Shown here: positions 1-64,000 of the stretch, piece after piece
How the letters are laid out: each line of letters begins with the position of its first letter
Position numbering within the stretch: position 1 is the first letter of the stretch
Assembly (NCBI GenBank): GCA_947629685.1
Contig: CANREP010000004.1
Location: forward strand, 31,896 to 95,895
Source of the DNA: an uncultured Phascolarctobacterium sp.
GTDB lineage: Bacteria > Bacillota > Negativicutes > Acidaminococcales > Acidaminococcaceae
DNA: 64,000 nt
Reading direction: 5' to 3'
Made by a program: the position numbers and the translations under genes
Notes under the pieces: generated by a model
Database searches by the model: none
Told to the model about the DNA's origin: nothing
Seen by the model: only the letters and a program-made list of their open reading frames with translations

Positions 1-103
1 CCCTGCCGGATTCGTAGTTTTTCAGCGGCGAAGCGTATACTGCAGTAGAGATAGCTGCAGTGAGAACAGCGCTTACAAGGAGGGCTGTATAGATTTTCTT
101 CAT
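1..103 (-). CDS. N-terminal fragment of a secreted envelope protein
   Basis: The gene runs off the left edge, so only about 34 residues are visible. They begin MKKIYTALLVSAVLTAAIS and form a classic signal peptide with a probable signal peptidase I site after VYA; the mature part starts SPLKNYESGR. A Shine-Dalgarno-like AAAGGA lies upstream of the ATG. A short mature N-terminus of this kind is reminiscent of Negativicutes outer-membrane beta-barrel proteins, but that is a weak inference from a few residues. Function cannot be assigned from this fragment. Confidence 0.7.
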   Translation of the reverse strand, partial: MKKIYTALLVSAVLTAAISTAVYASPLKNYESGR

Positions 104-207
104 AATAGTCAGTCCTTTACTTCAAGTATTTTATTTTCATTTTAACATACTGAAAATTTTATGCAAGAATAATAAGTGTCAGTTATTTTACAAAAGCTTG
201 AAAATAC

Positions 208-236
208 TTGTAAAAAGCCATAAAAAATAGGATAAT
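208..236 (+). promoter_or_regulatory. sigma-70 promoter of the SpoVB-like gene
   Basis: TTGTAA and GATAAT hexamers are separated by 17 bp, about 35 bp upstream of the ATG of the flippase gene. The surrounding DNA is AT-rich. Confidence 0.5.
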
Positions 237-269
237 ATCAATGTATATCTAATCTTAAAGGCGGAACAT

Positions 270-1886
270 ATGAGCGAGACTGCAGCTAATAACGATAATA
301 AAAAATTTCTCAAGGGTACGCTTATCCTGACGGCATCCAGCATCGTGGTCAAAGTAATCGGGTCGCTGAACTGGATTATCCTGTCCCGTGTGCTGGGCGG
401 CGAGGGCATCGGCCTGTATCAGATGGGCTTTCCTATCTACCTGATGGCGATTACTGTTTCTTCGGCTGGTATTCCGGTGGCGATTTCCATTATTACTGCC
501 GAAAAACTGGCTAATAAGGATTATCGTGGAGCCAAACGGGTATTCAGCGTCTCTCTGCGCTTGTTGCTGGTCAGCGGATTGCTGTTTTCATCAGCGCTAT
601 TTTTCGGAGCCGGCTGGCTTATCGACCATAATTTTATTCGGGACGGGCGCGCTTATTATTCCATTATCGCGCTGGCTCCGGCTGTGTTCTTTGTAACTTT
701 CCTGGCCAGCTTCCGCGGTTATCTGCAGGGCTGGCAGATTATGACGCCGACAGCGGTATCGGAAATCGTCGAGCAGCTGATGCGCGTTATTACCATGCTG
801 ATTTTTGCAGATCTGCTGCTGCCTTACGGTCTGGCTTATGCTGCCGGCGGCGCCAGCATGGGCGCCGGTGTGGGCGCTTTTTGTGCCTTGCTGGTACTGA
901 TGTGGTTTTACCAGCGTCTTAAACGCCAGCTGCATTCTGAGATAGCCGCTCAGGACGACACGGCGGAAGTAGAGGGAGCCTGGCATATCATCAAGAGGAT
1001 GCTGCGGCTGGCGCTGCCGGTATCGCTGTCCAGTCTGATGCTGCCTATCGGGGCCAATCTTGACCTTTTGATTGTGCCGCAGCGGTTGGAAGCTGCCGGT
1101 TTCAGCGTCAGAACGGCTACAGAGCTGTTTGGCTACCTGACCGGTATGGCGGTGCCGCTGGTAAATCTGGCGGCTATCTTTACGGCGGCTATGACTATCA
1201 GCCTTGTGCCTTCTATTTCTGAATCAAGGGCGCTGGGTGATTTGACTGCTATCCGGGAAAAAATCAAGATTGCTTTCAGAGTGGCCATGATTATTACCTG
1301 CCCCTGTTTCATGGGACTGTATTTTCTGGCAGAAAAGGTTGCGGCACTGATTTATAATGCGCCGGGTGCCGCTTCTGCTATCCAGACAATGAGTGTGGGC
1401 ATTTTGTTTTTAGGTTTGCATCAGATCAGTACAGGCATTTTGCAGGGATTGGGCAAGACCTCTATACCGGTAATCAATATGATTTTGGCCGGCGTAGTCA
1501 AGGTGGTGCTCAGCTGGACGCTGACTGCCGTGCCGACTTTGGGCGTCAAGGGCGCTTCTATGGCTACGGTGGCGGATTTCGCTGTGGCTGCCGTCATCAA
1601 TATGTGTTTTATCTATAAATTTACCGGTTATCATCTTTCCGTGGGCAATCTGCTGAAACCGCTGGCTGCCTCCGGCGTGATGGGACTGGTAATCTACGGG
1701 GTGCTGTATTGCTTCGGCGGTTGGGGAGCCTGGGCTATCCTGATTGCCATGGCGACGGCTGTACCGTCTTATGCGCTGGCGTTAATAGCCTGCGGCGGCC
1801 TGCACAAAGAGGATATGGCAAGTATTCCTTTTGTAGGCGCAAGGATGCTGCGGCTGGGACAACGGTTCGGTTATTTTAAAGGATAA
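270..1886 (+). CDS. polysaccharide/lipid flippase, SpoVB-MurJ-like (MOP superfamily)
   Basis: Predicted inner-membrane flippase of 538 residues, close to the usual length of SpoVB/YtgP proteins. The sequence is an almost continuous series of hydrophobic helices, about 14, with the family N-terminal pattern FLKGTLILTASSIVVKVIGS followed by LSRVLGGEGIGLYQM. Family members translocate lipid-linked wall or polysaccharide precursors; whether this one moves lipid II or another undecaprenyl-linked sugar cannot be told. The ATG is preceded by AAAGGCGG at good spacing. The next gene, an M23 peptidase, starts 4 bp after the stop, so the two are probably cotranscribed wall genes. Confidence 0.85.
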   Translation: MSETAANNDNKKFLKGTLILTASSIVVKVIGSLNWIILSRVLGGEGIGLYQMGFPIYLMAITVSSAGIPVAISIITAEKLANKDYRGAKRVFSVSLRLLLVSGLLFSSALFFGAGWLIDHNFIRDGRAYYSIIALAPAVFFVTFLASFRGYLQGWQIMTPTAVSEIVEQLMRVITMLIFADLLLPYGLAYAAGGASMGAGVGAFCALLVLMWFYQRLKRQLHSEIAAQDDTAEVEGAWHIIKRMLRLALPVSLSSLMLPIGANLDLLIVPQRLEAAGFSVRTATELFGYLTGMAVPLVNLAAIFTAAMTISLVPSISESRALGDLTAIREKIKIAFRVAMIITCPCFMGLYFLAEKVAALIYNAPGAASAIQTMSVGILFLGLHQISTGILQGLGKTSIPVINMILAGVVKVVLSWTLTAVPTLGVKGASMATVADFAVAAVINMCFIYKFTGYHLSVGNLLKPLAASGVMGLVIYGVLYCFGGWGAWAILIAMATAVPSYALALIACGGLHKEDMASIPFVGARMLRLGQRFGYFKG

Positions 1887-1890
1887 GGAA

Positions 1891-2853
1891 ATGAAAGAAG
1901 AAAAGAAATTTACGCAAGAAGAAAAATGTGAAAGCTGCAGGATCGTGCTGCCGGGCAATAAGGTGTTTTCCTGCAGTGCCAGCAGTTTTAAATGGCTGGT
2001 GGTACTGGGAGCAATCATAATCCTGGCATCCGTGTCAGCTGCGGGATATTTTGGTTACCGCCTGTACCAGTTCCGCAGTGAGCAGAGCGCTTTTGCCGAG
2101 TATCAGCTGCATAAAGATGAGGAGCAGGCGGCCCTGCAGAAAATGCTCAATGATAACGAAAAGATGCTGCGCGATATGGCAGAACTGTCTAATCTGGAAA
2201 AGAAACTGCGCCGCACGCTGATCCGGGACGTTGACAACAGTAAACTGGCCGGCAGCGACGATGCGGCAGTTGCTGAAACCGCCGCGTCTGCCCGTTATCT
2301 TGGTCAGGGTGGACCTAAAGAAGAAATAGGCGTCAGTGAGCTCAGAGCGTTACTTCAAATACAGAACCAGAATATCAGCCAGATGATTGCGGAAAGAAAA
2401 AATTCGGTTTCAGAACTGCTGCAGTTAATCGGCGGGCGCAGCGGCACAATGGCAGTATTTCCTGATAAATGGCCGGTGCAGGGCGGCGAGATAAGTTCAC
2501 CCTACGGCAGCCGTGTAGGTCCGATTGAAGGCGGTTATGAGTGGCATCAGGGGATCGATATTGCTGTTGACTTTGGCGCGCCGGTATATGCCAGCGCTGC
2601 CGGCAAGGTGGAACAGGCCGGCTGGAACGGCGGTTATGGGCGTTATGTGCGGATAGATCACGGCAACGGCTACGAAAGCGCTTACGGGCATATGAGCAGT
2701 CTGGCAGTGGAAGCTGGGCAGCAGGTTGCCAAAGGGGAGATCATCGGCTTTGTAGGCAGCAGCGGCTACAGTACCGGGCCTCACGTGCATTATGAAGTAC
2801 TGGTAGACGGGCAGGCTGTCGACCCTTATTATATGCTGAAAAGTAAAGAGTAA
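1891..2853 (+). CDS. membrane-anchored M23 metallopeptidase
   Basis: A 320-residue peptidoglycan endopeptidase-type protein. A short cytoplasmic N-terminus is followed by one transmembrane segment (about residues 30-52), a charged coiled coil (about 60-175) containing a GGP motif, and a C-terminal LytM/M23 domain (about 200-315). Zinc ligands are visible in HQGID and in HVHYEV, so the domain looks active. It follows the flippase gene by 4 bp and ends at a strong terminator. A paralogue with the same architecture lies at 9157-10113. Comparable proteins act in the periplasm or regulate wall cleavage through their coiled coils. Confidence 0.88.
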   Translation: MKEEKKFTQEEKCESCRIVLPGNKVFSCSASSFKWLVVLGAIIILASVSAAGYFGYRLYQFRSEQSAFAEYQLHKDEEQAALQKMLNDNEKMLRDMAELSNLEKKLRRTLIRDVDNSKLAGSDDAAVAETAASARYLGQGGPKEEIGVSELRALLQIQNQNISQMIAERKNSVSELLQLIGGRSGTMAVFPDKWPVQGGEISSPYGSRVGPIEGGYEWHQGIDIAVDFGAPVYASAAGKVEQAGWNGGYGRYVRIDHGNGYESAYGHMSSLAVEAGQQVAKGEIIGFVGSSGYSTGPHVHYEVLVDGQAVDPYYMLKSKE

Positions 2854-2860
2854 AATAAAA

Positions 2861-2896
2861 AAGCAGTTACATCCGAGAGGATATAACTGCTTTTTG
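2861..2896. terminator. bidirectional terminator between M23 gene and purC
   Basis: The inverted repeat AGCAGTTA/TAACTGCT is flanked by A-run and T-run, so it can end both the plus-strand M23 transcript and the minus-strand purC transcript. Confidence 0.8.
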
Positions 2897-2909
2897 TAAT
2901 TATAATCAA

Positions 2910-3593
2910 TTATTTGCCCAAGATGATCTTGGTCAGATCCATCGGGTCAACGATTTTGCCGTCTTTGTAAACGCGCATATTGCCGCTGGCGATTTCGTCG
3001 ATGAGGATTACTTCATCGTTGTTGTAGCCGAATTCAAATTTGATATCATACAGATCCAGGCCTTTTTTAGCCAGATCAGCTGCAACGATATGGGTGATTT
3101 TCAGAGTTTGCGCTTTCATGCTCTCGAACATTTCGCGGGTCATGATGTGCAGCGCTTCCAGACCTTCGCAGGTAACCAGCGGATCGCCTTTAGCGTCGTC
3201 TTTGAAAGTGGTTTCTACATAACCGCCGGGCAGTTCTGCACCGTCAGCAATATAATCGCCGTAACGGCGGATGAAGCTGCCGGTTGCTTTCAGGCGGCAG
3301 ATAACTTCCAGGCCTTTGCCGAATACTTTGGCGGGCAGTACTTCCATGGTTGCTTCGTCAACGTTAGCGGATACATAATGGGTCTTGATGCCTGCTTCTT
3401 TCAGAATTTCAAAGAAATGGATGGAGGTTTCCAGGTTTGCTTTGCCGATACCTTCAATGGTCAGGCCGATGCTGTTTTCACCCGGATCGAAAACGCCGTC
3501 TTTGCCGGTGCAGTCATCTTTAAATTTTAACAGTACATTACCGTTTTCCAGTTGATAAACGGTTTTGGTTTTGCCTTCGTAAATTTTTTCCAT
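2910..3593 (-). CDS. purC: phosphoribosylaminoimidazole-succinocarboxamide synthase (SAICAR synthetase)
   Basis: Step in de novo purine synthesis joining CAIR and aspartate with ATP. At 227 residues it has the short bacterial PurC length, starts [14 protein letters not shown] and carries the family signatures [17 protein letters not shown] and [11 protein letters not shown]. It is monocistronic here, separated from other pur genes, with AAAGGG before the ATG and its own promoter. The purR repressor gene is in this window (56192), and a PurBox-like pair lies just upstream of purC, so PurR control is plausible. Confidence 0.95.
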
Positions 3594-3604
3594 AATAGCA
3601 CCCT

Positions 3605-3633
3605 TTCGTTAGTAACAAGTTTATCTGAACATA
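3605..3633. promoter_or_regulatory. candidate PurR box pair
   Basis: A CGAA core on the minus strand (TTCG at 3605-3608) faces a TGAA core on the plus strand within TTATCTGAACATA, 17 bp apart. Bacillus subtilis PurR sites are inverted CGAA-centred boxes with 16-17 bp spacing. One core is imperfect, so this is a candidate only. Confidence 0.3.
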
Positions 3634-3636
3634 TTT

Positions 3637-3665
3637 ATCCTATCACAAAGTGTTTTTTTGCTCAA
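3637..3665 (-). promoter_or_regulatory. purC promoter
   Basis: On the minus strand, TTGAGC and TAGGAT are separated by 17 bp, about 44 bp before the purC start. Confidence 0.45.
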
Positions 3666-4059
3666 GAAAATTGTAAAAAAATTGCTCTTTTAAATTGTTT
3701 CTGCATACTGATATATAATGTCTGCCGGGAATAAAAGCTATGCTGAAAAGTAAATTGCTGTCTGTATTCATCTCCATAAATAAAGACTGCTGTCGGGCGG
3801 ACGGAAACTTTATCATAAAAAAACAGGTTGTTGTGTAAACAAAATACTTTCGGACTTTACATCTTTATTCCTGCCTGCGCAGGTGATTCAGCTATTGCCG
3901 GTGTATTTTGCTGCAGCTCCCGGCAACCGGCAGAAATGCTGAGCGGAATTTGACTGCACTGATTCTGAGCGTGCTGATTTGCCGGCTTCTATGATTGCCG
4001 GGAAATTCCTGTGGGTTGGCCTTTCTTTCCGCAGGGTAAGCAGTTAAGCGTCAGCTTAG
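3666..4059. other. intergenic region without recognisable gene
   Basis: About 400 bp between the purC promoter and the tRNA-Gly promoter. I see no ORF with a ribosome binding site and no clear RNA structure. The left half is AT-rich and the right half is average in composition. Confidence 0.5.
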
Positions 4060-4088
4060 TTGCAATGCTTCGGCGGGTATGGTATAAT
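4060..4088 (+). promoter_or_regulatory. promoter of tRNA-Gly
   Basis: TTGCAA and a perfect TATAAT are separated by 17 bp and end 23 bp before the tRNA. Confidence 0.75.
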
Positions 4089-4111
4089 ACGGAAGAATAA
4101 AAACTTTAGCT

Positions 4112-4186
4112 GCGGGTATAGCTCAGTGGTAGAGCAGCGGCTTCCCAAGCCGCGTGTCACGAGTTCGAATCTCGCTACCCGCTCCA
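4112..4186 (+). tRNA. tRNA-Gly (anticodon CCC)
   Basis: A 75-nt cloverleaf with acceptor stem GCGGGTA/TACCCGC, D-arm GCTCAGTGGTAGAGC, anticodon stem GCGGC/GCCGC around loop TTCCCAA, and T-arm GAGTTCGAATCTC. CCA is encoded. Loop positions 34-36 read CCC, decoding GGG. Confidence 0.95.
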
Positions 4187-4196
4187 GAAAAAAATT

Positions 4197-4226
4197 ACGT
4201 CCTCCGGTTTTCGGAGGACGTTTTTT
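4197..4226. terminator. bidirectional terminator, tRNA-Gly / adaptor gene
   Basis: ACGTCCTCCG and CGGAGGACGT form a 10-bp stem, followed on the plus strand by TTTTTTA and on the minus strand by a T-rich run. It serves both convergent transcripts. Confidence 0.85.
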
Positions 4227-4227
4227 A

Positions 4228-5118
4228 TTACGGAAGCAGGATTTCTGCCGTACTGCCGCCAGGGATATCTTCTGGTTTGGCTTCGGAAAAGACGGTAATT
4301 GTTGTTTTTTCTGCTGCTTGGATATAACCGGGAAAAGGCGGATACCCGTCGATATGGATAGTAACCGGCTGCTGCACCTGCAGTTTTGCAGCGAGCGCCG
4401 TATCGGCGTTCACGGTGACAGTACAGGTATCAGTAGCTGTTATTGTCAGTATCTTCTGGCCTGCCTGTGCGGTAGAGTTATTTTCGGCTGCCTTTTCTGT
4501 GATGATGCCTGTGCAGGGGCTGCTGGCTTCATTTTGCAGTTGTTTTTCCCGCAGCTCTTTTTGTTCTGTCTGCAGCTGTTCAATCAGCTGCTTTTGCGAG
4601 TTTATGGCTTCCGGGGAAGATGGTCTGAGCAGGATATTGTGCTGGCTGGCGGCTTGCAGAGCTGCCTGGGCGGCAGCAAGTTCTGTTTGAGCGGCCTGCG
4701 CCTGTCTGCGGGAGACAGCTCCCTGCGCCAGCAGGTTGTTCATTTTGTCTGCTTTCTGACGCGCCGCTTCGTAATTGGCTTGAGCTGCGGACAGATTACC
4801 GGGAGAGGCGCCAGCCGGGGCAGGTTCTTCCATGCTTTTCAAATCTGCTTTGGCTTTGGCAAGCCGGGTAGTGACGTTTTCTTCCTGCCTGTCAGTGTCT
4901 TCATCATTGATAGCAAACAACGGCTGCCCTTTGCTGATCCGCTCTCCTTGTTCGCTGATCAGGCCCAGTATGGTGCCTGAAGCAGGCGCTTCGATTGTAT
5001 AGACGGGAATGTTTATCTTGCCGCTGCCGATTTTTTGTCCGGCAGGGTCGTTGCTGCTGCCGCAGCCGCAGATGGCAAACACGGCAATAAGCAGCAGGGT
5101 CAAAAGTATTTTCTGCAT
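4228..5118 (-). CDS. periplasmic adaptor (HlyD/RND membrane-fusion family) lipoprotein
   Basis: A 296-residue lipoprotein: the signal segment ends in the lipobox-like FAICGC, so the mature protein begins at Cys and is lipid-anchored. After it come a biotinyl/lipoyl-like half-motif (APASGTILGLISEQGERISK), a long alanine/glutamine-rich coiled-coil hairpin (about residues 90-200), the second lipoyl half (SPCTGIITEKAAEN) and a beta-barrel. This is the standard adaptor layout of tripartite efflux or export systems. No RND pump, ABC exporter or outer-membrane channel gene is adjacent, so its partner must be encoded elsewhere. It converges on tRNA-Gly across a shared terminator. Confidence 0.8.
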   Translation of the reverse strand: MQKILLTLLLIAVFAICGCGSSNDPAGQKIGSGKINIPVYTIEAPASGTILGLISEQGERISKGQPLFAINDEDTDRQEENVTTRLAKAKADLKSMEEPAPAGASPGNLSAAQANYEAARQKADKMNNLLAQGAVSRRQAQAAQTELAAAQAALQAASQHNILLRPSSPEAINSQKQLIEQLQTEQKELREKQLQNEASSPCTGIITEKAAENNSTAQAGQKILTITATDTCTVTVNADTALAAKLQVQQPVTIHIDGYPPFPGYIQAAEKTTITVFSEAKPEDIPGGSTAEILLP

Positions 5119-5431
5119 AATATTCAGTCTCCTTGCTTTAAATATAGCACAGCAGGCGTAAAAAATGAACTATTAAATATTTCAGACAGAAATTCCTCCT
5201 TTAGTTGCGGAAAGACAAAAATATTTTACAATATAGAATAAAAAGCAAATTTCACTGTATCAAAAGTAACAAAAAGTTCACTCAAGGGGAGTTACAAAAA
5301 AATAAAATTTTAGTATAATAGATTGTAGAAAAATAAATTTACTTTTCTGTAAATCGGCGCTGGTTTATTTGCTGTACAAAATACAGCCTTTTGTTTTGAA
5401 ATGATTTATTTATATTATTAGGAGTTTAGAT
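5119..5431. other. AT-rich divergent intergenic region
   Basis: This 313-bp gap separates the adaptor gene and the divergent radical SAM gene. It holds a TATAAT at 5314-5319 with a poor -35, and a small hairpin GCTGTA/TACAGC at 5371-5387 followed by T-rich DNA, perhaps a weak leader attenuator. Nothing is firm beyond that. Confidence 0.35.
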
Positions 5432-6331
5432 ATGTTTTTTGATACTTATGACACACCGGTTTTCAGACCGCCAAGCGAGGCGCGCAGCTTTATTTTAAGA
5501 GTTACCAGGGGCTGCGCTCATAATAAATGTACTTATTGCAATATGTATAGGGGTGTACCCTTCCAAATATTGACTGATGAAGAAATTTCCCGGCAGATTG
5601 CGCTGGCCGTGCTGTACGGGAAAGAGACCGTCCGCCGCGTTTTCCTGGCTGACGGTGATGCGCTGGTACTGCCGACGGCCAAGCTGCTGAAAATACTGCA
5701 GGCGCTGCGGGAAAACTTCCCGAAACTGCAGCGTGTCGCTTCCTATGCTGCGCCTAAGGATATCCTGCGTAAGAGCGAAGAGGAGCTGCGCCAGCTGAAA
5801 GAAGCGGGTCTGCAGCTGCTGTATTACGGCATGGAGACCGGCGACGATATGACGCTGAAGGCGGTAAACAAAGGAGTAGACGCTGCCGAGGCGATTGAAG
5901 CCGGCAGGCGTGTAACGGCCAGCGGTATGAAACTTTCGCTGATGGTCATCTTGGGCCTTGCGGGTAAAGAAGGTTCGCAGCGCCATGCGCTGGCAACGGC
6001 CAAGGCCATCAATATTATCCAGCCCACCATGCTGAGTGCATTATGTTTGATGTTGTACCGCGGCAGCGAGCTGTTGAATCAGTTTGAAAACGGTCAGTTT
6101 GATCCGCTGTCGCCTCAGGGACTTATGGAAGAGCTGTATCTGATGATGGAGCATATCAACCTGCCTCAGGATAAACACTGCCTGTTCCGCAGCAATCATG
6201 TTTCCAATTATGTGCAGCTGGCAGGTACGCTGCCAAAAGATAAAGAAAGGCTGCTGCGCGAGATTGCTTACAGCGCCAAACAGCTGGGTAAACTGAAAAG
6301 TTGGGACGTTTATAATAATACTAAATACTAA
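5432..6331 (+). CDS. radical SAM protein, Cx4Cx2C type
   Basis: A 299-residue radical S-adenosylmethionine protein. The iron-sulfur cysteines lie in TRGCAHNKCTYCNMY near residue 30 and are spaced Cx4Cx2C instead of the usual Cx3Cx2C; the same spacing occurs in the radical SAM gene at 36508. A glycine-rich SAM contact may be in YYGMETGDD. There is no B12-binding or extra cluster domain. Relatives are annotated only as COG1032-like radical SAM proteins and the substrate is unknown. The ATG follows TTAGGAG. The next gene, a wall hydrolase, starts 23 bp downstream. Confidence 0.85.
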   Translation: MFFDTYDTPVFRPPSEARSFILRVTRGCAHNKCTYCNMYRGVPFQILTDEEISRQIALAVLYGKETVRRVFLADGDALVLPTAKLLKILQALRENFPKLQRVASYAAPKDILRKSEEELRQLKEAGLQLLYYGMETGDDMTLKAVNKGVDAAEAIEAGRRVTASGMKLSLMVILGLAGKEGSQRHALATAKAINIIQPTMLSALCLMLYRGSELLNQFENGQFDPLSPQGLMEELYLMMEHINLPQDKHCLFRSNHVSNYVQLAGTLPKDKERLLREIAYSAKQLGKLKSWDVYNNTKY

Positions 6332-6354
6332 TCTCTGACAGGAAGGTGATTGCG

Positions 6355-7035
6355 TTGCTGAAAAAGTGGCTGGCATTAATGGCTGTAGTAAGCGTGCTTG
6401 TCCTGCCTCTGTCTGCGGATGCCAAAACCTATACCAGAGGAGATCATGACTGGAAGATCAAGGTAGCGCAGCAGAAGCTGCAGACATTGGGCTATTTGAA
6501 AGAAAAGCCCAGCGGCGACCTGACTGCTGCTACGGAAGAAAGCTTAAAAAAATTCCAGAAAAACAGTAAATTGAAGGCCAGCGGCAAGCTGGATGACAAA
6601 ACCTATCAGAAGCTGAACTGGGCGGCCTTTACCAGAGAGGGAATCCAGAAAGTCAAAGGCAAGGATATCGTCAAGACGGCGGCCAAATTCAAGGGCGTGC
6701 CTTACAAATTCGGCGGTACTACGCCTAAGGGCTTTGACTGTTCCGGCTACGTGCAGTATGTGTTTAAAAAACAGAACGCAGAGCTGCCGCGCAGCGCTGA
6801 CGTACAGGTACTGGAAGGAATCTTTGTCTTGCAGAAAGATTTGAAACCGGGCGATCTGGTTTTCTTTTCCACTTATGCGCCGGGAGCTTCCCATGTAGGT
6901 ATTTATGCCGGCAGCGGTAAGTTCTGGAGCGCGTCTACCTCTAAAGGGGTGGTGCTGTCGTCGTTGCAGGACAGCTACTGGAAAGCGAGATATTACGGAG
7001 CCCGCCGCGTTTTGATAGAAAACGGCGAAGCATGA
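6355..7035 (+). CDS. secreted NlpC/P60 endopeptidase with peptidoglycan-binding domain
   Basis: Predicted secreted cell-wall hydrolase of 226 residues. It has a signal peptide (MLKKWLALMAVVSVLVLPLS, cleavage near ADA), an N-terminal PG_binding_1 repeat (about residues 35-85, QQKLQTLGYL) and a C-terminal NlpC/P60 domain. The catalytic Cys is in FDCSGYVQYVF and the His in HVGIYAGSG. The start is read as TTG at 6355, because AGGAAGG lies 8 bp before it and overlaps the GTG used by the ORF track. It probably cleaves stem-peptide bonds during wall growth. Confidence 0.88.
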   Translation: MLKKWLALMAVVSVLVLPLSADAKTYTRGDHDWKIKVAQQKLQTLGYLKEKPSGDLTAATEESLKKFQKNSKLKASGKLDDKTYQKLNWAAFTREGIQKVKGKDIVKTAAKFKGVPYKFGGTTPKGFDCSGYVQYVFKKQNAELPRSADVQVLEGIFVLQKDLKPGDLVFFSTYAPGASHVGIYAGSGKFWSASTSKGVVLSSLQDSYWKARYYGARRVLIENGEA

Positions 7036-7082
7036 TATAAGTTAGCTGATGAAAAGAAGGGTATTTGAGGAGGGTTTTATTT

Positions 7083-8966
7083 ATGATTCGTGAACGGCGT
7101 AATAAGGAAAAGCTTGCTTCCTATTACAAGAAATTTATGGAAGAGGGGATTATCGATCCTAACGTGCATCCATGGGTAGCTGAGTCCTGGCAGCGCTGCC
7201 GGGCTATGAACCTGCCCCATGAAACTATGCCTAAGATCAATAAGCTCAGCAGGGAAGAAATTATCGAGCACCAGAAGACTCACGAATTTATCGTTAAATA
7301 TGTCGACGGGCTGTATGAACAGAGCAAACAGCATTTCAATATCCATAATTTAAGTATGCTGCTGATAGACGAGGGCGGCTATGTTATTAAAAACTATGCG
7401 TTGCCTTTCTTCCAGCGGGTTATCGAGGATATTCAGGGAATGCGCGTACTGGAGGAAGATGTGGGAACTTCCAGTATCAGTATTGCCCGCGAGCATAATG
7501 TGCCGTTCCTCATGTTCGGACCGGAAATGTGGATCAAAGACAGCCATTCCGGCGATGCCTGCAGTGCGCCTATTTATGTGAACGGTAAGATCAGATATAT
7601 TATCTCTTTCTTTTCTTTGGATCAGAATGATCTGCCCTATGATCTGCTGCTCAGCCTTTTGATGACTATGAAATATTCTATTGAGCAGCATTTGTCCATG
7701 CTGGAAAGCTGGAGCATCAACCAGATCATGATGGAACAGCTGCCTATTTCTGTTTACTGGATCGGCAAGAATGCCAAAATCAAATACTGCAACGAAAACG
7801 GCAGAAAGCGTCTGGACGGGAAGGAAGAATTAGAGGATATCTTCCTTAATTATGAGCACATTCCCATCAAGAAGGCTTTGCAGGGCGTGCCTACCTATCG
7901 CCGTGAAATTACCTGGATAACCCAGGACCGTACATATGAAGATATCACTACTGTCATGCCTATCAAGGTAGGCAGCGAGGTGGAAAGCGCGCTGGTATTG
8001 TCCATGTCTATAGAGGACCTGAAGACTACTATTGCTCACGCTACCGGCTACAGTTCCCGCTACAGCCTGTACAGTATGGTGGGCGAGACCAGTGAATTCT
8101 TGGCGCTGCAGCATAAAGCGACACGCGTGGCGCGTACCGACCACAATATCCTGCTGCAGGGCGAGCCGGGTACCGGCAAGCAGCGTCTTGCTCACGGTAT
8201 TCATCAGGCCAGCTCCCGCGCTGCTGCGCCGCTGATCGTAGTTAAATGTTCTAATGCGCCGTTAGAAGAACTGGAAGAGGAATTTTTCGGCCGTATGGAC
8301 GGCGACCAGCCGCTGGCGGGCAAACTGGAGCTGTCGCTGGGCGGTACCTTGTTCCTGGACGAAGTGGAAAAACTGTCGGTGGAAATGGGCGATAAGCTGG
8401 CAGAAGCGCTGACTCACGGTATCGTCAATAAAAAGACTGGTATTACCAAGAAATTTAATGTCCGGGTTATTGCAGCCTGTGATTCCAACCTGAAACGGCT
8501 GGCAGACAAGGGCTTGTTCTCCCGCAAGCTGTATGAGCTTGTGCTCGATACTACTATGCGCGTACCGCCTCTGCGTGAGCGTGTCAAAGATATCGAGGTT
8601 ATTGCCACCCATATCCTGGCAGAAATGTCGGCGCAGCATAACCTGCCGCCGAAAAAACTGTCGCCGGAAGCAGTTGGTCTGCTGCTGAGCTGCAGCTGGC
8701 CCGGCAATATCAAGCAGCTGCAGGGCGTTATCGAGCAGGCGTTCTTCCATACTCCCGGCAGCATCATTGAAGCGGAAAACATCAAGCTGCCAGGCGACCG
8801 CACTTTGGAAAAATCCTGGAAATACGACAAGGAATCTTTTATTGCTGCCTGGAAATCTGCCGGCGGCAACATCAGCAAGCTGGCTAATATGCTGGACGTC
8901 AGCCGCGTAACCTTGTACAGATATCTGAAAAAATACGGCCTGGGACCCAAACACAAAGAAGATTGA
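7083..8966 (+). CDS. AAA+/Fis-type transcriptional regulator lacking the GAFTGA loop
   Basis: A 627-residue protein with the domain order of AcoR/DhaR-type enhancer-binding proteins: a GAF-like N-terminal sensor (about 60-200), a PAS-like segment (about 215-300), an AAA+ ATPase (about 330-555) and a C-terminal Fis helix-turn-helix (ISKLANMLDVSRVTLYRYLK). Walker A is GEPGTGKQ and the Walker B region is GGTLFLDEVEKLS. The sigma-54-contacting GAFTGA loop, expected between EEEFFGR and GGTLFLDE, is replaced by DGDQPLAGK. It therefore probably does not open sigma-54 promoters and may act on sigma-70, as described for TyrR. The ATG at 7083 follows GAGGAGGG; the upstream TTG in the ORF track overlaps that site. 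The target is unknown. Confidence 0.85.
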   Translation: MIRERRNKEKLASYYKKFMEEGIIDPNVHPWVAESWQRCRAMNLPHETMPKINKLSREEIIEHQKTHEFIVKYVDGLYEQSKQHFNIHNLSMLLIDEGGYVIKNYALPFFQRVIEDIQGMRVLEEDVGTSSISIAREHNVPFLMFGPEMWIKDSHSGDACSAPIYVNGKIRYIISFFSLDQNDLPYDLLLSLLMTMKYSIEQHLSMLESWSINQIMMEQLPISVYWIGKNAKIKYCNENGRKRLDGKEELEDIFLNYEHIPIKKALQGVPTYRREITWITQDRTYEDITTVMPIKVGSEVESALVLSMSIEDLKTTIAHATGYSSRYSLYSMVGETSEFLALQHKATRVARTDHNILLQGEPGTGKQRLAHGIHQASSRAAAPLIVVKCSNAPLEELEEEFFGRMDGDQPLAGKLELSLGGTLFLDEVEKLSVEMGDKLAEALTHGIVNKKTGITKKFNVRVIAACDSNLKRLADKGLFSRKLYELVLDTTMRVPPLRERVKDIEVIATHILAEMSAQHNLPPKKLSPEAVGLLLSCSWPGNIKQLQGVIEQAFFHTPGSIIEAENIKLPGDRTLEKSWKYDKESFIAAWKSAGGNISKLANMLDVSRVTLYRYLKKYGLGPKHKED

Positions 8967-8979
8967 CGAAAAATAATTA

Positions 8980-9013
8980 CTGCTGTAGACATTTTGTTTA
9001 CAGCAGTTTTTTT
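8980..9013 (+). terminator. terminator after the AAA+/Fis regulator
   Basis: CTGCTGTA and TACAGCAG form a stem, followed by seven T residues. Confidence 0.85.
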
Positions 9014-9075
9014 CTGTGCAGACGGCCGCCGAATGTTGCATAATCTTTAAAAATATTTTCCGGCGTTAGAAAAAT

Positions 9076-9104
9076 TTGACGAATAATCTGTTACGTTTTA
9101 CAAT
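9076..9104 (+). promoter_or_regulatory. promoter of the M23-trmB-ftsW-pbp operon
   Basis: TTGACG and TACAAT are spaced by 17 bp, about 50 bp before the M23 start. Confidence 0.65.
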
Positions 9105-9156
9105 AAAAAGGATTGAGTAAAATTTTATTAAGGAAGTTATTGTAGGAGTGCATTGG

Positions 9157-10113
9157 ATGACGACAGAGAAAGTGAAGGATTTTTACAGAAAACTTAACGA
9201 ACTGTGGCGTAAAAACCATTATTTTACTTTTTGGTTTATTCCCGGCAACGGACAGAATATTGCCAGAAAGAATATCGAGAAAAAACGATTGAAATACGTG
9301 CTGTCCAGCATGGCCGTGGTGGGAGCATTTTTTATTGTCAGCTTTGGCGTTATGGCGCATATTGCCTACAAAAGCTATGTACAGCAGCAGGAATTGAAAG
9401 AGTTTCAGCAGACTAAGCAGCAGCAACAGCAGAAGCTGCAGGAACTGGCGGCTATGGCGGAAGAAAACCAGAAAGAGCTTGCCTATCTGGGCAATTTAGA
9501 GGAGCAGCTGCGCCAACAGATGGAAAAAAGCGGGGCAACACTGCCGCCAAAAGACAGTACGGCCGCTTATGGCGGTAAGGGCGGACCGATGGACAGTAAG
9601 GAAGTGTCTCAGCTTAACGTGATGCTGGAACAGGAAAAGAATATCCAGGCGGAGATGCAGGCGCAGAAAAAGAATATGGAAAACTTGCTGCGCGTTATCA
9701 GGGATGAAAATTACCGCAGGGAATTTACCCCGGATTTATGGCCTACGGACAGCTATGACATCACTTCCAGCTTTGGGGGCAGGGTAAATCCTTTTGATAA
9801 TTATAGTTCTGACTGGCATCCTGGTATCGACATCGCCAATTATTACGGGGCGCCCGTTTATGCCAGTGCTTCCGGCGTTGTGGAACAAGCCGGCTGGTAC
9901 GGCGGGTACGGACGTTATATCAAAGTGGAGCATGATTACGGCTATAAGACGGCTTACGGCCATCTGAGCAGTATCGCCGTCAGTGCCGGCGAGTATGTGG
10001 AAAAGGGGCAGCTGATCGGACGTGTAGGCAGCAGCGGTTACAGTACCGGACCCCACCTGCATTTTGAGGTCATCAAGTACGGCGAGCAGGTTAATCCGTC
10101 GGCAGTAATATAA
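9157..10113 (+). CDS. membrane-anchored M23 metallopeptidase (second paralogue)
   Basis: A 318-residue protein with the architecture of the one at 1891: a cytoplasmic N-terminus containing the FWFIPGNGQN motif, a transmembrane helix (about 45-68), a glutamine-rich coiled coil (about 75-180) with a GGKGGP motif, and a C-terminal LytM domain. The zinc-ligand motifs HPGID and HLHFEV are intact, predicting an active endopeptidase. ATG at 9157 sits 8 bp after GGAG; the GTG in the ORF track overlaps that site. It heads a run of division and wall genes (trmB, SEDS, PBP), which suggests a septal or elongation role. Confidence 0.88.
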   Translation: MTTEKVKDFYRKLNELWRKNHYFTFWFIPGNGQNIARKNIEKKRLKYVLSSMAVVGAFFIVSFGVMAHIAYKSYVQQQELKEFQQTKQQQQQKLQELAAMAEENQKELAYLGNLEEQLRQQMEKSGATLPPKDSTAAYGGKGGPMDSKEVSQLNVMLEQEKNIQAEMQAQKKNMENLLRVIRDENYRREFTPDLWPTDSYDITSSFGGRVNPFDNYSSDWHPGIDIANYYGAPVYASASGVVEQAGWYGGYGRYIKVEHDYGYKTAYGHLSSIAVSAGEYVEKGQLIGRVGSSGYSTGPHLHFEVIKYGEQVNPSAVI

Positions 10114-10129
10114 AGAATGAGAGGTTACT

Positions 10130-10768
10130 ATGCGTTTAAGAAAGAAACCCTGGATTGAAGAGGCTATTAAGGAGCTGCAGGATGAATATGTCTATATGCA
10201 CGATCTGGAAAGATTTAAGGGCAAATGGCAGCAAATGTTTCCCGGCAAGAAGCTATGCCTGGAAATAGGCTGCGGTAAGGGACGTTTTACTATCGGTATG
10301 GCAGAGCTTAACCCGGACAAAGCCTTTATCGGCGTGGAAACCCAACAGGATGTGGCGTATTATCCGGCTAAGGCGGCTAAGGAAAAGCAGCTGGATAATG
10401 TCAGGATTATCTGCGCTAATGCGGAGAATCTTACCGAGTGGTTTGAACCAGGCGAAATCAAGGAATTGTATCTTAATTTCAGTGATCCCTGGCCTAAAGC
10501 ACGCCATGCGAAAAGAAGGCTGACGCACCGTAATTTCCTGGCTAAATACAGTCAGCTGCTGGGTAAGGGCGGTCATCTGCGTTTTAAAACGGATAACAGG
10601 GGACTGTTTGATTTTTCTGTAGAAGAGTTCAAGGAATTTGGACTGGAAATAATCGCTTTAAGTTACGATTTGCATCATTCGTCATACGCTAATCCCGTTC
10701 AGACAGAATATGAGCAGAAGTTCAGCGCTTTGGGCACGCCTATCAATTTCTGTGAGGTCGTGTTCTAA
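10130..10768 (+). CDS. trmB: tRNA (guanine-N7-)-methyltransferase
   Basis: Makes m7G46 in tRNAs using SAM. At 212 residues it is of normal length. The SAM-binding motif LCLEIGCGKGRF and the diagnostic LNFSDPWPKARHAKRRL are both present. It starts 17 bp after the M23 stop with GAGAGG before the ATG, and the next gene starts 28 bp downstream, so it is read as part of the wall operon, although its role is in tRNA modification. Confidence 0.95.
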   Translation: MRLRKKPWIEEAIKELQDEYVYMHDLERFKGKWQQMFPGKKLCLEIGCGKGRFTIGMAELNPDKAFIGVETQQDVAYYPAKAAKEKQLDNVRIICANAENLTEWFEPGEIKELYLNFSDPWPKARHAKRRLTHRNFLAKYSQLLGKGGHLRFKTDNRGLFDFSVEEFKEFGLEIIALSYDLHHSSYANPVQTEYEQKFSALGTPINFCEVVF

Positions 10769-10795
10769 AAATCTTGGGAAGCAATAAGGAAGAAA

Positions 10796-11974
10796 ATGTT
10801 TGCACTACTCAATAATCCTAAGAAGTTAATATATTTTCTGGTAATCCTCCTGATAAGTATCGGCGCTATCAACGTTCTCAGCGCCAGTTATCTGGAAAAT
10901 GGCTATGCCTATTTTATCAGGCATTTTGCTTACGGTATTATCGGTTTTGCCGTCATGTACTTTATCAGCAAGAAGGATTACCATTTCTTTCTGCGGAGTA
11001 ATTTCCTGCAGCTGGCCTATGTGGCGGTAGTGATACTGCTGCTGTTGGTAGACGCTATCGGTGCGGTTAATAAGGGCGCGCAGCGCTGGCTTTATCTTGA
11101 CCCTATTTCCATTCAGCCGTCGGAGCTGGGCAAGCTGGTAGTCATCATGATGTCGGCGAAGCTTTTGGGCAATATGCTGCAGAAAGGCGAATATATCAGC
11201 CTGATCAGCGGCAAGGGCAGCAGGGGCTTTTTAGCGGCAGTCATTTTGTCGGCGCTGGTCTATGTCCAGCCTGACCTGGGTACCGCAGCGATTATTTTTA
11301 CGCTGATGCTGTGCGTATATATCGTGGCAGGTATTTCTTATAAAGAGATTTTCAGCATCGTTGGCCTTGGCCTGACGGGAGCCGTGCTTTTTACGTTGTC
11401 CACGCCTTACAGACTGGAACGCATCAAGGTATGGTTTGACCCCTGGCTGGACGAAGTGGGAGCGGGTTATCAGATGGTGCTGTCGCTGCTGACTATCGGC
11501 AGCGGCGGCCTTGTCGGCGCCGACTGGGGTCAGGGCAGCGGTAAATACCTGTATCTGCCGGAATCGCATACGGACTTTGCTTTTGCCGTATTCTGCCAGG
11601 AAAACGGTTTTATTGGCGCGGCTGTATTGATGGTGCTGTTCCTGTTGTTAGGCTGCGCCTTTTTCAAGATTGCGGCCGGTACTAAAGATAAGCGCGGCTT
11701 CCTGTTAGTGACGGGGGTCAGCTTCCTGGTGGTAGGGCAGGCTGTTGCCAATATGGCCATGGTCTGCGGTATTTTCCCTGTCATCGGCGTGCCGTTAGTG
11801 TTTATCAGCTACGGCGGTACAGCGATGCTGGTTTCCATGGCAGGTATCGGGCTGGCCCTGTCGGTTTATAATGAAGAGATGAAGCAGCGTCAGCAGCAGG
11901 ATAACAATAGCCTTTCGCCGCAGACAAGACGCTCTGACCTGCGCGTAGTAGGCAGGACGGGAGGCAGCAGATGA
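10796..11974 (+). CDS. ftsW: SEDS-family peptidoglycan glycosyltransferase, FtsW-type
   Basis: A 392-residue polytopic membrane protein with about ten helices. SEDS proteins polymerise lipid II with a partner class B PBP. Family motifs are GAQRWLYLDPISIQPSEL and the C-terminal VFISYGGTAMLVSMAGIGL. The stop overlaps the ATG of the downstream PBP by 4 bp (ATGA), which implies translational coupling and a dedicated pair. The PBP partner carries a PASTA domain like division-type PBPs, so FtsW is favoured over RodA or SpoVE, but the sequence alone does not settle this. Confidence 0.8.
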   Translation: MFALLNNPKKLIYFLVILLISIGAINVLSASYLENGYAYFIRHFAYGIIGFAVMYFISKKDYHFFLRSNFLQLAYVAVVILLLLVDAIGAVNKGAQRWLYLDPISIQPSELGKLVVIMMSAKLLGNMLQKGEYISLISGKGSRGFLAAVILSALVYVQPDLGTAAIIFTLMLCVYIVAGISYKEIFSIVGLGLTGAVLFTLSTPYRLERIKVWFDPWLDEVGAGYQMVLSLLTIGSGGLVGADWGQGSGKYLYLPESHTDFAFAVFCQENGFIGAAVLMVLFLLLGCAFFKIAAGTKDKRGFLLVTGVSFLVVGQAVANMAMVCGIFPVIGVPLVFISYGGTAMLVSMAGIGLALSVYNEEMKQRQQQDNNSLSPQTRRSDLRVVGRTGGSR

Positions 11975-13986
11975 AGAAACATTATCATGCAAATCCTTTA
12001 GGACGTTATGCCATGCTCTGCCTGGTGCTGGTCATGCTGGCGGCGCTGGTCGTAGGGCGTTTGGGGTGGCTCCAGCTGGTAAAAGCTCAGGAACTGTCAC
12101 AAAAAGCTGCTGATAAGATGACTGCCAGCGGTATGCAGAAAAATCCGCGCGGCAAGATCGTGGATCGCAACGGCGAGGAACTTGCCGTCAGCATCATGAC
12201 AGGAACGTTATATGCAGATCCGCTGGCCATGGAAGATTCTGAAGAAGACAGGAAAAATAAACCAGGACGTGACGTGCGTAAGCTGAGCGCCGAGTTGTTG
12301 GCGCCGGTTTTAAAGATGGACGCCGCCCAGCTGTATAAAGATTTTAATGAGCAGCTTCATTTTATCTATATAAAAAGGGCGATGGAGCCTAAGGAATACG
12401 AGGCGGCCCAGAAGATTATCAAGGATAATAAGCTGCCGGGACTCCATTTTTTGAAAGAAAGTAAACGCTACTATACTAAACAGCACGCTGCGGCGCAGGT
12501 TATCGGCTTTGTGGGCACTGATGATAAAGGACTGAGCGGTATCGAACTGCAGCTTGATTCGGTGTTGCAGGGCAAAGAGACAAAATATAAAGCTTTTTAT
12601 GATCTGGCCGGCAAACGCATCCTGGGGAGCGAGTATGAAAAAGGCGAGCAGAAAAGCAATCTTTCCACGGTGTATCTGACGCTGGACAGCAAGATGCAGT
12701 ATGTGCTGGAAGACGCTATGGATGACGCTATCAAAAGGACTAAGGCCAAAGGAGCCGCAGCCATCATTATGAACCCGTATACGGGTGAAATCCTCGGTAT
12801 GGCCAGCCGTCCTACCTTTGATCCCAATACTTTTTACAAATATCCTCCCGCCAGCTGGAGTAATAAGACAATCTCTATGATTTATGAGCCTGGCTCCGTT
12901 TTTAAGCCCATTGTCGGCTGTATGGGCCTGACAGAAGGGATTATCACTCCCGATACGCTGATCCAGGATAACGGCAGCATTAAGATTGCCGACCGCATCA
13001 TCCATAACTGGGACGGCGAAGGGATGGGTCTGGTGCCTTTTACCGAAGTTATCAAGTTTTCTATCAATACAGGCATGGTCCAGCTGGGAATGAAGCTGGG
13101 GGCAGAACGGCTGATAGAATATAGTAAGAAATTTGGTTTCGGCAAGCCAACGGGCGTTGATTTGCCGGGTGAGGAATCTGGCATCCTGTATCGGGCGGAG
13201 GATATGTATGAACCCGATATTGCGACGATGTCCATAGGGCAGGGTATTGCCGTAACGCCGCTGCAGATGCTGCGGGCTATCTGCGCTATTGCCAACGGCG
13301 GCGAGCTGCTGCAGCCTTATATCGTTAAGAAGATCGTAGACGCCGACGGTAATACGGTTAAAGAAGGCGAAAAGAAAATCGTCAGTCATGTCATCACGGA
13401 ACAGGTGGCAGCCCAGATGCGCGGCATGATGGAAAAAGTAGTCAGCGAGGGCGGCGGCAAGCCGGCGGCTATCCGCGGATACCGTATCGCAGGTAAGACG
13501 GGTACGGCAGAAAAACTTGCCGAAGGCGGCGGTTATGCAGCTGGAGAATATATTGCGTCGTTTGTAGGTTTTGTGCCTGCGGATAAGCCTAAGTATGCTA
13601 TGCTGGTCATGCTGGATACGCCGCAGGGAGCTTTCTACGGCTCGCAGGTTTCCGCGCCTATTTTCCGCGATACGCTGCAGCAGATACTGGTTGCCAAAGG
13701 CATCCAGCCTTTCAGCAGCGAAGGCCTGCCCTCCTTTACAGAGATGAACCAGCAGCAGAACGCTTTGGCTAAAGCGCCGCAGAAGCTGCCGGAAATGCAA
13801 TTCCTGCCGGGAGGCAAAGTCAAACTGCCTGATTTTTCCGGCATTGATATGCGTAAGGCCGCCGAACTGTTGCAGTACGGCAAGCTGCGTCTGCAGCCTT
13901 ACGGCAGCGGTAAGGCTTATCAACAGAAGTCGGCTGCCGGTACCGAGGTTGACGAGGGGACGGTAGTGGAAATCTGGTTTAAATAA
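11971..13986 (+). CDS. class B penicillin-binding protein with PASTA domain (FtsI/SpoVD type)
   Basis: A 671-residue transpeptidase with a single N-terminal membrane anchor (about 12-32), a pedestal domain, the catalytic domain and a C-terminal PASTA domain (about 605-671, VKLPDFSGIDMRKAAELL). Active-site motifs are intact: SxxK in GSVFKP, SxN in SINTGM and KTG in AGKTGTAEK. It crosslinks glycan strands made by the SEDS partner encoded just upstream, with which it shares an ATGA overlap. A division role (FtsI, PBP2B-like) is most likely. Confidence 0.9.
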   Translation: MKKHYHANPLGRYAMLCLVLVMLAALVVGRLGWLQLVKAQELSQKAADKMTASGMQKNPRGKIVDRNGEELAVSIMTGTLYADPLAMEDSEEDRKNKPGRDVRKLSAELLAPVLKMDAAQLYKDFNEQLHFIYIKRAMEPKEYEAAQKIIKDNKLPGLHFLKESKRYYTKQHAAAQVIGFVGTDDKGLSGIELQLDSVLQGKETKYKAFYDLAGKRILGSEYEKGEQKSNLSTVYLTLDSKMQYVLEDAMDDAIKRTKAKGAAAIIMNPYTGEILGMASRPTFDPNTFYKYPPASWSNKTISMIYEPGSVFKPIVGCMGLTEGIITPDTLIQDNGSIKIADRIIHNWDGEGMGLVPFTEVIKFSINTGMVQLGMKLGAERLIEYSKKFGFGKPTGVDLPGEESGILYRAEDMYEPDIATMSIGQGIAVTPLQMLRAICAIANGGELLQPYIVKKIVDADGNTVKEGEKKIVSHVITEQVAAQMRGMMEKVVSEGGGKPAAIRGYRIAGKTGTAEKLAEGGGYAAGEYIASFVGFVPADKPKYAMLVMLDTPQGAFYGSQVSAPIFRDTLQQILVAKGIQPFSSEGLPSFTEMNQQQNALAKAPQKLPEMQFLPGGKVKLPDFSGIDMRKAAELLQYGKLRLQPYGSGKAYQQKSAAGTEVDEGTVVEIWFK

Positions 13987-14074
13987 ATTGTTTCAGTATA
14001 GGCAGGAAAAAGCTGGCCTGGTACAGAAATATCAATAATTATGGATTTATAAAATATTGGAGGAGGGCTAAATT

Positions 14075-15745
14075 ATGTTATCTGATATTGAAATAGCTCA
14101 GCAGGCAAAAATGCTGAAAATCACCGAGGTTGCGTCTAAGCTTGGTATCAGTGAAGATGATATTGAAATGTATGGCCGTTATAAAGCAAAATTATCCATG
14201 GATCTGATCCGTTCTTTGGAGGCAAAGCAGGCAGGCAAACTGATCCTGGTAACGGCTATTACACCTACTCCGGCAGGCGAAGGAAAGTCTACTACCACGG
14301 TTGGCCTGGCTCAGGGACTGGCAAAGCTGGATAAAAAGGTTATCGTAGCGCTGCGCGAGCCTTCGCTTGGACCTTGCATGGGTATCAAGGGCGGCGCTGC
14401 CGGCGGCGGTTATTCCCAGGTAGTGCCCATGGAAGATATTAACCTGCATTTTACCGGCGATTTCCACGCCATCACTTCTGCACATATGCTGCTGAGTGCC
14501 ATGCTGGACAATCATATCCAGCAAGGTAACGTTTTGAATATTGATCCGCGCCGGATTGTCTGGAAACGTGTCGTAGATATGAACGACCGCGAGCTGCGCA
14601 ATATCGTCGTAGGCTTAGGCGGTAAAGCGCACGGCGTGCCCCGTCAGGATGGTTTCGATATCACCGTGGCTTCGGAAGTCATGGCTATCCTCTGTCTGGC
14701 TACGGACCTGCATGACCTGAAGGAACGTCTCAGTAAGATTATTGTCGCTTATGATTACAGCGGTAAGCCTGTTACTGCCGGACAGCTCAAAGCGCACGGC
14801 GCTATGGCTGCTTTGCTGAAAGATGCAGTAAAGCCCAATCTGGTACAGACGCTGGAAAATGTGCCGGCTATCATTCACGGCGGGCCTTTCGCCAATATCG
14901 CGCACGGCTGCAACAGCGTCATGGCTACCAAAACGGCTATGAAACTGGCTGATTATACGATTACCGAAGCAGGTTTCGGCGCTGACCTTGGCGCAGAAAA
15001 ATTCTTTGATATCAAATGCCGTTATGCAGGACTGAAACCAGATGCCGTAGTGCTGGTAGCAACGGTACGAGCATTGAAGATGCATGGCGGCGTGCCTAAG
15101 ACTGAATTAGCCGTACCCAATGTGGCAGCGGTTAAAAAAGGTATCGTCAATCTGGAAAAACATATCGAAAATGTTAAGAAATTCGGCGTGCCCCTGGTAG
15201 TTGCCATCAATATTTTCGCTCAGGATACGCCGGAAGAATTGGAAGCAGTACGCGAACACTGTGCGAAGCACGGCGTCAATGTGGCCTTGTCCGATGTCTT
15301 TGCCCGCGGCGGTGAAGGCGGCATCGAACTGGCGCAGGAAGTAATCGCCCTGGCTGAAGGCGGCACGGCTGCTTTCCATCCGTTGTATGCGAGCGAACTG
15401 TCGCTGAAAGAAAAGATTGAGACTATTGCCAGGGAGATTTACGGTGCTGACGGCGTCAACTACAGCAAAGATGCCGACAAGGCGCTGAAAGAATTTGAGG
15501 AAATGGGCTACGGCGCTTTGCCTGTCTGCATGGCTAAGACCCAGTATTCTTTCTCCGATGATCCGGCTTTGTTAGGTCGTCCCAGCGGTTTTAAAATCAC
15601 TATTAAAAACTGCCGTATTGCGGCAGGCGCCGGCTTCGTCGTCGTATTGACCGGCGACATTATGACTATGCCGGGACTGCCGAAAGTTCCTGCCGCTGAA
15701 AAAATCGATGTAAGCGATGCTGGCGTAATCAGCGGCCTGTTCTGA
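14075..15745 (+). CDS. fhs: formate--tetrahydrofolate ligase
   Basis: ATP-dependent synthesis of 10-formyl-THF from formate. The 556-residue protein is of family length, with the P-loop [16 protein letters not shown] and the signature [20 protein letters not shown] strong GGAGGAGG precedes the ATG. folD begins 10 bp after the stop, so the two adjacent steps of C1-folate metabolism are cotranscribed. In strict anaerobes this pair supplies formyl groups for purines and fMet or handles C1 flux; no other Wood-Ljungdahl genes are nearby. Confidence 0.97.
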
Positions 15746-15755
15746 GGAGAAAGAT

Positions 15756-16589
15756 ATGGAAGCACTGTTGATGAAAGGTAAACCGGTCGCTGATGCGTAC
15801 CGGGCAAATATTACCGCTAAAATAGCTGCCGCAAAGGAAAAAGGTCACCTGCCTACGCTGGTTATCCTGCTGGTGGGGGATGATCCTGCTTCCTGCGTGT
15901 ATACGGAAAGACTGGCAAAACTTACCGAAAGTCTTGGGGCTGCCGCGAAAGTAGTACGGATGCCTGAAGAAACAACGGAAGAAGAAGTAGTCAACCTGAT
16001 CAAGAAGATGAACCGCAACAGGTACATCACCGGTATATTGCCCATGCTGCCCATGCCGAAGCATATCAATAGCGATGCTGTAGGTGCAGCAGTAACAAAA
16101 CATAAGGATGTAGATTGCCTGAATCCTACCAATGCAGGCGAATTTTATCTGGGACGCAGAAGCTGGGCTCCCTGTACGGCCAGAGCCTGTATGGCGGCGC
16201 TGGAACATTACCAGATTGATTTAAAAGGTAAACGCGCCGTAGTCATCGGGCGCAGCAACGTAATCGGCAAGCCGGTGGCGCTGCTTTTACTGCAGAAAAA
16301 TGCTACTGTGACTGTCTGTCACTCCAGGACGGAGAATTTGGCTGATATTACCAAAAAGGCAGATATTATCATAGCGGCTGTCGGTAAGGCTGGCTTTGTT
16401 ACTGCCGACATGGTCAAAAAGGGTGCTGTACTTATCGATGTCGGCATCAACGAGGTTGACGGTCAGCTGGTCGGGGATATTGCGCCGGAGGCAACGGCTA
16501 AGGCGTCTGCTTTTACGCCGGTGCCGGGCGGTATCGGTGTCATCAGCAACATGATGGTGATGGAATGCCTGGCTGCCTACGCTAAATAG
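15756..16589 (+). CDS. folD: FolD-family methylene-THF dehydrogenase/cyclohydrolase, divergent clade
   Basis: The 277-residue protein has the FolD fold signatures: GDDPASCVY near the N-terminus, HKDVDCLNP, and the dinucleotide motif VIGRSNVIGKPVA. It departs from the classical enzyme at active-site positions. By hand alignment to E. coli FolD, the Lys four residues after the Tyr of ASxxY is Leu here, the Gln of VQLPLP is Met (GILPMLPMP), and PGGVGPMT is PGGIGVISN. Clostridial relatives carrying PCTAxACM, as here (PCTARACM), share these changes, so this is probably a genuine subfamily and not a decayed gene. Its activities, particularly the cyclohydrolase, need testing. Confidence 0.85.
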   Translation: MEALLMKGKPVADAYRANITAKIAAAKEKGHLPTLVILLVGDDPASCVYTERLAKLTESLGAAAKVVRMPEETTEEEVVNLIKKMNRNRYITGILPMLPMPKHINSDAVGAAVTKHKDVDCLNPTNAGEFYLGRRSWAPCTARACMAALEHYQIDLKGKRAVVIGRSNVIGKPVALLLLQKNATVTVCHSRTENLADITKKADIIIAAVGKAGFVTADMVKKGAVLIDVGINEVDGQLVGDIAPEATAKASAFTPVPGGIGVISNMMVMECLAAYAK

Positions 16590-16599
16590 GGAGAGCGCT

Positions 16600-17028
16600 A
16601 TGCAGAAGATATTGTGGCTGATCCTGCTGGCGGCTTTTACCATGCTGATTTTTTTGAGCTCGTCGCTGCCGATGTCAGAATCCGGCAGGCTGAGTTCTAT
16701 GGCGGCGGCTTTCCTGCGTCAGCTTTTGGACGTGGCAGGAGTTGCCGCAGATGGAAATCTTGAGCATTTATTGCGTAAGCTGGCACATTTCCTTGCTTTT
16801 GCCCTGCAGGGCGGGCTGCTGTGCCGTACTTTCAGCGAGTTCCGCCTTGCCAACAGGATGACTAACGGTTATGTGCTTTTCCTGGGACTGCTGACGGCGG
16901 TTGTGGATGAATATATCCAGGGATTTTCTGCCGGACGTACTTCCGCAGTTAATGACGTATTGCTGGATTTCAGCGGAACTCTGTCTATATGGCTGGCCTG
17001 CCGTATATGGCAGTGGAGCAGGCGCTAA
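16600..17028 (+). CDS. VanZ-like family membrane protein
   Basis: A 142-residue membrane protein with three or four hydrophobic segments and the VanZ-family signatures RKLAHFLAFALQG and DEYIQGFSAGRTSAVNDVLLD. VanZ relatives give low-level teicoplanin resistance in some hosts, but most chromosomal members have no known function. It starts 10 bp after folD and ends before a strong terminator, so it is the last gene of the fhs-folD unit. Confidence 0.8.
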   Translation: MQKILWLILLAAFTMLIFLSSSLPMSESGRLSSMAAAFLRQLLDVAGVAADGNLEHLLRKLAHFLAFALQGGLLCRTFSEFRLANRMTNGYVLFLGLLTAVVDEYIQGFSAGRTSAVNDVLLDFSGTLSIWLACRIWQWSRR

Positions 17029-17043
17029 TTAAAAAGCAAAACA

Positions 17044-17084
17044 AACTCTGCTTTTCGGGATATACTGAAGAGCAGAGTTTTTTG
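17044..17084 (+). terminator. terminator after fhs-folD-vanZ
   Basis: AACTCTGCT and AGCAGAGTT form a stem followed by TTTTTTG. Confidence 0.8.
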
Positions 17085-17139
17085 TTACAAAACTTATAAA
17101 ATTATAGTTGGCTGCAAAAAATATAAATTTGACCGTGCG

Positions 17140-17175
17140 TGCAGCGTTGACCGTCGCTGCATTGAATGTTATACT
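17140..17175 (+). promoter_or_regulatory. ECF transporter promoter with palindromic operator over the -35
   Basis: TTGACC (17147) and TATACT (17170) are spaced by 17 bp. The -35 sits in the 8-bp centre of a perfect inverted repeat, TGCAGCG (17140-17146) and CGCTGCA (17155-17161). TTGACCGT also recurs 18 bp upstream (17129-17136). The layout suggests a repressor site; the regulator is unknown. Confidence 0.65.
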
Positions 17176-17215
17176 CGAAAATAGTATCTGAGAATATTAT
17201 TGTGAGGCGTTGCAA

Positions 17216-17788
17216 ATGGATGAAAAGAAAAAAGATCTTCCTCAGCTGATAGAGATAGAACCGCTGCAGGACGGCTACCGTTGGGTAGCTATTACGGCCA
17301 TGCTTTTGGCCATCGGCATCATCCTGCATACCGTCAGCCCTAATGTGGGCGGCGTTACTCCTAACTGGACGATTGCCATGTACTCCATCGTTATCAATCT
17401 GACGAATCCAAAACTGTCCCAGGCGCTGGGCATCGGCTTCATTGCCGGCCTTACGCTGGTGCCCTCTTCTAAGTCGGCGTTTCCGCTGGGTAATCTGGCC
17501 AGCGAGATTGCCGGTGCTACCGTCTGCTGCATCATGGTTAAGGCTATGCTGGCAGCAGGTTTTGGCAGCTGGCGCCTGCGTCCGTTTATCACTGGTTTTG
17601 TGGCGACCATGGTCAGCGGCGGTCTGTTTACTTTTATTTTGAAAATCGTCCTGGGTCTGCCGTTAACAGTGTGGGTTTACGCCATGCTGCCGGTAGTAGC
17701 CGTAGTAGGCGTGCTGAATGCGCTGATAACCTTTCTGTTATATGCGCCTGTGCGCAAGCTGTTTTTTGTACAGGAGGATGAACGATGA
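17216..17788 (+). CDS. ECF transporter substrate-binding (S) component, TrpP-like
   Basis: A 190-residue protein with about five or six membrane helices. The segment LLAIGIILHTVSP followed by GGVTPNWTIAMY resembles the tryptophan-transport protein TrpP of Bacillus, suggesting tryptophan or a related indole as substrate (moderate confidence). It is followed by two ATPases and a T component in one overlapping operon, a complete dedicated ECF transporter. ATG at 17216 lies 8 bp after GAGG; the TTG in the ORF track is too close. A conventional promoter lies about 40 bp upstream. Confidence 0.75.
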   Translation: MDEKKKDLPQLIEIEPLQDGYRWVAITAMLLAIGIILHTVSPNVGGVTPNWTIAMYSIVINLTNPKLSQALGIGFIAGLTLVPSSKSAFPLGNLASEIAGATVCCIMVKAMLAAGFGSWRLRPFITGFVATMVSGGLFTFILKIVLGLPLTVWVYAMLPVVAVVGVLNALITFLLYAPVRKLFFVQEDER

Positions 17789-18648
17789 TGGAAAGCGCTA
17801 TCCAGCTGCAGGATTTTTATTTTGCTTATAAAAAATCGGATATCGTCCTGCACGATATCAATATCAATGTGCGTAAGGGGAGCTTTACTGTGCTGGCAGG
17901 CCCCAGCGGCGCCGGTAAGACTACTTTGTGCAAGGCTATGACCGGGATTGTCCCCTATTATATGGGCGGACGCTACAGCGGCGATGTCAAGGTGTTGGGA
18001 GAATCTACCAGGGGACGGCGCGTGTCCGATATCGCAATGCGCGTGGGCTTTATCATGGAAGACTATGAAAGCCAGCTGGTGTCGCTTACTGCCGGAGAAG
18101 AAATTGCTTTCAGTCTGCTGAACCACGGTTTTTCTGCCAAGGAAGTGGCAGAGCGTACCAGGAAGGCTTTGGAAGATGTCGGACTGCCGGGAAGAGAAAG
18201 CTACCAGTTAGACGAATTGAGCGGCGGGCAGCGGCAGCGTCTGCTGCTGGCGGCTACGCTGGCCGTGCATCCTGAAATCATCGTGCTGGATGAGCCTGTT
18301 TCTGCCATGGACCCGGATGGGGCGATTTCATTGTACAAGTTGGTATATGATATCCATAAAGCTTATGGGACGACTATCGTAGCGGTAGAACACCGCACTG
18401 ACTATCTGCTGCCCTATGTTACCGACCTGATTGCTTTGAAAGAAGGACGGGTAATCGCCAGCGACAGCTTTGAAGCGGCAGCGCCGAAAATGTATGCCGA
18501 TCCTGAGCTGCGCTGCCTGCTGCCGTCGCTGTGGCAGGTAAAACTTGGCCTGGAAGAAAGATTCGGCGTCGATTTGGGCGACTGGCGCAGCGAACAGGAC
18601 GCGCTGGCTGATTTGAAAACGTATAAATTTGAGAGGAGGGCTGACTGA
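17785..18648 (+). CDS. ECF transporter ATPase (EcfA-type)
   Basis: A 287-residue ABC ATPase energising the adjacent S and T components. It has Walker A LAGPSGAGKTTL, the Q-loop region, the standard signature LSGGQRQRLLL and Walker B IIVLDEPVSAMDP. It overlaps the S-component stop by 4 bp (ATGA) and the next ATPase by 1 bp (TGATG). This partner carries the canonical signature motif; its neighbour does not. Confidence 0.92.
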   Translation: MMESAIQLQDFYFAYKKSDIVLHDININVRKGSFTVLAGPSGAGKTTLCKAMTGIVPYYMGGRYSGDVKVLGESTRGRRVSDIAMRVGFIMEDYESQLVSLTAGEEIAFSLLNHGFSAKEVAERTRKALEDVGLPGRESYQLDELSGGQRQRLLLAATLAVHPEIIVLDEPVSAMDPDGAISLYKLVYDIHKAYGTTIVAVEHRTDYLLPYVTDLIALKEGRVIASDSFEAAAPKMYADPELRCLLPSLWQVKLGLEERFGVDLGDWRSEQDALADLKTYKFERRAD

Positions 18649-19457
18649 TGCTGGAAGCTAAAGAAGTAAATTTTGCCTATCTGCGCGGGCAGCCTGTAAT
18701 CAACGATATAGGGATCCGTATCGAGGACGGTGAGTTTGTCGCACTGCTGGGGCATAACGGCAGCGGCAAGACTACGCTGAGCCGCCTTTTTATGGCGCTT
18801 TGCCATCCGCGCAGCGGCCAGATTTTGATTGACGGGGAGGATATCGTCAAAAAAGAGCCTGCTGATTTAGCAGATAAAATAGGTTATGTATTCCAGAACC
18901 CTGATTTGCAGATTCTGGAAGATACTGTGTATGACGAAGTAGCCTATGGGCCGCGGGCCAAGAAACTGACGGAAGAAACCATTAACAGACAAGTATTGGA
19001 GGCTCTGGAAGCTATGGGTCTGACCGAGTTGCGGGAGGAATATCCGCGTCTGCTTTCTTTTGGGCAGAAACGCAGGTTAGGTGTTGCCGCAGCCCTGGCA
19101 CTGAATCCGCGGACGCTGATTTTGGATGAAATAACTAACGGACAGGATGCCATTGAAAAAGTGCGGATGATGGAATATCTGCAGGCAATCAACGTCAAAC
19201 GCGGCATGACCATCGTGCTTATTTCCCACGATATGGAAATCGTGCGCCGATATGCCAAGAGGGTGCTGGTACTGCACCGCGGTAATCTGGTATTTGACGG
19301 TACGCCTAAAGAGCTTTTTAACGGTTCTTATCCCGTAGAGCGTTGGGGACTGCACAGACCGGTAGTTGCCTCGCTGGCCGCGTCGCTGGGTATCGATGCG
19401 GCCCAGCCGGAAGAATTTTGTGATGCAGTATGTATCAAAGAAGGTGAGCACCAATGA
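18648..19457 (+). CDS. ECF transporter ATPase (second, with degenerate signature)
   Basis: A 269-residue ABC ATPase, the heterodimer partner of the preceding one. Walker A is LLGHNGSGKTTL. The signature reads LLSFGQKRRLG, with Phe replacing the first Gly of LSGGQ. The Walker B/D-loop region reads LILDEITNGQDAIE, not DEPTxGLDP. The catalytic Glu is kept. This asymmetry suggests that only one of the two composite ATP sites is fully competent. It overlaps the T component by 4 bp. Confidence 0.9.
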   Translation: MLEAKEVNFAYLRGQPVINDIGIRIEDGEFVALLGHNGSGKTTLSRLFMALCHPRSGQILIDGEDIVKKEPADLADKIGYVFQNPDLQILEDTVYDEVAYGPRAKKLTEETINRQVLEALEAMGLTELREEYPRLLSFGQKRRLGVAAALALNPRTLILDEITNGQDAIEKVRMMEYLQAINVKRGMTIVLISHDMEIVRRYAKRVLVLHRGNLVFDGTPKELFNGSYPVERWGLHRPVVASLAASLGIDAAQPEEFCDAVCIKEGEHQ

Positions 19458-20122
19458 AACTTACGGCTTTCACACAGATCATAGTGACGATTGCAGTAAC
19501 TGCCTGGGTATTCATCCTGCCGGTAGAAGCGGTGGCTACCATCCTGGTTATCGAGCTGGCGCTGCTTTTGTATATCAAACATGACAGGATGACGATGGCT
19601 GCTATTGGCGGCCTGGCTGTGTTTACCGGCACCATGGTGCTGCTGCAGCTGCTGTTCGGTACGCCGTTGGAACAGTCGTTGATTGGCGGCCTGCGTATGC
19701 TGGTGATGACTATGGCCTTTTTGTGTATGTTGGCTGCGACCAGGATCCAGGACATCGCCAAAGCGTTGGTAGATAGATTCCGCCTTCCCTGTGAATACGC
19801 TTTCATGCTTACCACGGCGCTGCGTTTCGTGCCTAATTTCCTGACAGACAGCGCGATCACGCTGGATGCTCAGAGCTGCCGCGGATACTCCAACCGGGGC
19901 AATATAGTCAAACGTTTTCTGGCCTATCTGGTAGTCATCAGGCCGCTGGTCATGCGTGCCGTTGCCAAGTCGGAGACTTTGGCGCTCAGTATGGAGCTGA
20001 AGGGATTCGGCGGCAATACGTATAAAAACATGCCATCAGAGCCGCTCGGCTTTGCCGATTACCTGGTGCTGCTTCTGGTAGTTGTCTTAAGTACCTACCC
20101 TTTCTGGATTGAATACATATAA
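19454..20122 (+). CDS. ECF transporter transmembrane (T) component
   Basis: A 222-residue integral membrane protein, EcfT family. The N-terminal helices are followed by the cytoplasmic coupling region with two short motifs that contact the ATPases: one near AQSCRGYS and one near SMELKGFGG, where Lys replaces the usual Arg. Last gene of the operon, followed by a strong terminator. With the S component and two ATPases upstream it forms a self-contained transporter. Confidence 0.88.
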   Translation: MKLTAFTQIIVTIAVTAWVFILPVEAVATILVIELALLLYIKHDRMTMAAIGGLAVFTGTMVLLQLLFGTPLEQSLIGGLRMLVMTMAFLCMLAATRIQDIAKALVDRFRLPCEYAFMLTTALRFVPNFLTDSAITLDAQSCRGYSNRGNIVKRFLAYLVVIRPLVMRAVAKSETLALSMELKGFGGNTYKNMPSEPLGFADYLVLLLVVVLSTYPFWIEYI

Positions 20123-20128
20123 AAAATT

Positions 20129-20164
20129 AAGGCTTCTGCAAATTTAATTGCAGAAGCCTTTTTG
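20129..20164 (+). terminator. terminator of the ECF operon
   Basis: AAGGCTTCTGCA and TGCAGAAGCCTT form a 12-bp stem followed by TTTTTG. Confidence 0.9.
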
Positions 20165-20188
20165 CTTAAGAGGGGGAAGCATTTATCA

Positions 20189-20731
20189 TTATTTAGCGGT
20201 TGCGGCGCTGTCAGCAGGAGCATTGAACGGGCAGTCGGCCGGCGGAGCCATGCGGAAATGTCTGCCGTGATGCCTGAAGCCGGGGCCATAGGCGCGCAGC
20301 GCCTGACGTTGTTCCGGGGTCATCTGTTCAAGACGTTCACGCATAGCCTGACGCTGTTGGTTACGGTCCTGGATGAATTGCTCTACCTGCTGACGTTGTT
20401 CGTCAGTAAGTTTGCTGAGACATTCTTCTCTGTATTTAGCGCGTTCAGCCTGCCATTGTTCCCGAGCCTGCTGACGCTGCTCCGGGGTCATCTTGGCCCA
20501 TTCGGCACGTTTTTCCTGCCATTGCTGCATTTGTTCTTCGGTAGGACGGAAATCTCTATGGTGTCTGTAGCCATAGTCGCCGTCAGCACGGCAGTGCAGC
20601 ATTGCTGCCGGGCAGCCGTTGCCGTTGGCAGGCTGGGTCTGTACCGCATCAGCGGCGAAAACAGCGCCTGCGCAGAGAGAGGTTAATACAGCGGCGGTTA
20701 ATAAGGTTTTTTTGAAGTTTACTTTCAACAT
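20189..20731 (-). CDS. periplasmic Spy/CpxP/ZraP-like protein, His-rich
   Basis: A 180-residue exported protein with a signal peptide ending at VFAAD. The mature part is predicted helical, rich in Gln, Glu and Arg, with repeated MTPEQRQQ-type motifs (LTxxQ/DUF3106-like), and flanked by His clusters GYRHHRDF and FRHHGRHF. Spy and CpxP are periplasmic chaperones and ZraP is a zinc-binding relative; the His clusters favour a metal-binding version. It is divergent from a response regulator/kinase pair, as cpxP is from cpxRA. ATG at 20731 is chosen because AAGGAG overlaps the GTG used by the ORF track. Confidence 0.75.
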   Translation of the reverse strand: MLKVNFKKTLLTAAVLTSLCAGAVFAADAVQTQPANGNGCPAAMLHCRADGDYGYRHHRDFRPTEEQMQQWQEKRAEWAKMTPEQRQQAREQWQAERAKYREECLSKLTDEQRQQVEQFIQDRNQQRQAMRERLEQMTPEQRQALRAYGPGFRHHGRHFRMAPPADCPFNAPADSAATAK

Positions 20732-20921
20732 ATTTATCACTCCTTGATTTTTGTAGGTTTCTTTTGTTTGATTTTATTGTAGCGGGGATTTATGACAAAA
20801 TAATGTTTTTTTGCTGGTTTACTGAAAAATTTTTTTGCTGCTGCTGACAAGTTTCTGCCATATTTTCCTATTATAATTTATAATATTGATAGAAAGAAAT
20901 TCAGTAGCCGGAGGTACTGAT

Positions 20922-21620
20922 ATGAATAAGATTTTGATTGCTGACGATAATAAGCAGATTACATCCATCCTGGCAGGTTATGCTAAAAAAGAAGGGCTGG
21001 AGCCTGTCATCGCTTTGGACGGGAAAGAGGCGCTGGATGCTTTTGCCAGGTACGGCGACGAGATTGTCATGATCCTGCTGGATGTGATGATGCCGGAGAT
21101 AGATGGCTTTGAAGTCTGCCGCCGTCTGCGCAAGGAGTCCATGGTGCCTATCATTATGGTTACGGCCCGCGGTGAAGATTACGACAAGATCATGGGACTC
21201 GATATCGGCGCTGACGATTATATCCTTAAACCGTTTTCCGCTAACGAGGTCATGGCCAGGGTACGCGCCGTACTGCGCCGGATACAGGTGCAGGAACAGC
21301 AGAAACAGAATGTTTATCAGGCTGGCAGCCTGTTTATTGACCTGGACCGGTACATGGTAAAGATCAACGATGAAGAAGTGCCGTTGACTAAGAAAGAAAT
21401 CGAACTGCTGTGGACGCTGGCGAAAAATAAGACCAAGGTATTCAGCCGTGAAAACCTGCTGGACAGTATCTGGGGTTATGATTATTATGGCGACAGCCGG
21501 ACGGTTGATTCTCATATCAAACGGCTGCGGGCCAAGCTGGATAAATACGAGCATATCGGCTGGGAAATTAAGACTATCTGGGGCGTAGGCTACAGATTTG
21601 AGGAGAAACAGGATGAATAA
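20922..21620 (+). CDS. OmpR/PhoB-family response regulator
   Basis: A 232-residue regulator. The receiver domain has the acidic pair near LIADDN, the phospho-acceptor Asp in MILLDVMMPEIDG, Thr in MVTARG and Lys in LKPFSANE. The C-terminal winged helix contains RTVDSHIKRLRAKL. ATG at 20922 follows GGAGG by 7 bp; the TTG of the ORF track is out of place. The stop overlaps the kinase start by 8 bp. It is divergent from the Spy/ZraP-like gene, its probable target. Confidence 0.95.
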   Translation: MNKILIADDNKQITSILAGYAKKEGLEPVIALDGKEALDAFARYGDEIVMILLDVMMPEIDGFEVCRRLRKESMVPIIMVTARGEDYDKIMGLDIGADDYILKPFSANEVMARVRAVLRRIQVQEQQKQNVYQAGSLFIDLDRYMVKINDEEVPLTKKEIELLWTLAKNKTKVFSRENLLDSIWGYDYYGDSRTVDSHIKRLRAKLDKYEHIGWEIKTIWGVGYRFEEKQDE

Positions 21621-23121
21621 CCGTATTGCCTGGAAGCTGACGGCATATTTTGCCGTGGTGCTGGTATTTTTTGCTTTGGCAGTAGGTGTGGCGTTTACCC
21701 ATCTTTTTAAACAGCATACGATAGATATAAAAAAGAAAGAGATGCAGGTGCGGGCGGTCAGGATTGCGGAAGTTATCAGCGATAACATGAGCTTCCTGCA
21801 GGAACGGTACGGCAACAGCATTTCCAACAGCAGATTCATCCAGTATCTGGATAATGTGACGATGGAAGATGTCTGGGTAGTAGATGCGCAGCGCAATCTG
21901 AATATGCCGGCTGCCGCCAGCCACCATATGCAGGGCGGACAGCAGGCTCAGGGAAGACGGCATCACCGTATGCAGCTGGAAAATAATCCCCGCGCTGCCT
22001 ACGATGCTTTATCCGTGGCTGCCAAGAGCCATATCGACGAAGTTTTTCAGGGCAAACCATTTACTCTGGAAGAGTTCAATCCCGTTCTGGAAGATATCGT
22101 CGTTACCGTAGGCGTGCCTGTCTATGACCAGGACGGACAGATCAGGGCGGCGGTGCTGCTTAATTCGTCGGTACAGGGGATGCAGGAGGCTGCCTGGGAA
22201 GGGATCAGACTGCTGTTAATCAGCGGTATTTTGGCTATGCTTTTGGTGATTGCGCTCAGCATCATTTTTTCCTGGCATTTTACCAGGCCGCTGAATATTA
22301 TGAAAGATATTGCCGGCCGGCTGGCTGACAGGGATTATCAAGCAAGATGTAATATCGTACGTGATGATGAGATTGGCGCTTTGGCCAGGACGATTGACGA
22401 ACTTTCCGGCCGGCTGCAGGCTGCTGATGAAGAAAGCCAGAAGCTGGAAAAACTACGGCGAGAATTTATTGCCAATATCTCCCATGAGCTGAGGACGCCG
22501 GTAACGGTAATCCGCGGCAGTTTGGAAGCGTTGCAGGACGGCGTGGTGACTGATGCGGAAGAAGTTAAATACTATTATGAACAAATGCATCGGGAAAGCA
22601 TCTTCCTGCAGCGTCTGATCAATGACCTGCTGGATTTATCGCGGCTGCAGAATGTTGACTTTCCTATCGAGAAAGAACTGCTGAATCTTTGCGATGTTAT
22701 CCAGGACGTGCTGCGCAGCGGCAGACAGCTGGGTGCGGAGAAAAAACTGCAAGTCACGGCTGTTGTGGACACGGATGTTTACGTAGTTAACGGTGATTAC
22801 GGCAGACTGCGGCAGATGCTGATGATCTTTGTGCAGAACAGCATCAAGTTTTCTGCCGAGGGTGGCAGTGTCGAGATAGAGCTTGAGAAAAACAAGCTGA
22901 CTGTTACCGACCATGGCTGCGGCATCAGACAGGAAGATCTGGCCCATGCCTTCGACCGTTTTTATAAAGCACGTAATGAGCATAATAAATCGGGCAGCGG
23001 TCTGGGTCTTGCCATTGCCAAGCAGATAGCTTTGCGGCATAATATGCAGCTGTCGCTGGAAAGTGAAGAACATGTATATACACGAGTGACAGTAACATTG
23101 CCGCCTAAAGAGGAAGTATGA
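21613..23121 (+). CDS. sensor histidine kinase with His-rich extracytoplasmic loop
   Basis: A 502-residue membrane kinase with TM1 (about 8-30), an extracytoplasmic sensor (about 31-195), TM2 (about 197-220), a HAMP domain, HisKA with phospho-His in NISHELRTPVTV, and HATPase_c with DHGCGI and GSGLGLAIAK. The sensor contains SHHMQGGQQAQGRRHHRMQ, a His/Gln-rich stretch that could bind a transition metal or interact with the His-rich periplasmic protein encoded divergently. The start at 21613 overlaps the end of the regulator gene, so the two are translationally coupled. Confidence 0.93.
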   Translation: MNNRIAWKLTAYFAVVLVFFALAVGVAFTHLFKQHTIDIKKKEMQVRAVRIAEVISDNMSFLQERYGNSISNSRFIQYLDNVTMEDVWVVDAQRNLNMPAAASHHMQGGQQAQGRRHHRMQLENNPRAAYDALSVAAKSHIDEVFQGKPFTLEEFNPVLEDIVVTVGVPVYDQDGQIRAAVLLNSSVQGMQEAAWEGIRLLLISGILAMLLVIALSIIFSWHFTRPLNIMKDIAGRLADRDYQARCNIVRDDEIGALARTIDELSGRLQAADEESQKLEKLRREFIANISHELRTPVTVIRGSLEALQDGVVTDAEEVKYYYEQMHRESIFLQRLINDLLDLSRLQNVDFPIEKELLNLCDVIQDVLRSGRQLGAEKKLQVTAVVDTDVYVVNGDYGRLRQMLMIFVQNSIKFSAEGGSVEIELEKNKLTVTDHGCGIRQEDLAHAFDRFYKARNEHNKSGSGLGLAIAKQIALRHNMQLSLESEEHVYTRVTVTLPPKEEV

Positions 23122-23136
23122 CATGGGGAGGAAAAG

Positions 23137-23889
23137 ATGAATAAATATGGTTGCGAGGGACTCAGCGTCGTCATCAGCGGCGGCACTTCCGGGATCGGGC
23201 TGGCTGCCGCTGAAAAAATGCTGTTAGACGGAGCAGCTTCTGTATGCCTGTTAGGGCGCAGTAAAGCAAGAGGAGAAACTGCGGTAAAAAGTCTTTGGGA
23301 AAAGACAGGCAGGGAAGCGCTTTATCTGCAATGTGATGTTTCACATCAGGAAGAGTGTGTTAAGGCGTTTCAGCAGCTGGGAGTTAAGCAGGATATTTTG
23401 ATTGCTTCTGCAGGTATCTATACGGAAGAACGCTTAGAACAGATTAGTGAGCAGAGCTTTGAACTTTTGGACACTAATGTTAAGGGGACTGTTTATTTCC
23501 TGCAGGCAGGGCTGCCTTATCTTGAGGCAGGTGGAAGTATTGTGACTGTTGCTTCTGATGCGGGGGTGAGCGGTAATTATGGCTGTCCGCTCTACTGCGC
23601 ATCTAAGGGAGCTGTGGTTGCACTGACCAGGGCGCTGGCGCTTGATCTGGCTCCTGTGGTAAGGGTTAATTGCGTCTGTCCGGCGGATGTTGATACGCCG
23701 CTGCTGCATCGGCAGCTGGAACAGTGCGGAGGCAGTTATGGCATTGAAGATATGAGCTCGGTATATCCGCTGCAGCGTATTGCGCAGGCGGAAGAGATTG
23801 CCCATGTAATCTGTTCGGTGGCATCGCCGCAAAATAGTTTTATGACCGGCAGCATCATCACCGTTGACGGTGGTCTGACAGCTAAATAA
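23137..23889 (+). CDS. short-chain dehydrogenase/reductase (SDR)
   Basis: A classical SDR of 250 residues. The cofactor motif SGGTSGIG is near the N-terminus, an NAG-like SAG is in LIASAGIYTEE, the catalytic motif is YCASKG, and ITVDGG is at the C-terminus. Substrate cannot be deduced. It starts 15 bp after the kinase gene with GGGGAGG before the ATG and so could be read from the same promoter; a terminator follows. Confidence 0.85.
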   Translation: MNKYGCEGLSVVISGGTSGIGLAAAEKMLLDGAASVCLLGRSKARGETAVKSLWEKTGREALYLQCDVSHQEECVKAFQQLGVKQDILIASAGIYTEERLEQISEQSFELLDTNVKGTVYFLQAGLPYLEAGGSIVTVASDAGVSGNYGCPLYCASKGAVVALTRALALDLAPVVRVNCVCPADVDTPLLHRQLEQCGGSYGIEDMSSVYPLQRIAQAEEIAHVICSVASPQNSFMTGSIITVDGGLTAK

Positions 23890-23895
23890 ATAGAA

Positions 23896-23923
23896 AAGCT
23901 CTGCCTTTTGGCAGAGCTTTTTT
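23896..23923 (+). terminator. terminator after SDR gene
   Basis: AAGCTCTGCC-TTTT-GGCAGAGCTT stem-loop followed by a T-run. Confidence 0.9.
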
Positions 23924-23990
23924 CGCCTAAAGCAGTAAAGCGTGCTATAATATAAAGATGGAATATTTATGTATTGTGAGGGGAATTTTT

Positions 23991-24794
23991 ATGAATAAAG
24001 ATTTGCCGATAGGCGTGATAGATTCAGGAGTAGGCGGTTTATCCGTGCTTAAATGCCTGCGTCAGGCGCTGCCTGATGAGCAGTTTATCTATGTGGGGGA
24101 TACGGCTCGTACTCCCTACGGTTCGCGCACGGAAGCCGAAGTGCGTACTTTTGTGGAAGAGATGCTTTGCTGGCTGGATAAACAGCAGATCAAATTGGCG
24201 GTCATTGCCTGCAATACGATTACCGTCCTGGGTATTGATACGCTGCAAAAAGAGCATAAATTTCCGCTGGTGGGTATGTCTAAAGGCGAAGAACTCGTCC
24301 TGCAGGCCAGCAGGAATAAGAAAATCGGCGTTATGGCAACACCTTTTACCGTAAGTACGCGTGCGCATGAGAAGGCAATTTTAGCTAAAGATTCACAGGC
24401 CCAGGTTTATTTGCAGCCATGTCCTGATTTTGTACCGCTCATTGAAAAGGAGATATTATCAGGAGCAGAAGTACAGCAGGCTGTGGCAAAATATGCAGAT
24501 CCTTTAAAAGCAGATGGTGTTGACACGGTTATCCTTTCCTGCACTCACTATCCTTTTATTAAAAACATTATCAGTGATGAGTTTGGAGCGCAGGTTACCG
24601 TGATAGACCCGGCGGAAGCAACTGCAGCACTGACTAAGGATTTATTGGCAAACAATGGCTTGCTGCGTACTTCGCAAGCTGCAGAGAGTATCATCTGCAG
24701 TACGGCGGATATCGGCAGGGTAAGACGCTTGGCTGAATTTATGCTGCCGCAGGGAAATTACCTTTACCGTCAGATTTGCCTTACAGAAAAATAA
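23991..24794 (+). CDS. murI: glutamate racemase
   Basis: Provides D-glutamate for peptidoglycan. The 267-residue protein has both catalytic Cys motifs, ACNTITV and LSCTHYPF, and the N-terminal GVIDSGVGGLSVL. ATG at 23991 follows GTGAGGGGA; the ORF-track Met 33 bp upstream lacks a site. A TATAAT at 23946 with a poor -35 probably drives it as a single gene. Confidence 0.95.
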   Translation: MNKDLPIGVIDSGVGGLSVLKCLRQALPDEQFIYVGDTARTPYGSRTEAEVRTFVEEMLCWLDKQQIKLAVIACNTITVLGIDTLQKEHKFPLVGMSKGEELVLQASRNKKIGVMATPFTVSTRAHEKAILAKDSQAQVYLQPCPDFVPLIEKEILSGAEVQQAVAKYADPLKADGVDTVILSCTHYPFIKNIISDEFGAQVTVIDPAEATAALTKDLLANNGLLRTSQAAESIICSTADIGRVRRLAEFMLPQGNYLYRQICLTEK

Positions 24795-24810
24795 CAAAAG
24801 TTATTTACAT

Positions 24811-24834
24811 TTTTTTTACATAATTGTAAAAAAA
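24811..24834. repeat. A/T-rich perfect inverted repeat after murI
   Basis: TTTTTTTACA-TAAT-TGTAAAAAAA, ten base pairs per arm. It may end the murI transcript or be an operator; the stem is too AT-rich for a strong terminator. Confidence 0.5.
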
Positions 24835-24878
24835 GCAGGAATTTAGGGATTTATGTCTAATACATAAAAAGTATTGAA

Positions 24879-24899
24879 GGAGGTTAGAAGATAACCTCC
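24879..24899 (+). promoter_or_regulatory. leader hairpin containing an SD-like sequence
   Basis: GGAGGTTA-GAAGA-TAACCTCC, an eight-base-pair perfect stem. The GGAGG is not followed by a start codon at useful distance. It lies in the leader of the antiporter cluster; function unknown. Confidence 0.4.
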
Positions 24900-24950
24900 C
24901 TGTCAAATAACTGCATTTGTACATATGGCCGTGGTCGGAGCAAGCAGATG

Positions 24951-24981
24951 CCGGTTTCACAATAACGTATTGTGAAACTGG
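24951..24981 (+). promoter_or_regulatory. strong inverted repeat in the antiporter leader
   Basis: CCGGTTTCACAATA-ACG-TATTGTGAAACTGG gives a 14-bp stem with one G-U and a 3-nt loop, about 70 bp before the mrpE-like gene. There is no proper T-run after it. It could be an operator or an RNA element; I recognise no known family. Confidence 0.5.
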
Positions 24982-25051
24982 TATTCTGTTTGATTTTATG
25001 GTTGCGCCGATTGCGGTTGCAGATAATCTTTTCAGAAGAAAGGTGGTAACC

Positions 25052-25627
25052 GTGGAAAAACAGAGTGTTTTGCATGATAAAAGCATAGTCGGTTCCCCGG
25101 TAGTGCATTTGGTAGGTATGGCGGTGGTGTTATTTGCTTTCTGGATGATTTTGTCCGGCCGTACAGAAGTTAAATTTATAGTCTATGGTATACTGACGAG
25201 CGTAGTTACATCCTGGATAACCTATCCGCTGCTTTTGGTTCCTAACAAGGACGGCAGCAAGAAGTTTTTTGTTTTTGGCATCTCGCTGCCGAAATTGCTG
25301 AAATATTCCCTGTGGCTGCTGTGGCAGCTGGTACTGGCAAATATTGACGTCGCTAAGGCGACGACCAGCCAGGAGCTTGATATCGACCCAAAGGTAGTAC
25401 GCTTTTATTTCAGGTCAGAAAATCCTATGGCGGCTGTGGTACTGGCCGATTCTATTACGTTGACGCCGGGGACGGTAACCATCAACGTTACTGACGACGG
25501 CCTGTTTGAAATCCACGCACTGACCAAAGGCGCGGCTGCCGGAGTGCTGGACGGCAGTATGCAGGAACAGGTAGCCAAGCTGTTTGGCGAAAAGCTTGAT
25601 TTTGCGGTTGCAGAAGGTGAGGGCTGA
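25052..25627 (+). CDS. cation:proton antiporter subunit E (MrpE/MbhA-like)
   Basis: A 191-residue small membrane subunit of the Mrp/Mbh antiporter module. Two hydrophobic N-terminal helices precede a cytoplasmic domain with the family motif VVLADSITLTPGTVTINV. GTG at 25052 is taken as start: AGGTGG lies 5 bp before it, and translation from the ORF-track start would add a tail running through the leader hairpins. First gene of an 11-gene cluster; the F gene starts 2 bp after its stop. Confidence 0.88.
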   Translation: MEKQSVLHDKSIVGSPVVHLVGMAVVLFAFWMILSGRTEVKFIVYGILTSVVTSWITYPLLLVPNKDGSKKFFVFGISLPKLLKYSLWLLWQLVLANIDVAKATTSQELDIDPKVVRFYFRSENPMAAVVLADSITLTPGTVTINVTDDGLFEIHALTKGAAAGVLDGSMQEQVAKLFGEKLDFAVAEGEG

Positions 25628-25629
25628 TT

Positions 25630-25893
25630 ATGAATATTATCTTTGCTATCCTGATGGTTTCTATTATCTTTGTCATCGCCATGATGCTGCAGCGCGTGTT
25701 CCAGGGGCCTACCATTTACGACCGTATGAATGGCTTAGGCGTCATCGGCGCAGATACCATCCTGCTTTTAGTGCTGTTCGGCTATATCGACCAGCGTCCA
25801 GATATGTATGTGGATATCGCCATATCCTATGCGATGCTGGGATTTGTCGGCTCGGTAATCGTGGCTAAATATTTGGGAGGTAAGAACATATGA
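25630..25893 (+). CDS. cation:proton antiporter subunit F (MrpF/MbhB-like)
   Basis: An 87-residue protein with three transmembrane helices. It carries the MrpF pattern RVFQGPTIYDRMNGLGVIGAD and ends in YAMLGFVGSVIVAKYL. It is tightly packed: 2 bp after subunit E and overlapping subunit G by 4 bp. Confidence 0.88.
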   Translation: MNIIFAILMVSIIFVIAMMLQRVFQGPTIYDRMNGLGVIGADTILLLVLFGYIDQRPDMYVDIAISYAMLGFVGSVIVAKYLGGKNI

Positions 25894-26246
25894 CATTTGA
25901 TTTTACCGCCAGAGAATTTTTGGCAGCGCTTTTCATGCTCGGCGGAGCAATCTTCTTTTTAGCTTCTGCCATCGGTATGATGCGCCTGCCTGATTTTTAC
26001 AGCAGGATCCATGCTTCCGGCAACAGTGAGACCCTCGGCTGTATGCTTTCCTTTATCGGACTGATGATCTATGAAGGGGCGACGCTGACTACCGTGAAGA
26101 TGGCCCTGGTATTTATTATCGTATTTTTAGCCAATCCTATTGGCTCACATATTCTCAGCAAGGCTGCCTATAAGTCCGGGCATAAGGTATGGACTCTGCA
26201 GGATTTGAAAAAGGAGGAAGATGAAGATGCAGATTTACATCATTGA
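25890..26246 (+). CDS. cation:proton antiporter subunit G (MrpG/MbhC-like)
   Basis: A 118-residue protein with three transmembrane helices and the MrpG signature GMMRLPDFYSRIHASGNSET, then a charged C-terminal tail. ATGA overlap with F upstream. Its 3' end overlaps the next gene by 20 bp and contains that gene's ribosome binding site. Confidence 0.88.
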   Translation: MTFDFTAREFLAALFMLGGAIFFLASAIGMMRLPDFYSRIHASGNSETLGCMLSFIGLMIYEGATLTTVKMALVFIIVFLANPIGSHILSKAAYKSGHKVWTLQDLKKEEDEDADLHH

Positions 26247-26469
26247 AGCAGTTCTGCTTATTTTCCTCATCCTGATAACCTGTGCGGTTATCTTCTGTAA
26301 GGATATCCTGAGCGCAGCTATCATCTACAGCGCTTTCAGCTTCTGCGCGGTGCTGCTGTATCTGATGATGGGCGCGCCTGACGTTGCCTTTACGGAGGCC
26401 GTCATCGGTACGATCTCGACCATCTTTTTTGTAGCTTCGCTGAAGAAAATTGACAGGTGGTGTAAATAA
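26227..26469 (+). CDS. MbhD-like antiporter subunit (DUF4040; MrpA C-terminal part)
   Basis: An 80-residue protein with three helices, matching the MbhD/DUF4040 module that in canonical Mrp systems is fused into the C-terminus of MrpA. The motif MMGAPDVAFTEAVIG is typical. ATG at 26227 is 9 bp after AAGGAGG; the ORF-track ATG two codons earlier is too close. The stop overlaps the next start (TAATG). Confidence 0.82.
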   Translation: MQIYIIEAVLLIFLILITCAVIFCKDILSAAIIYSAFSFCAVLLYLMMGAPDVAFTEAVIGTISTIFFVASLKKIDRWCK

Positions 26470-26795
26470 TGCGTGGATTAGTAGCTGTGCTGCTGGCTGT
26501 TATTACCAGCATGTTCTGTACTGTCGTGACTTATCTGCCGGAAATCGGCGATGTCGATACCGCTCCGAATCAGCATGTTACGCCTACGTACATTTCCCGC
26601 AGTGCTGAAGATACCGGCTCGCCCAATATTGTTACCGGCGTAATTATCGATTACAGGGGTTTTGATACTATGTGGGAAACTTCGGTAATGTTCTTGGCCG
26701 GGCTGACTACGGTGCTGGTGCTGACCAGCAATACTGTGGGCAGGCGACCGGAAGAAGAGCCGGAAGATCCTGATGAAGGGGAGGTAATCAAATGA
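26469..26795 (+). CDS. MbhE-like antiporter subunit (MrpA C-terminal part)
   Basis: A 108-residue protein with two transmembrane helices around an extracytoplasmic segment containing NIVTGVIIDYRGFDTMWE, the pattern found in MbhE and in the distal end of MrpA. A Glu/Asp-rich tail follows. Stop and start overlap its neighbours on both sides. With the preceding gene it supplies the part of MrpA that is missing from the large subunits here. Confidence 0.8.
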   Translation: MRGLVAVLLAVITSMFCTVVTYLPEIGDVDTAPNQHVTPTYISRSAEDTGSPNIVTGVIIDYRGFDTMWETSVMFLAGLTTVLVLTSNTVGRRPEEEPEDPDEGEVIK

Positions 26796-27241
26796 GAGAA
26801 CCTTTTGGCGGTCTGATTTTAAATATTGCCTTCCGTATGCTGGTACCGTTTACTATCGTGTACGGCATCTATGTTCTGTGTTTAGGCGAGTTTTCTCCCG
26901 GTGGCGGTTTCCAGGCTGGCGCTTTGCTTTCAGTCGGAGTTTTGCTGTCGCGGATGATTATGGGGGAAAATGCTAAATTCAATGTAGCCGGCAAGACGTC
27001 TGTAGTGTTGGCGGGCGTGGGAACTTTTCTTTATACTTTTACCGGCTGGCTGACGCTTTTTGGCGGCGGCAGATTTTTGGAATATGATTTTATGCCCATC
27101 CATATGGAGCCCATGCACGAGATGCATGCCATGGCAATCTTTCTGATTGAAATCGGCGTTGCCGTCTGCGTCATGATGACTATTATCAACCTGATGGACG
27201 CAATCATAAAAAGGGGGGACGAAGATGGAAGTAGTAAATGA
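26792..27241 (+). CDS. cation:proton antiporter subunit B (MrpB/MbhF-like)
   Basis: A 149-residue protein with four transmembrane helices. The hallmark LGEFSPGGGFQAGALLS of the MnhB family lies near residue 35. ATGA overlap with the upstream gene, and 17 bp overlap with subunit C downstream. Confidence 0.88.
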   Translation: MREPFGGLILNIAFRMLVPFTIVYGIYVLCLGEFSPGGGFQAGALLSVGVLLSRMIMGENAKFNVAGKTSVVLAGVGTFLYTFTGWLTLFGGGRFLEYDFMPIHMEPMHEMHAMAIFLIEIGVAVCVMMTIINLMDAIIKRGDEDGSSK

Positions 27242-27599
27242 ATTCTTAAAAACTAAAGGCATCTATTCCCTGGTTATGATTTTGTTCTTCCTGGGTGTGT
27301 ACGGTATGGTTCTGAGCAAGAACTATATGAAGAAGCTGATGGCGATGAATGTCATGCAGGTTGCCGTTATCTATTTTTATCTGTGTTTTGCCCAAAAAGA
27401 CGGCGGTATGATACCTATTTTAAATGGTGCGACTACCAATCCTGACGCTTATATCAATCCTTTGCCACATGGTCTGATGCTGACGGCGATCGTTGTCAGC
27501 CTTGGTACTACAGGTGTGGCTATCGCCTTACTGATGCGTATTAAGGAAATCTACGGCTCTGTGGAAGAAGTAGAGGTTTTAAGGAGGGCTAGCAAATGA
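27225..27599 (+). CDS. cation:proton antiporter subunit C (MrpC/MbhG, NuoK-like)
   Basis: A 124-residue NuoK-like protein with three helices. The segment NPLPHGLMLTAIVVSLGTTG is the conserved MrpC/NuoK region. It overlaps subunit B upstream and the first large subunit by 4 bp downstream. Confidence 0.88.
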   Translation: MEVVNEFLKTKGIYSLVMILFFLGVYGMVLSKNYMKKLMAMNVMQVAVIYFYLCFAQKDGGMIPILNGATTNPDAYINPLPHGLMLTAIVVSLGTTGVAIALLMRIKEIYGSVEEVEVLRRASK

Positions 27600-29089
27600 T
27601 GCAGCATGCTCCTGTAATGATCGTCCTGCTGCCGGTATCGGCAGCTTTGCTGTGTATGCTGTTCAGCAGGATCAGTAAGAATCTCGGTTCCTGGCTTGTT
27701 ATCGCCTCAATTTTTGGAGCGTTTTTCAGTGCGGTTACGGCTCTGCAGCAGGTGATTGCCAATAACGGCGCCCCGCTGCATTACTGGATGGGCGGCTGGC
27801 AGCCACCTATAGGTATCGAGTTCGTTATCGATCCTTTAAGCGGTATCCTGGCGGTGCTTATTACCTTTATCGCCTTGTTGGTTTCTATTTACAGCAGGCC
27901 CTTTGTTAAAGACGAGGACTGGCTGCATATAGGCGGTTATTATACGTTGTTCGGCCTGATGACGGTTGGTATGTGCGGTATGGTCATCACCGGCGACGTT
28001 TTCAATCTTTATGTATATCTGGAAGTAATGTCTTTATCCGGCTACGGACTTATTGCCCTGGGCGGTAAGAAGTCCATGCTGGCAGCTTTCCGATATCTTC
28101 TGATTGGTACAATCGGCGCTTCTTTGTATTTGTTGGGCGTCGGTTATATGTATGCTATGACCGGCACGCTGAATATGGCGGATATGGCTGCGCTGTCTGC
28201 AGGTCATCTGCATTCGCCGCTTTTTGCCATGGCGGTGGGCTGTTTCGTTATCGGTTTCGGTATCAAGATGGCCTTGTTCCCGCTGCATGGGTGGCAGCCT
28301 GATGCCTATACCTATGCGCATCCTGGCGCAGCAGCGCTTATCGCAGGTATCATGAGCAAGATTCCTTCTTACGCAATGATCAGATTCTTATTCTATATGT
28401 TCAAGGTAGATAATCCTGTGGTAAGCAGCGCGCTGAATGTTTTGGGCATCATGGGTGTTGCCGGTATTTTGATTGGTTCAGTCATGGCGCTGGCCCAGTA
28501 CGATTTCCGCCGTATGCTGGCTTATTCCAGCGTGGCGCAGATCGGCTATATTGCCATCGGCTTGGCTATGGGCAACATGTATGGCTTTATTGGCGCCGTG
28601 CTGCATATAATCAACCATGCTTTTATGAAATGCGCGCTGTTCCTGGTCATCGGCGGTATCGAGTATCGTTTTGGCGAGGTTAACCTGTACCGGCTGGGCG
28701 GCTTGAACAAAAAAATGACTATCAGTACGATTACCGTTACCTTTGCGGCTTTATCCATGATCGGCCTGCCGCCGACAGCGGGATTTTTCAGTAAATGGTA
28801 CCTGCTGCTGGGGGCTTATACCGGCGCGCAGTACTTCTACATCGGCGTGCTGGTTATCAGCAGCCTGCTGAATGCCATTTATTTCTTCCGTATCCTGGAG
28901 CAGATGTTCATCCAGCGTGAAGCGTCGCTGACGGAAGTCCACAGACACAAAGGAAAACTGGGACTGCCGGTAGAAATGGCTGTGCCTATCTTCGTGGTCG
29001 GCATCGGTATCATTGCTCTTGGCTTCTACAGCGTGGATATTGTTACTGATATAATCAAACTTGGCTTGCCGGAGGTGTTTCTGAGATGA
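27596..29089 (+). CDS. proton-conducting antiporter subunit, MrpD/NuoN-like (large subunit 1)
   Basis: A 497-residue membrane protein of about 14 helices, proton_antipo_M family. The conserved TM5 Glu lies in YVYLEVMSLSGYG and the channel Lys in AGIMSKIPSYAMIR, after FPLHGWQPDAYTYAHPGAAA. By position directly after MrpC it corresponds to MrpD/MbhH. ATGA overlaps tie it to both neighbours. Confidence 0.88.
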   Translation: MMQHAPVMIVLLPVSAALLCMLFSRISKNLGSWLVIASIFGAFFSAVTALQQVIANNGAPLHYWMGGWQPPIGIEFVIDPLSGILAVLITFIALLVSIYSRPFVKDEDWLHIGGYYTLFGLMTVGMCGMVITGDVFNLYVYLEVMSLSGYGLIALGGKKSMLAAFRYLLIGTIGASLYLLGVGYMYAMTGTLNMADMAALSAGHLHSPLFAMAVGCFVIGFGIKMALFPLHGWQPDAYTYAHPGAAALIAGIMSKIPSYAMIRFLFYMFKVDNPVVSSALNVLGIMGVAGILIGSVMALAQYDFRRMLAYSSVAQIGYIAIGLAMGNMYGFIGAVLHIINHAFMKCALFLVIGGIEYRFGEVNLYRLGGLNKKMTISTITVTFAALSMIGLPPTAGFFSKWYLLLGAYTGAQYFYIGVLVISSLLNAIYFFRILEQMFIQREASLTEVHRHKGKLGLPVEMAVPIFVVGIGIIALGFYSVDIVTDIIKLGLPEVFLR

Positions 29090-30591
29090 CTATTATAGAC
29101 TGCAGACCATTTCTGGCCGTGGGCGTATCTTTCCTGGCCGCCGTATTGATTGCTTTCAGCCGCAAGTATCCTAATCTGCGTGAAACCTGGAGCGCTATCG
29201 CCTCCATAATCAAGTTCGGCATCATCTTGTCCATGGTGCCTGAGGTACTGGACGGCAATTATTATGAATGGACGCTGTGTCAGATTACCGATACAGTGGG
29301 ACTTACGCTGCGCACCGACCCGGCAGGCATGATTTTTGCCGTGCTCGCTTCCATGCTGTGGGTGCCGATGAATTTCTATTCTATCGGTTATATGCGCTGC
29401 AATAATGAAAAGGAGCAGACAGGTTATTTTGCTGCTTTTGCTATCTGCATGAGCTCTGTCATGGGTATTGCCATGGCTGCTAACCTGCTGACTTTCTTCA
29501 TGTTCTATGAACTGCTGACACTGGCCAGCTATCCGCTGGTACTGCATAAGCGTAATGAAGAAGCGCTGATGGCCAGCCGTAAATATTTGATTTATACTTT
29601 GATTTCCGGGCAGTTGTTTTTGGCCGGTATCGTAGCAGTATATTGCATTTCCGGCACTATGGATTTCACAGCAGGCGGCTTTTTGACTACTGAGATGGCG
29701 CCGCGCTGGTTATTGCAGGCTATTTTCGTGCTGATGATTTTGGCCGGCTCCGTAAAGGCTGCCGTTATGCCGCTACATGGCTGGCTGCCTGCTGCTATGA
29801 TTGCACCGACGCCTGTCAGTGCGCTGTTACATGCTGTGGCCGTAGTTAAAACCGGCGTTTTCTGTGTGCTGAGAGTTATCGGTTTTGTCTTCGGCCCGAA
29901 ACTGTTGGCGGAAATAGGTACCGTGGACGCTCTGGCGTGGGCCGCTGCGGCAAGTATCCTTATTTCGTCGCTGATCGCTCTGCGTCAGGATCATTTGAAA
30001 CGCAGGCTGGCGTTTTCCACCATCGGTCAGCTTTCCTATATTGTCTTGGGTGCGGCGCTGCTGTCGCCGTTAAGTATCAAAGGCGCTTATCTGCATCTGG
30101 TTGCTCATGCAGTTATGAAGATTACCCTCTTTATGTGCGCGGGTCTTATCATTGCCCGCACGCACCGCAACAATATCAGCGAATTATATGGCATTGGTAA
30201 AAAGCTGCCGGTAACAATGGCCTGCTTTACGATTGCGTCGCTGGGCATCGCCGGTATGCCGTTCCTGGTAGGATTTATCAGCAAATGGAATCTGGCTTTG
30301 GGCGCTTTACAGGCAGGTAAGCCTCTGTATGTGCTGGTATGGGTTGCCAGCGCTTTGCTGGCAGCAGGATATTTGATTCCGGTATGCCAGATGGCTTATC
30401 TGAAGAAGGATCCGCATGAAGATATCCGCGAATATGGTGAGATAAGCTACAGGATGCTGATTCCTATCTGCATCACTACTGCGATGGCGGTTATCCTGGG
30501 TATCATGCCCGATATTTATCCGCATTTTTATGAACTGGCGACGATGGCTTCCCAGGCTATTTGTGCCGGCTGGACGGGAGGATGGCTGTAA
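29086..30591 (+). CDS. proton-conducting antiporter subunit (large subunit 2)
   Basis: A 501-residue homologue of NuoL/M/N with about 14 helices. The key Glu lies in MFYELLTLASYPL and the Lys in LLHAVAVVKTGVFCVLR, after PLHGWLPAAMIAPTPVSA. A second copy of this protein class beyond MrpD is expected if it replaces the N-terminal NuoL-like half of MrpA, which is otherwise absent. It overlaps the downstream small gene (TAATG). Confidence 0.86.
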   Translation: MTIIDCRPFLAVGVSFLAAVLIAFSRKYPNLRETWSAIASIIKFGIILSMVPEVLDGNYYEWTLCQITDTVGLTLRTDPAGMIFAVLASMLWVPMNFYSIGYMRCNNEKEQTGYFAAFAICMSSVMGIAMAANLLTFFMFYELLTLASYPLVLHKRNEEALMASRKYLIYTLISGQLFLAGIVAVYCISGTMDFTAGGFLTTEMAPRWLLQAIFVLMILAGSVKAAVMPLHGWLPAAMIAPTPVSALLHAVAVVKTGVFCVLRVIGFVFGPKLLAEIGTVDALAWAAAASILISSLIALRQDHLKRRLAFSTIGQLSYIVLGAALLSPLSIKGAYLHLVAHAVMKITLFMCAGLIIARTHRNNISELYGIGKKLPVTMACFTIASLGIAGMPFLVGFISKWNLALGALQAGKPLYVLVWVASALLAAGYLIPVCQMAYLKKDPHEDIREYGEISYRMLIPICITTAMAVILGIMPDIYPHFYELATMASQAICAGWTGGWL

Positions 30592-30827
30592 TGACTGAAA
30601 AATCGGTTTATATCTTAGTTGCCGTTATTCTTCTGCTTTCTGCAGTTGCAGAATTTTGCGGCATACATCTGCACAGTCCGGCGTGGTGGCCCTTGCCTTT
30701 CGGATACAATATCTTCTTCGGCTTTGTCGGCTGCTGGGCGCTGATTATTGTGGCTAAGCTGCTGATGGCGCCGCTGCTGCAGCGGGACGAAGATTATTAT
30801 GATGACAGAGGTGACGATAATGATTGA
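30591..30827 (+). CDS. small two-helix membrane protein in antiporter cluster
   Basis: A 78-residue protein not recognised as an Mrp subunit. It has two hydrophobic helices separated by HLHSPAWWPLPFGYN and an acidic tail DEDYYDDRGDDND. ATG at 30591 is 9 bp after GGGAGG and overlaps the upstream stop; the ORF-track start is 30 bp too early. Its 3' end overlaps the next gene by 8 bp, so it is probably a subunit or assembly factor of the complex. Confidence 0.7.
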   Translation: MTEKSVYILVAVILLLSAVAEFCGIHLHSPAWWPLPFGYNIFFGFVGCWALIIVAKLLMAPLLQRDEDYYDDRGDDND

Positions 30828-32559
30828 CGGAATTCTTCACCCGGGTCTGATTTTAATATGCGTAGGCTTTCTGGCTATGATGGCGCCGAAAGTTTTGCGG
30901 AAGGTACTGCTGGCCTGCGGCCCGCTGGTAGCATTATACGCTGCCTGGCAGCTGGTACCAGGCACTGATATCAGCCTTCCTTTTGTCAACAATTATAAGC
31001 TTGGCGTAATTTTTGTGGACAAACTCAGCTGGATTTTTACCTTTATCTTTGCGCTGATGGCTGCTATCGGCGGAATTTATGCAGCGCATAATGAAAACAG
31101 GATGGAAGCTTTATGCGCTATGTCCTATGCAGGCTGCGCCATAGGCGTTACCCTGGCTAAGGACTGGCTGACTTTGATCTTTTTCTGGGAAATGCTGGCA
31201 ATCACTTCCCTGTTTTTGATCTGGTGCCGTAAGACGCGTGCATCCCGCAGAGCCGGGTTCCGCTATCTTTTGGTTCACATGTTCGGCGGTAATATGCTGC
31301 TGGCAGGAATTTTCCTGAAGCTCAGCAGCGGAGAGGCGCTGATCAGTAATCTGGCCAGCGGCGCTCATGATTATGCGTACTGGCTCATTCTGATCGGTAT
31401 TGCTGTCAATGCCGCTATACCGCCGCTCAATGCCTGGCTGGTAGATGCTTATCCCGAAGGTACTATTACCGGCAGTGTATTTTTAAGTTCTTTCACTACT
31501 AAGGTTGCCGTATATTGTCTGATCCGTATTTTTGCCGGCGAGTACTTCCTGATGGGTATTGGTGCTTTTATGGCTTTGTATGGAGCCTGCTACGCCGTAA
31601 TAGAAAACGATATGCGCCGCCTGCTGGGTTATCATATCATCAGCCAGGTAGGTTTCATGGTAGCAGGCGCAGGTATCGGTACGGCGATGGCTCTCAACGG
31701 TGCTACCGCTCATGCCTTTTCTCATATCCTGTATAAATCCCTGCTCTTTATGTGTGCCGGCGCTATCATCTATGCTACCGGCATCAGAAAGATCAACCAG
31801 ATTGGCGGGATAGCAAAGAAGCTGCCTTTTGTGACCGTGTGCTTCTTTATCGCCGCATTTTCCATTTCCGGCATCCCGCTTTTCAACGGCTTTATCAGCA
31901 AGACCATTACTGTAAGCGCAGCACAGCTGGCAGGACACGATATGATCTTCAATCTGCTGGAACTGGCCAGCGTCGGTACTTTTCTGTCCATAACGCTCAA
32001 GATGGGCTACTTTATCTTCCTGCGCAAGCCTGACGTTGATGTAGCTATCCAACAGGAGCTGCCAAAGAATATGTATGTCGGCATGGGACTGGGCGCTTTC
32101 TTCTGCTGCCTGTACGGTATCTGCCCTGATCTTTTGTATCAGTATCTGCCCTTTGATGCTCCGGCCTATCAACCGTTCCTGCCGGAACATATCCTGCAGT
32201 ATGTGCAGATGCTGGGCATGACCATTATTCCCTTTATGATGTATCTGCCTAAGATGGAGCCGCATACGGCGCTTTCGCTGGATACCGACTGGTTCTATCG
32301 TAAACCTTTCCGCGGGTTTATCCGCGAATGCAGTTATGTTTTCTGTGCGCTTTGCAGTGCGTTAGGTTCTGCCTGGAACATCCTGTATGAGAAATTTATG
32401 GAGCTGACCTCCAATCCTATGGAATTCTTGGATGCACGGCCGTTCCGGGTAAGCAGGAAATATAACCCGGAAAATTACCGTACTTCCATTGCTGATCCGA
32501 TGATGATTACGCTGACGGTACTCACTTTTGCTATTGGTTATTTTGTAACTTCCATGTAG
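30820..32559 (+). CDS. proton-conducting antiporter subunit (large subunit 3)
   Basis: A 579-residue homologue of NuoL/M/N. The conserved Glu is in IFFWEMLAITSLFLIW and the Lys in LSSFTTKVAVYCLIR, after PPLNAWLVDAYPEGTITGS. A C-terminal extension (about 470-579) with one last helix is reminiscent of the longer NuoL/MrpA tails. ATG at 30820 is 5 bp after GAGGTGA. It closes the cluster and is followed by a terminator. Confidence 0.85.
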   Translation: MIDGILHPGLILICVGFLAMMAPKVLRKVLLACGPLVALYAAWQLVPGTDISLPFVNNYKLGVIFVDKLSWIFTFIFALMAAIGGIYAAHNENRMEALCAMSYAGCAIGVTLAKDWLTLIFFWEMLAITSLFLIWCRKTRASRRAGFRYLLVHMFGGNMLLAGIFLKLSSGEALISNLASGAHDYAYWLILIGIAVNAAIPPLNAWLVDAYPEGTITGSVFLSSFTTKVAVYCLIRIFAGEYFLMGIGAFMALYGACYAVIENDMRRLLGYHIISQVGFMVAGAGIGTAMALNGATAHAFSHILYKSLLFMCAGAIIYATGIRKINQIGGIAKKLPFVTVCFFIAAFSISGIPLFNGFISKTITVSAAQLAGHDMIFNLLELASVGTFLSITLKMGYFIFLRKPDVDVAIQQELPKNMYVGMGLGAFFCCLYGICPDLLYQYLPFDAPAYQPFLPEHILQYVQMLGMTIIPFMMYLPKMEPHTALSLDTDWFYRKPFRGFIRECSYVFCALCSALGSAWNILYEKFMELTSNPMEFLDARPFRVSRKYNPENYRTSIADPMMITLTVLTFAIGYFVTSM

Positions 32560-32570
32560 GAAGCAGACAG

Positions 32571-32602
32571 ACGGCTGTCTTTTCAGGCAGCCGTTTATTT
32601 GT
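32571..32602 (+). terminator. terminator of the antiporter cluster
   Basis: ACGGCTG and CAGCCGT stem followed by TTATTTGTCTTTT. Confidence 0.65.
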
Positions 32603-32655
32603 CTTTTGAATATTTTCTTACTCATAAAAATTTAACGACAGGAGAAGCAAAGAGA

Positions 32656-33540
32656 ATGAAGCAGAGGTTTTTGCGCGGAGTGCTGTTGATTGTAGCGGCT
32701 GCTACAGCCTGGGGTATGGGCGGCGTGGCCGGGCAGTATCTCTTTCAGAATTACCATGCAGATGCCGTCTGGCTGGTCATGGTGCGTCAGATTATCGCCG
32801 GAGTCCTGTTTTTGCTGTTTGCCAAAATGCTGCTGCGTCAGGATATATTGCGCATTCTGCGTGAAGATTTGAAAGCGATAGCAGCTTTTTCTTTTATCGG
32901 CGTGCTGGGGGCGCAGCTGGGATTTTATCATACAATCTCCCTGTGCAATGCTGCGACGGCTACTGTATTGCAGTATATGGCGCCGGTGTTCGTCATGCTG
33001 TGGGTGTCGCTGAAAAATAAATCGCTGCCGGAAGGGCGTGAACTTCTGGGTATCGTTTTTGCTGTCGTAGGGGTGTTTCTTATTTCTACTCACGGCAATC
33101 TGGATAAAGTGGTTTTGTCGCCTGCCGCACTGGCTGTAGGCATTTATTCGGCTATAGCTTACGCTTATTATACGGTGATGCCTGTAGAGCTGCTGCAAAA
33201 ATATCCGGCGACTGTAGTAATTGGCTGGGGTCAGCTGCTTTCCGGGCTGGGGCTCGTATTTTTCCGCAGCCCCCTGTCGCTGCCTTCCGGTTGGGATAAT
33301 CATGCCACACTGGCATTTTTGTATCTGCTTTTAGGCGCGACTATTGCCAGCTACAGCCTGTACCTGGCGGGGCTGAAAATCGTAGGTCCGACCAAAGCCA
33401 GCCTTATTTCCTGCGCGGAGCCGCTTGCTTCAATTATTGCAGTGGTAGTGCTTCTGGGAACGGTACTGACTGTCGAAGATCTGATAGGCATGGGCTGCAT
33501 TATCTTTACGGTGCTGATGCTGTCGCTGCCGAAAAAATAA
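32656..33540 (+). CDS. EamA/DMT-family transporter
   Basis: A 294-residue transporter with ten predicted helices in two EamA repeats. The first helix contains AATAWGMGGVAGQYLF, and the C-terminal repeat contains SLISCAEPLASIIAVVVLLG. Family members export metabolites or amino acids, and substrate cannot be inferred. ATG at 32656 is preceded by AGGAG at 11 bp; the ORF-track start is further upstream without a site. A second DMT protein lies at 46183. Confidence 0.85.
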   Translation: MKQRFLRGVLLIVAAATAWGMGGVAGQYLFQNYHADAVWLVMVRQIIAGVLFLLFAKMLLRQDILRILREDLKAIAAFSFIGVLGAQLGFYHTISLCNAATATVLQYMAPVFVMLWVSLKNKSLPEGRELLGIVFAVVGVFLISTHGNLDKVVLSPAALAVGIYSAIAYAYYTVMPVELLQKYPATVVIGWGQLLSGLGLVFFRSPLSLPSGWDNHATLAFLYLLLGATIASYSLYLAGLKIVGPTKASLISCAEPLASIIAVVVLLGTVLTVEDLIGMGCIIFTVLMLSLPKK

Positions 33541-33611
33541 GCGTACTGCTCCCCAAACAGGCTTCTTTATGCTAAAATGAAATTAACAAAAGAGTTTATG
33601 GGGGTGTTGAG

Positions 33612-34889
33612 ATGACTAAAGCAGATTATTCCTATAAATACGGACACGGTTATAAGGATTTTTCTCTGGAGCAGGAAAAAGTCATGGCAGAAATCAAGGT
33701 AGCGGAAATGACGCCGCTGACCGATCTGCGTCAGGCTGTGCTGGATGCAGTCTATCATCCGATTGGCAGCAAGCCGCTTAATGAACTGCTGCAGCCGGGA
33801 CAGAAAGTAGCTTTTATCTGCAACGATCCTACCCGCGTGGCGAACAGCCATGACTTTATGCCTATTTTAGTAGAAGAGTTAAACAAATTAGGCATCAAAG
33901 ACGAAGATATGCGCATCGTCTTTGCGCTTGGTACCCATCGCAAGATGACGCAGCAAGAAATGGTCGAAGCCGTAGGCGAAGATGTGGCGCAAAGACTGCC
34001 TATGTATAACAGCGACTGCAACAAGCTGGAAGATTTCGAGTATTTCGGCGAGACTTCCTTTGGAACGCCTGTCTGGCTGAACAAGCTTATTTGTGACGTC
34101 GACCTCGTCATTATGACCGGCACCATCGTGCACCACTTTTTCAGCGGTTTTGGCGGCGGACGTAAAGCCGTCCTGCCTGGGGTTGCGGCCATGGAAACCA
34201 TCAGGCGCAATCACAGCCTGATGATGAGCCCGGATTCACAGCTGGGCAAACTGCACGGTAATCCCGTCTATGAAGACCAGATGGAAGGCGTGCGACTTTT
34301 TGCCAAAGAGCATAAGCTGTTCCTGTTCAACGCCGTACTGGATGCGAAAAAGCAGTTTTTGAAGATTTTTGCCGGCGACTGGGAAGAAGCGCATCTCGAG
34401 GCCTGCAAATTTGTCGACAAAGTATACGGCGTGGAAATTGAAGCCCCTGCCGATATCGTTATCGCCAGCTGCGGCGGCTATCCTAAAGATATCAACGTCT
34501 ATCAGCTGCAAAAGACTATGGATAACGCCTGGTGCGCAGTAAAAGAAGGCGGCGTAGTCATCATTATCGGCGAATGTGAGGAAGGCAGCGGCAGCGCAGC
34601 ATTGGAAAAAGCATTGCAGGAGCATCCGTCGCCGGATGCTATCAAGGCGCAGCTGGAAAAGAATTTCGTTATCGGCGCTCATAAGGCTTTTGCTATTACA
34701 CGTTTAATGAAGAAAGCAAAATTTATCCTTGTTTCGGCGTTAGATAAAAAGATTGCTAAAGATTTGTTGTTTGATGCTGCGGACAGTGTCGATGAAGCTA
34801 TCGCGTTGGCAGAAAAGTATGTGGGCAGCGATTATAAAATCATCCTCATGCCGCAGGGCAGCCTGACAGTACCGCTGCTTAAAAAATAA
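33612..34889 (+). CDS. larA: nickel-pincer lactate racemase family protein (LarA)
   Basis: A 425-residue protein with the complete LarA active-site set. His109 (GTHR), His174/175 and Lys185 (HHFFSGFGGGRK) and His201 (RRNHSLM) lie one residue from the positions known in Lactobacillus plantarum LarA (His108, His174, Lys184, His200). Lys binds the nickel-pincer nucleotide cofactor and the His residues bind Ni or act as acid/base. It may racemise lactate or another 2-hydroxy acid, because the family is broader than lactate. The cofactor genes larB, larC and larE are not in this window. The ATG follows a GGGGGTG stretch. Confidence 0.88.
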   Translation: MTKADYSYKYGHGYKDFSLEQEKVMAEIKVAEMTPLTDLRQAVLDAVYHPIGSKPLNELLQPGQKVAFICNDPTRVANSHDFMPILVEELNKLGIKDEDMRIVFALGTHRKMTQQEMVEAVGEDVAQRLPMYNSDCNKLEDFEYFGETSFGTPVWLNKLICDVDLVIMTGTIVHHFFSGFGGGRKAVLPGVAAMETIRRNHSLMMSPDSQLGKLHGNPVYEDQMEGVRLFAKEHKLFLFNAVLDAKKQFLKIFAGDWEEAHLEACKFVDKVYGVEIEAPADIVIASCGGYPKDINVYQLQKTMDNAWCAVKEGGVVIIIGECEEGSGSAALEKALQEHPSPDAIKAQLEKNFVIGAHKAFAITRLMKKAKFILVSALDKKIAKDLLFDAADSVDEAIALAEKYVGSDYKIILMPQGSLTVPLLKK

Positions 34890-34925
34890 ATTATCTGTAA
34901 TACATAAATTACCTGACTTAAACCC

Positions 34926-34954
34926 TTGCCTTAAAGAAGTTTTTCGGCTATAAT
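34926..34954 (+). promoter_or_regulatory. promoter of the XRE regulator
   Basis: TTGCCT and a perfect TATAAT are spaced by 17 bp, about 70 bp before the GTG start. The downstream tRNA-Thr may be read from the same promoter. Confidence 0.6.
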
Positions 34955-35022
34955 ATCTAATACTGATGTGTATTGTCCAGGCTTGTCTGGCAGTATATAT
35001 GGTGACTGAAGGAGAGGGTTTA

Positions 35023-35397
35023 GTGAAGATGGATATTGATTATAAGGCTATAGGTGTGAGGATAAAGGCGGCGCGTACACGTAAAGGCGTAACCCAGGGC
35101 AATATCGCCAGGATTACCGGGCTTTCTACGCCGCATATCAGCAACATCGAGACCGGCAACACCAAGCTGGGCCTGCCGACCATTATCCATTTAGCTAATG
35201 TATTAGATGTTTCTGTTGACGAGCTGTTGTGCGATAACATTCACCGCAGCGAAAAGATTTTCCACAATGAGCTGTCTGAACTGCTGCAGGACTGCACGGT
35301 CGACGAGCTGCACATCATTGCAGAACTGGCCAAGGTGATTAAGAAATCCGGCATCAACAGCGTTAAAAAAGTAAGAACTAAAAAAGCGAAAGCATAA
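35023..35397 (+). CDS. XRE-family helix-turn-helix regulator
   Basis: A 124-residue protein with an N-terminal Cro/C1-type HTH (about residues 8-65) containing GVTQGNIARITGLSTPHISN and EVxxxKxGLPT-like spacing, then a short C-terminal helical domain that could mediate dimerisation. GTG at 35023 is chosen: AAGGAG is 8 bp upstream. The ORF-track start 57 bp earlier has no site. It lies between larA and a tRNA-Thr gene; whether it controls larA is not shown. Confidence 0.88.
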   Translation: MKMDIDYKAIGVRIKAARTRKGVTQGNIARITGLSTPHISNIETGNTKLGLPTIIHLANVLDVSVDELLCDNIHRSEKIFHNELSELLQDCTVDELHIIAELAKVIKKSGINSVKKVRTKKAKA

Positions 35398-35408
35398 GAG
35401 GTTTATGT

Positions 35409-35484
35409 GCTACTGTAGCTCAGTTGGTAGAGCAGCTGATTCGTAATCAGCAGGTCGCAGGTTCGAGTCCCGTCAGTAGCTCCA
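35409..35484 (+). tRNA. tRNA-Thr (anticodon CGT)
   Basis: A 76-nt cloverleaf: acceptor GCTACTG/CAGTAGC, D-arm GCTCAGTTGGTAGAGC, anticodon stem GCTGA/TCAGC with loop TTCGTAA, T-arm with GGTTCGAGTCC, and encoded CCA. The anticodon CGT decodes ACG. It lies 11 bp after the XRE gene. Confidence 0.95.
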
Positions 35485-35496
35485 AATAAAAATCAG

Positions 35497-35523
35497 CGCC
35501 GCAGTTAATCTGCGGCGTTTTTG
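35497..35523 (+). terminator. terminator after tRNA-Thr
   Basis: CGCCGCA-GTTAATC-TGCGGCG stem followed by TTTTTG. Confidence 0.9.
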
Positions 35524-35601
35524 TTTGTTCAGTTTTACTTGTGGTACAAGGGTCTGAGGGTTATAATAAATAGGTAATTTCTATGATAATGAGGGGAAAA
35601 T

Positions 35602-36096
35602 ATGCAGAAACAAATAGACGCTTTATATCTTGCCATGCTGCAATATTTTGCCGGTGATGCTAAACGCTGCCAGCATTTTATCAAGGTGCACAGCCTGGCG
35701 GCGCTGATTGGCAGGGCAGAGGGGCTGGATGAGCATACACAGGTTTTACTGGAAGCGGCGGCTCTGGTACATGACTGCGGCATTAAGCCCGGTGAGGCTA
35801 AATACGGACGCAACGATGGAAAAATTCAGGAGCAGGAAGGACCGGCGGCAGCAGAGCTGCTTTTATCTGACGTTGGTTTTGCGTTGCAGGACAGAGAGCG
35901 TATCTGTTATTTGGTAGGTCATCATCATACTTATAATAATATCGACGGACTGGATTATCAGATTTTAGTCGAGGCAGATTTTCTGGTTAATTTTTATGAA
36001 GACCAGCTGCCGAGGGAAAATATTAAAGTATGCATAGAAAAAATTTTTAAGACTGCTGCAGGGCTTCGTCTTGCACGGACAATGTTTGGAGTTTAA
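35602..36096 (+). CDS. HD-domain protein
   Basis: A 164-residue HD-superfamily protein, probably a metal-dependent phosphohydrolase. Ligand residues are visible in KVHSLA, ALVHDCGI, VGHHHTYNN and VEADFLVN, matching the H...HD...H...D pattern. It lacks a fused nucleotidyltransferase or signalling domain. The substrate may be a nucleotide or phosphorylated metabolite; nothing in the context decides. The TIGR04076 gene follows after 11 bp, suggesting an operon. Confidence 0.85.
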   Translation: MQKQIDALYLAMLQYFAGDAKRCQHFIKVHSLAALIGRAEGLDEHTQVLLEAAALVHDCGIKPGEAKYGRNDGKIQEQEGPAAAELLLSDVGFALQDRERICYLVGHHHTYNNIDGLDYQILVEADFLVNFYEDQLPRENIKVCIEKIFKTAAGLRLARTMFGV

Positions 36097-36107
36097 GGAG
36101 GTAAGCC

Positions 36108-36374
36108 ATGCGCCCGCAAATAAAACTTACTCTTATAGAGCAGAAAGGCTGCCGCAGCTGTCATCGCGGCCATAAGGTTGGCGATACTTTTGATTTTGAT
36201 ACGCAGCGCGGCGAGCTTTGCCCGATGGCGCTGCATACAGGCTTTCCTTACATAGACATCCTGCGTTATGGCGGCAGTATTCCCGGGGAGCCGGAAGGGA
36301 CGGCGCGTTTTTGCTGTCCTGATCCTGATACGATTAACGTCTTTAAAGTAGAGATAGTTGGCAGCCGCAGTTGA
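36108..36374 (+). CDS. TIGR04076 family protein
   Basis: An 88-residue cysteine-containing protein matching the TIGR04076 pattern: GCRSCHRGHKVGD, then ELCPMALHTGFPYI, GGSIPGEPEG and CCPDP. The family is of unknown function; the conserved Cys and His hint at metal or cluster binding. It follows the HD gene by 11 bp with AAGGAGG before the ATG. The -35 of the next promoter overlaps its stop codon. Confidence 0.8.
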   Translation: MRPQIKLTLIEQKGCRSCHRGHKVGDTFDFDTQRGELCPMALHTGFPYIDILRYGGSIPGEPEGTARFCCPDPDTINVFKVEIVGSRS

Positions 36375-36398
36375 CGGACTGCCGGAAGTATGTATAAT
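36371..36398 (+). promoter_or_regulatory. promoter of the preQ1-riboswitch operon
   Basis: TTGACG and a perfect TATAAT are spaced by 16 bp. Predicted transcription start is near 36405, 10-15 nt before the aptamer. Confidence 0.75.
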
Positions 36399-36418
36399 AT
36401 ATTTATTGACAAGTGCAG

Positions 36419-36490
36419 AAGACAGTTCGTAACCATCCTGTCTTAAAACAAAACTACGGATGTCAAGGGCGCCGTAGTGCGCCCTTTTTT
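36419..36490 (+). ncRNA. preQ1-I riboswitch with transcription terminator
   Basis: The H-type pseudoknot of the class I preQ1 aptamer can be drawn in full. P1 is AAGACAG (36419-36425) with CTGTCTT (36438-36444). The 12-nt loop TTCGTAACCATC has the same length and TTC opening as the Bacillus subtilis queC aptamer. P2 pairs CGTA (36428-36431) with TACG (36455-36458) across an A-rich strand AAAACAAAAC. C36437 occupies the ligand-pairing cytosine position. Downstream, GGGCGC/GCGCCC (36467-36484) plus TTTTTT is a terminator whose loop bases CCGTAGT (36472-36478) are complementary to ACTACGG (36453-36459), giving the antiterminator. PreQ1 binding should therefore switch the operon off. Confidence 0.88.
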
Positions 36491-36507
36491 CTTTTGGAGG
36501 TAAGGAT

Positions 36508-37227
36508 ATGGGAACGGTGCCTTTTGAATGCAGATACGCCTGCATTGATGAAAAAAATTCCCGGGAAATAGTGTTGCTGCGCGGCAATGGCTGTAAATGG
36601 CGTCGCTGCCGTTTCTGCGACTACCATCTTGATTTTTCTTTGGATGAAGCGGAAAATTTTCGCCTTAACAGCAGGGTACTGCAGCAGGTGACAGGTAAAT
36701 ATGGCAGGCTGGAGGTCATTAACTCCGGCAGTTTCTGTGATTTGGATGCGGCGACGGTCCAGCTGCTGCTTGATATCTGTTCTCGACTGGGTATCAGGAC
36801 AGTGTATTTTGAGAGCCACTGGCTGCATAGGCAGCTTATTACTGCGTGGCGGCAGCGGTTTGCTGCTGCGGGCATTACGGTAAAAATGAAGATCGGCGTA
36901 GAGACTTTCGACAGTCTGTTCAGGGAAAGTTATCTTGATAAAGGCATGGGTATGGCAGCGCCGCAGGAGATTGCAGCATATTTTGACCAGGTGTGCCTGC
37001 TGCAGGGGTTGCCGGGTCAGACGAAGGAAAGTATGCTGCGTGATATTGAGCTGGGCTTGCAATATTTTGAAAGAGTCTGCGTTAATATTATGGTGGCCAA
37101 TACTAAGCCCATTCTGCCTGATGCAGCGGTCATTGACGTCTTTGTCAAAGAAATATATCCCTTGTATAAGGATGACGAGCGGGTGGATATCCTGCTCAAT
37201 AATACAGATTTCGGAGTAGGTGTATGA
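36508..37227 (+). CDS. queL: radical SAM enzyme, probable queuine lyase (QueL-like)
   Basis: A 239-residue radical SAM protein with iron-sulfur cysteines in GCKWRRCRFCDYH near residue 29, spaced Cx4Cx2C, and a possible SAM-contact segment KMKIGVETFD. It lies directly behind a preQ1-I riboswitch and overlaps the start of a YhhQ-type queuosine-precursor transporter by 4 bp. Clostridioides difficile QueL is a small radical SAM lyase that frees preQ1 from queuine for reinsertion by bacterial TGT. The context here fits that role, but I could not compare the sequences directly. ATG at 36508 is 7 bp after GGAGG. Confidence 0.75.
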   Translation: MGTVPFECRYACIDEKNSREIVLLRGNGCKWRRCRFCDYHLDFSLDEAENFRLNSRVLQQVTGKYGRLEVINSGSFCDLDAATVQLLLDICSRLGIRTVYFESHWLHRQLITAWRQRFAAAGITVKMKIGVETFDSLFRESYLDKGMGMAAPQEIAAYFDQVCLLQGLPGQTKESMLRDIELGLQYFERVCVNIMVANTKPILPDAAVIDVFVKEIYPLYKDDERVDILLNNTDFGVGV

Positions 37228-37937
37228 TGCAGAATGAATATTTGCTGCTGCTGAACTTGATTGCAGTTTATGGCGGCGTACTGGTCTGGCAGGTGCTGTT
37301 CAAGGATAAGGGGCTGTATTGCTGGACGGTGCTGGCGACTATTGCTGCCAATATCGAGGTTATGATCTTGATTAAAGCTTTTGGGATGCAGCAGACGCTG
37401 GGCAATATCCTGTTTGCTTCTACTTTTTTAGTAACGGATATCCTGAGTGAGTTATATGGCAGAAAACAGGCTGACAGGGCGGTTAATATGGGGATTGCCT
37501 CCTCGGTAAGCTTTATCCTGCTGTCGCAGTTTTGGCTGCATTACCAGCCGGACGGCGCCGATACGGTGTTTCCGCATATGGTGGCGGTATTCAGTAATAC
37601 GCCGCGCATTATGCTGACGGGACTTATTGTCTACGGCGTAGTACAGAAGTTTGATGTGTGGCTTTACCACTGGTGGTGGGAATTTACCAGGAAGAAGTAC
37701 GGTGATGCAGAGAGTTTTCTCTGGCTGCGTAATAATGGTTCCACGCTTATTTCCCAGTTTCTGAACACGGTGCTGTTTACGTTAGGCGCTTTTTACGGCG
37801 TGTATGAACAGTCTGTGTTGATAGATATTATTTTGTTCAGCTATGTTATCTTTATTGTTACAAGTATTGCTGATACGCCGGTAGTTTATCTGGCGCGTTA
37901 TCTGCATAAGAAATATAATACGGCAGAAGGAAAATAA
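37224..37937 (+). CDS. yhhQ: queuosine precursor transporter (YhhQ/DUF165, VUT family)
   Basis: A 237-residue membrane protein with about six helices. Family motifs ATFLVTDILSELYGRKQADRAV-like (here STFLVTDILSELYG), ILLSQFWLHY and WLRNNGSTLISQFLNTVLF match the YhhQ/VUT family, which imports preQ0, preQ1 or queuine. It overlaps the radical SAM gene by ATGA and shares its riboswitch. In a queuine-salvage reading it brings queuine in and the upstream enzyme converts it to preQ1. Confidence 0.9.
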   Translation: MMQNEYLLLLNLIAVYGGVLVWQVLFKDKGLYCWTVLATIAANIEVMILIKAFGMQQTLGNILFASTFLVTDILSELYGRKQADRAVNMGIASSVSFILLSQFWLHYQPDGADTVFPHMVAVFSNTPRIMLTGLIVYGVVQKFDVWLYHWWWEFTRKKYGDAESFLWLRNNGSTLISQFLNTVLFTLGAFYGVYEQSVLIDIILFSYVIFIVTSIADTPVVYLARYLHKKYNTAEGK

Positions 37938-37939
37938 AA

Positions 37940-37963
37940 AACCGCCTACAAAGGCGGTTTTTG
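37940..37963. terminator. bidirectional terminator, yhhQ / 508-aa gene
   Basis: AAACCGCCT-ACA-AAGGCGGTTT, with T-runs on both strands. Confidence 0.88.
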
Positions 37964-37965
37964 CT

Positions 37966-39492
37966 TTACATAAGATTGTTATTGCTGATGTCGCTGTCGT
38001 CATGCAGAAGACTGTCCAGCATTTCCCGGTGGACGGTAGATTGGATATGGGACTGGGCTGCGACGATAGCCTTTTTCAGCGTCAGGGTAAGATACTGGTA
38101 AGGCCATTCCCGGAGAACATGGTAAGCCATGCCGATGAGGATTTCGTTCTGAGATTGCAGCAGGCGGGTAAGGATAGTATCGCCCTGTCCGGGATTTTCC
38201 TGCAGATAAGCTAAAGGTACGAGCAGCGTCAGCGGATAGAACATATAGTAATCAAGATGCTGTTCGATAATGGACAGGGTGCTGGCCGCTTGTTCTGCAG
38301 TGCCGCCCAGCAGATAAGGCAGCAGGTCGTTATCTTCGGGGTGAGCGGTAAAATATTCAAAAACAGGCTGCCAGATATCTAGGTCCAGATATTTGGCGAA
38401 ATCACAGAGCAGATGATTTATCCTGCCGTCTTTATCGAAAAGCTGTTCCCGTACTTCCTGGTTCCAGTCTTTCTGATAGATGATGCTATCGCAGGCGGCT
38501 ACATAGGCGTGGCACTGATTAGCCGACAAGTGGGTCCAGTTATCGTTTTCAATGAGCTGCTGCAGCTGTTCGCTGATAAAGATGATGGGCAGCAGCGTTT
38601 CCGGGGTAACGGCGTGGCAGCGCGCATGGCGTAAAAATTCTGTCAAGAGAGGCGGCAGGTCTACCTGGCTGACAGGAAAGAATTTTTCCAGCCGCTGCAG
38701 GTCGTAGGAGGTGAGCAGTTCCAGAAAATTGAGCACGGCAGAGGCTGCTCCGTGATAAAGAGGGTAGCTGATTTTGCTGGCGGCCAGTTCTTTGGTAAGT
38801 TCACATTCCAGGATGACCTTTATCGCCAGAGGCGGATAATCAGCCTCGGTATCCAAAGCGTTTTCTATGCACCAGAGTCTTTGCTCATGGGTCGTTATTA
38901 CCGCTTCTTCTAAAGCAAAGATGCGGCCCCAGTTCCTGGTGTGATAAATAATCTGCCATAATTCTTCCTGCAGTTCGGGCAGGTCGGACTTGGCGGCCAA
39001 AATGAAGAAATAGGTAAATTCTTCGCAGCGGGCAGCCAGCAGCAGGTCTTGCCACAGTTCAGGATTATTTTTTTTGATATTCAGCATACCGGAACAGGAA
39101 AATAATAAGTAAGCCAGCTTCAGCGCCTGGCGGCAGCCGGAATTATAAAACAGTTCCTGGGCCAGGATGAGCATATTACTGTTATAATCCTCATTAGTAA
39201 ATTTTATCGAGAAGCCGTACAGTATTTCAATCATAACCAGCCCCGAAAGAGTGTTTTCAAGCTGCTGGCGGTTTTCTTCCGTAGGGAAAGCGGCATACTG
39301 ACGTAGCTCAGCCAAAAGCTGGTCGGCGCTGTCTTTGTCTTTGGGGATGCCGGTGGTGAAATAGTGGCCTTCTTCGTCGCCGAGCAGGTAAGCTATTTCC
39401 GGCTCCGGGTCGTCCGGCAATACCGGCGAGGCAAAGAAGCCGTCAGCGTCCATGTGTTTCTTTATATATTCAAAAATGCTTGTTTTTTTCAT
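37966..39492 (-). CDS. large helical protein of unknown function
   Basis: A 508-residue soluble, Leu-rich protein without signal peptide or transmembrane segment. It starts MKKTSIFEYIKKHMDADGFF and reads as tandem amphipathic helices, possibly HEAT-like repeats. The segment around NWGRIFALEEAV resembles Firmicute proteins that databases label limonene hydroxylase, a label I consider unreliable. No catalytic motif is visible. It is monocistronic, between the queuine operon and pyc, with ATG after GAGGAAAAAT. It may be a scaffold or regulatory protein, but that is a guess. Confidence 0.7.
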   Translation of the reverse strand: MKKTSIFEYIKKHMDADGFFASPVLPDDPEPEIAYLLGDEEGHYFTTGIPKDKDSADQLLAELRQYAAFPTEENRQQLENTLSGLVMIEILYGFSIKFTNEDYNSNMLILAQELFYNSGCRQALKLAYLLFSCSGMLNIKKNNPELWQDLLLAARCEEFTYFFILAAKSDLPELQEELWQIIYHTRNWGRIFALEEAVITTHEQRLWCIENALDTEADYPPLAIKVILECELTKELAASKISYPLYHGAASAVLNFLELLTSYDLQRLEKFFPVSQVDLPPLLTEFLRHARCHAVTPETLLPIIFISEQLQQLIENDNWTHLSANQCHAYVAACDSIIYQKDWNQEVREQLFDKDGRINHLLCDFAKYLDLDIWQPVFEYFTAHPEDNDLLPYLLGGTAEQAASTLSIIEQHLDYYMFYPLTLLVPLAYLQENPGQGDTILTRLLQSQNEILIGMAYHVLREWPYQYLTLTLKKAIVAAQSHIQSTVHREMLDSLLHDDSDISNNNLM

Positions 39493-39595
39493 AAATATTT
39501 TTCCTCATCTGAATTATAATACAAAATATTATAGCATATCTGCCGGGTTTTGCCTGTTTTGCTGCTAACATAATTGTAAAATTTCTGTACAAATA

Positions 39596-39625
39596 AAGAA
39601 AAGCCCTTCATAAAAGGGCTTTTCT
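39596..39625. terminator. terminator of pyc
   Basis: AGAAAAGCCCTT-CATA-AAGGGCTTTTCT on the plus strand. On the minus strand it follows the pyc stop and ends in TTTTCTTT. Confidence 0.88.
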
Positions 39626-39633
39626 GATGCTTA

Positions 39634-42600
39634 TTAAGCAAGCGGAGTTATTTCTAGCAGGCAATCGCCGCTGTCGACACGTTCGCCAGCAGCAACGTGG
39701 ATGACGCTGACAGTGCCGTCGATGGGAGCGGAAAGAGTGGTTTCCATCTTCATGGCTTCGGTCACAATCAGCGGAGTTCCTTTAGTTACCTGCTGACCTT
39801 GTTCTACCAGTACCTTGACTACGGAGCCGGACAGGGAAGCGCCTATCTGGCCGATAACTGACTTATCTGCCTTCTTGCGGCTGACGTTGGTAGTCTTGGC
39901 GTTGCGGTCTTTGACTTCTATTTCGCGGGGCAGGCCGTTGAACTCGAAGGAAACTGTGCGCATACCGTTGGCATTAGCTTCCGAAATATGATCCAGTTTG
40001 ATGATGAGGACTTTGCCCTGTTCGATTTCTACGCGGATTTCTTCGCCTGGTTTCATGCCGAAGAAGAAAGTAGGCGTATCAAGAACGGAAACGTCGCCAA
40101 AATTATTGTAGCGTTCTACCCAGTCTGTAAATACCTTGGGATAGAGGCAATAGGAGCTGACGGCTTCATCAGTAGTGGGAGCGCCCATTTCTGCCAGTTT
40201 GATGCGCACGGCGTCAAAGTCTGCCGGGGGCAGTACTGCGCCGGGACGGACGGTGATTGTAGAGCGTCCTTTAAGGATGATTTTCTGGAGTTTTTCCGGG
40301 AAGCCCTGGTAGGGCACGCCGATGCGGCCTTCAAAGAATTCTACTACGGAAGCCGGGAAGTCCAGCACGTCGCCTTTGGCGTAAACGTCTTCTTCGGTCA
40401 GGTCGTTCTGCACCATGAAGAGCGCCATATCGCCGACAATCTTAGAAGAAGGGGTTACCTTGATTAAGTCGCCGAACATCATGGAAACGCGGTGATACAT
40501 GTCTTTGATGTCTTCCCAGCGCTGGATGATACCGAGGGCCTGGGCCTGCTGTTTGAGGTTGGTGTACTGGCCGCCGGGCATCTCATGTACGTATACTTCA
40601 GGATTGGGGAAGTTTTCAGTTTTATCGGCCGCTTTGTAATACGGGCGGACAGTTTCCCAGTAACGGGACAGCTCGTTCATAGCGTCTACGTCAAGATGCG
40701 GCTGACGCGGGTGGCCGCTGAGAGCATAGTAGAGGCTGCTGCCGCTGGGCTGGGAAGTGCCGCTGCTCATAGCGCTCATAGCGGTATCGACAATATCGAC
40801 GCCGGCGTCGATAGCACGGGCGTAGGTATAGATGGCGTTGCCGCTGCCCTCGTGAGTATGCAGATGGATAGGTACGCCTACATAGGATTTCAGGCTGCTT
40901 ACCAGACGGAAAGCAGCTTCCGGTTTTAAGAGGCCGGCCATATCTTTGATAGCAATGATATTAGCGCCGGCTTTTTCCAGTTCCTGCGCCATATTGACAT
41001 AGTATTTCAGGTCGTATTTATCACGGCTGGGGTCAAGGATATCGCCGGTGTAGCAGAGAGCTGCTTCGGCTACCTTGCCGGTTTCGCGGACGGTATCGAT
41101 GGAAAGACGCATATTATCCAGGCCGTTCAGGCTGTCAAAGATACGGAAGATATCGATGCCGTTTTTCGCTGCCAGCTTGATGAATTCTTTGACTACGTTA
41201 TCAGGATAGCTGGTGTAGCCTACGGCGTTAGCGCCGCGCAGCAGCATCTGCAGCATGATATTGGGCGCCGCTTCTCTGAACTGCGCCAGACGCTGCCAGG
41301 GACTTTCATCCAGGAAACGGTATGCTACGTCGAAGGTTGCGCCGCCCCAGCATTCAAAGGAGAAGAGGTTGGGCAGCTTGCCTGCCGTATCGCGCATAAC
41401 TTTGAGCATATCGTTAGTACGCAGGCGGGTGGCAAACAGGGACTGGTGGGCGTCGCGGAAAGTGGTGTCGGTGATGAGCACTTCTTTCTGGTCCATTACC
41501 CAGTCGGCAAGGCCTTCAGCGCCGCGCGCGTCGAGGATATGCTTAGCGCCCAGTGCCGGAGTGCCGGTAAAAGGTTTGGGCATATTCAGCGGCGCAAAGT
41601 CCGGCTTAGGCTGTACGCCTACATTGGAATAGCCGTTGACTGTGATATCGGCGATATAGCTCAGCAGCTTAGTGCCGCGGTCTAAAGTTTTGGGGAAAAT
41701 AAAGAGTTCTGTATTTTCATCTACAAAATTGGTAGAGTAGTCGCCGTTGGCAAAATGCTCGTTTTGCAGTACGTTTTCTAAAAATTGGATATTGGTCTTG
41801 ACGCCGCGGATACGGAATTCTTTCAGGCAGCGCAGCATCTTGGTGATGGCAATCTGGTGGGTCAGGCCCCAGGTGGTCGCCTTAACCAGCAGGGAATCGT
41901 AATAGGGAGTGATAACGGAGCCGGTGAAAGCGTTGCCGCCGTCCAGACGGATGCCGAAACCGCCGCCGCTGCGGTAAGCAATGAGCTTGCCGGTATCGGG
42001 CATAAAGTTATTGGCAGGGTCTTCCGTAGTGATACGGCACTGGATAGCGTGGCCGTGATACTGGATATCCTCCTGATGCGGGATAGCGATTTCAGGGTCG
42101 TGCAGGGCGTAGCCTTCGGCAATCTTGATCTGGGATTGCACGATATCGATACCGGTGATTTCTTCGGTAACGGTATGTTCAACCTGGATACGCGGGTTAA
42201 CTTCGATGAAGTAGAAGTTGCCGTCGCCGGTCGCCAGGAATTCTACGGTACCGGCGCTGATGTAATTGACGTTCTTCATCAGCTTGACTGCCGCGTTGCA
42301 GATAGCCTGCCGCTGCTGCACCGACAGGGAGAATGCGGGTGCGATTTCTACCAGTTTTTGATGACGGCGCTGTACGGAGCAGTCGCGTTCAAAAAGATGG
42401 ACCAGGTTGCCGTACTGGTCGCCGATAATCTGAACCTCGATATGTTTGGGGTCCTGCAGATATTTTTCCAGATAGATTTCATCGCTGCCGAAAGCTTTCT
42501 TGGCTTCGCTGCGGGCCATATCATAGGCAGAGGGCACTTCGTCGGCGCTGCGTACTACGCGCATACCGCGTCCGCCGCCGCCGTTAACGGCTTTGATGAT

Positions 42601-43074
42601 GATGGGGTAGCCATATTGCTCGCCGAAGCTCAGTACTTCTTCTACAGATTCGACGTTGCCGTTACTGCCGGGAATCATCGGGATGCCGGCCAGCTCGGCC
42701 TGATGGCGGGCGTTTAATTTATCGCCGAACATGATGAGATGTTCAAGACGGGGGCCGATGAAGACAAAGCCTTCCTCTTCGCAGCGGCGGGCAAGATTGC
42801 TGTTTTCAGACAGGAAACCGTAGCCGGGATGGATGGCGTCGACATCGTGTTCTTTGGCAATCTTGAGGATGCCCTCGATGTCAAGGTAAGCTTCAGTAGG
42901 GCTTTTTCCCTCGCCTACCAGGTAGGCTTCGTCGGCTTTATTGCGGTGCAGAGACATTGTATCTTCTTTAGAGTATATAGCAACGGTACGGATACCCAGT
43001 TCATTGCAGGCACGGAAAACACGGATGGCGATTTCGCCGCGGTTGGCCACCAAGACGGTTTTAATTTTTTGCAT
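39634..43074 (-). CDS. pyc: pyruvate carboxylase
   Basis: A biotin enzyme making oxaloacetate from pyruvate, bicarbonate and ATP. The 1146 residues from the chosen ATG equal the usual single-chain PYC length. Biotin carboxylase is at about 1-450 (ANRGEIAIRVFRACNELG, GGGGRGMRVVR). The carboxyltransferase is at about 530-1000 with LITDTTFRDAHQSL. The C-terminal biotinyl domain has EAMKMET, the Lys being about 38 residues from the end. ATG at 43074 lies behind GGAGGAG; the ORF track extends 27 residues too far upstream. It probably feeds the succinate/propionate branch in this anaerobe. The upstream region holds two TGTATACA boxes. Confidence 0.97.
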   Translation of the reverse strand: MQKIKTVLVANRGEIAIRVFRACNELGIRTVAIYSKEDTMSLHRNKADEAYLVGEGKSPTEAYLDIEGILKIAKEHDVDAIHPGYGFLSENSNLARRCEEEGFVFIGPRLEHLIMFGDKLNARHQAELAGIPMIPGSNGNVESVEEVLSFGEQYGYPIIIKAVNGGGGRGMRVVRSADEVPSAYDMARSEAKKAFGSDEIYLEKYLQDPKHIEVQIIGDQYGNLVHLFERDCSVQRRHQKLVEIAPAFSLSVQQRQAICNAAVKLMKNVNYISAGTVEFLATGDGNFYFIEVNPRIQVEHTVTEEITGIDIVQSQIKIAEGYALHDPEIAIPHQEDIQYHGHAIQCRITTEDPANNFMPDTGKLIAYRSGGGFGIRLDGGNAFTGSVITPYYDSLLVKATTWGLTHQIAITKMLRCLKEFRIRGVKTNIQFLENVLQNEHFANGDYSTNFVDENTELFIFPKTLDRGTKLLSYIADITVNGYSNVGVQPKPDFAPLNMPKPFTGTPALGAKHILDARGAEGLADWVMDQKEVLITDTTFRDAHQSLFATRLRTNDMLKVMRDTAGKLPNLFSFECWGGATFDVAYRFLDESPWQRLAQFREAAPNIMLQMLLRGANAVGYTSYPDNVVKEFIKLAAKNGIDIFRIFDSLNGLDNMRLSIDTVRETGKVAEAALCYTGDILDPSRDKYDLKYYVNMAQELEKAGANIIAIKDMAGLLKPEAAFRLVSSLKSYVGVPIHLHTHEGSGNAIYTYARAIDAGVDIVDTAMSAMSSGTSQPSGSSLYYALSGHPRQPHLDVDAMNELSRYWETVRPYYKAADKTENFPNPEVYVHEMPGGQYTNLKQQAQALGIIQRWEDIKDMYHRVSMMFGDLIKVTPSSKIVGDMALFMVQNDLTEEDVYAKGDVLDFPASVVEFFEGRIGVPYQGFPEKLQKIILKGRSTITVRPGAVLPPADFDAVRIKLAEMGAPTTDEAVSSYCLYPKVFTDWVERYNNFGDVSVLDTPTFFFGMKPGEEIRVEIEQGKVLIIKLDHISEANANGMRTVSFEFNGLPREIEVKDRNAKTTNVSRKKADKSVIGQIGASLSGSVVKVLVEQGQQVTKGTPLIVTEAMKMETTLSAPIDGTVSVIHVAAGERVDSGDCLLEITPLA

Positions 43075-43104
43075 GATTAACTCCTCCTTCAGTGTTACAG
43101 AACC

Positions 43105-43133
43105 ATTGTATATAAAACTTTCTGCCTTTGCAA
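43105..43133 (-). promoter_or_regulatory. pyc promoter
   Basis: On the minus strand TTGCAA and TACAAT are spaced by 17 bp, about 30 bp before the pyc ATG. Confidence 0.5.
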
Positions 43134-43146
43134 TAAAATACAGCGA

Positions 43147-43186
43147 TGTATACATAATTCTTATTTCTGTCTGTACACTGTATACA
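43147..43186. promoter_or_regulatory. two TGTATACA boxes between pyc and ftsH
   Basis: Perfect 8-bp palindromes TGTATACA at 43147-43154 and 43179-43186, 32 bp centre to centre (about three helical turns). The same box occurs before ispE-gntR at 53813. This is typical of FadR-type GntR operators. Both lie upstream of the pyc -35. Confidence 0.5.
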
Positions 43187-43292
43187 TAGTAAAGAATTTA
43201 CAGCTTTTTCACTTGCATGTTTTTAAAGTTCGGTTTAATATTATAATGAATTATTTGATATAGATAACATATTTACCAAGGAGATGAATAAT

Positions 43293-45140
43293 TTGGGCGA
43301 CAGTAAGAAACCGCAAAAACCAATGATTTATTATTATGCGATGACGCTGCTGTTTATACTTTTGTTGAATACGGTAATTTTACCGACTTTTTTCAGTCCG
43401 AAAGTAAACGAGGTTTCCTACGGCAATTTCCTGCAGATGGTTGACGAGGGCAGAATTTCCAAAGTGGAAATCACCGACAATAAGATTGCGTCTATCTGCA
43501 AGGACGACGGAGAGGACAAAATCTACGTTACGGGGCGCGTAGAAGACCCGCAGCTGGTAGACCGCCTTATTAAAAGCAAGGTAGAGTTTTCTCAGGTCAT
43601 TCCTAAAGAGAATTCGCCAATCGTTAATTTCTTCCTGAACTGGATCATGCCGATTATGATTTTCTTTGCGCTGGGGCAGTTGTTCATGCGCTACATGGGC
43701 AACAGGATGGGCGGTAACGCCATGACCTTCGGCAAGAGTAACGCCAAAATCTATGTAGAGGCACAGACAGGCAAGAGTTTTGACGATGTGGCAGGACAGG
43801 ATGAAGCTAAGGAAGCTTTAATGGAACTGGTGGATTTCCTGCATAATCCTGACAGGTACAAGGCTATCGGCGCTAATATGCCGAAAGGCGCGCTCCTGGT
43901 AGGCCCTCCGGGTACAGGTAAGACGTTGCTGGCCAAAGCTGTAGCCGGTGAAGCAAAGGTACCGTTCTTTTCCATCAGCGGCAGCGAGTTTATTGAAATG
44001 TTCGTCGGTATGGGTGCGGCCAGAGTGCGCGACTTGTTCAAACAGGCGCAGGAAAAGGCTCCCTGCATCGTGTTTATCGACGAGATTGACGCCATCGGTA
44101 AAAAACGCGATACCGGCAAATTCGGCGGCAATGACGAGCGCGAACAGACTTTGAATCAGCTGCTTTCTGAAATGGACGGTTTTGACGGCAGTAAGGGCGT
44201 AGTAATCCTGGCTGCTACCAACAGGCCGGAAACGCTCGATAAGGCGCTGCTGCGTCCGGGTCGTTTCGACAGGCGTGTGCCGGTAGAGCTGCCGGATCTG
44301 AAAGGCCGTGAAGCTATCCTGCGCGTACACGCAAAGAACGTAAAGATTGCTGACAATATCGATTTTAATGCGCTGGCACGAGCTACTTCCGGCGCTTCCG
44401 GCGCGGAGCTGGCCAATATCGTCAACGAGGCGGCGCTGCGTGCCGTGAAGATGAAAAGAAGCTATGTGGAGCAGGCCGACCTGGAAGAATCCATTGAAGT
44501 GGTCATTGCTGGTTATCAGCGCAAGGGCGCTGTTATTTCGCCGGAAGAAAAACGGGTCATTGCTTACCATGAGATTGGTCATGCGCTGGTAGCGGCTATG
44601 CAGAAAAATTCTGCGCCGGTGCATAAGATAACTATTATCCCCCGTACTAACGGCGCGTTAGGTTATACTATGCAGATCAGTGAAAACGAATCCGTACTGA
44701 TGAAGAAAGAAGAGCTGTTTAACAAGATTGTTACGATTACCGGCGGCCGCAGCGCTGAAGAAATCGTATTCGGCTCTATTACCTCCGGCGCGGCCAACGA
44801 TATCGAGCAGGCCACCAAGATTGCCCGCAGCATGGTTACCCGCTTGGGTATGACAGAAGAGTTTGATATGATGGCTACGGAAATCATGAGCAATGTTTAT
44901 CTGGGCGGCGATGCGTCCTTGCAGTGCAGCGAAACTACAGCCGGCAAGATAGACGCCAAGGTGCTGTCCATCATTAAGGACGCCCATGAAAAAGCACGGC
45001 AGATTCTGCTGGCGAACAGGGAAAAACTGGACGTACTGGCTCAGTTCCTTTTGGAAAAGGAAACTATTACAGGTGAAGAATTTATGGCGCTGCTGCGTAA
45101 GGAAGAAGCCGCTGAAAGCGGCAGCCGTGAGCAGGCTTAA
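43293..45140 (+). CDS. ftsH: ATP-dependent zinc metalloprotease FtsH
   Basis: A membrane AAA+ protease degrading misfolded and regulatory membrane proteins. The 615-residue protein has two N-terminal helices (about 14-30 and 110-130), AAA+ domain with [10 protein letters not shown] and [12 protein letters not shown] region LRPGRFDRR, and the zinc site [12 protein letters not shown] at 43293 is read as start, because AAGGAG abuts the ATG of the ORF track (no spacing) and stands 9 bp from the TTG. A TATAAT at 43242 with a weak -35 lies upstream. It is divergent from pyc and followed by a strong terminator. Confidence 0.95.
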
Positions 45141-45162
45141 TCGTACAGGAAAAGTAGTATAT

Positions 45163-45196
45163 AAAAACCACGCTTCAATTTTGAAGCGTGGTTTTT
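45163..45196. terminator. bidirectional terminator, ftsH / DUF523 gene
   Basis: A 16-bp perfect stem AAAAACCACGCTTCAA-TT-TTGAAGCGTGGTTTTT. Its end overlaps the last bases of the DUF523 ORF. Confidence 0.92.
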
Positions 45197-45683
45197 AGCT
45201 TTCCGTATCTTCTGCCAAGAGTTTCAGGAGTAATCCTTCTGTCAAATCTTCTTCGCTGTACAATTTGTAACCCATGTGGGCTAAATAAGCGGCGGCTACG
45301 CCCTGCCCGGGCAGGGCAGTTTTGCTGAAACTGCCGTCGTAAACCGCATGTACGCCGCAGGACGGGCTGCGTTCTTTAAGGATGACGGCGGTTATCTTAT
45401 ATTTTTTCGAGAGACTGGCGCAGACAAGCGCTCCGCGGCAGAAATTTTCGGTAACGTCAAGGCCGCTGCTGTCTTTAACACGGCACTGTCCCTGCCATAC
45501 GGCTGCGCCGCTGTCGTGCTGTATCTCAGCGGGGGGACGCGGGATGGGCAGCTGGCCGGCACATTCCGGGCAAATGGGAAGAAAATGGCCGCAGTTTTTA
45601 TATTTTACCAATAAAGGACAGGGTCTTGATTTTCCGTCAAAACGGGCGGGATTGCCTAACAGGCAGGAACTTACCAGGATCAT
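45195..45683 (-). CDS. DUF523 family protein
   Basis: A 162-residue cysteine-rich protein matching DUF523: N-terminal VSSCLLG, then PICPECAGQLPIPR, and KERSPSCGVHAVYDG. The repeated Cys suggest metal or iron-sulfur binding. Function is unknown; some relatives are fused to DUF1722. ATG after AAGGAGATGC. The gene converges with ftsH on a shared terminator. Confidence 0.85.
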   Translation of the reverse strand: MILVSSCLLGNPARFDGKSRPCPLLVKYKNCGHFLPICPECAGQLPIPRPPAEIQHDSGAAVWQGQCRVKDSSGLDVTENFCRGALVCASLSKKYKITAVILKERSPSCGVHAVYDGSFSKTALPGQGVAAAYLAHMGYKLYSEEDLTEGLLLKLLAEDTES

Positions 45684-45705
45684 GATGCATCTCCTTAGTT
45701 ATGGA

Positions 45706-45734
45706 TTGACTGGACGTCACACTTATGGTATCTT
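45706..45734 (+). promoter_or_regulatory. crcB promoter
   Basis: TTGACT and TATCTT are spaced by 17 bp, just upstream of the fluoride aptamer. Confidence 0.6.
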
Positions 45735-45741
45735 AATAAAA

Positions 45742-45828
45742 CAGGGAATGAAGTTCTCCCGGGATATTTAATCCGAACCGCTTTAAGCTGATGACTTCTG
45801 CTATGGGCAGGAGCATCGGCTTTTTTAT
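45742..45828 (+). ncRNA. fluoride riboswitch (crcB motif) with terminator
   Basis: The conserved blocks of the fluoride aptamer appear in order: GGGAATGAAGTTCTCCC, then CCGAACCGC, then GCTGATGACTTCTGC. The last block doubles as the 5' side of a terminator: GCTGATGACTTCTGC pairs with the downstream GGCAGGAGCATCGGC and is followed by TTTTTTATTTT. Fluoride binding should hold the aptamer and prevent the terminator, allowing crcB expression. Confidence 0.9.
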
Positions 45829-45849
45829 TTTCTGGAGGAGGTTTTATGT

Positions 45850-46224
45850 ATGGAGGGATTAGTTGGTATCGCTTTAGGCGGTGCGTTGGGAGCGGTATGT
45901 CGTTATGAAGCCGGGAATCTGGCCGTAAAGCACCTGGGGGACAGTCTGCCCTATGGAACCTTTATGATCAATCTGGCAGGCTGTTTCTGTATGGGATTCT
46001 TAATGACGCTGATTGTGGACAAAGGCTTGCTGCCGCCTGTCTGGCGTCTGTTTTTGTGCGTGGGATTTTTGGGCGGCTTTACTACCTTTTCTTCTTTCGG
46101 TTATGAAACACTGACCTTGCTTATGGAAGGCAATATCCTGATGGCTGCTTGTTATGCGGCGGCCAGCACGCTTCTTGGCCTTTTAGCAGCCGGTGTCGGT
46201 GTGCTCTTGGCTAATATTTTTTGA
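45850..46224 (+). CDS. crcB: fluoride ion channel/exporter CrcB (Fluc)
   Basis: A 124-residue four-helix protein of the Fluc family, which works as an antiparallel dimer exporting fluoride. Motifs are GGALGAVCRYEAG, YGTFMINLAGCF and FLGGFTTFSSFGYET. Only one crc gene is seen, consistent with a homodimer. ATG at 45850 follows GGAGGAGG. Its 3' end overlaps the convergent DMT gene by 42 bp. Confidence 0.95.
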   Translation: MEGLVGIALGGALGAVCRYEAGNLAVKHLGDSLPYGTFMINLAGCFCMGFLMTLIVDKGLLPPVWRLFLCVGFLGGFTTFSSFGYETLTLLMEGNILMAACYAAASTLLGLLAAGVGVLLANIF

Positions 46225-47082
46225 ATGCAGGTTGAGGATGATGACCGAAGCGAGGATGAGGATAATACCCAGCAGCTTCTGCCAGGTTACAGGCTCGCCG
46301 AAGCAGAGGATACCTACACAGGCGGCCACTAACGGTTCCACCGTAGCCAGGATGGATGACTGGGTTGCTTCTACTTCCTGCAGGCCGCGGTTATAGAGCA
46401 GGTAGGGAATGACGGCGCATAAACCGCCGATGCCGAGAGAAGCCAGCAGCGTCGTCAGATCCCAGCGGCCGCTGCCGGAAGAAAAGTCTGCCAGCGGCAG
46501 GGATGAAAGTGCGCTGAAATAAAAAGTATAGGCAGAAATAGTAGCGGAAGAATATTTACGGACGGCAAATTTACCGAAAATACTGTATAAAGCGTAGCCG
46601 ATGCCGCTGCCAAGGCCGTATAACAGCGCTGCAAAGGAAAAGTCGGCAGCAGTGTTAAAAATGCCTGTAATCAGCGCGCAGCCGGTAAAAGTCGTCAGCA
46701 GGGCGATACCTTTGGGAAGCGTGAAACGCTCATGGAACAGTATCAGCGACATAAGCATGACGAAGATAGGCGCCGTATAAAGTAAAAGAGCGGCTGCCGC
46801 CAGCGAACTGGCGTTGATGCAGTTAAAGTAGCAGTAGTTGAAAAAGGTGAGGCTGAGGATACCCGTACCGATGAAAAGCCAGAGATCCTGCCAACGGACA
46901 CGGAAATAGTCTTTGCCGAGTTTGACAAGGACGAGGGTAATACAGGCGGCAGAGGCCAGGGAGCGCAGCGCCACGATCTGCATGGAAGAAAATCCCTGCG
47001 CAGATAGGATTTTGACGAAAAGGCCGATCAGTCCCCAGAGGGAGGCCGCGGCAATAATATACAGATAGGCCTTGATTTTCAT
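46183..47082 (-). CDS. EamA/DMT-family transporter
   Basis: A 299-residue transporter with ten predicted helices in two EamA repeats. N-terminal ASLWGLIGLFVKILS and C-terminal QSSILATVEPLVAACVGILC are typical. Substrate unknown. AGGAG precedes the ATG. The tail of the gene overlaps crcB on the other strand by 42 bp. Confidence 0.85.
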   Translation of the reverse strand: MKIKAYLYIIAAASLWGLIGLFVKILSAQGFSSMQIVALRSLASAACITLVLVKLGKDYFRVRWQDLWLFIGTGILSLTFFNYCYFNCINASSLAAAALLLYTAPIFVMLMSLILFHERFTLPKGIALLTTFTGCALITGIFNTAADFSFAALLYGLGSGIGYALYSIFGKFAVRKYSSATISAYTFYFSALSSLPLADFSSGSGRWDLTTLLASLGIGGLCAVIPYLLYNRGLQEVEATQSSILATVEPLVAACVGILCFGEPVTWQKLLGIILILASVIILNLHSKNISQEHTDTGC

Positions 47083-47164
47083 AATTGACTCCTGTGATAA
47101 TAATCTTTTTTCAGTTTAGCACAATAATCGCAGAGATTCAAAGGCTATTGCTGGAAGAAAGTAA

Positions 47165-47196
47165 AAAAGGGAATACGTTTAAACGTATTCCCTTTG
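47165..47196 (-). terminator. terminator of sbcDC
   Basis: The perfect palindrome GGGAATACGTTTAAACGTATTCCC (47169-47192) is followed on the minus strand by TTTTTTAC. Confidence 0.85.
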
Positions 47197-47202
47197 CTGT
47201 TT

Positions 47203-50200
47203 TTATATGGTGGTTACGGCAACGGTGCTGCCTGGTCCTTGACGCAGCCTGTTCTTGCTGACCACTATTTTTTTGCCAATCATTTCTTTGAGGTCGCTGA
47301 CGTGGGAAATGATGCCTACCAGACGATTGTTCTCAGATAGCGTATTGAGGGCGCGTACTGCCTGGGTTAACGCTTCTCCGTCCAGCGAGCCAAAACCTTC
47401 GTCGATGAACATGGTGTCTAACTGTATGCCTCCGGCTGCCGACTGGACTTCGTCAGAAAGACCGAGCGCCAATGCCAGTGACGCTTCAAAGGATTCGCCG
47501 CCAGATAAGGTTTTGACGCTGCGTTCACTGCCGTTATAGTGGTCGATGACGTTCAGTTCCAGACCGGCCTTGCCGCGTTTGCTGCTGCCGTCGGCTTCAC
47601 GTTTGAGTTCGTACTGGCCATTGCTCATAGTCATGAGCCGCACATTGGCGCGGCGGATGATACGGTCGAAGTAGGTCATCTGGATATAAGTTTCCAGTTC
47701 TATCTTGCGTTTGCCTGCTAAAGTTCCGTTAGCCGTATCTGACAGGGTTTTCAGCCAGCCGTAGGCAGCTTCTGCTTCCTGCAGCAGCTGTTTTTTGTCG
47801 TTAACGGCAGCAAAAATCCTTTTATTGGCAGTATAGGCGGCAAAAACTTCCTGCTGCTCAGTTTCCAGCTGCTGTTGCTGCAGCTGCAGCGCTTTGCGCT
47901 CTTCTGCTAAGACGTCCTGCTGCAGGTTTTCTGTTTCTGACAGCTGCATAGACAGGGTGTTGGCGGCGGAGAGCAGATTGCTGTATTGGCTGGCAAGCAG
48001 CTGATATTTTTCGGCAGCTGTTTTTTCTGCAGTCAGCAGCGTTTCTTTCTGCTTTTGGAGAGCAAGCAGCTGGCGGGAGTTTTCTGCCTGGGTCAGCGTG
48101 CCGAGTTCCTGCTGCAGGGCAGCAAGCTGCTTAGCGGACTGTTCATGTTCTGCTGCCGCTTTGGCAAGTTCAAGAGCAGCGGCGGCAGCCGTCTCGGTAA
48201 GAGAGGAGGTTTCTTTTTCCAGCTGCGGCAATAATGTTTCCAGCTGTTCTTTCAGCAGCAGCTGAGTATGGTTATCGGCAAGCTGCTGCGCGAGCTGGGT
48301 TAAGTCAGATTCTAAGACAGATAAGTAAAGAGCAGCGGCAGCTTCCGGCTGTTGTTCAGTTGATTTCGCTGCTTCGTGCTGACTTAAAAAACTGTCAAGC
48401 TGCGCCTGCAGGTCCTGCTGCCTGCTGAGCAGGATGCTGCTGGCTGTGTGCAGCTGGTGCAGCAACTGCTCGCTGTCTGCTGTTTTCTTAGTCAGCATTT
48501 CTATTTGCTGCTGAAGATTGTTTCTTTCCTGCAGCTGTTGCTGCAGCTGCTGTATTTGCTGGGTGCTGCTGCTAAGCATGTGCTGCAGGGCGCTTTGTAC
48601 GGCGGCGGGAGTGGTTGCCGCCTCTTGCGTCAGCTGCAGTGCCAGCGCTGCCTGTTCGGCAGTTTTTGCCAGTTCGGCAGCCTGCTTTTCCTGTTGCTGT
48701 TTGTTCAGAGAAAGACGCGTGTGAAGCTGCTGCAATTTGGTTTTATTTTCATCTTGCTGCTGTTTCAGCGTTTGGACTTGTTCGGTCAGCAGATTTTTTT
48801 CCTGTATCTGCTGTTCGGTTTGCAGCAGCTGCGTCCAGCATTTATCGCAATATTGCTCAAGCTGTGTTTGCAGCAGCTGTATGGCGCTTTCCGGCAGCAG
48901 AGAGGTTTGCAAAGCGGACTTCCTGTAGTGCTGTATATCGGGCAGCTCGTTTAGCTCCTCGTTGCCAAGCAGACGGAGCAGCAGCTGCTGCTGTTTGCTT
49001 TCGGCATGGCTCAGTGCCAGCTTCTGCAGTTCGGCGGTCTGCTTTTCCTGCTGCTTCAGCAGCAAGGACTGGGTTTCTTCTGCCTGCTGTTTCAGGAACG
49101 GCAGCGAATCTGTCAGCTGCTGGGCGTCAGTTTCTTCATCAAGCAGTGCAGCGATACGGTTTTTGACGGCTGCTGTACGAGTTAAATACTGCCGCTGTTT
49201 TTGGATAATGATTTCATCGGCAAAAAGCAGATTTTCTCCGTCCAGCAGCTGTTCTGTTTCTTCCTGCAGCTGTTCCTGCTGCAGTTTGGCCTGACTGCTG
49301 AGGCTTATGACCTGGCTGTGGCAGGCGTCAAGCTCTGCTTTTAACGCGTCAAGGGCATCCTTTGCAGGTACCTGCTGCTGCAGCTGCGCCGGCTGCGGGT
49401 GATGGGTGGATCCGCAGACGGGGCATTTTTCGCCTTCCCGTAAGGAAGCGGCAAGCAGGCCGGCTTGAGCGTCCAAAAATAGTTGTTCCTGCTGGTTATA
49501 GTCAGATAACTGTTTGGTATATTTCGTTGCGGCGCTGCTGTAAAGCTGCTGCGTATGCGATAATTGCTGCTGCAGCTGGCTGCGGTTTGCAATTTGCTGC
49601 AGCAGTTGCTGGAGCTGCTGCATTTCGCCGTTCAAATCTGTCTTAGCGGCAGCGATGTTGGCCAGTGTGATTTTGGCGTTTTCAGCAGCGGTAAGCTGGC
49701 TGCTGAGACGTTCCTGTGTTTGCTGCAGCTGCGCCAGCTGCCCGTCGCCGTCTTTTATTTCTGACTGCAGTTTACTTTGCAGGGCTTGCGCAGCGGCAAG
49801 TTTAGCTGCCGCTTCGTTATAATCGGCTAATAAGTCTTTGAGGGCAGCGCTTTTATAGGACAGGGTGAGCTTGCTTTTTTCAGGATCGCCCAAAGCGGCA
49901 AGTTTTGCTGCGGCTGCCTGCAGGCTGTTTTCGATAGAGTCCTGCGCGGAACTGAGGGCGCAAGCGGACTTTTGGTCTGTTGCTGCCGCTTGAGCAAGCG
50001 CTTCCAGTTCACTTTCTGTCTGCAGCAGGCTGTCCTGCCATGAATGCAGGGCGGCGGTATGCTGCTGCAGTTGCAGTAATGTGATTTCCTGTTGTTGCAG
50101 TTGCTCAAGCTGCCGTTGTGTATCCTGCAGCAGTTGTTTGTTTTTGTCGGCAGCAGTTGTTTCTGCAGAAAGGGAATGCTGTTTTTGCAGTAACTGCTGT

Positions 50201-51462
50201 TTGGTGTTGTCCAGCTGCTGGAGCATTTTTGTGATTTCTGCGGCTTGCTGCTGCAGATTGTCGCGGCGATGGCGAAGCTGTTCTTTCTCAGTCCCGAGAT
50301 TGCTGAGACCGTCCAGTTTTGCTTTTGTTTGCTGCTCCTGCAGCTGCAGCTGTCGTATTTTTTCCTGCAGCTGCGTATGAGCCGCCTTTTTCTCCTCAAG
50401 CAGGTTGGCTTCCTGACGGCATTGCTCCTGCTTTTCTGCCAGCTGTTGAAATTTTTCTTCTCTGTCGGCAGCTGTACGGAGGGCATCGTCCAGCTGCGGG
50501 CATATTTCCGTAGCTGTCTGTGCCTGCCGCCAGGCTTGTTCGGCTGCCTGTTGCTGCGGCAGCAGCTGTGTCAGCAATTGCTGCTTTTCTGCCAGCTGCT
50601 GCTGCAGATTGTAATAATGACGGGCCTGACCGAGCAGCTGGTCTTTTTCCTGCAGCTTGGCTGCCAGTTCATCTGCCAGCTGTTTGTAGTGAGCCAGACG
50701 GGAGCCGTCCTGCTGCAGCAGTTCCTGCAGTAATTCCAGGCCGCGGGCCAGCTGCCCGGTAAATTTTTGTTCTTTTAGCTGGGTCAGTTCAGTTGCCAGC
50801 GCATTAGTGCCGGAAATATTGATGTTTTCCATATACTGGGCAATGCTGCGGCTCAGTTCTTCATATTCTGCGTTTTTTTGGCTCAGCTTTGCTTTGAGCT
50901 GCGCCTGCAGCTCCTGGTAGATGTCGGTATGGAAGATTTGCCGGAAAATTTCGCTGCGGTCAGAAGTGTCGGCAAGAAGTATTTTCTGAAAATCGCCCTG
51001 GGCAATCAGGGCGATTTGGGTAAACTGCTTATAATTCAGGCCTAACAGGTCGATAACTGCCTTGGTAACGTCTTTATACCTTGTTACCGGCTGCCGCTGG
51101 TCGGGGTAGAGCAGTTCGGCATCAGCCTTTTGCGTGGTCATACCGTTGCCGCGTTCTTTGGGACGTTGGTATTCTGGCTTACGGGTTATTTTATATTCCT
51201 GTCCGCGATATTCAAAGATGAATTCTACAAACGTAGGCGTGCCTGCCGCAGCATACTGGCTGCGCAGCATTCCTGCTTCACGGTTGCGGCCGCTGGCTTC
51301 GCCGTATAAAGCAAAAGTAATGGCGTCAAAGATAGTCGTCTTGCCTGCGCCCGTATCGCCGGTTATCAGATAGAGCCCATTAGAGCCCAGTTTGGTAAAA
51401 TCTATTTCTGTTCTTTCAGCATAGGGGCCAAAAGCGCTGATGATAAGTTGTTTTGGTTTCAT
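47203..51462 (-). CDS. sbcC: exonuclease subunit SbcC (very long, Gln-rich coiled coil)
   Basis: The ATPase subunit of the SbcCD nuclease that cleaves hairpins and blocked DNA ends. N-terminal Walker A is in TGDTGAGKTTIFDAI, the zinc hook is CPVCGS near the middle, and the C-terminal signature SGGESFEASLALAL and Walker B-like FIDEGFGSLD complete the split ATPase. At 1419 residues it is well above the roughly 1000-1200 usual for SbcC. The excess lies in the coiled coil, which is extremely rich in Gln and Leu (QQLLQ-type runs) and produces repeated CTGCAG in the DNA. sbcD lies immediately upstream. Confidence 0.92.
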   Translation of the reverse strand: MKPKQLIISAFGPYAERTEIDFTKLGSNGLYLITGDTGAGKTTIFDAITFALYGEASGRNREAGMLRSQYAAAGTPTFVEFIFEYRGQEYKITRKPEYQRPKERGNGMTTQKADAELLYPDQRQPVTRYKDVTKAVIDLLGLNYKQFTQIALIAQGDFQKILLADTSDRSEIFRQIFHTDIYQELQAQLKAKLSQKNAEYEELSRSIAQYMENINISGTNALATELTQLKEQKFTGQLARGLELLQELLQQDGSRLAHYKQLADELAAKLQEKDQLLGQARHYYNLQQQLAEKQQLLTQLLPQQQAAEQAWRQAQTATEICPQLDDALRTAADREEKFQQLAEKQEQCRQEANLLEEKKAAHTQLQEKIRQLQLQEQQTKAKLDGLSNLGTEKEQLRHRRDNLQQQAAEITKMLQQLDNTKQQLLQKQHSLSAETTAADKNKQLLQDTQRQLEQLQQQEITLLQLQQHTAALHSWQDSLLQTESELEALAQAAATDQKSACALSSAQDSIENSLQAAAAKLAALGDPEKSKLTLSYKSAALKDLLADYNEAAAKLAAAQALQSKLQSEIKDGDGQLAQLQQTQERLSSQLTAAENAKITLANIAAAKTDLNGEMQQLQQLLQQIANRSQLQQQLSHTQQLYSSAATKYTKQLSDYNQQEQLFLDAQAGLLAASLREGEKCPVCGSTHHPQPAQLQQQVPAKDALDALKAELDACHSQVISLSSQAKLQQEQLQEETEQLLDGENLLFADEIIIQKQRQYLTRTAAVKNRIAALLDEETDAQQLTDSLPFLKQQAEETQSLLLKQQEKQTAELQKLALSHAESKQQQLLLRLLGNEELNELPDIQHYRKSALQTSLLPESAIQLLQTQLEQYCDKCWTQLLQTEQQIQEKNLLTEQVQTLKQQQDENKTKLQQLHTRLSLNKQQQEKQAAELAKTAEQAALALQLTQEAATTPAAVQSALQHMLSSSTQQIQQLQQQLQERNNLQQQIEMLTKKTADSEQLLHQLHTASSILLSRQQDLQAQLDSFLSQHEAAKSTEQQPEAAAALYLSVLESDLTQLAQQLADNHTQLLLKEQLETLLPQLEKETSSLTETAAAAALELAKAAAEHEQSAKQLAALQQELGTLTQAENSRQLLALQKQKETLLTAEKTAAEKYQLLASQYSNLLSAANTLSMQLSETENLQQDVLAEERKALQLQQQQLETEQQEVFAAYTANKRIFAAVNDKKQLLQEAEAAYGWLKTLSDTANGTLAGKRKIELETYIQMTYFDRIIRRANVRLMTMSNGQYELKREADGSSKRGKAGLELNVIDHYNGSERSVKTLSGGESFEASLALALGLSDEVQSAAGGIQLDTMFIDEGFGSLDGEALTQAVRALNTLSENNRLVGIISHVSDLKEMIGKKIVVSKNRLRQGPGSTVAVTTI

Positions 51463-51500
51463 GATATGGCCGCTTTCTATAAAATGAAGTCAAAATGAAA

Positions 51501-52631
51501 TCAGGAAGATTTCAGTGTAGTCAGCAGTTCCTGGACAAGTTCCCGCTGCTGCGTATTCATTGGCGTGTTGTTCTGCAGCTCGAAAAATTCCTGGAACAGC
51601 TCCAGTTCCGATTTCTGCGCCAATTTTTCCGCAGCGGTGATTTCGCCGCTGCTGCGCGTACGGCGGTTGTCGTATTCCAGCTGCAACAGATTGGGATAGA
51701 TGGTGCGCAGCTTTTTTACTGCATCCAGCACGTCGTCTTCGTCAGTCAGGGTGATATGAAAGTAGTCGTTGCGGTCCAGGTTTTGATAAAAGTCCAGGGA
51801 GGTAAGCTGCATATAAGTGCCTTTAATTTTTTTCAGGTCGTGCAGCGGCTGCAGCGGCAGGCAGCGGACTGTAAGCTCGCCTTTGGCGTGGAGCTCGACT
51901 ACGGTCAGCGATTTTTCCTGCGCTGCTTCGGAGAAAGAATATTTGAGCGGAGTACCGCAGTAGCGTACTTTTCCGCTGCCGATATTCTGCGGGCTGTGGA
52001 TATGCCCTAAAGCCGTATAGTCAAAGTCCGCAAACAAAGAGGCGTCTACGTTATCGAGGCCGCCGACAAAGATTTCCTCCGAATCGCTGCGCACTGCTCC
52101 CGTGACAAATTGATGAGCCACAAGGACATTGCGTTCAGAAGTATCTATTTCCATATGTGACAGCACGGTCTGCAGGGCTTCGTTAAAATTGCCTGCCGGA
52201 GCATCTTCAAAGACGCGCCGTACTGCTGCCGGCTTGATGAAAGGCAGCAGATGTATGTGCACTTTGCCGTAAGCGTCTGTAAGGGTGCAGCAGGGTACGG
52301 TGCCGTCATACAGACGGGAAAAATGAATCTTGTTCCGGGAAAACAGACGGGAGCCGAAAGTGAGGCGTTCTGCTGAGTCGTGATTGCCGCTGATAATAAA
52401 GACCGCCTGACCTGCCTGCGCCAGTTCTGTAAGGAAATCATCAAACAGCTGCACTGCTTCTACCGAGGGGATGGCTTTATCGTATACGTCCCCGGCGATG
52501 ATGACTCCGTCAGGCTGTTCCTGGCGGATGAGCCCGGTTATTTGTTCAAGGATATATTTCTGGTCCTCCAGCAGCGAGAACTCGTTGAGTTTTTTGCCGA
52601 TATGCAGATCGGACAGATGGATAAGTTTCAT
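51501..52631 (-). CDS. sbcD: exonuclease subunit SbcD
   Basis: A 376-residue Mre11-type nuclease. Phosphoesterase motifs are LSDLHIGKKLNE, GDVYDKAIPS, ISGNHDSAERL and YTALGHIHSPQ. It cooperates with SbcC, whose gene begins 38 bp after its stop, and both are probably read as one transcript. The C-terminal part after about 270 is the capping domain region. Confidence 0.95.
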   Translation of the reverse strand: MKLIHLSDLHIGKKLNEFSLLEDQKYILEQITGLIRQEQPDGVIIAGDVYDKAIPSVEAVQLFDDFLTELAQAGQAVFIISGNHDSAERLTFGSRLFSRNKIHFSRLYDGTVPCCTLTDAYGKVHIHLLPFIKPAAVRRVFEDAPAGNFNEALQTVLSHMEIDTSERNVLVAHQFVTGAVRSDSEEIFVGGLDNVDASLFADFDYTALGHIHSPQNIGSGKVRYCGTPLKYSFSEAAQEKSLTVVELHAKGELTVRCLPLQPLHDLKKIKGTYMQLTSLDFYQNLDRNDYFHITLTDEDDVLDAVKKLRTIYPNLLQLEYDNRRTRSSGEITAAEKLAQKSELELFQEFFELQNNTPMNTQQRELVQELLTTLKSS

Positions 52632-52691
52632 GGTTAATCTCCTTGCAAACTGCTTTCTGTCTTATTATAACATGCACAGCGTAAGAAAAAC

Positions 52692-52717
52692 TAAGGACAG
52701 GCTTTCAGGCCTGTCCT
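52692..52717 (-). terminator. terminator overlapping the end of the YitT gene
   Basis: On the minus strand AAGGACAGGC-CTGA-AAGCCTGTCCTT. The TGA stop of the YitT gene lies at the loop and a T-rich stretch follows. Confidence 0.75.
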
Positions 52718-53631
52718 TTATGGGAATTTTTTTCTGCTATATATTTTTTTGCGTATTCAGGACGCGGATTCTGAGGGCCGGAGGGTTTGAGAGTGAAGCC
52801 ACGTCCGAAGACGTCGTTGACGTCGTGGATGATCATAAATGCGTTGGGGTCGATTTCACGGCACAGGGATCTGATTTTTGCCGTCTGCGTCAGTTTGGCG
52901 ACGACAAAGAGGATTTCACGGTTCTGATGGGTAAAAGCGCCTTCGCCGTGCAGATAGGTGACGCCGCGTCCGACTACTTTGATGATTTCTTCGGCGATAT
53001 CGTCGGCACGGTCGCTGATTATGATGATATTTTTCTTAAAATCAAAACCTACGATGAAAGTATTGCAGGTCTTGGTCATTACAAAAAAGGTCAGCAGGGT
53101 GTACAGCACCGGCTCGATACCGAAAAAGAAAGTGCTGATGGTCAGCAGCAGGATGTTGAACATGAAATTGGTGTTGCTGACAGTAATCGAATAATTTTTC
53201 TGGATAATGGCGCCGATGATGTCCGTGCCGCCGCTGCTGCCGCCGGAGCGGTACATACAGGCCGCGCCGATACCGTACAGTACGCCGCCAGCTATGCAGG
53301 CCAGCATGGTATCATGCACAGGACGGTAAGCGGAAAGAAAATGGAAAAAATCCAGCGAAAAGGCAAAAAAGAGCATACCGAACAGGGCGTTAAGCGTGTA
53401 CTCCCGATCCATATACTTATAGGCGATAAAAAACAGCGGGATATTGCAGATAATGCTGGTCAGACCCATGGGCATACCAGAGATATAATAGGAGAGTACG
53501 GCGACGCCGCCGATACCGCCGCTGAGAAGCTTGTTGGGCATATAAAAGGTGTTGAGGGCTATACCCATGATCGAACAGCCCAAAGCGGTCATAACATAGC
53601 GATACAGGATAGTTTTGGTATACTTGTTCAT
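52705..53631 (-). CDS. YitT family membrane protein (DUF161/DUF2179)
   Basis: A 308-residue protein with five or six N-terminal helices (about 1-190), including NKLLSGGIGGVAVLSYYISG and YRSGGSSGGTDIIGAII, and a cytoplasmic C-terminal DUF2179 domain (about 220-285, GRGVTYLHGEGAFTHQNREI). Function in bacteria is not established. Single gene with GGGAGCC before the ATG. Confidence 0.88.
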   Translation of the reverse strand: MNKYTKTILYRYVMTALGCSIMGIALNTFYMPNKLLSGGIGGVAVLSYYISGMPMGLTSIICNIPLFFIAYKYMDREYTLNALFGMLFFAFSLDFFHFLSAYRPVHDTMLACIAGGVLYGIGAACMYRSGGSSGGTDIIGAIIQKNYSITVSNTNFMFNILLLTISTFFFGIEPVLYTLLTFFVMTKTCNTFIVGFDFKKNIIIISDRADDIAEEIIKVVGRGVTYLHGEGAFTHQNREILFVVAKLTQTAKIRSLCREIDPNAFMIIHDVNDVFGRGFTLKPSGPQNPRPEYAKKYIAEKNSHKGQA

Positions 53632-53797
53632 GTCGGCTCCCTTAGTTGAAATTAGAGATATATTAGTATAGTAACATTTTTAACAGAAAAAGCAACCGGC
53701 AGGATTTTCCTTTTAGGTAAAATTATTTTAAAAGCAAATAAAAAAAGAGCCGTGCCGGTGGAATGTTCGAAATTTAGCTTGCGGTGCAGGTTAAAGC

Positions 53798-53821
53798 AGT
53801 ATACAATAATATTGTATACAA
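53798..53821. promoter_or_regulatory. palindromic operator before ispE-gntR
   Basis: GTATACAAT-AAT-ATTGTATAC is a perfect inverted repeat. Its right half contains TTGTATACAA, an FadR/GntR-type box, and the left half AGTATACA is a near copy 15 bp away. It overlaps a likely -10 (TATACA, 53815) of the ispE promoter, the position expected for autorepression by the GntR protein encoded second in the operon. Confidence 0.6.
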
Positions 53822-53843
53822 AAATATTTAAGGTGTGCTGAAA

Positions 53844-54707
53844 ATGACAAAGATTAGTGAAACTGCTTATGCCAAAATCAATCTTGGCCTGAAGATACTG
53901 GGGCGACGCAGCGACGGATACCATGAAGTAAGCATGATTATGCAGAGTGTGGGTTTGTGTGATGAAATCATTATCGAAAACGGTAAAGACATCGAACTGA
54001 CGTGCAATCTTCCCGGCCTGAGCTGCGGCAGCGACAACCTGGCCTATAAGGCTGCCAAGCTGCTGGCGGACAGATATCATATAATTCCGAACGTTCATAT
54101 TACGTTGAACAAAAAAATTTTTCTGGCGGCCGGTCTTGCCGGTGGCAGCAGCGACGCTGCTGCTGTGCTGCGCGGCTTGAATAAATTTTGGCAGCTGGGG
54201 CTTACTCTGCAGCAGCTGGAAAGCCTGGCGGCTGAAATCGGCAGCGACGTGCCTTTCTGTCTCAGCGGCGGTACGGCGCTGGCGAAAGGACGCGGTGAAG
54301 TAATCATCCCGCTGGCGGATATGCCGGAAACGATTGTAGTGCTGGCCAAGCCGCGCGGACTGGAAGTATCCACAGCCTGGGTCTATAAAAATTATGACCG
54401 TGGGAGGGTAGTACAGATGCCCTGCATCTGGAATATGATGGAAAAATTACCTCAGGGAGGACATGCCATCATACCCTGTATGGGCAATGTGCTGGAAACT
54501 GTAACCATCCCTGCGCATCCAATTATTGCTTCCATTAAAGCTGCAATGCTGGGGGCAGGAGCATATTATGCCATGATGAGCGGCAGCGGCCCCACAGTTT
54601 TTGCGCTGGCGGACGATATGGCGGCTGCGGCGCGGATAGAGGATGCTTTGCAGGCTTTTGACGTAGAAATGGCAGTAACGACTACCAAAGGAAGGGTGGA
54701 GATATAA
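53844..54707 (+). CDS. ispE: 4-diphosphocytidyl-2-C-methyl-D-erythritol kinase
   Basis: A GHMP kinase of the non-mevalonate isoprenoid pathway, 287 residues. Substrate motif AYAKINLGLKILGRRSDGYHE, ATP loop AAGLAGGSSDAAAVLRGLN and C-terminal MSGSGPTVFAL are all present. ATG at 53844 is 8 bp from AAGGTG; the GTG in the ORF track overlaps that site. The stop overlaps the gntR start (TAATG). As in Bacillus, ispE leads into purR and glmU. Confidence 0.95.
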   Translation: MTKISETAYAKINLGLKILGRRSDGYHEVSMIMQSVGLCDEIIIENGKDIELTCNLPGLSCGSDNLAYKAAKLLADRYHIIPNVHITLNKKIFLAAGLAGGSSDAAAVLRGLNKFWQLGLTLQQLESLAAEIGSDVPFCLSGGTALAKGRGEVIIPLADMPETIVVLAKPRGLEVSTAWVYKNYDRGRVVQMPCIWNMMEKLPQGGHAIIPCMGNVLETVTIPAHPIIASIKAAMLGAGAYYAMMSGSGPTVFALADDMAAAARIEDALQAFDVEMAVTTTKGRVEI

Positions 54708-55384
54708 TGGCAGGACATTTACAACCGATTAAACTTGACAGTTATAAACCGCTGCGCGAGCTGGTATGTGAAAATATCCGGCAGGCAATTATCGACGGTA
54801 CTTTCAGTCCCGGCGAAAGGCTGATGGAGATCCAGCTGGCAGATGAAATGGGCGTCAGCCGCACTCCTGTAAGAGAGGCTATCAGAAAACTGGAGCTTGA
54901 GGGCTTCGTGGTGATGATTCCTCGCCGCGGTACCTATGTAGCAGATATTTCCATCAGAGATATTACGGAAATTTACGAAATCCGCACCTGTCTGGACGTT
55001 TTATCCGCTGGTTTGGCAGCCGAGCGCATAACCGATGAAGAATTGGAAGCACTGAATCGTCTGCTGGTAGAAATCGGCCAATATATCGCCGAAAACAATA
55101 TGGAGAAAATCGTTGAAGCAGATACGGCTTTCCATGATATCCTGTATCAGGCCAGCCGTAACGAAAGACTGCGTTCCATTATCAATAACCTGCGCGAGCA
55201 GCTGACCGGTATCCGTGGCCGTTCCATGAGCTATCCTGGACGTCTGGTGGAAACCATGGATGAGCATAGGGCGCTGGTAGACAGCATTGCTGCACGTGAT
55301 GTGGAGCGTGCCCAGAATGCGGCGAGGGCGCATATTGAAAATGCGGAACACACCCTCATGAAATCTCTGACGATGGCGAAATAA
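54707..55384 (+). CDS. GntR-family regulator with FCD domain
   Basis: A 225-residue regulator. The N-terminal winged helix (about 12-80) contains ADEMGVSRTPVREAIRKLELEG. The C-terminal all-helical FCD ligand domain (about 90-215) has the metal/acid-binding pattern with DTAFHDILYQASRN and MDEHRALVDSI. FCD regulators usually sense organic acids. It is cotranscribed with ispE and preceded by a GntR-type palindrome, so autoregulation is likely. The same box before pyc suggests it also acts on pyruvate carboxylase. Confidence 0.9.
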   Translation: MAGHLQPIKLDSYKPLRELVCENIRQAIIDGTFSPGERLMEIQLADEMGVSRTPVREAIRKLELEGFVVMIPRRGTYVADISIRDITEIYEIRTCLDVLSAGLAAERITDEELEALNRLLVEIGQYIAENNMEKIVEADTAFHDILYQASRNERLRSIINNLREQLTGIRGRSMSYPGRLVETMDEHRALVDSIAARDVERAQNAARAHIENAEHTLMKSLTMAK

Positions 55385-55386
55385 CC

Positions 55387-56157
55387 ATGAAGAAGATGTA
55401 TGACGCAGTTATCCTGGCGGGCGGCTATGCGCCGTGGCTGCGGGAGGTGGCCGGTACGGATATCCGTTGCCTGGCCAGATTGAATGAGAAAAGAATCCTG
55501 GACTATCTGACCGAGGCGCTGCAGGACAGCGGTCGGATCAGGAGGATTATGCTGGCGGCTCCTGCCGGAGCAATCAAGCCGGAGGAACTGCCGGACGGTG
55601 TGGAGATGTGCGAGGCAGAACAAGATATGCCGACGACTTCCCAGAAGGCGGCAGATGCGCTGGGTAGCAAAGAAAAGCTGCTGTTTGTCTGTGACGATAT
55701 CCCCATGCTGCACGCGGCGGCGGTAAATGATTTCCTGGATAAATGTGAAGCATATCCTGATAGACAGGTATATTATCCCGTTATTCCGCAAAAAATCTGC
55801 GCAAGAGATTATCCCCAGGCGCAGCGTACCTATGCCAGACTGGTGGACGGTACCTTTACCGGCGGCAATATGATGGTAGTTGACGCTTCTATCATACCGC
55901 AGGGACTGGCGAAAGCCAGGGAAATCTTTGCCAGGAGAAAGCAGCCTTTTCAGTTGTGTAAGTGGCTGGGCTTCGGGTTTATCCTGAAATTCCTGCTGCA
56001 CCGGCTGACGCTGATAGAAGCGGAAAAGCGGACTGCTGAGCTTTTGGAGTTGCCGTGTAAGGTAGTTGTGAGCAATTATGCCGAAGTAGGGATGGACATC
56101 GACAAACCGGCAGACTGGGAACTGCTGGCCGGATACCTTACTGCAGGCGGGAAATAG
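55387..56157 (+). CDS. MobA-like nucleotidyltransferase
   Basis: A 256-residue NTP transferase of the GT-A type. The N-terminal nucleotide motif is AVILAGGYAPWL, weaker than the usual LAGGxSxRMG, and the metal-binding acidic site is VCDDIPML. The C-terminus ends with GMDIDKPADWELL, a form typical of cofactor cytidylyl- or guanylyltransferases. Substrate is unknown. It begins 2 bp after gntR and precedes purR, an extra gene relative to the Bacillus order. Confidence 0.75.
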   Translation: MKKMYDAVILAGGYAPWLREVAGTDIRCLARLNEKRILDYLTEALQDSGRIRRIMLAAPAGAIKPEELPDGVEMCEAEQDMPTTSQKAADALGSKEKLLFVCDDIPMLHAAAVNDFLDKCEAYPDRQVYYPVIPQKICARDYPQAQRTYARLVDGTFTGGNMMVVDASIIPQGLAKAREIFARRKQPFQLCKWLGFGFILKFLLHRLTLIEAEKRTAELLELPCKVVVSNYAEVGMDIDKPADWELLAGYLTAGGK

Positions 56158-56191
56158 ATCATATCATTACAGAATAGAAAAGAGGGCGATT

Positions 56192-57010
56192 ATGGGAAGG
56201 GCAAAAAGAATGGAGCGAGTAGTGGCCTTAACCAAGCAGTTGACGGATCATCCGCACCAATTATTTTCATTTTCCTATTTTTGCAAAAAATTTGAAATAG
56301 CTAAATCCACTCTCAGCGAAGATGTGCTGGCAGTCAAAACCGGCCTTGAACTTTACGGGCTGGGAAAAGTGGAAACCTTGGCAGGAGCCGCGGGAGGCGT
56401 GCGTTTTATTCCCGGGCGGTCGCTTAAAGAGGATCATGATTTTCTGCAGGACCTGGCGGTAAAGCTTTCTGTGCCGGACAGGATACTGCCTGGCGGGCTG
56501 CTGTATACGACTGATTTGCTGTGTATGCCCGACGTGGTAGTGCGTCTGGGTGAAATCATCATGAAACGGATGCGGCATCTGGAGCCTGACTGTATCATGA
56601 CGGTGGAGACCAGAGGCATACCGCTGGCGCTGTTTGTGGCCAGGGCTTTTAATGTGCCGCTGGTGATGGCGCGGCACAGCAGTCAGATTACCGAAGGTTC
56701 CGCTGTGAACATCAATTATGTCAGCGGCTCATCCAAGATGATCCAGACCATGGCCATGCCCAAGCGGGCGCTGCAGCCGGGCAGCAGGGTGCTGATCGTG
56801 GATGATTTTATGAAAGGCGGCGGTACGGCCAGAGGCATGGTCAATCTGGCGAAAGAAGTCGGCGCCGAAGTGGTGGGCAAGGCTTTCATGATTGCTACTG
56901 CAGAGCCGGAGCATAAGATGGTGGATGATTATACGGCTTTATTTATGCTGCACAGCGTAAATGAGCTGGAAAGTAAAATCTTTATTGAACCTGTACAGGT
57001 AAAGGAGTAA
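56192..57010 (+). CDS. purR: pur operon repressor PurR (Gram-positive type)
   Basis: A 272-residue repressor with an N-terminal winged helix (about 1-75, KKFEIAKSTLSEDV) and a phosphoribosyltransferase-like domain that senses PRPP (VLIVDDFMKGGGTARGM). It sits immediately before glmU and prs, the latter making PRPP, its effector. Candidate targets include purC in this window. Confidence 0.95.
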   Translation: MGRAKRMERVVALTKQLTDHPHQLFSFSYFCKKFEIAKSTLSEDVLAVKTGLELYGLGKVETLAGAAGGVRFIPGRSLKEDHDFLQDLAVKLSVPDRILPGGLLYTTDLLCMPDVVVRLGEIIMKRMRHLEPDCIMTVETRGIPLALFVARAFNVPLVMARHSSQITEGSAVNINYVSGSSKMIQTMAMPKRALQPGSRVLIVDDFMKGGGTARGMVNLAKEVGAEVVGKAFMIATAEPEHKMVDDYTALFMLHSVNELESKIFIEPVQVKE

Positions 57011-57014
57011 GCAA

Positions 57015-58385
57015 ATGACAGAATTAAGAGCTGTAATTTTAGCTGCGGGTAAAGGCACAAGGATGCGCAGCAAATTACCCAAGGTTTTGCATAAAGTGGG
57101 CGGCAAGCCGATGCTGCAGCATGTGCTGGACGCTGCTGACGCTGCCGGCGCTGCCGAAAAAATCGTCATCGTGGGACACGGAGCAGAACTGGTGGAAAGC
57201 ATGGTAGGCGAACAGGGCAAGATAGTCCTGCAGGCTGAACAGCTGGGTACTGGTCATGCTGTGATGCAGACGCAAGAGGCATTGGCAGGTTTTACAGGCA
57301 CTGCGATGATTTTATGCGGCGATACGCCGCTGTTAGACGGTGTAGAGCTGAAAAAATTCTATGAAGCTCACGTGCAGTCCGGCGCTGCAGCTACCGTGCT
57401 GACTGCTTTTATGGATAATCCGTTCGGTTATGGGCGTATCGTGCGCGATGCTGAAGGCAATGTGCGGGGTATCGTGGAAGAAAAGGACGCCGATGCGCAG
57501 CAGAAGCTGATTAAAGAAATCAATACCGGTATTTACTGTCTGGAATGTCCGTTGATGTTTGACGTGCTGGCAACGCTGACCTGCGATAATGCTCAGGGCG
57601 AGTATTATCTTACCGATGTGCTGACTAAACTGAATGAAGCAGGCAAAAAAGTTGGCGGCGTCGTTACTGAAGACAGCGACATGGTCATGGGCATCAATTC
57701 CCGCCGGCAGCTGGCAGAGGCCGAAAGCGTTATGCGCGTGCGTATTTTAAATAGACTGATGGACGAAGGCGTGACTATCATGGATCCTGCCAGCACCTTT
57801 ATTGAAGGCAGCGTAAAAATCGGCAGTGATACCGTTATCTATCCGTTTACCTGGCTGGAAGGCAGCACGGAGATTGGCGAAGACTGTGAAATCGGTCCCA
57901 ATGTGCGGCTGACTAATGTACAGGTCGGCAGCGGCACCCATTTGCAGTTCGTTTATGGACATGACTGCAAGGTATGCGACGAGGTAACTGCAGGTCCGTA
58001 TGTACACCTGCGCCCTGATGCAGTTATCGGCAATAAGGTGAAAATCGGCAACTTTGTGGAAGTGAAAAATTCCAACGTGGGCACCGGCACCAAACTGCCG
58101 CATCTTACCTACATCGGCGACAGCGACATCGGCAGCGGCGTCAATATGGGCTGCGGCTGCATCACTGTTAATTACGACGGTAAGAAGAAGCATCGCACTG
58201 TGGTTGAAGACAATGTTTTTGTCGGCTGCAACACCAATCTGGTGGCGCCGGTAACAGTCAAGGCAGGCAGCTATATCGGCGCAGGCTCCACTATTACCAA
58301 GGAAGTGCCCGAAAACAGCCTGGGTATCGCCAGAGCTAAGCAGAAGAATCTGGAAGGCTGGGCAGAAAAGTATCGTAATAAGTAA
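57015..58385 (+). CDS. glmU: bifunctional UDP-GlcNAc pyrophosphorylase / GlcN-1-P acetyltransferase
   Basis: Makes UDP-GlcNAc for wall and LPS synthesis. The 456-residue protein has the N-terminal uridylyltransferase motif LAAGKGTRMRSKLPKVLH and LCGDTPLL, then a left-handed beta-helix acetyltransferase domain from about residue 250 with hexapeptide repeats and KHRTVVEDNVFVGCNTNL. It starts 4 bp after purR. Confidence 0.97.
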   Translation: MTELRAVILAAGKGTRMRSKLPKVLHKVGGKPMLQHVLDAADAAGAAEKIVIVGHGAELVESMVGEQGKIVLQAEQLGTGHAVMQTQEALAGFTGTAMILCGDTPLLDGVELKKFYEAHVQSGAAATVLTAFMDNPFGYGRIVRDAEGNVRGIVEEKDADAQQKLIKEINTGIYCLECPLMFDVLATLTCDNAQGEYYLTDVLTKLNEAGKKVGGVVTEDSDMVMGINSRRQLAEAESVMRVRILNRLMDEGVTIMDPASTFIEGSVKIGSDTVIYPFTWLEGSTEIGEDCEIGPNVRLTNVQVGSGTHLQFVYGHDCKVCDEVTAGPYVHLRPDAVIGNKVKIGNFVEVKNSNVGTGTKLPHLTYIGDSDIGSGVNMGCGCITVNYDGKKKHRTVVEDNVFVGCNTNLVAPVTVKAGSYIGAGSTITKEVPENSLGIARAKQKNLEGWAEKYRNK

Positions 58386-58494
58386 GCGAAGGTTAAAGAG
58401 TTTGCAAAAAACTTGTTAAAGGATTGCTTTTTAGGTATAATTAAACAGAGAATTAAATATTGACCAACAAGGTACAATTTGGAGGGATTGGGAC

Positions 58495-59454
58495 ATGTTG
58501 TCAGATGAAAATAAGTTTAGAATTTTTGCAGGTAATGCTAACCCGGATTTAGCGCGCGAGATTGCTGCTTATCTTGGCACTACCGTAGGCGATGCTGTTA
58601 TCAACCGTTTCAATAACGGCGAAGTACAGGTTATGATTAACGAAAGCGTACGCGGCAAGGATATCTTTATCGTCCAGCCGACCTGCGGACCGATTGTTAA
58701 TGACAATGTAATGGAACTGCTGATTATGGCAGATGCTTTCAAACGTGCATCCGCCCAGCATATTACTGCGGTTATTCCTTACTATGGCTATGCCCGCCAG
58801 GATCGTAAGGCTCGCGGCCGTGAACCTATTACAGCTAAACTTATGGCTGATCTTTTGGAAACTGCAGGTATTACCCGTGTAGTTACCATTGATCTACATG
58901 CTGCACAGATCCAGGGTTTCTTCAATATTCCTTTTGACCATATGCCTGGCGGCCCGATTTTGGCTGAATATATTAAGAGCAAAAAATTGGATGATATGGT
59001 AGTAGTATCTCCTGACCTTGGCGGTGTAGGACGTGCCCGCGGTTTTGCGGAAATGCTGCAGTGCCCGTTGGCTATTATTGATAAACGCCGTCCTGAACCA
59101 GGCGTAGCAGAGGTTATGAACCTCATCGGCAATGTAGAAGGCAAGACGGCTATCATGGTCGACGACATGGTAGATACGGCAGGTTCTCTGACCGAAGGCG
59201 CACGCGCCCTGAAAAAGCTGGGCGCAAAAGAAATCTACGCCTGCTGCACTCATCCTATCCTGACTGATCCGGCACTGTCCCGTATTGCTCAGTCCGATAT
59301 TACGGAATTGGTAGTTACCAATACCATTCCGCTGCCGCCGAACAAGAAACACCCAAAGATCAAAGTGCTGTCCATAGCTCCTATCTTGGCAGAAACTGTT
59401 CTGCGTATTTACAACGACTGGTCTGTAAGCCAATTATTTGATACTCATAAATAA
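58495..59454 (+). CDS. prs: ribose-phosphate pyrophosphokinase
   Basis: Makes PRPP from ribose-5-phosphate and ATP. The 319-residue protein has GYARQDRKARGREPITAKL, TIDLHAAQIQGFF and the PRPP loop MVDDMVDTAGSLTEGA. GGAGG lies 9 bp before the ATG. It follows glmU by 109 bp, as in Bacillus, and ends at a terminator. Confidence 0.97.
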   Translation: MLSDENKFRIFAGNANPDLAREIAAYLGTTVGDAVINRFNNGEVQVMINESVRGKDIFIVQPTCGPIVNDNVMELLIMADAFKRASAQHITAVIPYYGYARQDRKARGREPITAKLMADLLETAGITRVVTIDLHAAQIQGFFNIPFDHMPGGPILAEYIKSKKLDDMVVVSPDLGGVGRARGFAEMLQCPLAIIDKRRPEPGVAEVMNLIGNVEGKTAIMVDDMVDTAGSLTEGARALKKLGAKEIYACCTHPILTDPALSRIAQSDITELVVTNTIPLPPNKKHPKIKVLSIAPILAETVLRIYNDWSVSQLFDTHK

Positions 59455-59462
59455 AATAACAA

Positions 59463-59492
59463 AGGCTTGCCTTGATGGCAGGCCTTTTTCTT
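59463..59492 (+). terminator. terminator after prs
   Basis: AAGGCTTGCC-TTGAT-GGCAGGCCTT stem (one mismatch) followed by TTTTC. Confidence 0.85.
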
Positions 59493-59514
59493 TAGAAAGC
59501 AACGGTTGCTAAAA

Positions 59515-60315
59515 ATGAGACTTATTTACATTATTGCCTGCTGCGGCATTTTAGGAATGGCAGCGCTGTGGCTGGGGAAATTGCATCTTATACGCAGAAA
59601 GCCGGCTTTGCTGACAGCCGCTGCAGGAGTTTTGCTTGCGGGCGTATTGACGCTGTGCGCTGTGCTGCCGCAGAATAATTTTTACGGGCAGGTTATCACC
59701 AGCGTGCCGGTGCAGAAAAAACTGGTGGCCTTAACGTATGACGACGGCCCGTATCTGCCCTATACATTGGAGCTGCTGCAGGTGCTGCAGGAAAAAAATG
59801 TTAAAGCTACCTTTTTCATGGTGGGAGAGAATGCTTTTAAAAAGCAGGAAGCGGTGCGTATCGTAAGCAGGCAGGGACATGAGATAGCCCTACATGCAGG
59901 AACTCACCGCGACTTACTTAAGCTGGACCGGGAAGCTATAGCTGCCAATATCGACAGCGGCAAAACCACGCTGGCCTGGCTGAGCGGACAAGACATAAAG
60001 TTTATGCGTCCGCCGCACGGATTTCGTGACTGGGCCGTAATGGCGGAAATACGGCAGGCAGGTCTGACTGCTGTTAACTGGAGCGTTATTCCGCGTGACT
60101 GGACTAATCCTGGGACGGATGTTATTGTAGACAGAGTTTGCAGTAAAGTGTTTCCTGGCGCTATTATCCTGCTGCACGATGGCGACAGCCCTAAAAATGC
60201 TGCTTCAAGGCAGCAGACTGTAGAAGCCACCGCTGCCATTATCGACAGGCTGCGCTCGGAAGGATATGAATTTGTAACAGTCAGCCAGCTTGTGGCTGCA
60301 AAGGAGGAAAAATAA
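59515..60315 (+). CDS. polysaccharide deacetylase (NodB domain), membrane-anchored
   Basis: A 266-residue protein with one or two N-terminal helices (about 3-20 and 32-50) and an extracytoplasmic NodB domain. Motif 1 is TYDDGP with both catalytic/metal Asp residues, motif 2 is HAGTHRD, motif 3 RPPHGFRD and motif 5 LLHDGD. It probably removes acetyl groups from peptidoglycan or another aminosugar polymer. ATG at 59515 is preferred over the upstream TTG, though the ribosome site is weak. pth follows after 5 bp. Confidence 0.85.
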   Translation: MRLIYIIACCGILGMAALWLGKLHLIRRKPALLTAAAGVLLAGVLTLCAVLPQNNFYGQVITSVPVQKKLVALTYDDGPYLPYTLELLQVLQEKNVKATFFMVGENAFKKQEAVRIVSRQGHEIALHAGTHRDLLKLDREAIAANIDSGKTTLAWLSGQDIKFMRPPHGFRDWAVMAEIRQAGLTAVNWSVIPRDWTNPGTDVIVDRVCSKVFPGAIILLHDGDSPKNAASRQQTVEATAAIIDRLRSEGYEFVTVSQLVAAKEEK

Positions 60316-60320
60316 AACTT

Positions 60321-60896
60321 ATGAAACTGATTGTTGGATTAGGCAATATCGGCAGAGAATATGCTCATACGCGTCATAATATCGGCTTCATGGTCGTTGA
60401 CGAGCTGGCCAGGCGCTGGGGTGTGTCTTTTGACAGGACGGACCGTAACGCCATGTATGCGGAATACAGGCTGCCGGAAAAAGTGCTGCTGCTGAAACCG
60501 ACTACCTATATGAATCTGAGTGGGGTAGCGGTAGGAGCATATGCTGATTTTTACAATATTGCGCCGGAAGATATTGCCGTCATCCAGGATGATATGGATA
60601 TGCCCTGCGGGCAGCTGCGTATCCGCCGCAAAGGCAGCGCCGGAGGCCATAACGGGATAAAGTCTGTACAGCAGCATCTGGGAACGGGAGAATTTCCCCG
60701 TTTCAAGATAGGTATAGGACACCCGGAGCGCAGCAGCCAGGCCGTGGTAAATCATGTGCTACATGCTTTTCAGAACGAAGAAAAGGAACTTATCGAAAAA
60801 GCTGTGCAGGAAATGGCTGACGCAGTAGAATGCTGGCTGCGGGAAGATATTGAGGCGGCTATGCAGAAATATAATAAGAAGCCGGCGAAAGCATAG
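60321..60896 (+). CDS. pth: peptidyl-tRNA hydrolase
   Basis: Releases peptides from peptidyl-tRNA. The 191-residue protein has GLGNIGREYAHTRHNIGFMV with catalytic His, KPTTYMNLSG, and RRKGSAGGHNGIKS. It is preceded by AAGGAGG and closes the ispE-to-pth neighbourhood before a terminator. Confidence 0.96.
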   Translation: MKLIVGLGNIGREYAHTRHNIGFMVVDELARRWGVSFDRTDRNAMYAEYRLPEKVLLLKPTTYMNLSGVAVGAYADFYNIAPEDIAVIQDDMDMPCGQLRIRRKGSAGGHNGIKSVQQHLGTGEFPRFKIGIGHPERSSQAVVNHVLHAFQNEEKELIEKAVQEMADAVECWLREDIEAAMQKYNKKPAKA

Positions 60897-60901
60897 TAAA
60901 A

Positions 60902-60927
60902 AAAGCACTTCATTATGAAGTGCTTTT
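60902..60927. terminator. bidirectional terminator, pth / HAD gene
   Basis: AAAGCACTTCA-TTA-TGAAGTGCTTT stem with T-runs on both strands. Confidence 0.9.
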
Positions 60928-61592
60928 TAGCTGTTTAATGCCAGCAGTAATTTCTGCAATTCTGGAATAGTGGCCGCATAATAATCGGCGCCAGCCTCCG
61001 AAAGTTCGTTAAGACTGCCGAAGCCGTAGCCGATACCGATACATTTTATGCCGTTATCATGGGCGGCAAGGACATCTTCCTGCCGGTCGCCAATCAGCAG
61101 GATGTGAGGTTTATCTTCTGCTGAATCACGGCTGAGGCGGCGCAGGGCTTCTGCAACGACGAGGGCTTTATTATCTAAGCGCCTGTCCAAGCTGCTGCCG
61201 ACTATGGCCGACATATAGGGAGCAAAGCCGAAACGCTGGGCAATGGGAAGGGCGTAGATTTCCGGCTTGCCGGTAGCAATAGCCAGGGTAATGCTGGCAG
61301 CGTGCTGAGAACGGATAAGGTCTAAAATACCAGGATAGGCTTCGTTTTCGTAAATGCCGATATTGTGATACCGTTCGCGATATTTTTGTGTAGCTGCTTC
61401 CGCCTGCCGGGAGGTGAAGCCGTAATATTTTTCAAAAGACGCCCGCAGCGGCGGTCCGATGAATTTGCGCAGGCTATTTAGGTCAGGTTCGTCGATACCG
61501 GCGTCATGCAGCGCATACTGGACGCATTTGGTGATGCCTTCGGCAGAGTTGGTCAGCGTGCCGTCTAAATCAAAAAGTAAAGTATGAAACAT
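60927..61592 (-). CDS. HAD-family hydrolase, phosphoglycolate phosphatase-like
   Basis: A 221-residue HAD phosphatase. Motif I is LLFDLDGTLTNS, motif II near ITLAIATGKPE, the motif III Lys is in LDNKALVVAEAL, and motif IV is LLIGDRQEDVLAA. The helical cap between motifs I and II marks subclass IA like Gph or PpaX. The physiological substrate is uncertain. ATG after CAGGAGAAAA. Confidence 0.88.
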   Translation of the reverse strand: MFHTLLFDLDGTLTNSAEGITKCVQYALHDAGIDEPDLNSLRKFIGPPLRASFEKYYGFTSRQAEAATQKYRERYHNIGIYENEAYPGILDLIRSQHAASITLAIATGKPEIYALPIAQRFGFAPYMSAIVGSSLDRRLDNKALVVAEALRRLSRDSAEDKPHILLIGDRQEDVLAAHDNGIKCIGIGYGFGSLNELSEAGADYYAATIPELQKLLLALNS

Positions 61593-61692
61593 TATTTTCT
61601 CCTGTTATAAATAAATTGCTGAAACTTTTACTGATTATAACACAATGGTTATGAAAGTGATACAATATTCTTGTTTTGAGGGGGGTCTATTT

Positions 61693-62889
61693 ATGACTGA
61701 AAAATTATATGAAAATAATGTGCTGCTGAAAAATTGCAGCTGCACGGTGCTGGCTTGTCAGGAAAAAGAGGGTCGTTATCTGGTCGAACTGGACAGAACC
61801 GTGTTTTTCCCGGAGGGAGGCGGGCAGCTGAGCGACAGAGGCACTTTGGGCGGCGTCAGCGTAGAATATGTATATGAAGCTGACGGACGCATTTTCCATG
61901 TATGCGGGCAGCCGCTGCCTGCTGGAAGTACGGTTGAGGCTGCGCTGGACTGGCAGGTACGCTTGGACAGGATGCAGCAGCACCTGGGAGAACATCTGCT
62001 TTCTTATGCCTGCTGGAAGCTGTTTGGCGCAAACAATGTAGGTTTTCACATGAGCGAGGATTTGGTGGCTATAGATCTCGATAAAGAGCTGACGGCTGAG
62101 GAACTGCTGCAGGCTGAACTGCTGACTAATGAGATTATCTGGGATAACCGGCCGGTAACTATAAATTATCTGGACAGTGAGGAGGCAGCCAAACTGCCGA
62201 TGCGCAAGTTTAACAGCAAGCTCAAGGGACTGCTGCGTATCGTGGCTGTAGAAGGAGCTGACTGCTGCACCTGCTGCGGCACACATCCGCCTTATACGGG
62301 GATGGTAGGACTGGTCAAGGTTATCCGCAGCGACAAGCATAAACAGGGAATAAGGGTGGAATTTGCCTGCGGCAGGAGAGCTTTGCTGGATGCAGACAGC
62401 AAAAATTCCGTCCTGCTGCAGACTGCCGCTGAGCTTTCCGTAAAGCCCGTGCAGGTTTATGATGGCGTGATGCGTCTGAAAGAAGATATGGCGCAGCTGC
62501 GTGAAACAGTTAAAAATAAGACTTTGCAGCTTTTGCGTCAAGAGCTGCAGCAGGCGGCAGGACAGGCTTTGCGGAAAACTGACGGGACGCCTATAATAAA
62601 GATGGTGACTGACGACAGTAAGCATATCAAACCGCTGCTGACGCTGGCCGGGGGATATACAGACAGTCTCAGCGTGATTTTTGCAGTACAGCGGGAAAGA
62701 CTGGCCTATGCCGTAGCCGCAGGACACGACTTGCAGGCGGATTGCCGCGTCTACATCAAAGTACTGAATGAAGTATTTAACGGCCGCGGCGGCGGTAAGG
62801 TGGACTGCACTCAGGGCGGCGCTGATTTTTGCGCTGACTGGCAGGAACGTTTGCAGCAGGCTTTGCAGGCAATGCAGAAACTGCAGTAA
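61693..62889 (+). CDS. alanyl-tRNA editing protein, AlaX-L type
   Basis: A stand-alone trans-editing protein that hydrolyses mischarged Ser- or Gly-tRNA-Ala. The 398-residue protein resembles the editing half of AlaRS: FFPEGGGQLSDRG, zinc ligands in QQHLGEHLLS and CTCCGTHPPYTG, and a C-terminal DHHA1 domain with NGRGGGKVDCTQGG. There is no aminoacylation domain. ATG at 61693 follows GAGGGGGG; the ORF-track start 48 bp upstream has no site. Confidence 0.9.
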   Translation: MTEKLYENNVLLKNCSCTVLACQEKEGRYLVELDRTVFFPEGGGQLSDRGTLGGVSVEYVYEADGRIFHVCGQPLPAGSTVEAALDWQVRLDRMQQHLGEHLLSYACWKLFGANNVGFHMSEDLVAIDLDKELTAEELLQAELLTNEIIWDNRPVTINYLDSEEAAKLPMRKFNSKLKGLLRIVAVEGADCCTCCGTHPPYTGMVGLVKVIRSDKHKQGIRVEFACGRRALLDADSKNSVLLQTAAELSVKPVQVYDGVMRLKEDMAQLRETVKNKTLQLLRQELQQAAGQALRKTDGTPIIKMVTDDSKHIKPLLTLAGGYTDSLSVIFAVQRERLAYAVAAGHDLQADCRVYIKVLNEVFNGRGGGKVDCTQGGADFCADWQERLQQALQAMQKLQ

Positions 62890-62898
62890 GATATTGTA

Positions 62899-62935
62899 TA
62901 AATGCACTGTATGCAACAGTGCATTTATTTTTTTC
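62899..62935 (+). terminator. terminator after AlaX gene
   Basis: AAATGCACTGT-ATGCA-ACAGTGCATTT stem followed by ATTTTTTT. Confidence 0.85.
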
Positions 62936-63022
62936 GTGAAATAGAGGATGTTTTCTGTTTTTGTCGAAAGAATTAAAGTCGAGTTATACGTATTTGGCCT
63001 ACGGTTATTTATGGAGAACATC

Positions 63023-64000
63023 ATGCAGAAACTTTGGAAAATTATTTTAGCGGGTTTTGCTTTTTTGGCAATACTTTATTACGCTTTAGTGACATATGTA
63101 GTGCCGGGTTATATCCGTCAGCTTTTACCTCAGGCAGAGGTGCTGGCGCAGGACTATATCAACGGCAGCGTCCAGATAGGCGGCGTTGTCTGGAACGGCG
63201 GGCTCTCGGCTGAAGTGAACGACGTAGTAATCCGTGATAAAGACGGCGACAAGGTAGCGGTGCTGCCTAAGACGATTGTCAGCTTTAGACCTTGGCTGGC
63301 GCTGCAGGATCCGGCACGGACTGTGAGCAGGATCAGACTTCTCCGGCCGCAGGTTTGGCTGGTCATGGACGACCAGGAGCAATGGAATATGCAGCATCTG
63401 CTCAAGCCGTCTCAGTCGAAGGAAACTCCCTTTTACGGACTGTTGCAGGCGGAAGGCTGCGCCTTGAAAGTAGCGACCCCTTATGGCAGCTGGGATTTTA
63501 CTGTCGATGCGGAAGCGGACGGTGGCGCCAATCCCGATTTCGCTTTAAAGGCTGATGTAGCTGCAGGCGAGGATGAGCTGCAGGTGCAGGGAACGGTGAC
63601 CACGAAAGGGATCGGCACCCTCTACCTTAAAACGGACAGACTGCAGCTGGCAGCATATGCGCCGTTGGCGGCTCATTACGGACAGGTAGAGGAGCTGCAG
63701 GGCAGCGTCAGGGAACTGCAGCTTACCTGGGTCAATGATGGCACGCAGGTGCGCTTGTCTGGCAAAGGCGATTTGACGGCGGTTAACGGAAAAATGGAGC
63801 TGGCAGGCAGCAGACATACGCTGCAGGTTGATGGCAGGATCGACGCTGCTCAGAGCAGGATAAATACGGCGCAGCTTACGGTAACTGTTGATGGTCAGCC
63901 GGTATCTGTACAGGGTGAGGCTGATCTGCAGGATATGGACAATATTTCTGGTAAGGTCAGCATCCAGGCTCCGGCGCTGGAGTGGGAAGAACTGCGGGCA
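63023..64000 (+). CDS. TamB/AsmA-like envelope protein (5' part)
   Basis: An open frame that runs off the right edge and is therefore missing from the ORF track. The 326 visible residues start MQKLWKIILAGFAFLAILYY, one N-terminal membrane helix, followed by an extracytoplasmic beta-rich region: VNDVVIRDKDGDKVAVLPK, then repeated short strands such as LQVQGTVTTKG, LSGKGDLTAV and VSVQGEADL. This is the pattern of AsmA/TamB repeat proteins, which bridge inner and outer membrane for lipid or protein transport. It supports a diderm cell. ATG at 63023 follows GGAG by 6 bp; an ATG at 63011 is possible. Confidence 0.75.
   Translation, partial: MQKLWKIILAGFAFLAILYYALVTYVVPGYIRQLLPQAEVLAQDYINGSVQIGGVVWNGGLSAEVNDVVIRDKDGDKVAVLPKTIVSFRPWLALQDPARTVSRIRLLRPQVWLVMDDQEQWNMQHLLKPSQSKETPFYGLLQAEGCALKVATPYGSWDFTVDAEADGGANPDFALKADVAAGEDELQVQGTVTTKGIGTLYLKTDRLQLAAYAPLAAHYGQVEELQGSVRELQLTWVNDGTQVRLSGKGDLTAVNGKMELAGSRHTLQVDGRIDAAQSRINTAQLTVTVDGQPVSVQGEADLQDMDNISGKVSIQAPALEWEELRA

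Follow-up and report, generated by a model that had tools for sequence, protein, structure and literature searches.

QueL-based salvage of queuine, a vitamin-like base of tRNA, is regarded as a stand-in for preQ1 synthesis that has been lost. An uncultured Phascolarctobacterium sp. carries a queL-yhhQ operon behind a short RNA leader. The operon lies in a 64,000-nucleotide stretch of contig CANREP010000004.1 (positions 31,896 to 95,895; hereafter the window), which is part of a 1.78 Mb genome designated G000. The reading favoured here, with a probability of roughly 0.86, is that of a salvage operon repressed by preQ1 in a host that also makes preQ1.

Between positions 36371 and 37937, the window contains a promoter, a short aptamer, an intrinsic terminator, a Shine-Dalgarno sequence, and the genes queL and yhhQ, which overlap by 4 bases (ATGA, combining the yhhQ start and the queL stop). 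A preliminary description of this DNA had listed the promoter, aptamer, terminator and two overlapping genes, and every one of them was found where it had been placed. The features are as follows.

36371 to 36398, plus strand: sigma-70-type promoter, TTGACG-16-TATAAT, agreeing with the consensus at 11 of 12 positions.
36420 to 36464, plus strand: predicted class I type I preQ1 aptamer, 65.7 bits with covariance model R2.
36420 to 36425 and 36438 to 36443, plus strand: aptamer helix P1, AGACAG with CTGTCT, based on P1 pairing in relatives.
36426 to 36437, plus strand: aptamer loop UUCGUAACCAUC, followed by an A-rich L3 and the tail at 36453 to 36459.
36436 to 36437, plus strand: UC ahead of the P1 3′ strand, which the type I rule (PMC11625349) makes U16 and C17, the specificity cytosine; invariant in 42 relatives.
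36453 to 36459, plus strand: ACUACGG, aptamer tail and putative antiterminator 5′ strand, a perfect 7-bp complement of 36472 to 36478.
36465 to 36491, plus strand: intrinsic terminator, AAGGGCGC-CGTAGT-GCGCCCTT plus a T run, with a hairpin at 36465 to 36486 of -14.3 kcal/mol (z -4.3).
36472 to 36478, plus strand: CCGUAGU, putative antiterminator 3′ strand, consisting of the last stem bases and the terminator loop, based on the shuffle test of tail pairing.
36496 to 36500, plus strand: Shine-Dalgarno sequence GGAGG of queL, read from the sequence.
36508 to 37227, plus strand: queL, radical SAM queuine lyase of 239 aa, based on sequence match to PDB 6P78, fold and tree.
37224 to 37937, plus strand: yhhQ/QPTR, queuosine-precursor transporter of 237 aa, based on TIGR00697, PF02592 and adjacency to queL.
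37937 to 37962, no strand assigned: bidirectional-looking hairpin at the end of the operon, AAAAACCGCC-TTTG-GGCGGTTTTT, read from the sequence and scored on the minus strand.

The promoter overlaps the stop codon of the preceding open reading frame (36108 to 36374), and the sister genome (G059) keeps the -10 element and most of the -35 element. The preceding frame, directly 5′ of the operon promoter, encodes an 88-aa protein of the TIGR04076 family and has the same placement in the sister genome. Elsewhere in the window, an ordinary fluoride riboswitch (45735 to 45807, 47.3 bits) stands 5′ of a 124-aa gene resembling crcB (45850 to 46224), and a lactate racemase (LarA) family protein is encoded at 33612 to 34889 with no tie to the operon.

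The preliminary description had expected an Rfam search to recover a preQ1-I riboswitch. The Rfam scan of the window at the gathering score returned tRNAs and the fluoride riboswitch with no preQ1 match, a result that, taken literally, speaks against the assignment. When the leader was scanned by itself, RF00522 appeared below threshold at 36417 to 36463 (20.6 bits against a gathering cut-off of 39, E 0.039), and two clostridial relatives scored only 27.3 bits with this family. Covariance model R2, trained on 34 clostridial aptamers and on none from Phascolarctobacterium, gave the window site 65.7 bits (E 3.6e-15), with the runner-up in the window at 8.5 bits. A model that includes the window aptamer (R1) had matches in 77 of 201 Negativicutes genomes, nearly always one per genome, and all of the best 30 Negativicutes matches were located directly 5′ of queT(-queF), queC or queL-yhhQ, a gene company that leaves little doubt as to the ligand family. 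On the sequence evidence, the stronger covariance model and the gene context outweigh the missing match at the gathering score. Because this aptamer group falls below the Rfam threshold in the cases tested, the queL-yhhQ leaders of Lachnospiraceae are probably under-annotated. STnc40, SNORA25 and DapZ also matched the leader below the Rfam threshold, and these matches were dismissed as coincidental overlaps with a terminator.

A QueL alignment, used to scan genome contigs, yielded 80 loci, most of which carry AGACAGUUCGURACCAUCCUGUCU, an A-rich stretch and ACUA[G/C]GG 5′ of queL. With a strict pattern and a distance of at most 450 bases, the aptamer was found in 68 of 82 queL loci. Across 42 aptamers from relatives, 99.6% of P1 cells were paired and two of the pairs showed compensatory changes, which bears out the P1 helix of the preliminary description. 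Its P2 helix (CGTA/TACG) is possible in the window and the genus and is not conserved among the 42 relatives, where, of its central pairs, the G-C pair is impossible in 19 and the U-A pair in 20. The ceilings of type I aptamers are known to be partly non-canonical (PMC11625349). One predicted leader fold had UUGAC paired to GUCAA, bridging the aptamer; it was dropped because the GUCAA partner is missing in the sister genome.

Several queL loci depart from this layout. In genome G074 (locus L003, 2214 to 2330, minus strand), queL-yhhQ has no type I aptamer, and a different hairpin lies just 5′ of it (CGGAG...CTCCG, A-rich, then AGGAG). The Rfam preQ1 models had no match in the RNA 5′ of queL at this locus, and the hairpin might act as a switch of a different type that controls translation. 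At locus L077 (3874 to 3990), the aptamer loop is changed to AAAACCUCC, with an 8-base complement, GGAGGUUU, that resembles the ribosome-binding site of the gene; this is perhaps a translational variant. At locus L044 (3672 to 3880), P1 and the loop are intact and the expected ACTAGG tail lies well over 100 bases downstream, so that the aptamer seems to be broken or interrupted.

In terms of subtype, the defining marks of type I aptamers are a UU that follows the P1 5′ strand, a UC that precedes the P1 3′ strand, and a tail in which ACUA holds a conserved C (PMC11625349, PMC8752633). The window RNA (36420 to 36459) has the UU, the UC, an A-rich L3 and the ACUA tail, and these features are invariant or nearly so in the 42 relatives. 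Its 12-base loop can be numbered as in the solved Carnobacterium RNA (U6, U7, C8, A12, U16, C17), and the tail ACUACGG contains the A30, C31 and U32 of type I, as assigned by motif. By the published criteria, the window aptamer is of type I and is not a Bsu-like type II aptamer. The preliminary description had placed P1, P2 and the ligand cytosine as in the known aptamer; the fit is to type I rather than to the better-known type II of B. subtilis. Because of its type I features, the window RNA should bind two preQ1 molecules.

The type I aptamer appears in this setting to be a controller of queuosine genes, as it precedes them in all of the best 30 Negativicutes matches and also precedes the queD operon of the same genome. 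The position of the window aptamer in front of a queuine-using operon would also be expected if it sensed queuine or another queuosine intermediate instead of preQ1. This is very improbable given that the same aptamer stands 5′ of the host's own preQ1-making operon, and 5′ of queT-queF or queC in relatives, and that all of the named type I bases for preQ1 recognition are present in the pocket. In addition, the published pocket makes contact with the aminomethyl group, and in queuine this group carries a bulky cyclopentenediol. The predicted ligand is preQ1.

The preliminary description had proposed that ACTACGG in the aptamer and CCGTAGT in the terminator make ligand binding and antitermination mutually exclusive. 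When growing transcripts were folded, the antiterminator was the minimum-energy fold for transcripts ending at 36476 to 36484, and the terminator took over from 36486. The equilibrium favours the terminator only slightly (-24.1 kcal/mol versus -22.7 kcal/mol two bases earlier), and given this small margin the choice between the two folds is likely kinetic. Six Phascolarctobacterium-type leaders (genus and near kin) with differing terminator stems retain a complement of ACTACGG if G-U pairs are counted. In dinucleotide shuffles, the tail pairing had p values of 0.02-0.06 in each of the six, although these leaders are related and the p values are not independent. With the competing folds computed and the complement retained, the proposed exclusive pairing has held up.

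Most clostridial leaders lack the tail pairing. In some of the clostridial leaders, ACCAUCC of the ligand-binding loop is instead paired with GGAUGGU at the base of the terminator. This loop pairing reached p < 0.05 in 18 of 70 leaders versus 3.5 expected, many of the 70 being related to one another, and in many of them neither the tail pairing nor the loop pairing is clear. Both kinds of pairing would prevent the aptamer and the antiterminator from coexisting. The riboswitch points to at least two ways of coupling a type I aptamer to a terminator. The type I riboswitches characterised so far act on translation (PMC11625349). Judged from its anatomy, the window switch would act on transcription.

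The radical SAM gene had been assigned to QueL from its context, size and unusual cysteine spacing. Domain searches with the window protein gave a weak radical SAM match in Pfam and a sub-threshold RaSEA match in NCBIfam. With phmmer, the sole strong sequence match in the PDB was 6P78 (E 3.2e-50), the queuine lyase of C. spiroforme, whose structure was solved with SAM and queuine; the match is full-length at approximately 42% identity. The AlphaFold model of QueL (mean pLDDT 93) had 6P78 as its top fold match, with TM scores of 0.91/0.94, an rmsd of 1.6 Å over 231 columns and an E value of 1.6e-25, while the next-best fold matches had an E value of 3e-5 and a TM score of about 0.5. All of 41 homologues, and 6P78 too, have the three cysteines of C29-x4-C34-x2-C37 (CX4CX2C). 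In a search of 399 genomes, QueL members scored at least 148 bits and all other radical SAM proteins at most 28. 6P78 appeared as a very-long-branch outlier only in the first tree, which was built without intermediates; adding intermediates resolved its placement, and it nests inside the family of the window protein with the other radical SAM proteins far outside. The phylogeny that had been proposed as a check thus groups the protein with 6P78 and not with an unrelated family.

The modest identity to the solved enzyme, only about 42%, and the long branch of 6P78 in the tree without intermediates could be taken to indicate a QueL relative with a different substrate. We consider this highly improbable in view of the full-length match, the 1.6 Å fold, the invariant CX4CX2C motif and the Q-gene context. 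Moreover, two queL loci whose products are 54-55% identical to 6P78 have the same aptamer, followed by queL and a YhhQ relative in the same order. The identity of QueL is confirmed as far as sequence can confirm it, and the enzyme would be expected to convert queuine to preQ1.

The second gene product scored 168.3 bits with TIGR00697 (curated cut-off 50.95) and 150 bits with PF02592. In nearly all of the 80 queL loci, most of them in Bacillota, queL has a YhhQ relative next to it on the same strand, often within 20 bases. The earlier assignment of this protein to the YhhQ transporter family stands; an import specific to queuine is called into question by two genomes with yhhQ and no working queL. 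In one of them, G181 of the same family, queL is frameshifted near its start and has lost approximately 66 codons internally (contig 1; locus L100, 5780 to 6293). The aptamer, terminator and yhhQ are intact beside it. Unless this is an assembly error, YhhQ is useful there in the absence of QueL, pointing to a transporter with preQ1 or preQ0 among its substrates. The other, the relative G054, has a YhhQ-family gene and lacks QueL.

E. coli YhhQ transports preQ0/preQ1 (PMC10622847, PMC5372724), and together with the switch and yhhQ retained in G181 and the YhhQ of G054, this raises the possibility that the window YhhQ mainly imports preQ0/preQ1, with QueL recycling only the little queuine that is co-imported or released by tRNA turnover. 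The coupling of queL to YhhQ in nearly all of the 80 loci instead suggests a common substrate, and we regard the preQ0/preQ1 alternative as possible and rather unlikely. YhhQ is thus predicted to import a queuosine precursor that is most likely queuine, and possibly preQ0 or preQ1 as well.

The largest departure from the preliminary description concerns the host. It had predicted tgt, queA and queG/queH to be present and queDEC to be absent. The genes tgt, queA and queH were present in G000, and the absence was contradicted by a full queD-queE-folE-queC-queF operon on contig 11 (locus L096, 7037 to 10016, minus strand), with each gene at or over its curated cut-off. The sister genome G059 carries the same operon. 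In both genomes queD is preceded by a further copy of the type I preQ1 aptamer, whose loop is three bases longer; the Rfam preQ1 model missed this copy altogether. In this leader, the loop GUUUGUACC matches GGUACAAAC in the terminator (-13.6 kcal/mol; p 0.003 for loop pairing), and the terminator seems to have changed in step with the loop insertion.

QueT was not found in G000, G059 or G181, and most of the other relatives checked have it. Proteins of the IU_nuc_hydro family, to which QueK belongs, were not found in G000, so the expected substrate is the base and not the nucleoside. On its gene content, the host is a preQ1 prototroph with an added branch for salvage of queuine to preQ1, and no pure salvager.

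This combination is rare. Among 30 queL genomes checked, the QueC model exceeded its cut-off only in G000; completeness is unknown for the genomes reached via loci, and two of the 30 (G426 and G605) look like one genome. G074 and G181 had no full QueC match, and G059 had one, so that QueL together with de novo synthesis occurs in two genomes of one genus versus approximately 30 queL genomes without such synthesis. The latter fit the view of salvage as a replacement for lost synthesis, and Phascolarctobacterium is the exception, which makes the genus well suited to the question of why gut queuine is still scavenged by a bacterium able to make preQ1. Only 5 of 201 Negativicutes genomes had a QueL match, one of them weak, and the nearest kin outside the genus are clostridial, which suggests a horizontal acquisition of queL. 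A plasmid search for QueL returned one match, a queL-yhhQ pair of Fusobacterium vincentii (NZ_CP084075.1; locus L149, 3501 to 4903) on a 2.1 Mb "plasmid" record that is most likely a chromosome, and a phage search for QueL returned none. In contigs labelled Paludibacteraceae/Bacteroidales (L065, L085), QueL was placed within the Bacillota family with distant YhhQ neighbours, indicating either transfer or a binning error.

The proposed mechanism builds on the sequence, which covers all of the parts, the gene identities, their conservation and the two competing folds, and from these we infer ligand binding with two preQ1 per aptamer, the direction of regulation, the substrate of the transporter and the activity of the enzyme. 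When preQ1 is scarce, the tail ACUACGG (36453 to 36459) would pair with CCGUAGU (36472 to 36478) as soon as the latter is transcribed, and the resulting antiterminator hairpin would trap the 5′ arm of the terminator, allowing RNA polymerase to continue into queL-yhhQ. When preQ1 is abundant, it would bind an H-type pseudoknot built on the same tail bases (A30, C31, U32); with the tail occupied, the terminator would form and transcription would stop. YhhQ would bring in a queuosine precursor, QueL would cleave queuine to preQ1, and Tgt, QueA and QueH would turn preQ1 into queuosine in tRNA. The host would also make preQ1 from GTP through queD-queE-folE-queC-queF under the second aptamer copy, and preQ1 would shut off both supply lines, salvage and synthesis. 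On balance, we lean towards a further reading in which the two type I aptamer copies of this one genome drive termination through two switch points, the tail and terminator loop in queL-yhhQ and the aptamer loop and its terminator match in queD, so that a prototroph represses synthesis and recycling with one ligand.

preQ1 riboswitches 5′ of queL, queK, yhhQ and other transporter genes have already been described as a group (PMC12519234), and the queK-qrtT-queL operon of C. difficile has a preQ1-I riboswitch (PMC11477304). The window operon is similar to the latter in having a preQ1-I switch before QueL and a queuosine-precursor transporter. It differs in that the transporter is YhhQ/QPTR and not QrtT, in that no IU_nuc_hydro protein was found, and in that the host also makes preQ1 de novo. 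The aptamer shares the UU, UC, CUA tail and conserved pocket bases with the type I switches of Carnobacterium antarcticum, H. influenzae and N. gonorrhoeae (PMC8752633). In contrast to the translational Carnobacterium switch, it is followed by an intrinsic terminator and by an antiterminator that uses the aptamer tail. In this respect it is like the type II switch of B. subtilis queCDEF, which also acts by transcription termination with an antiterminator that includes the 3′ part of the aptamer; however, the type II aptamer has AC before the P1 3′ strand and one ligand, and the UC found here places the window RNA in a different subgroup. The enzyme resembles the C. spiroforme queuine lyase in full-length sequence, fold and cysteine spacing, at the identity given above. 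As far as was checked, the new elements are the prototroph setting, the paired aptamer copies with two switch points, and an aptamer group that lies below the Rfam threshold.
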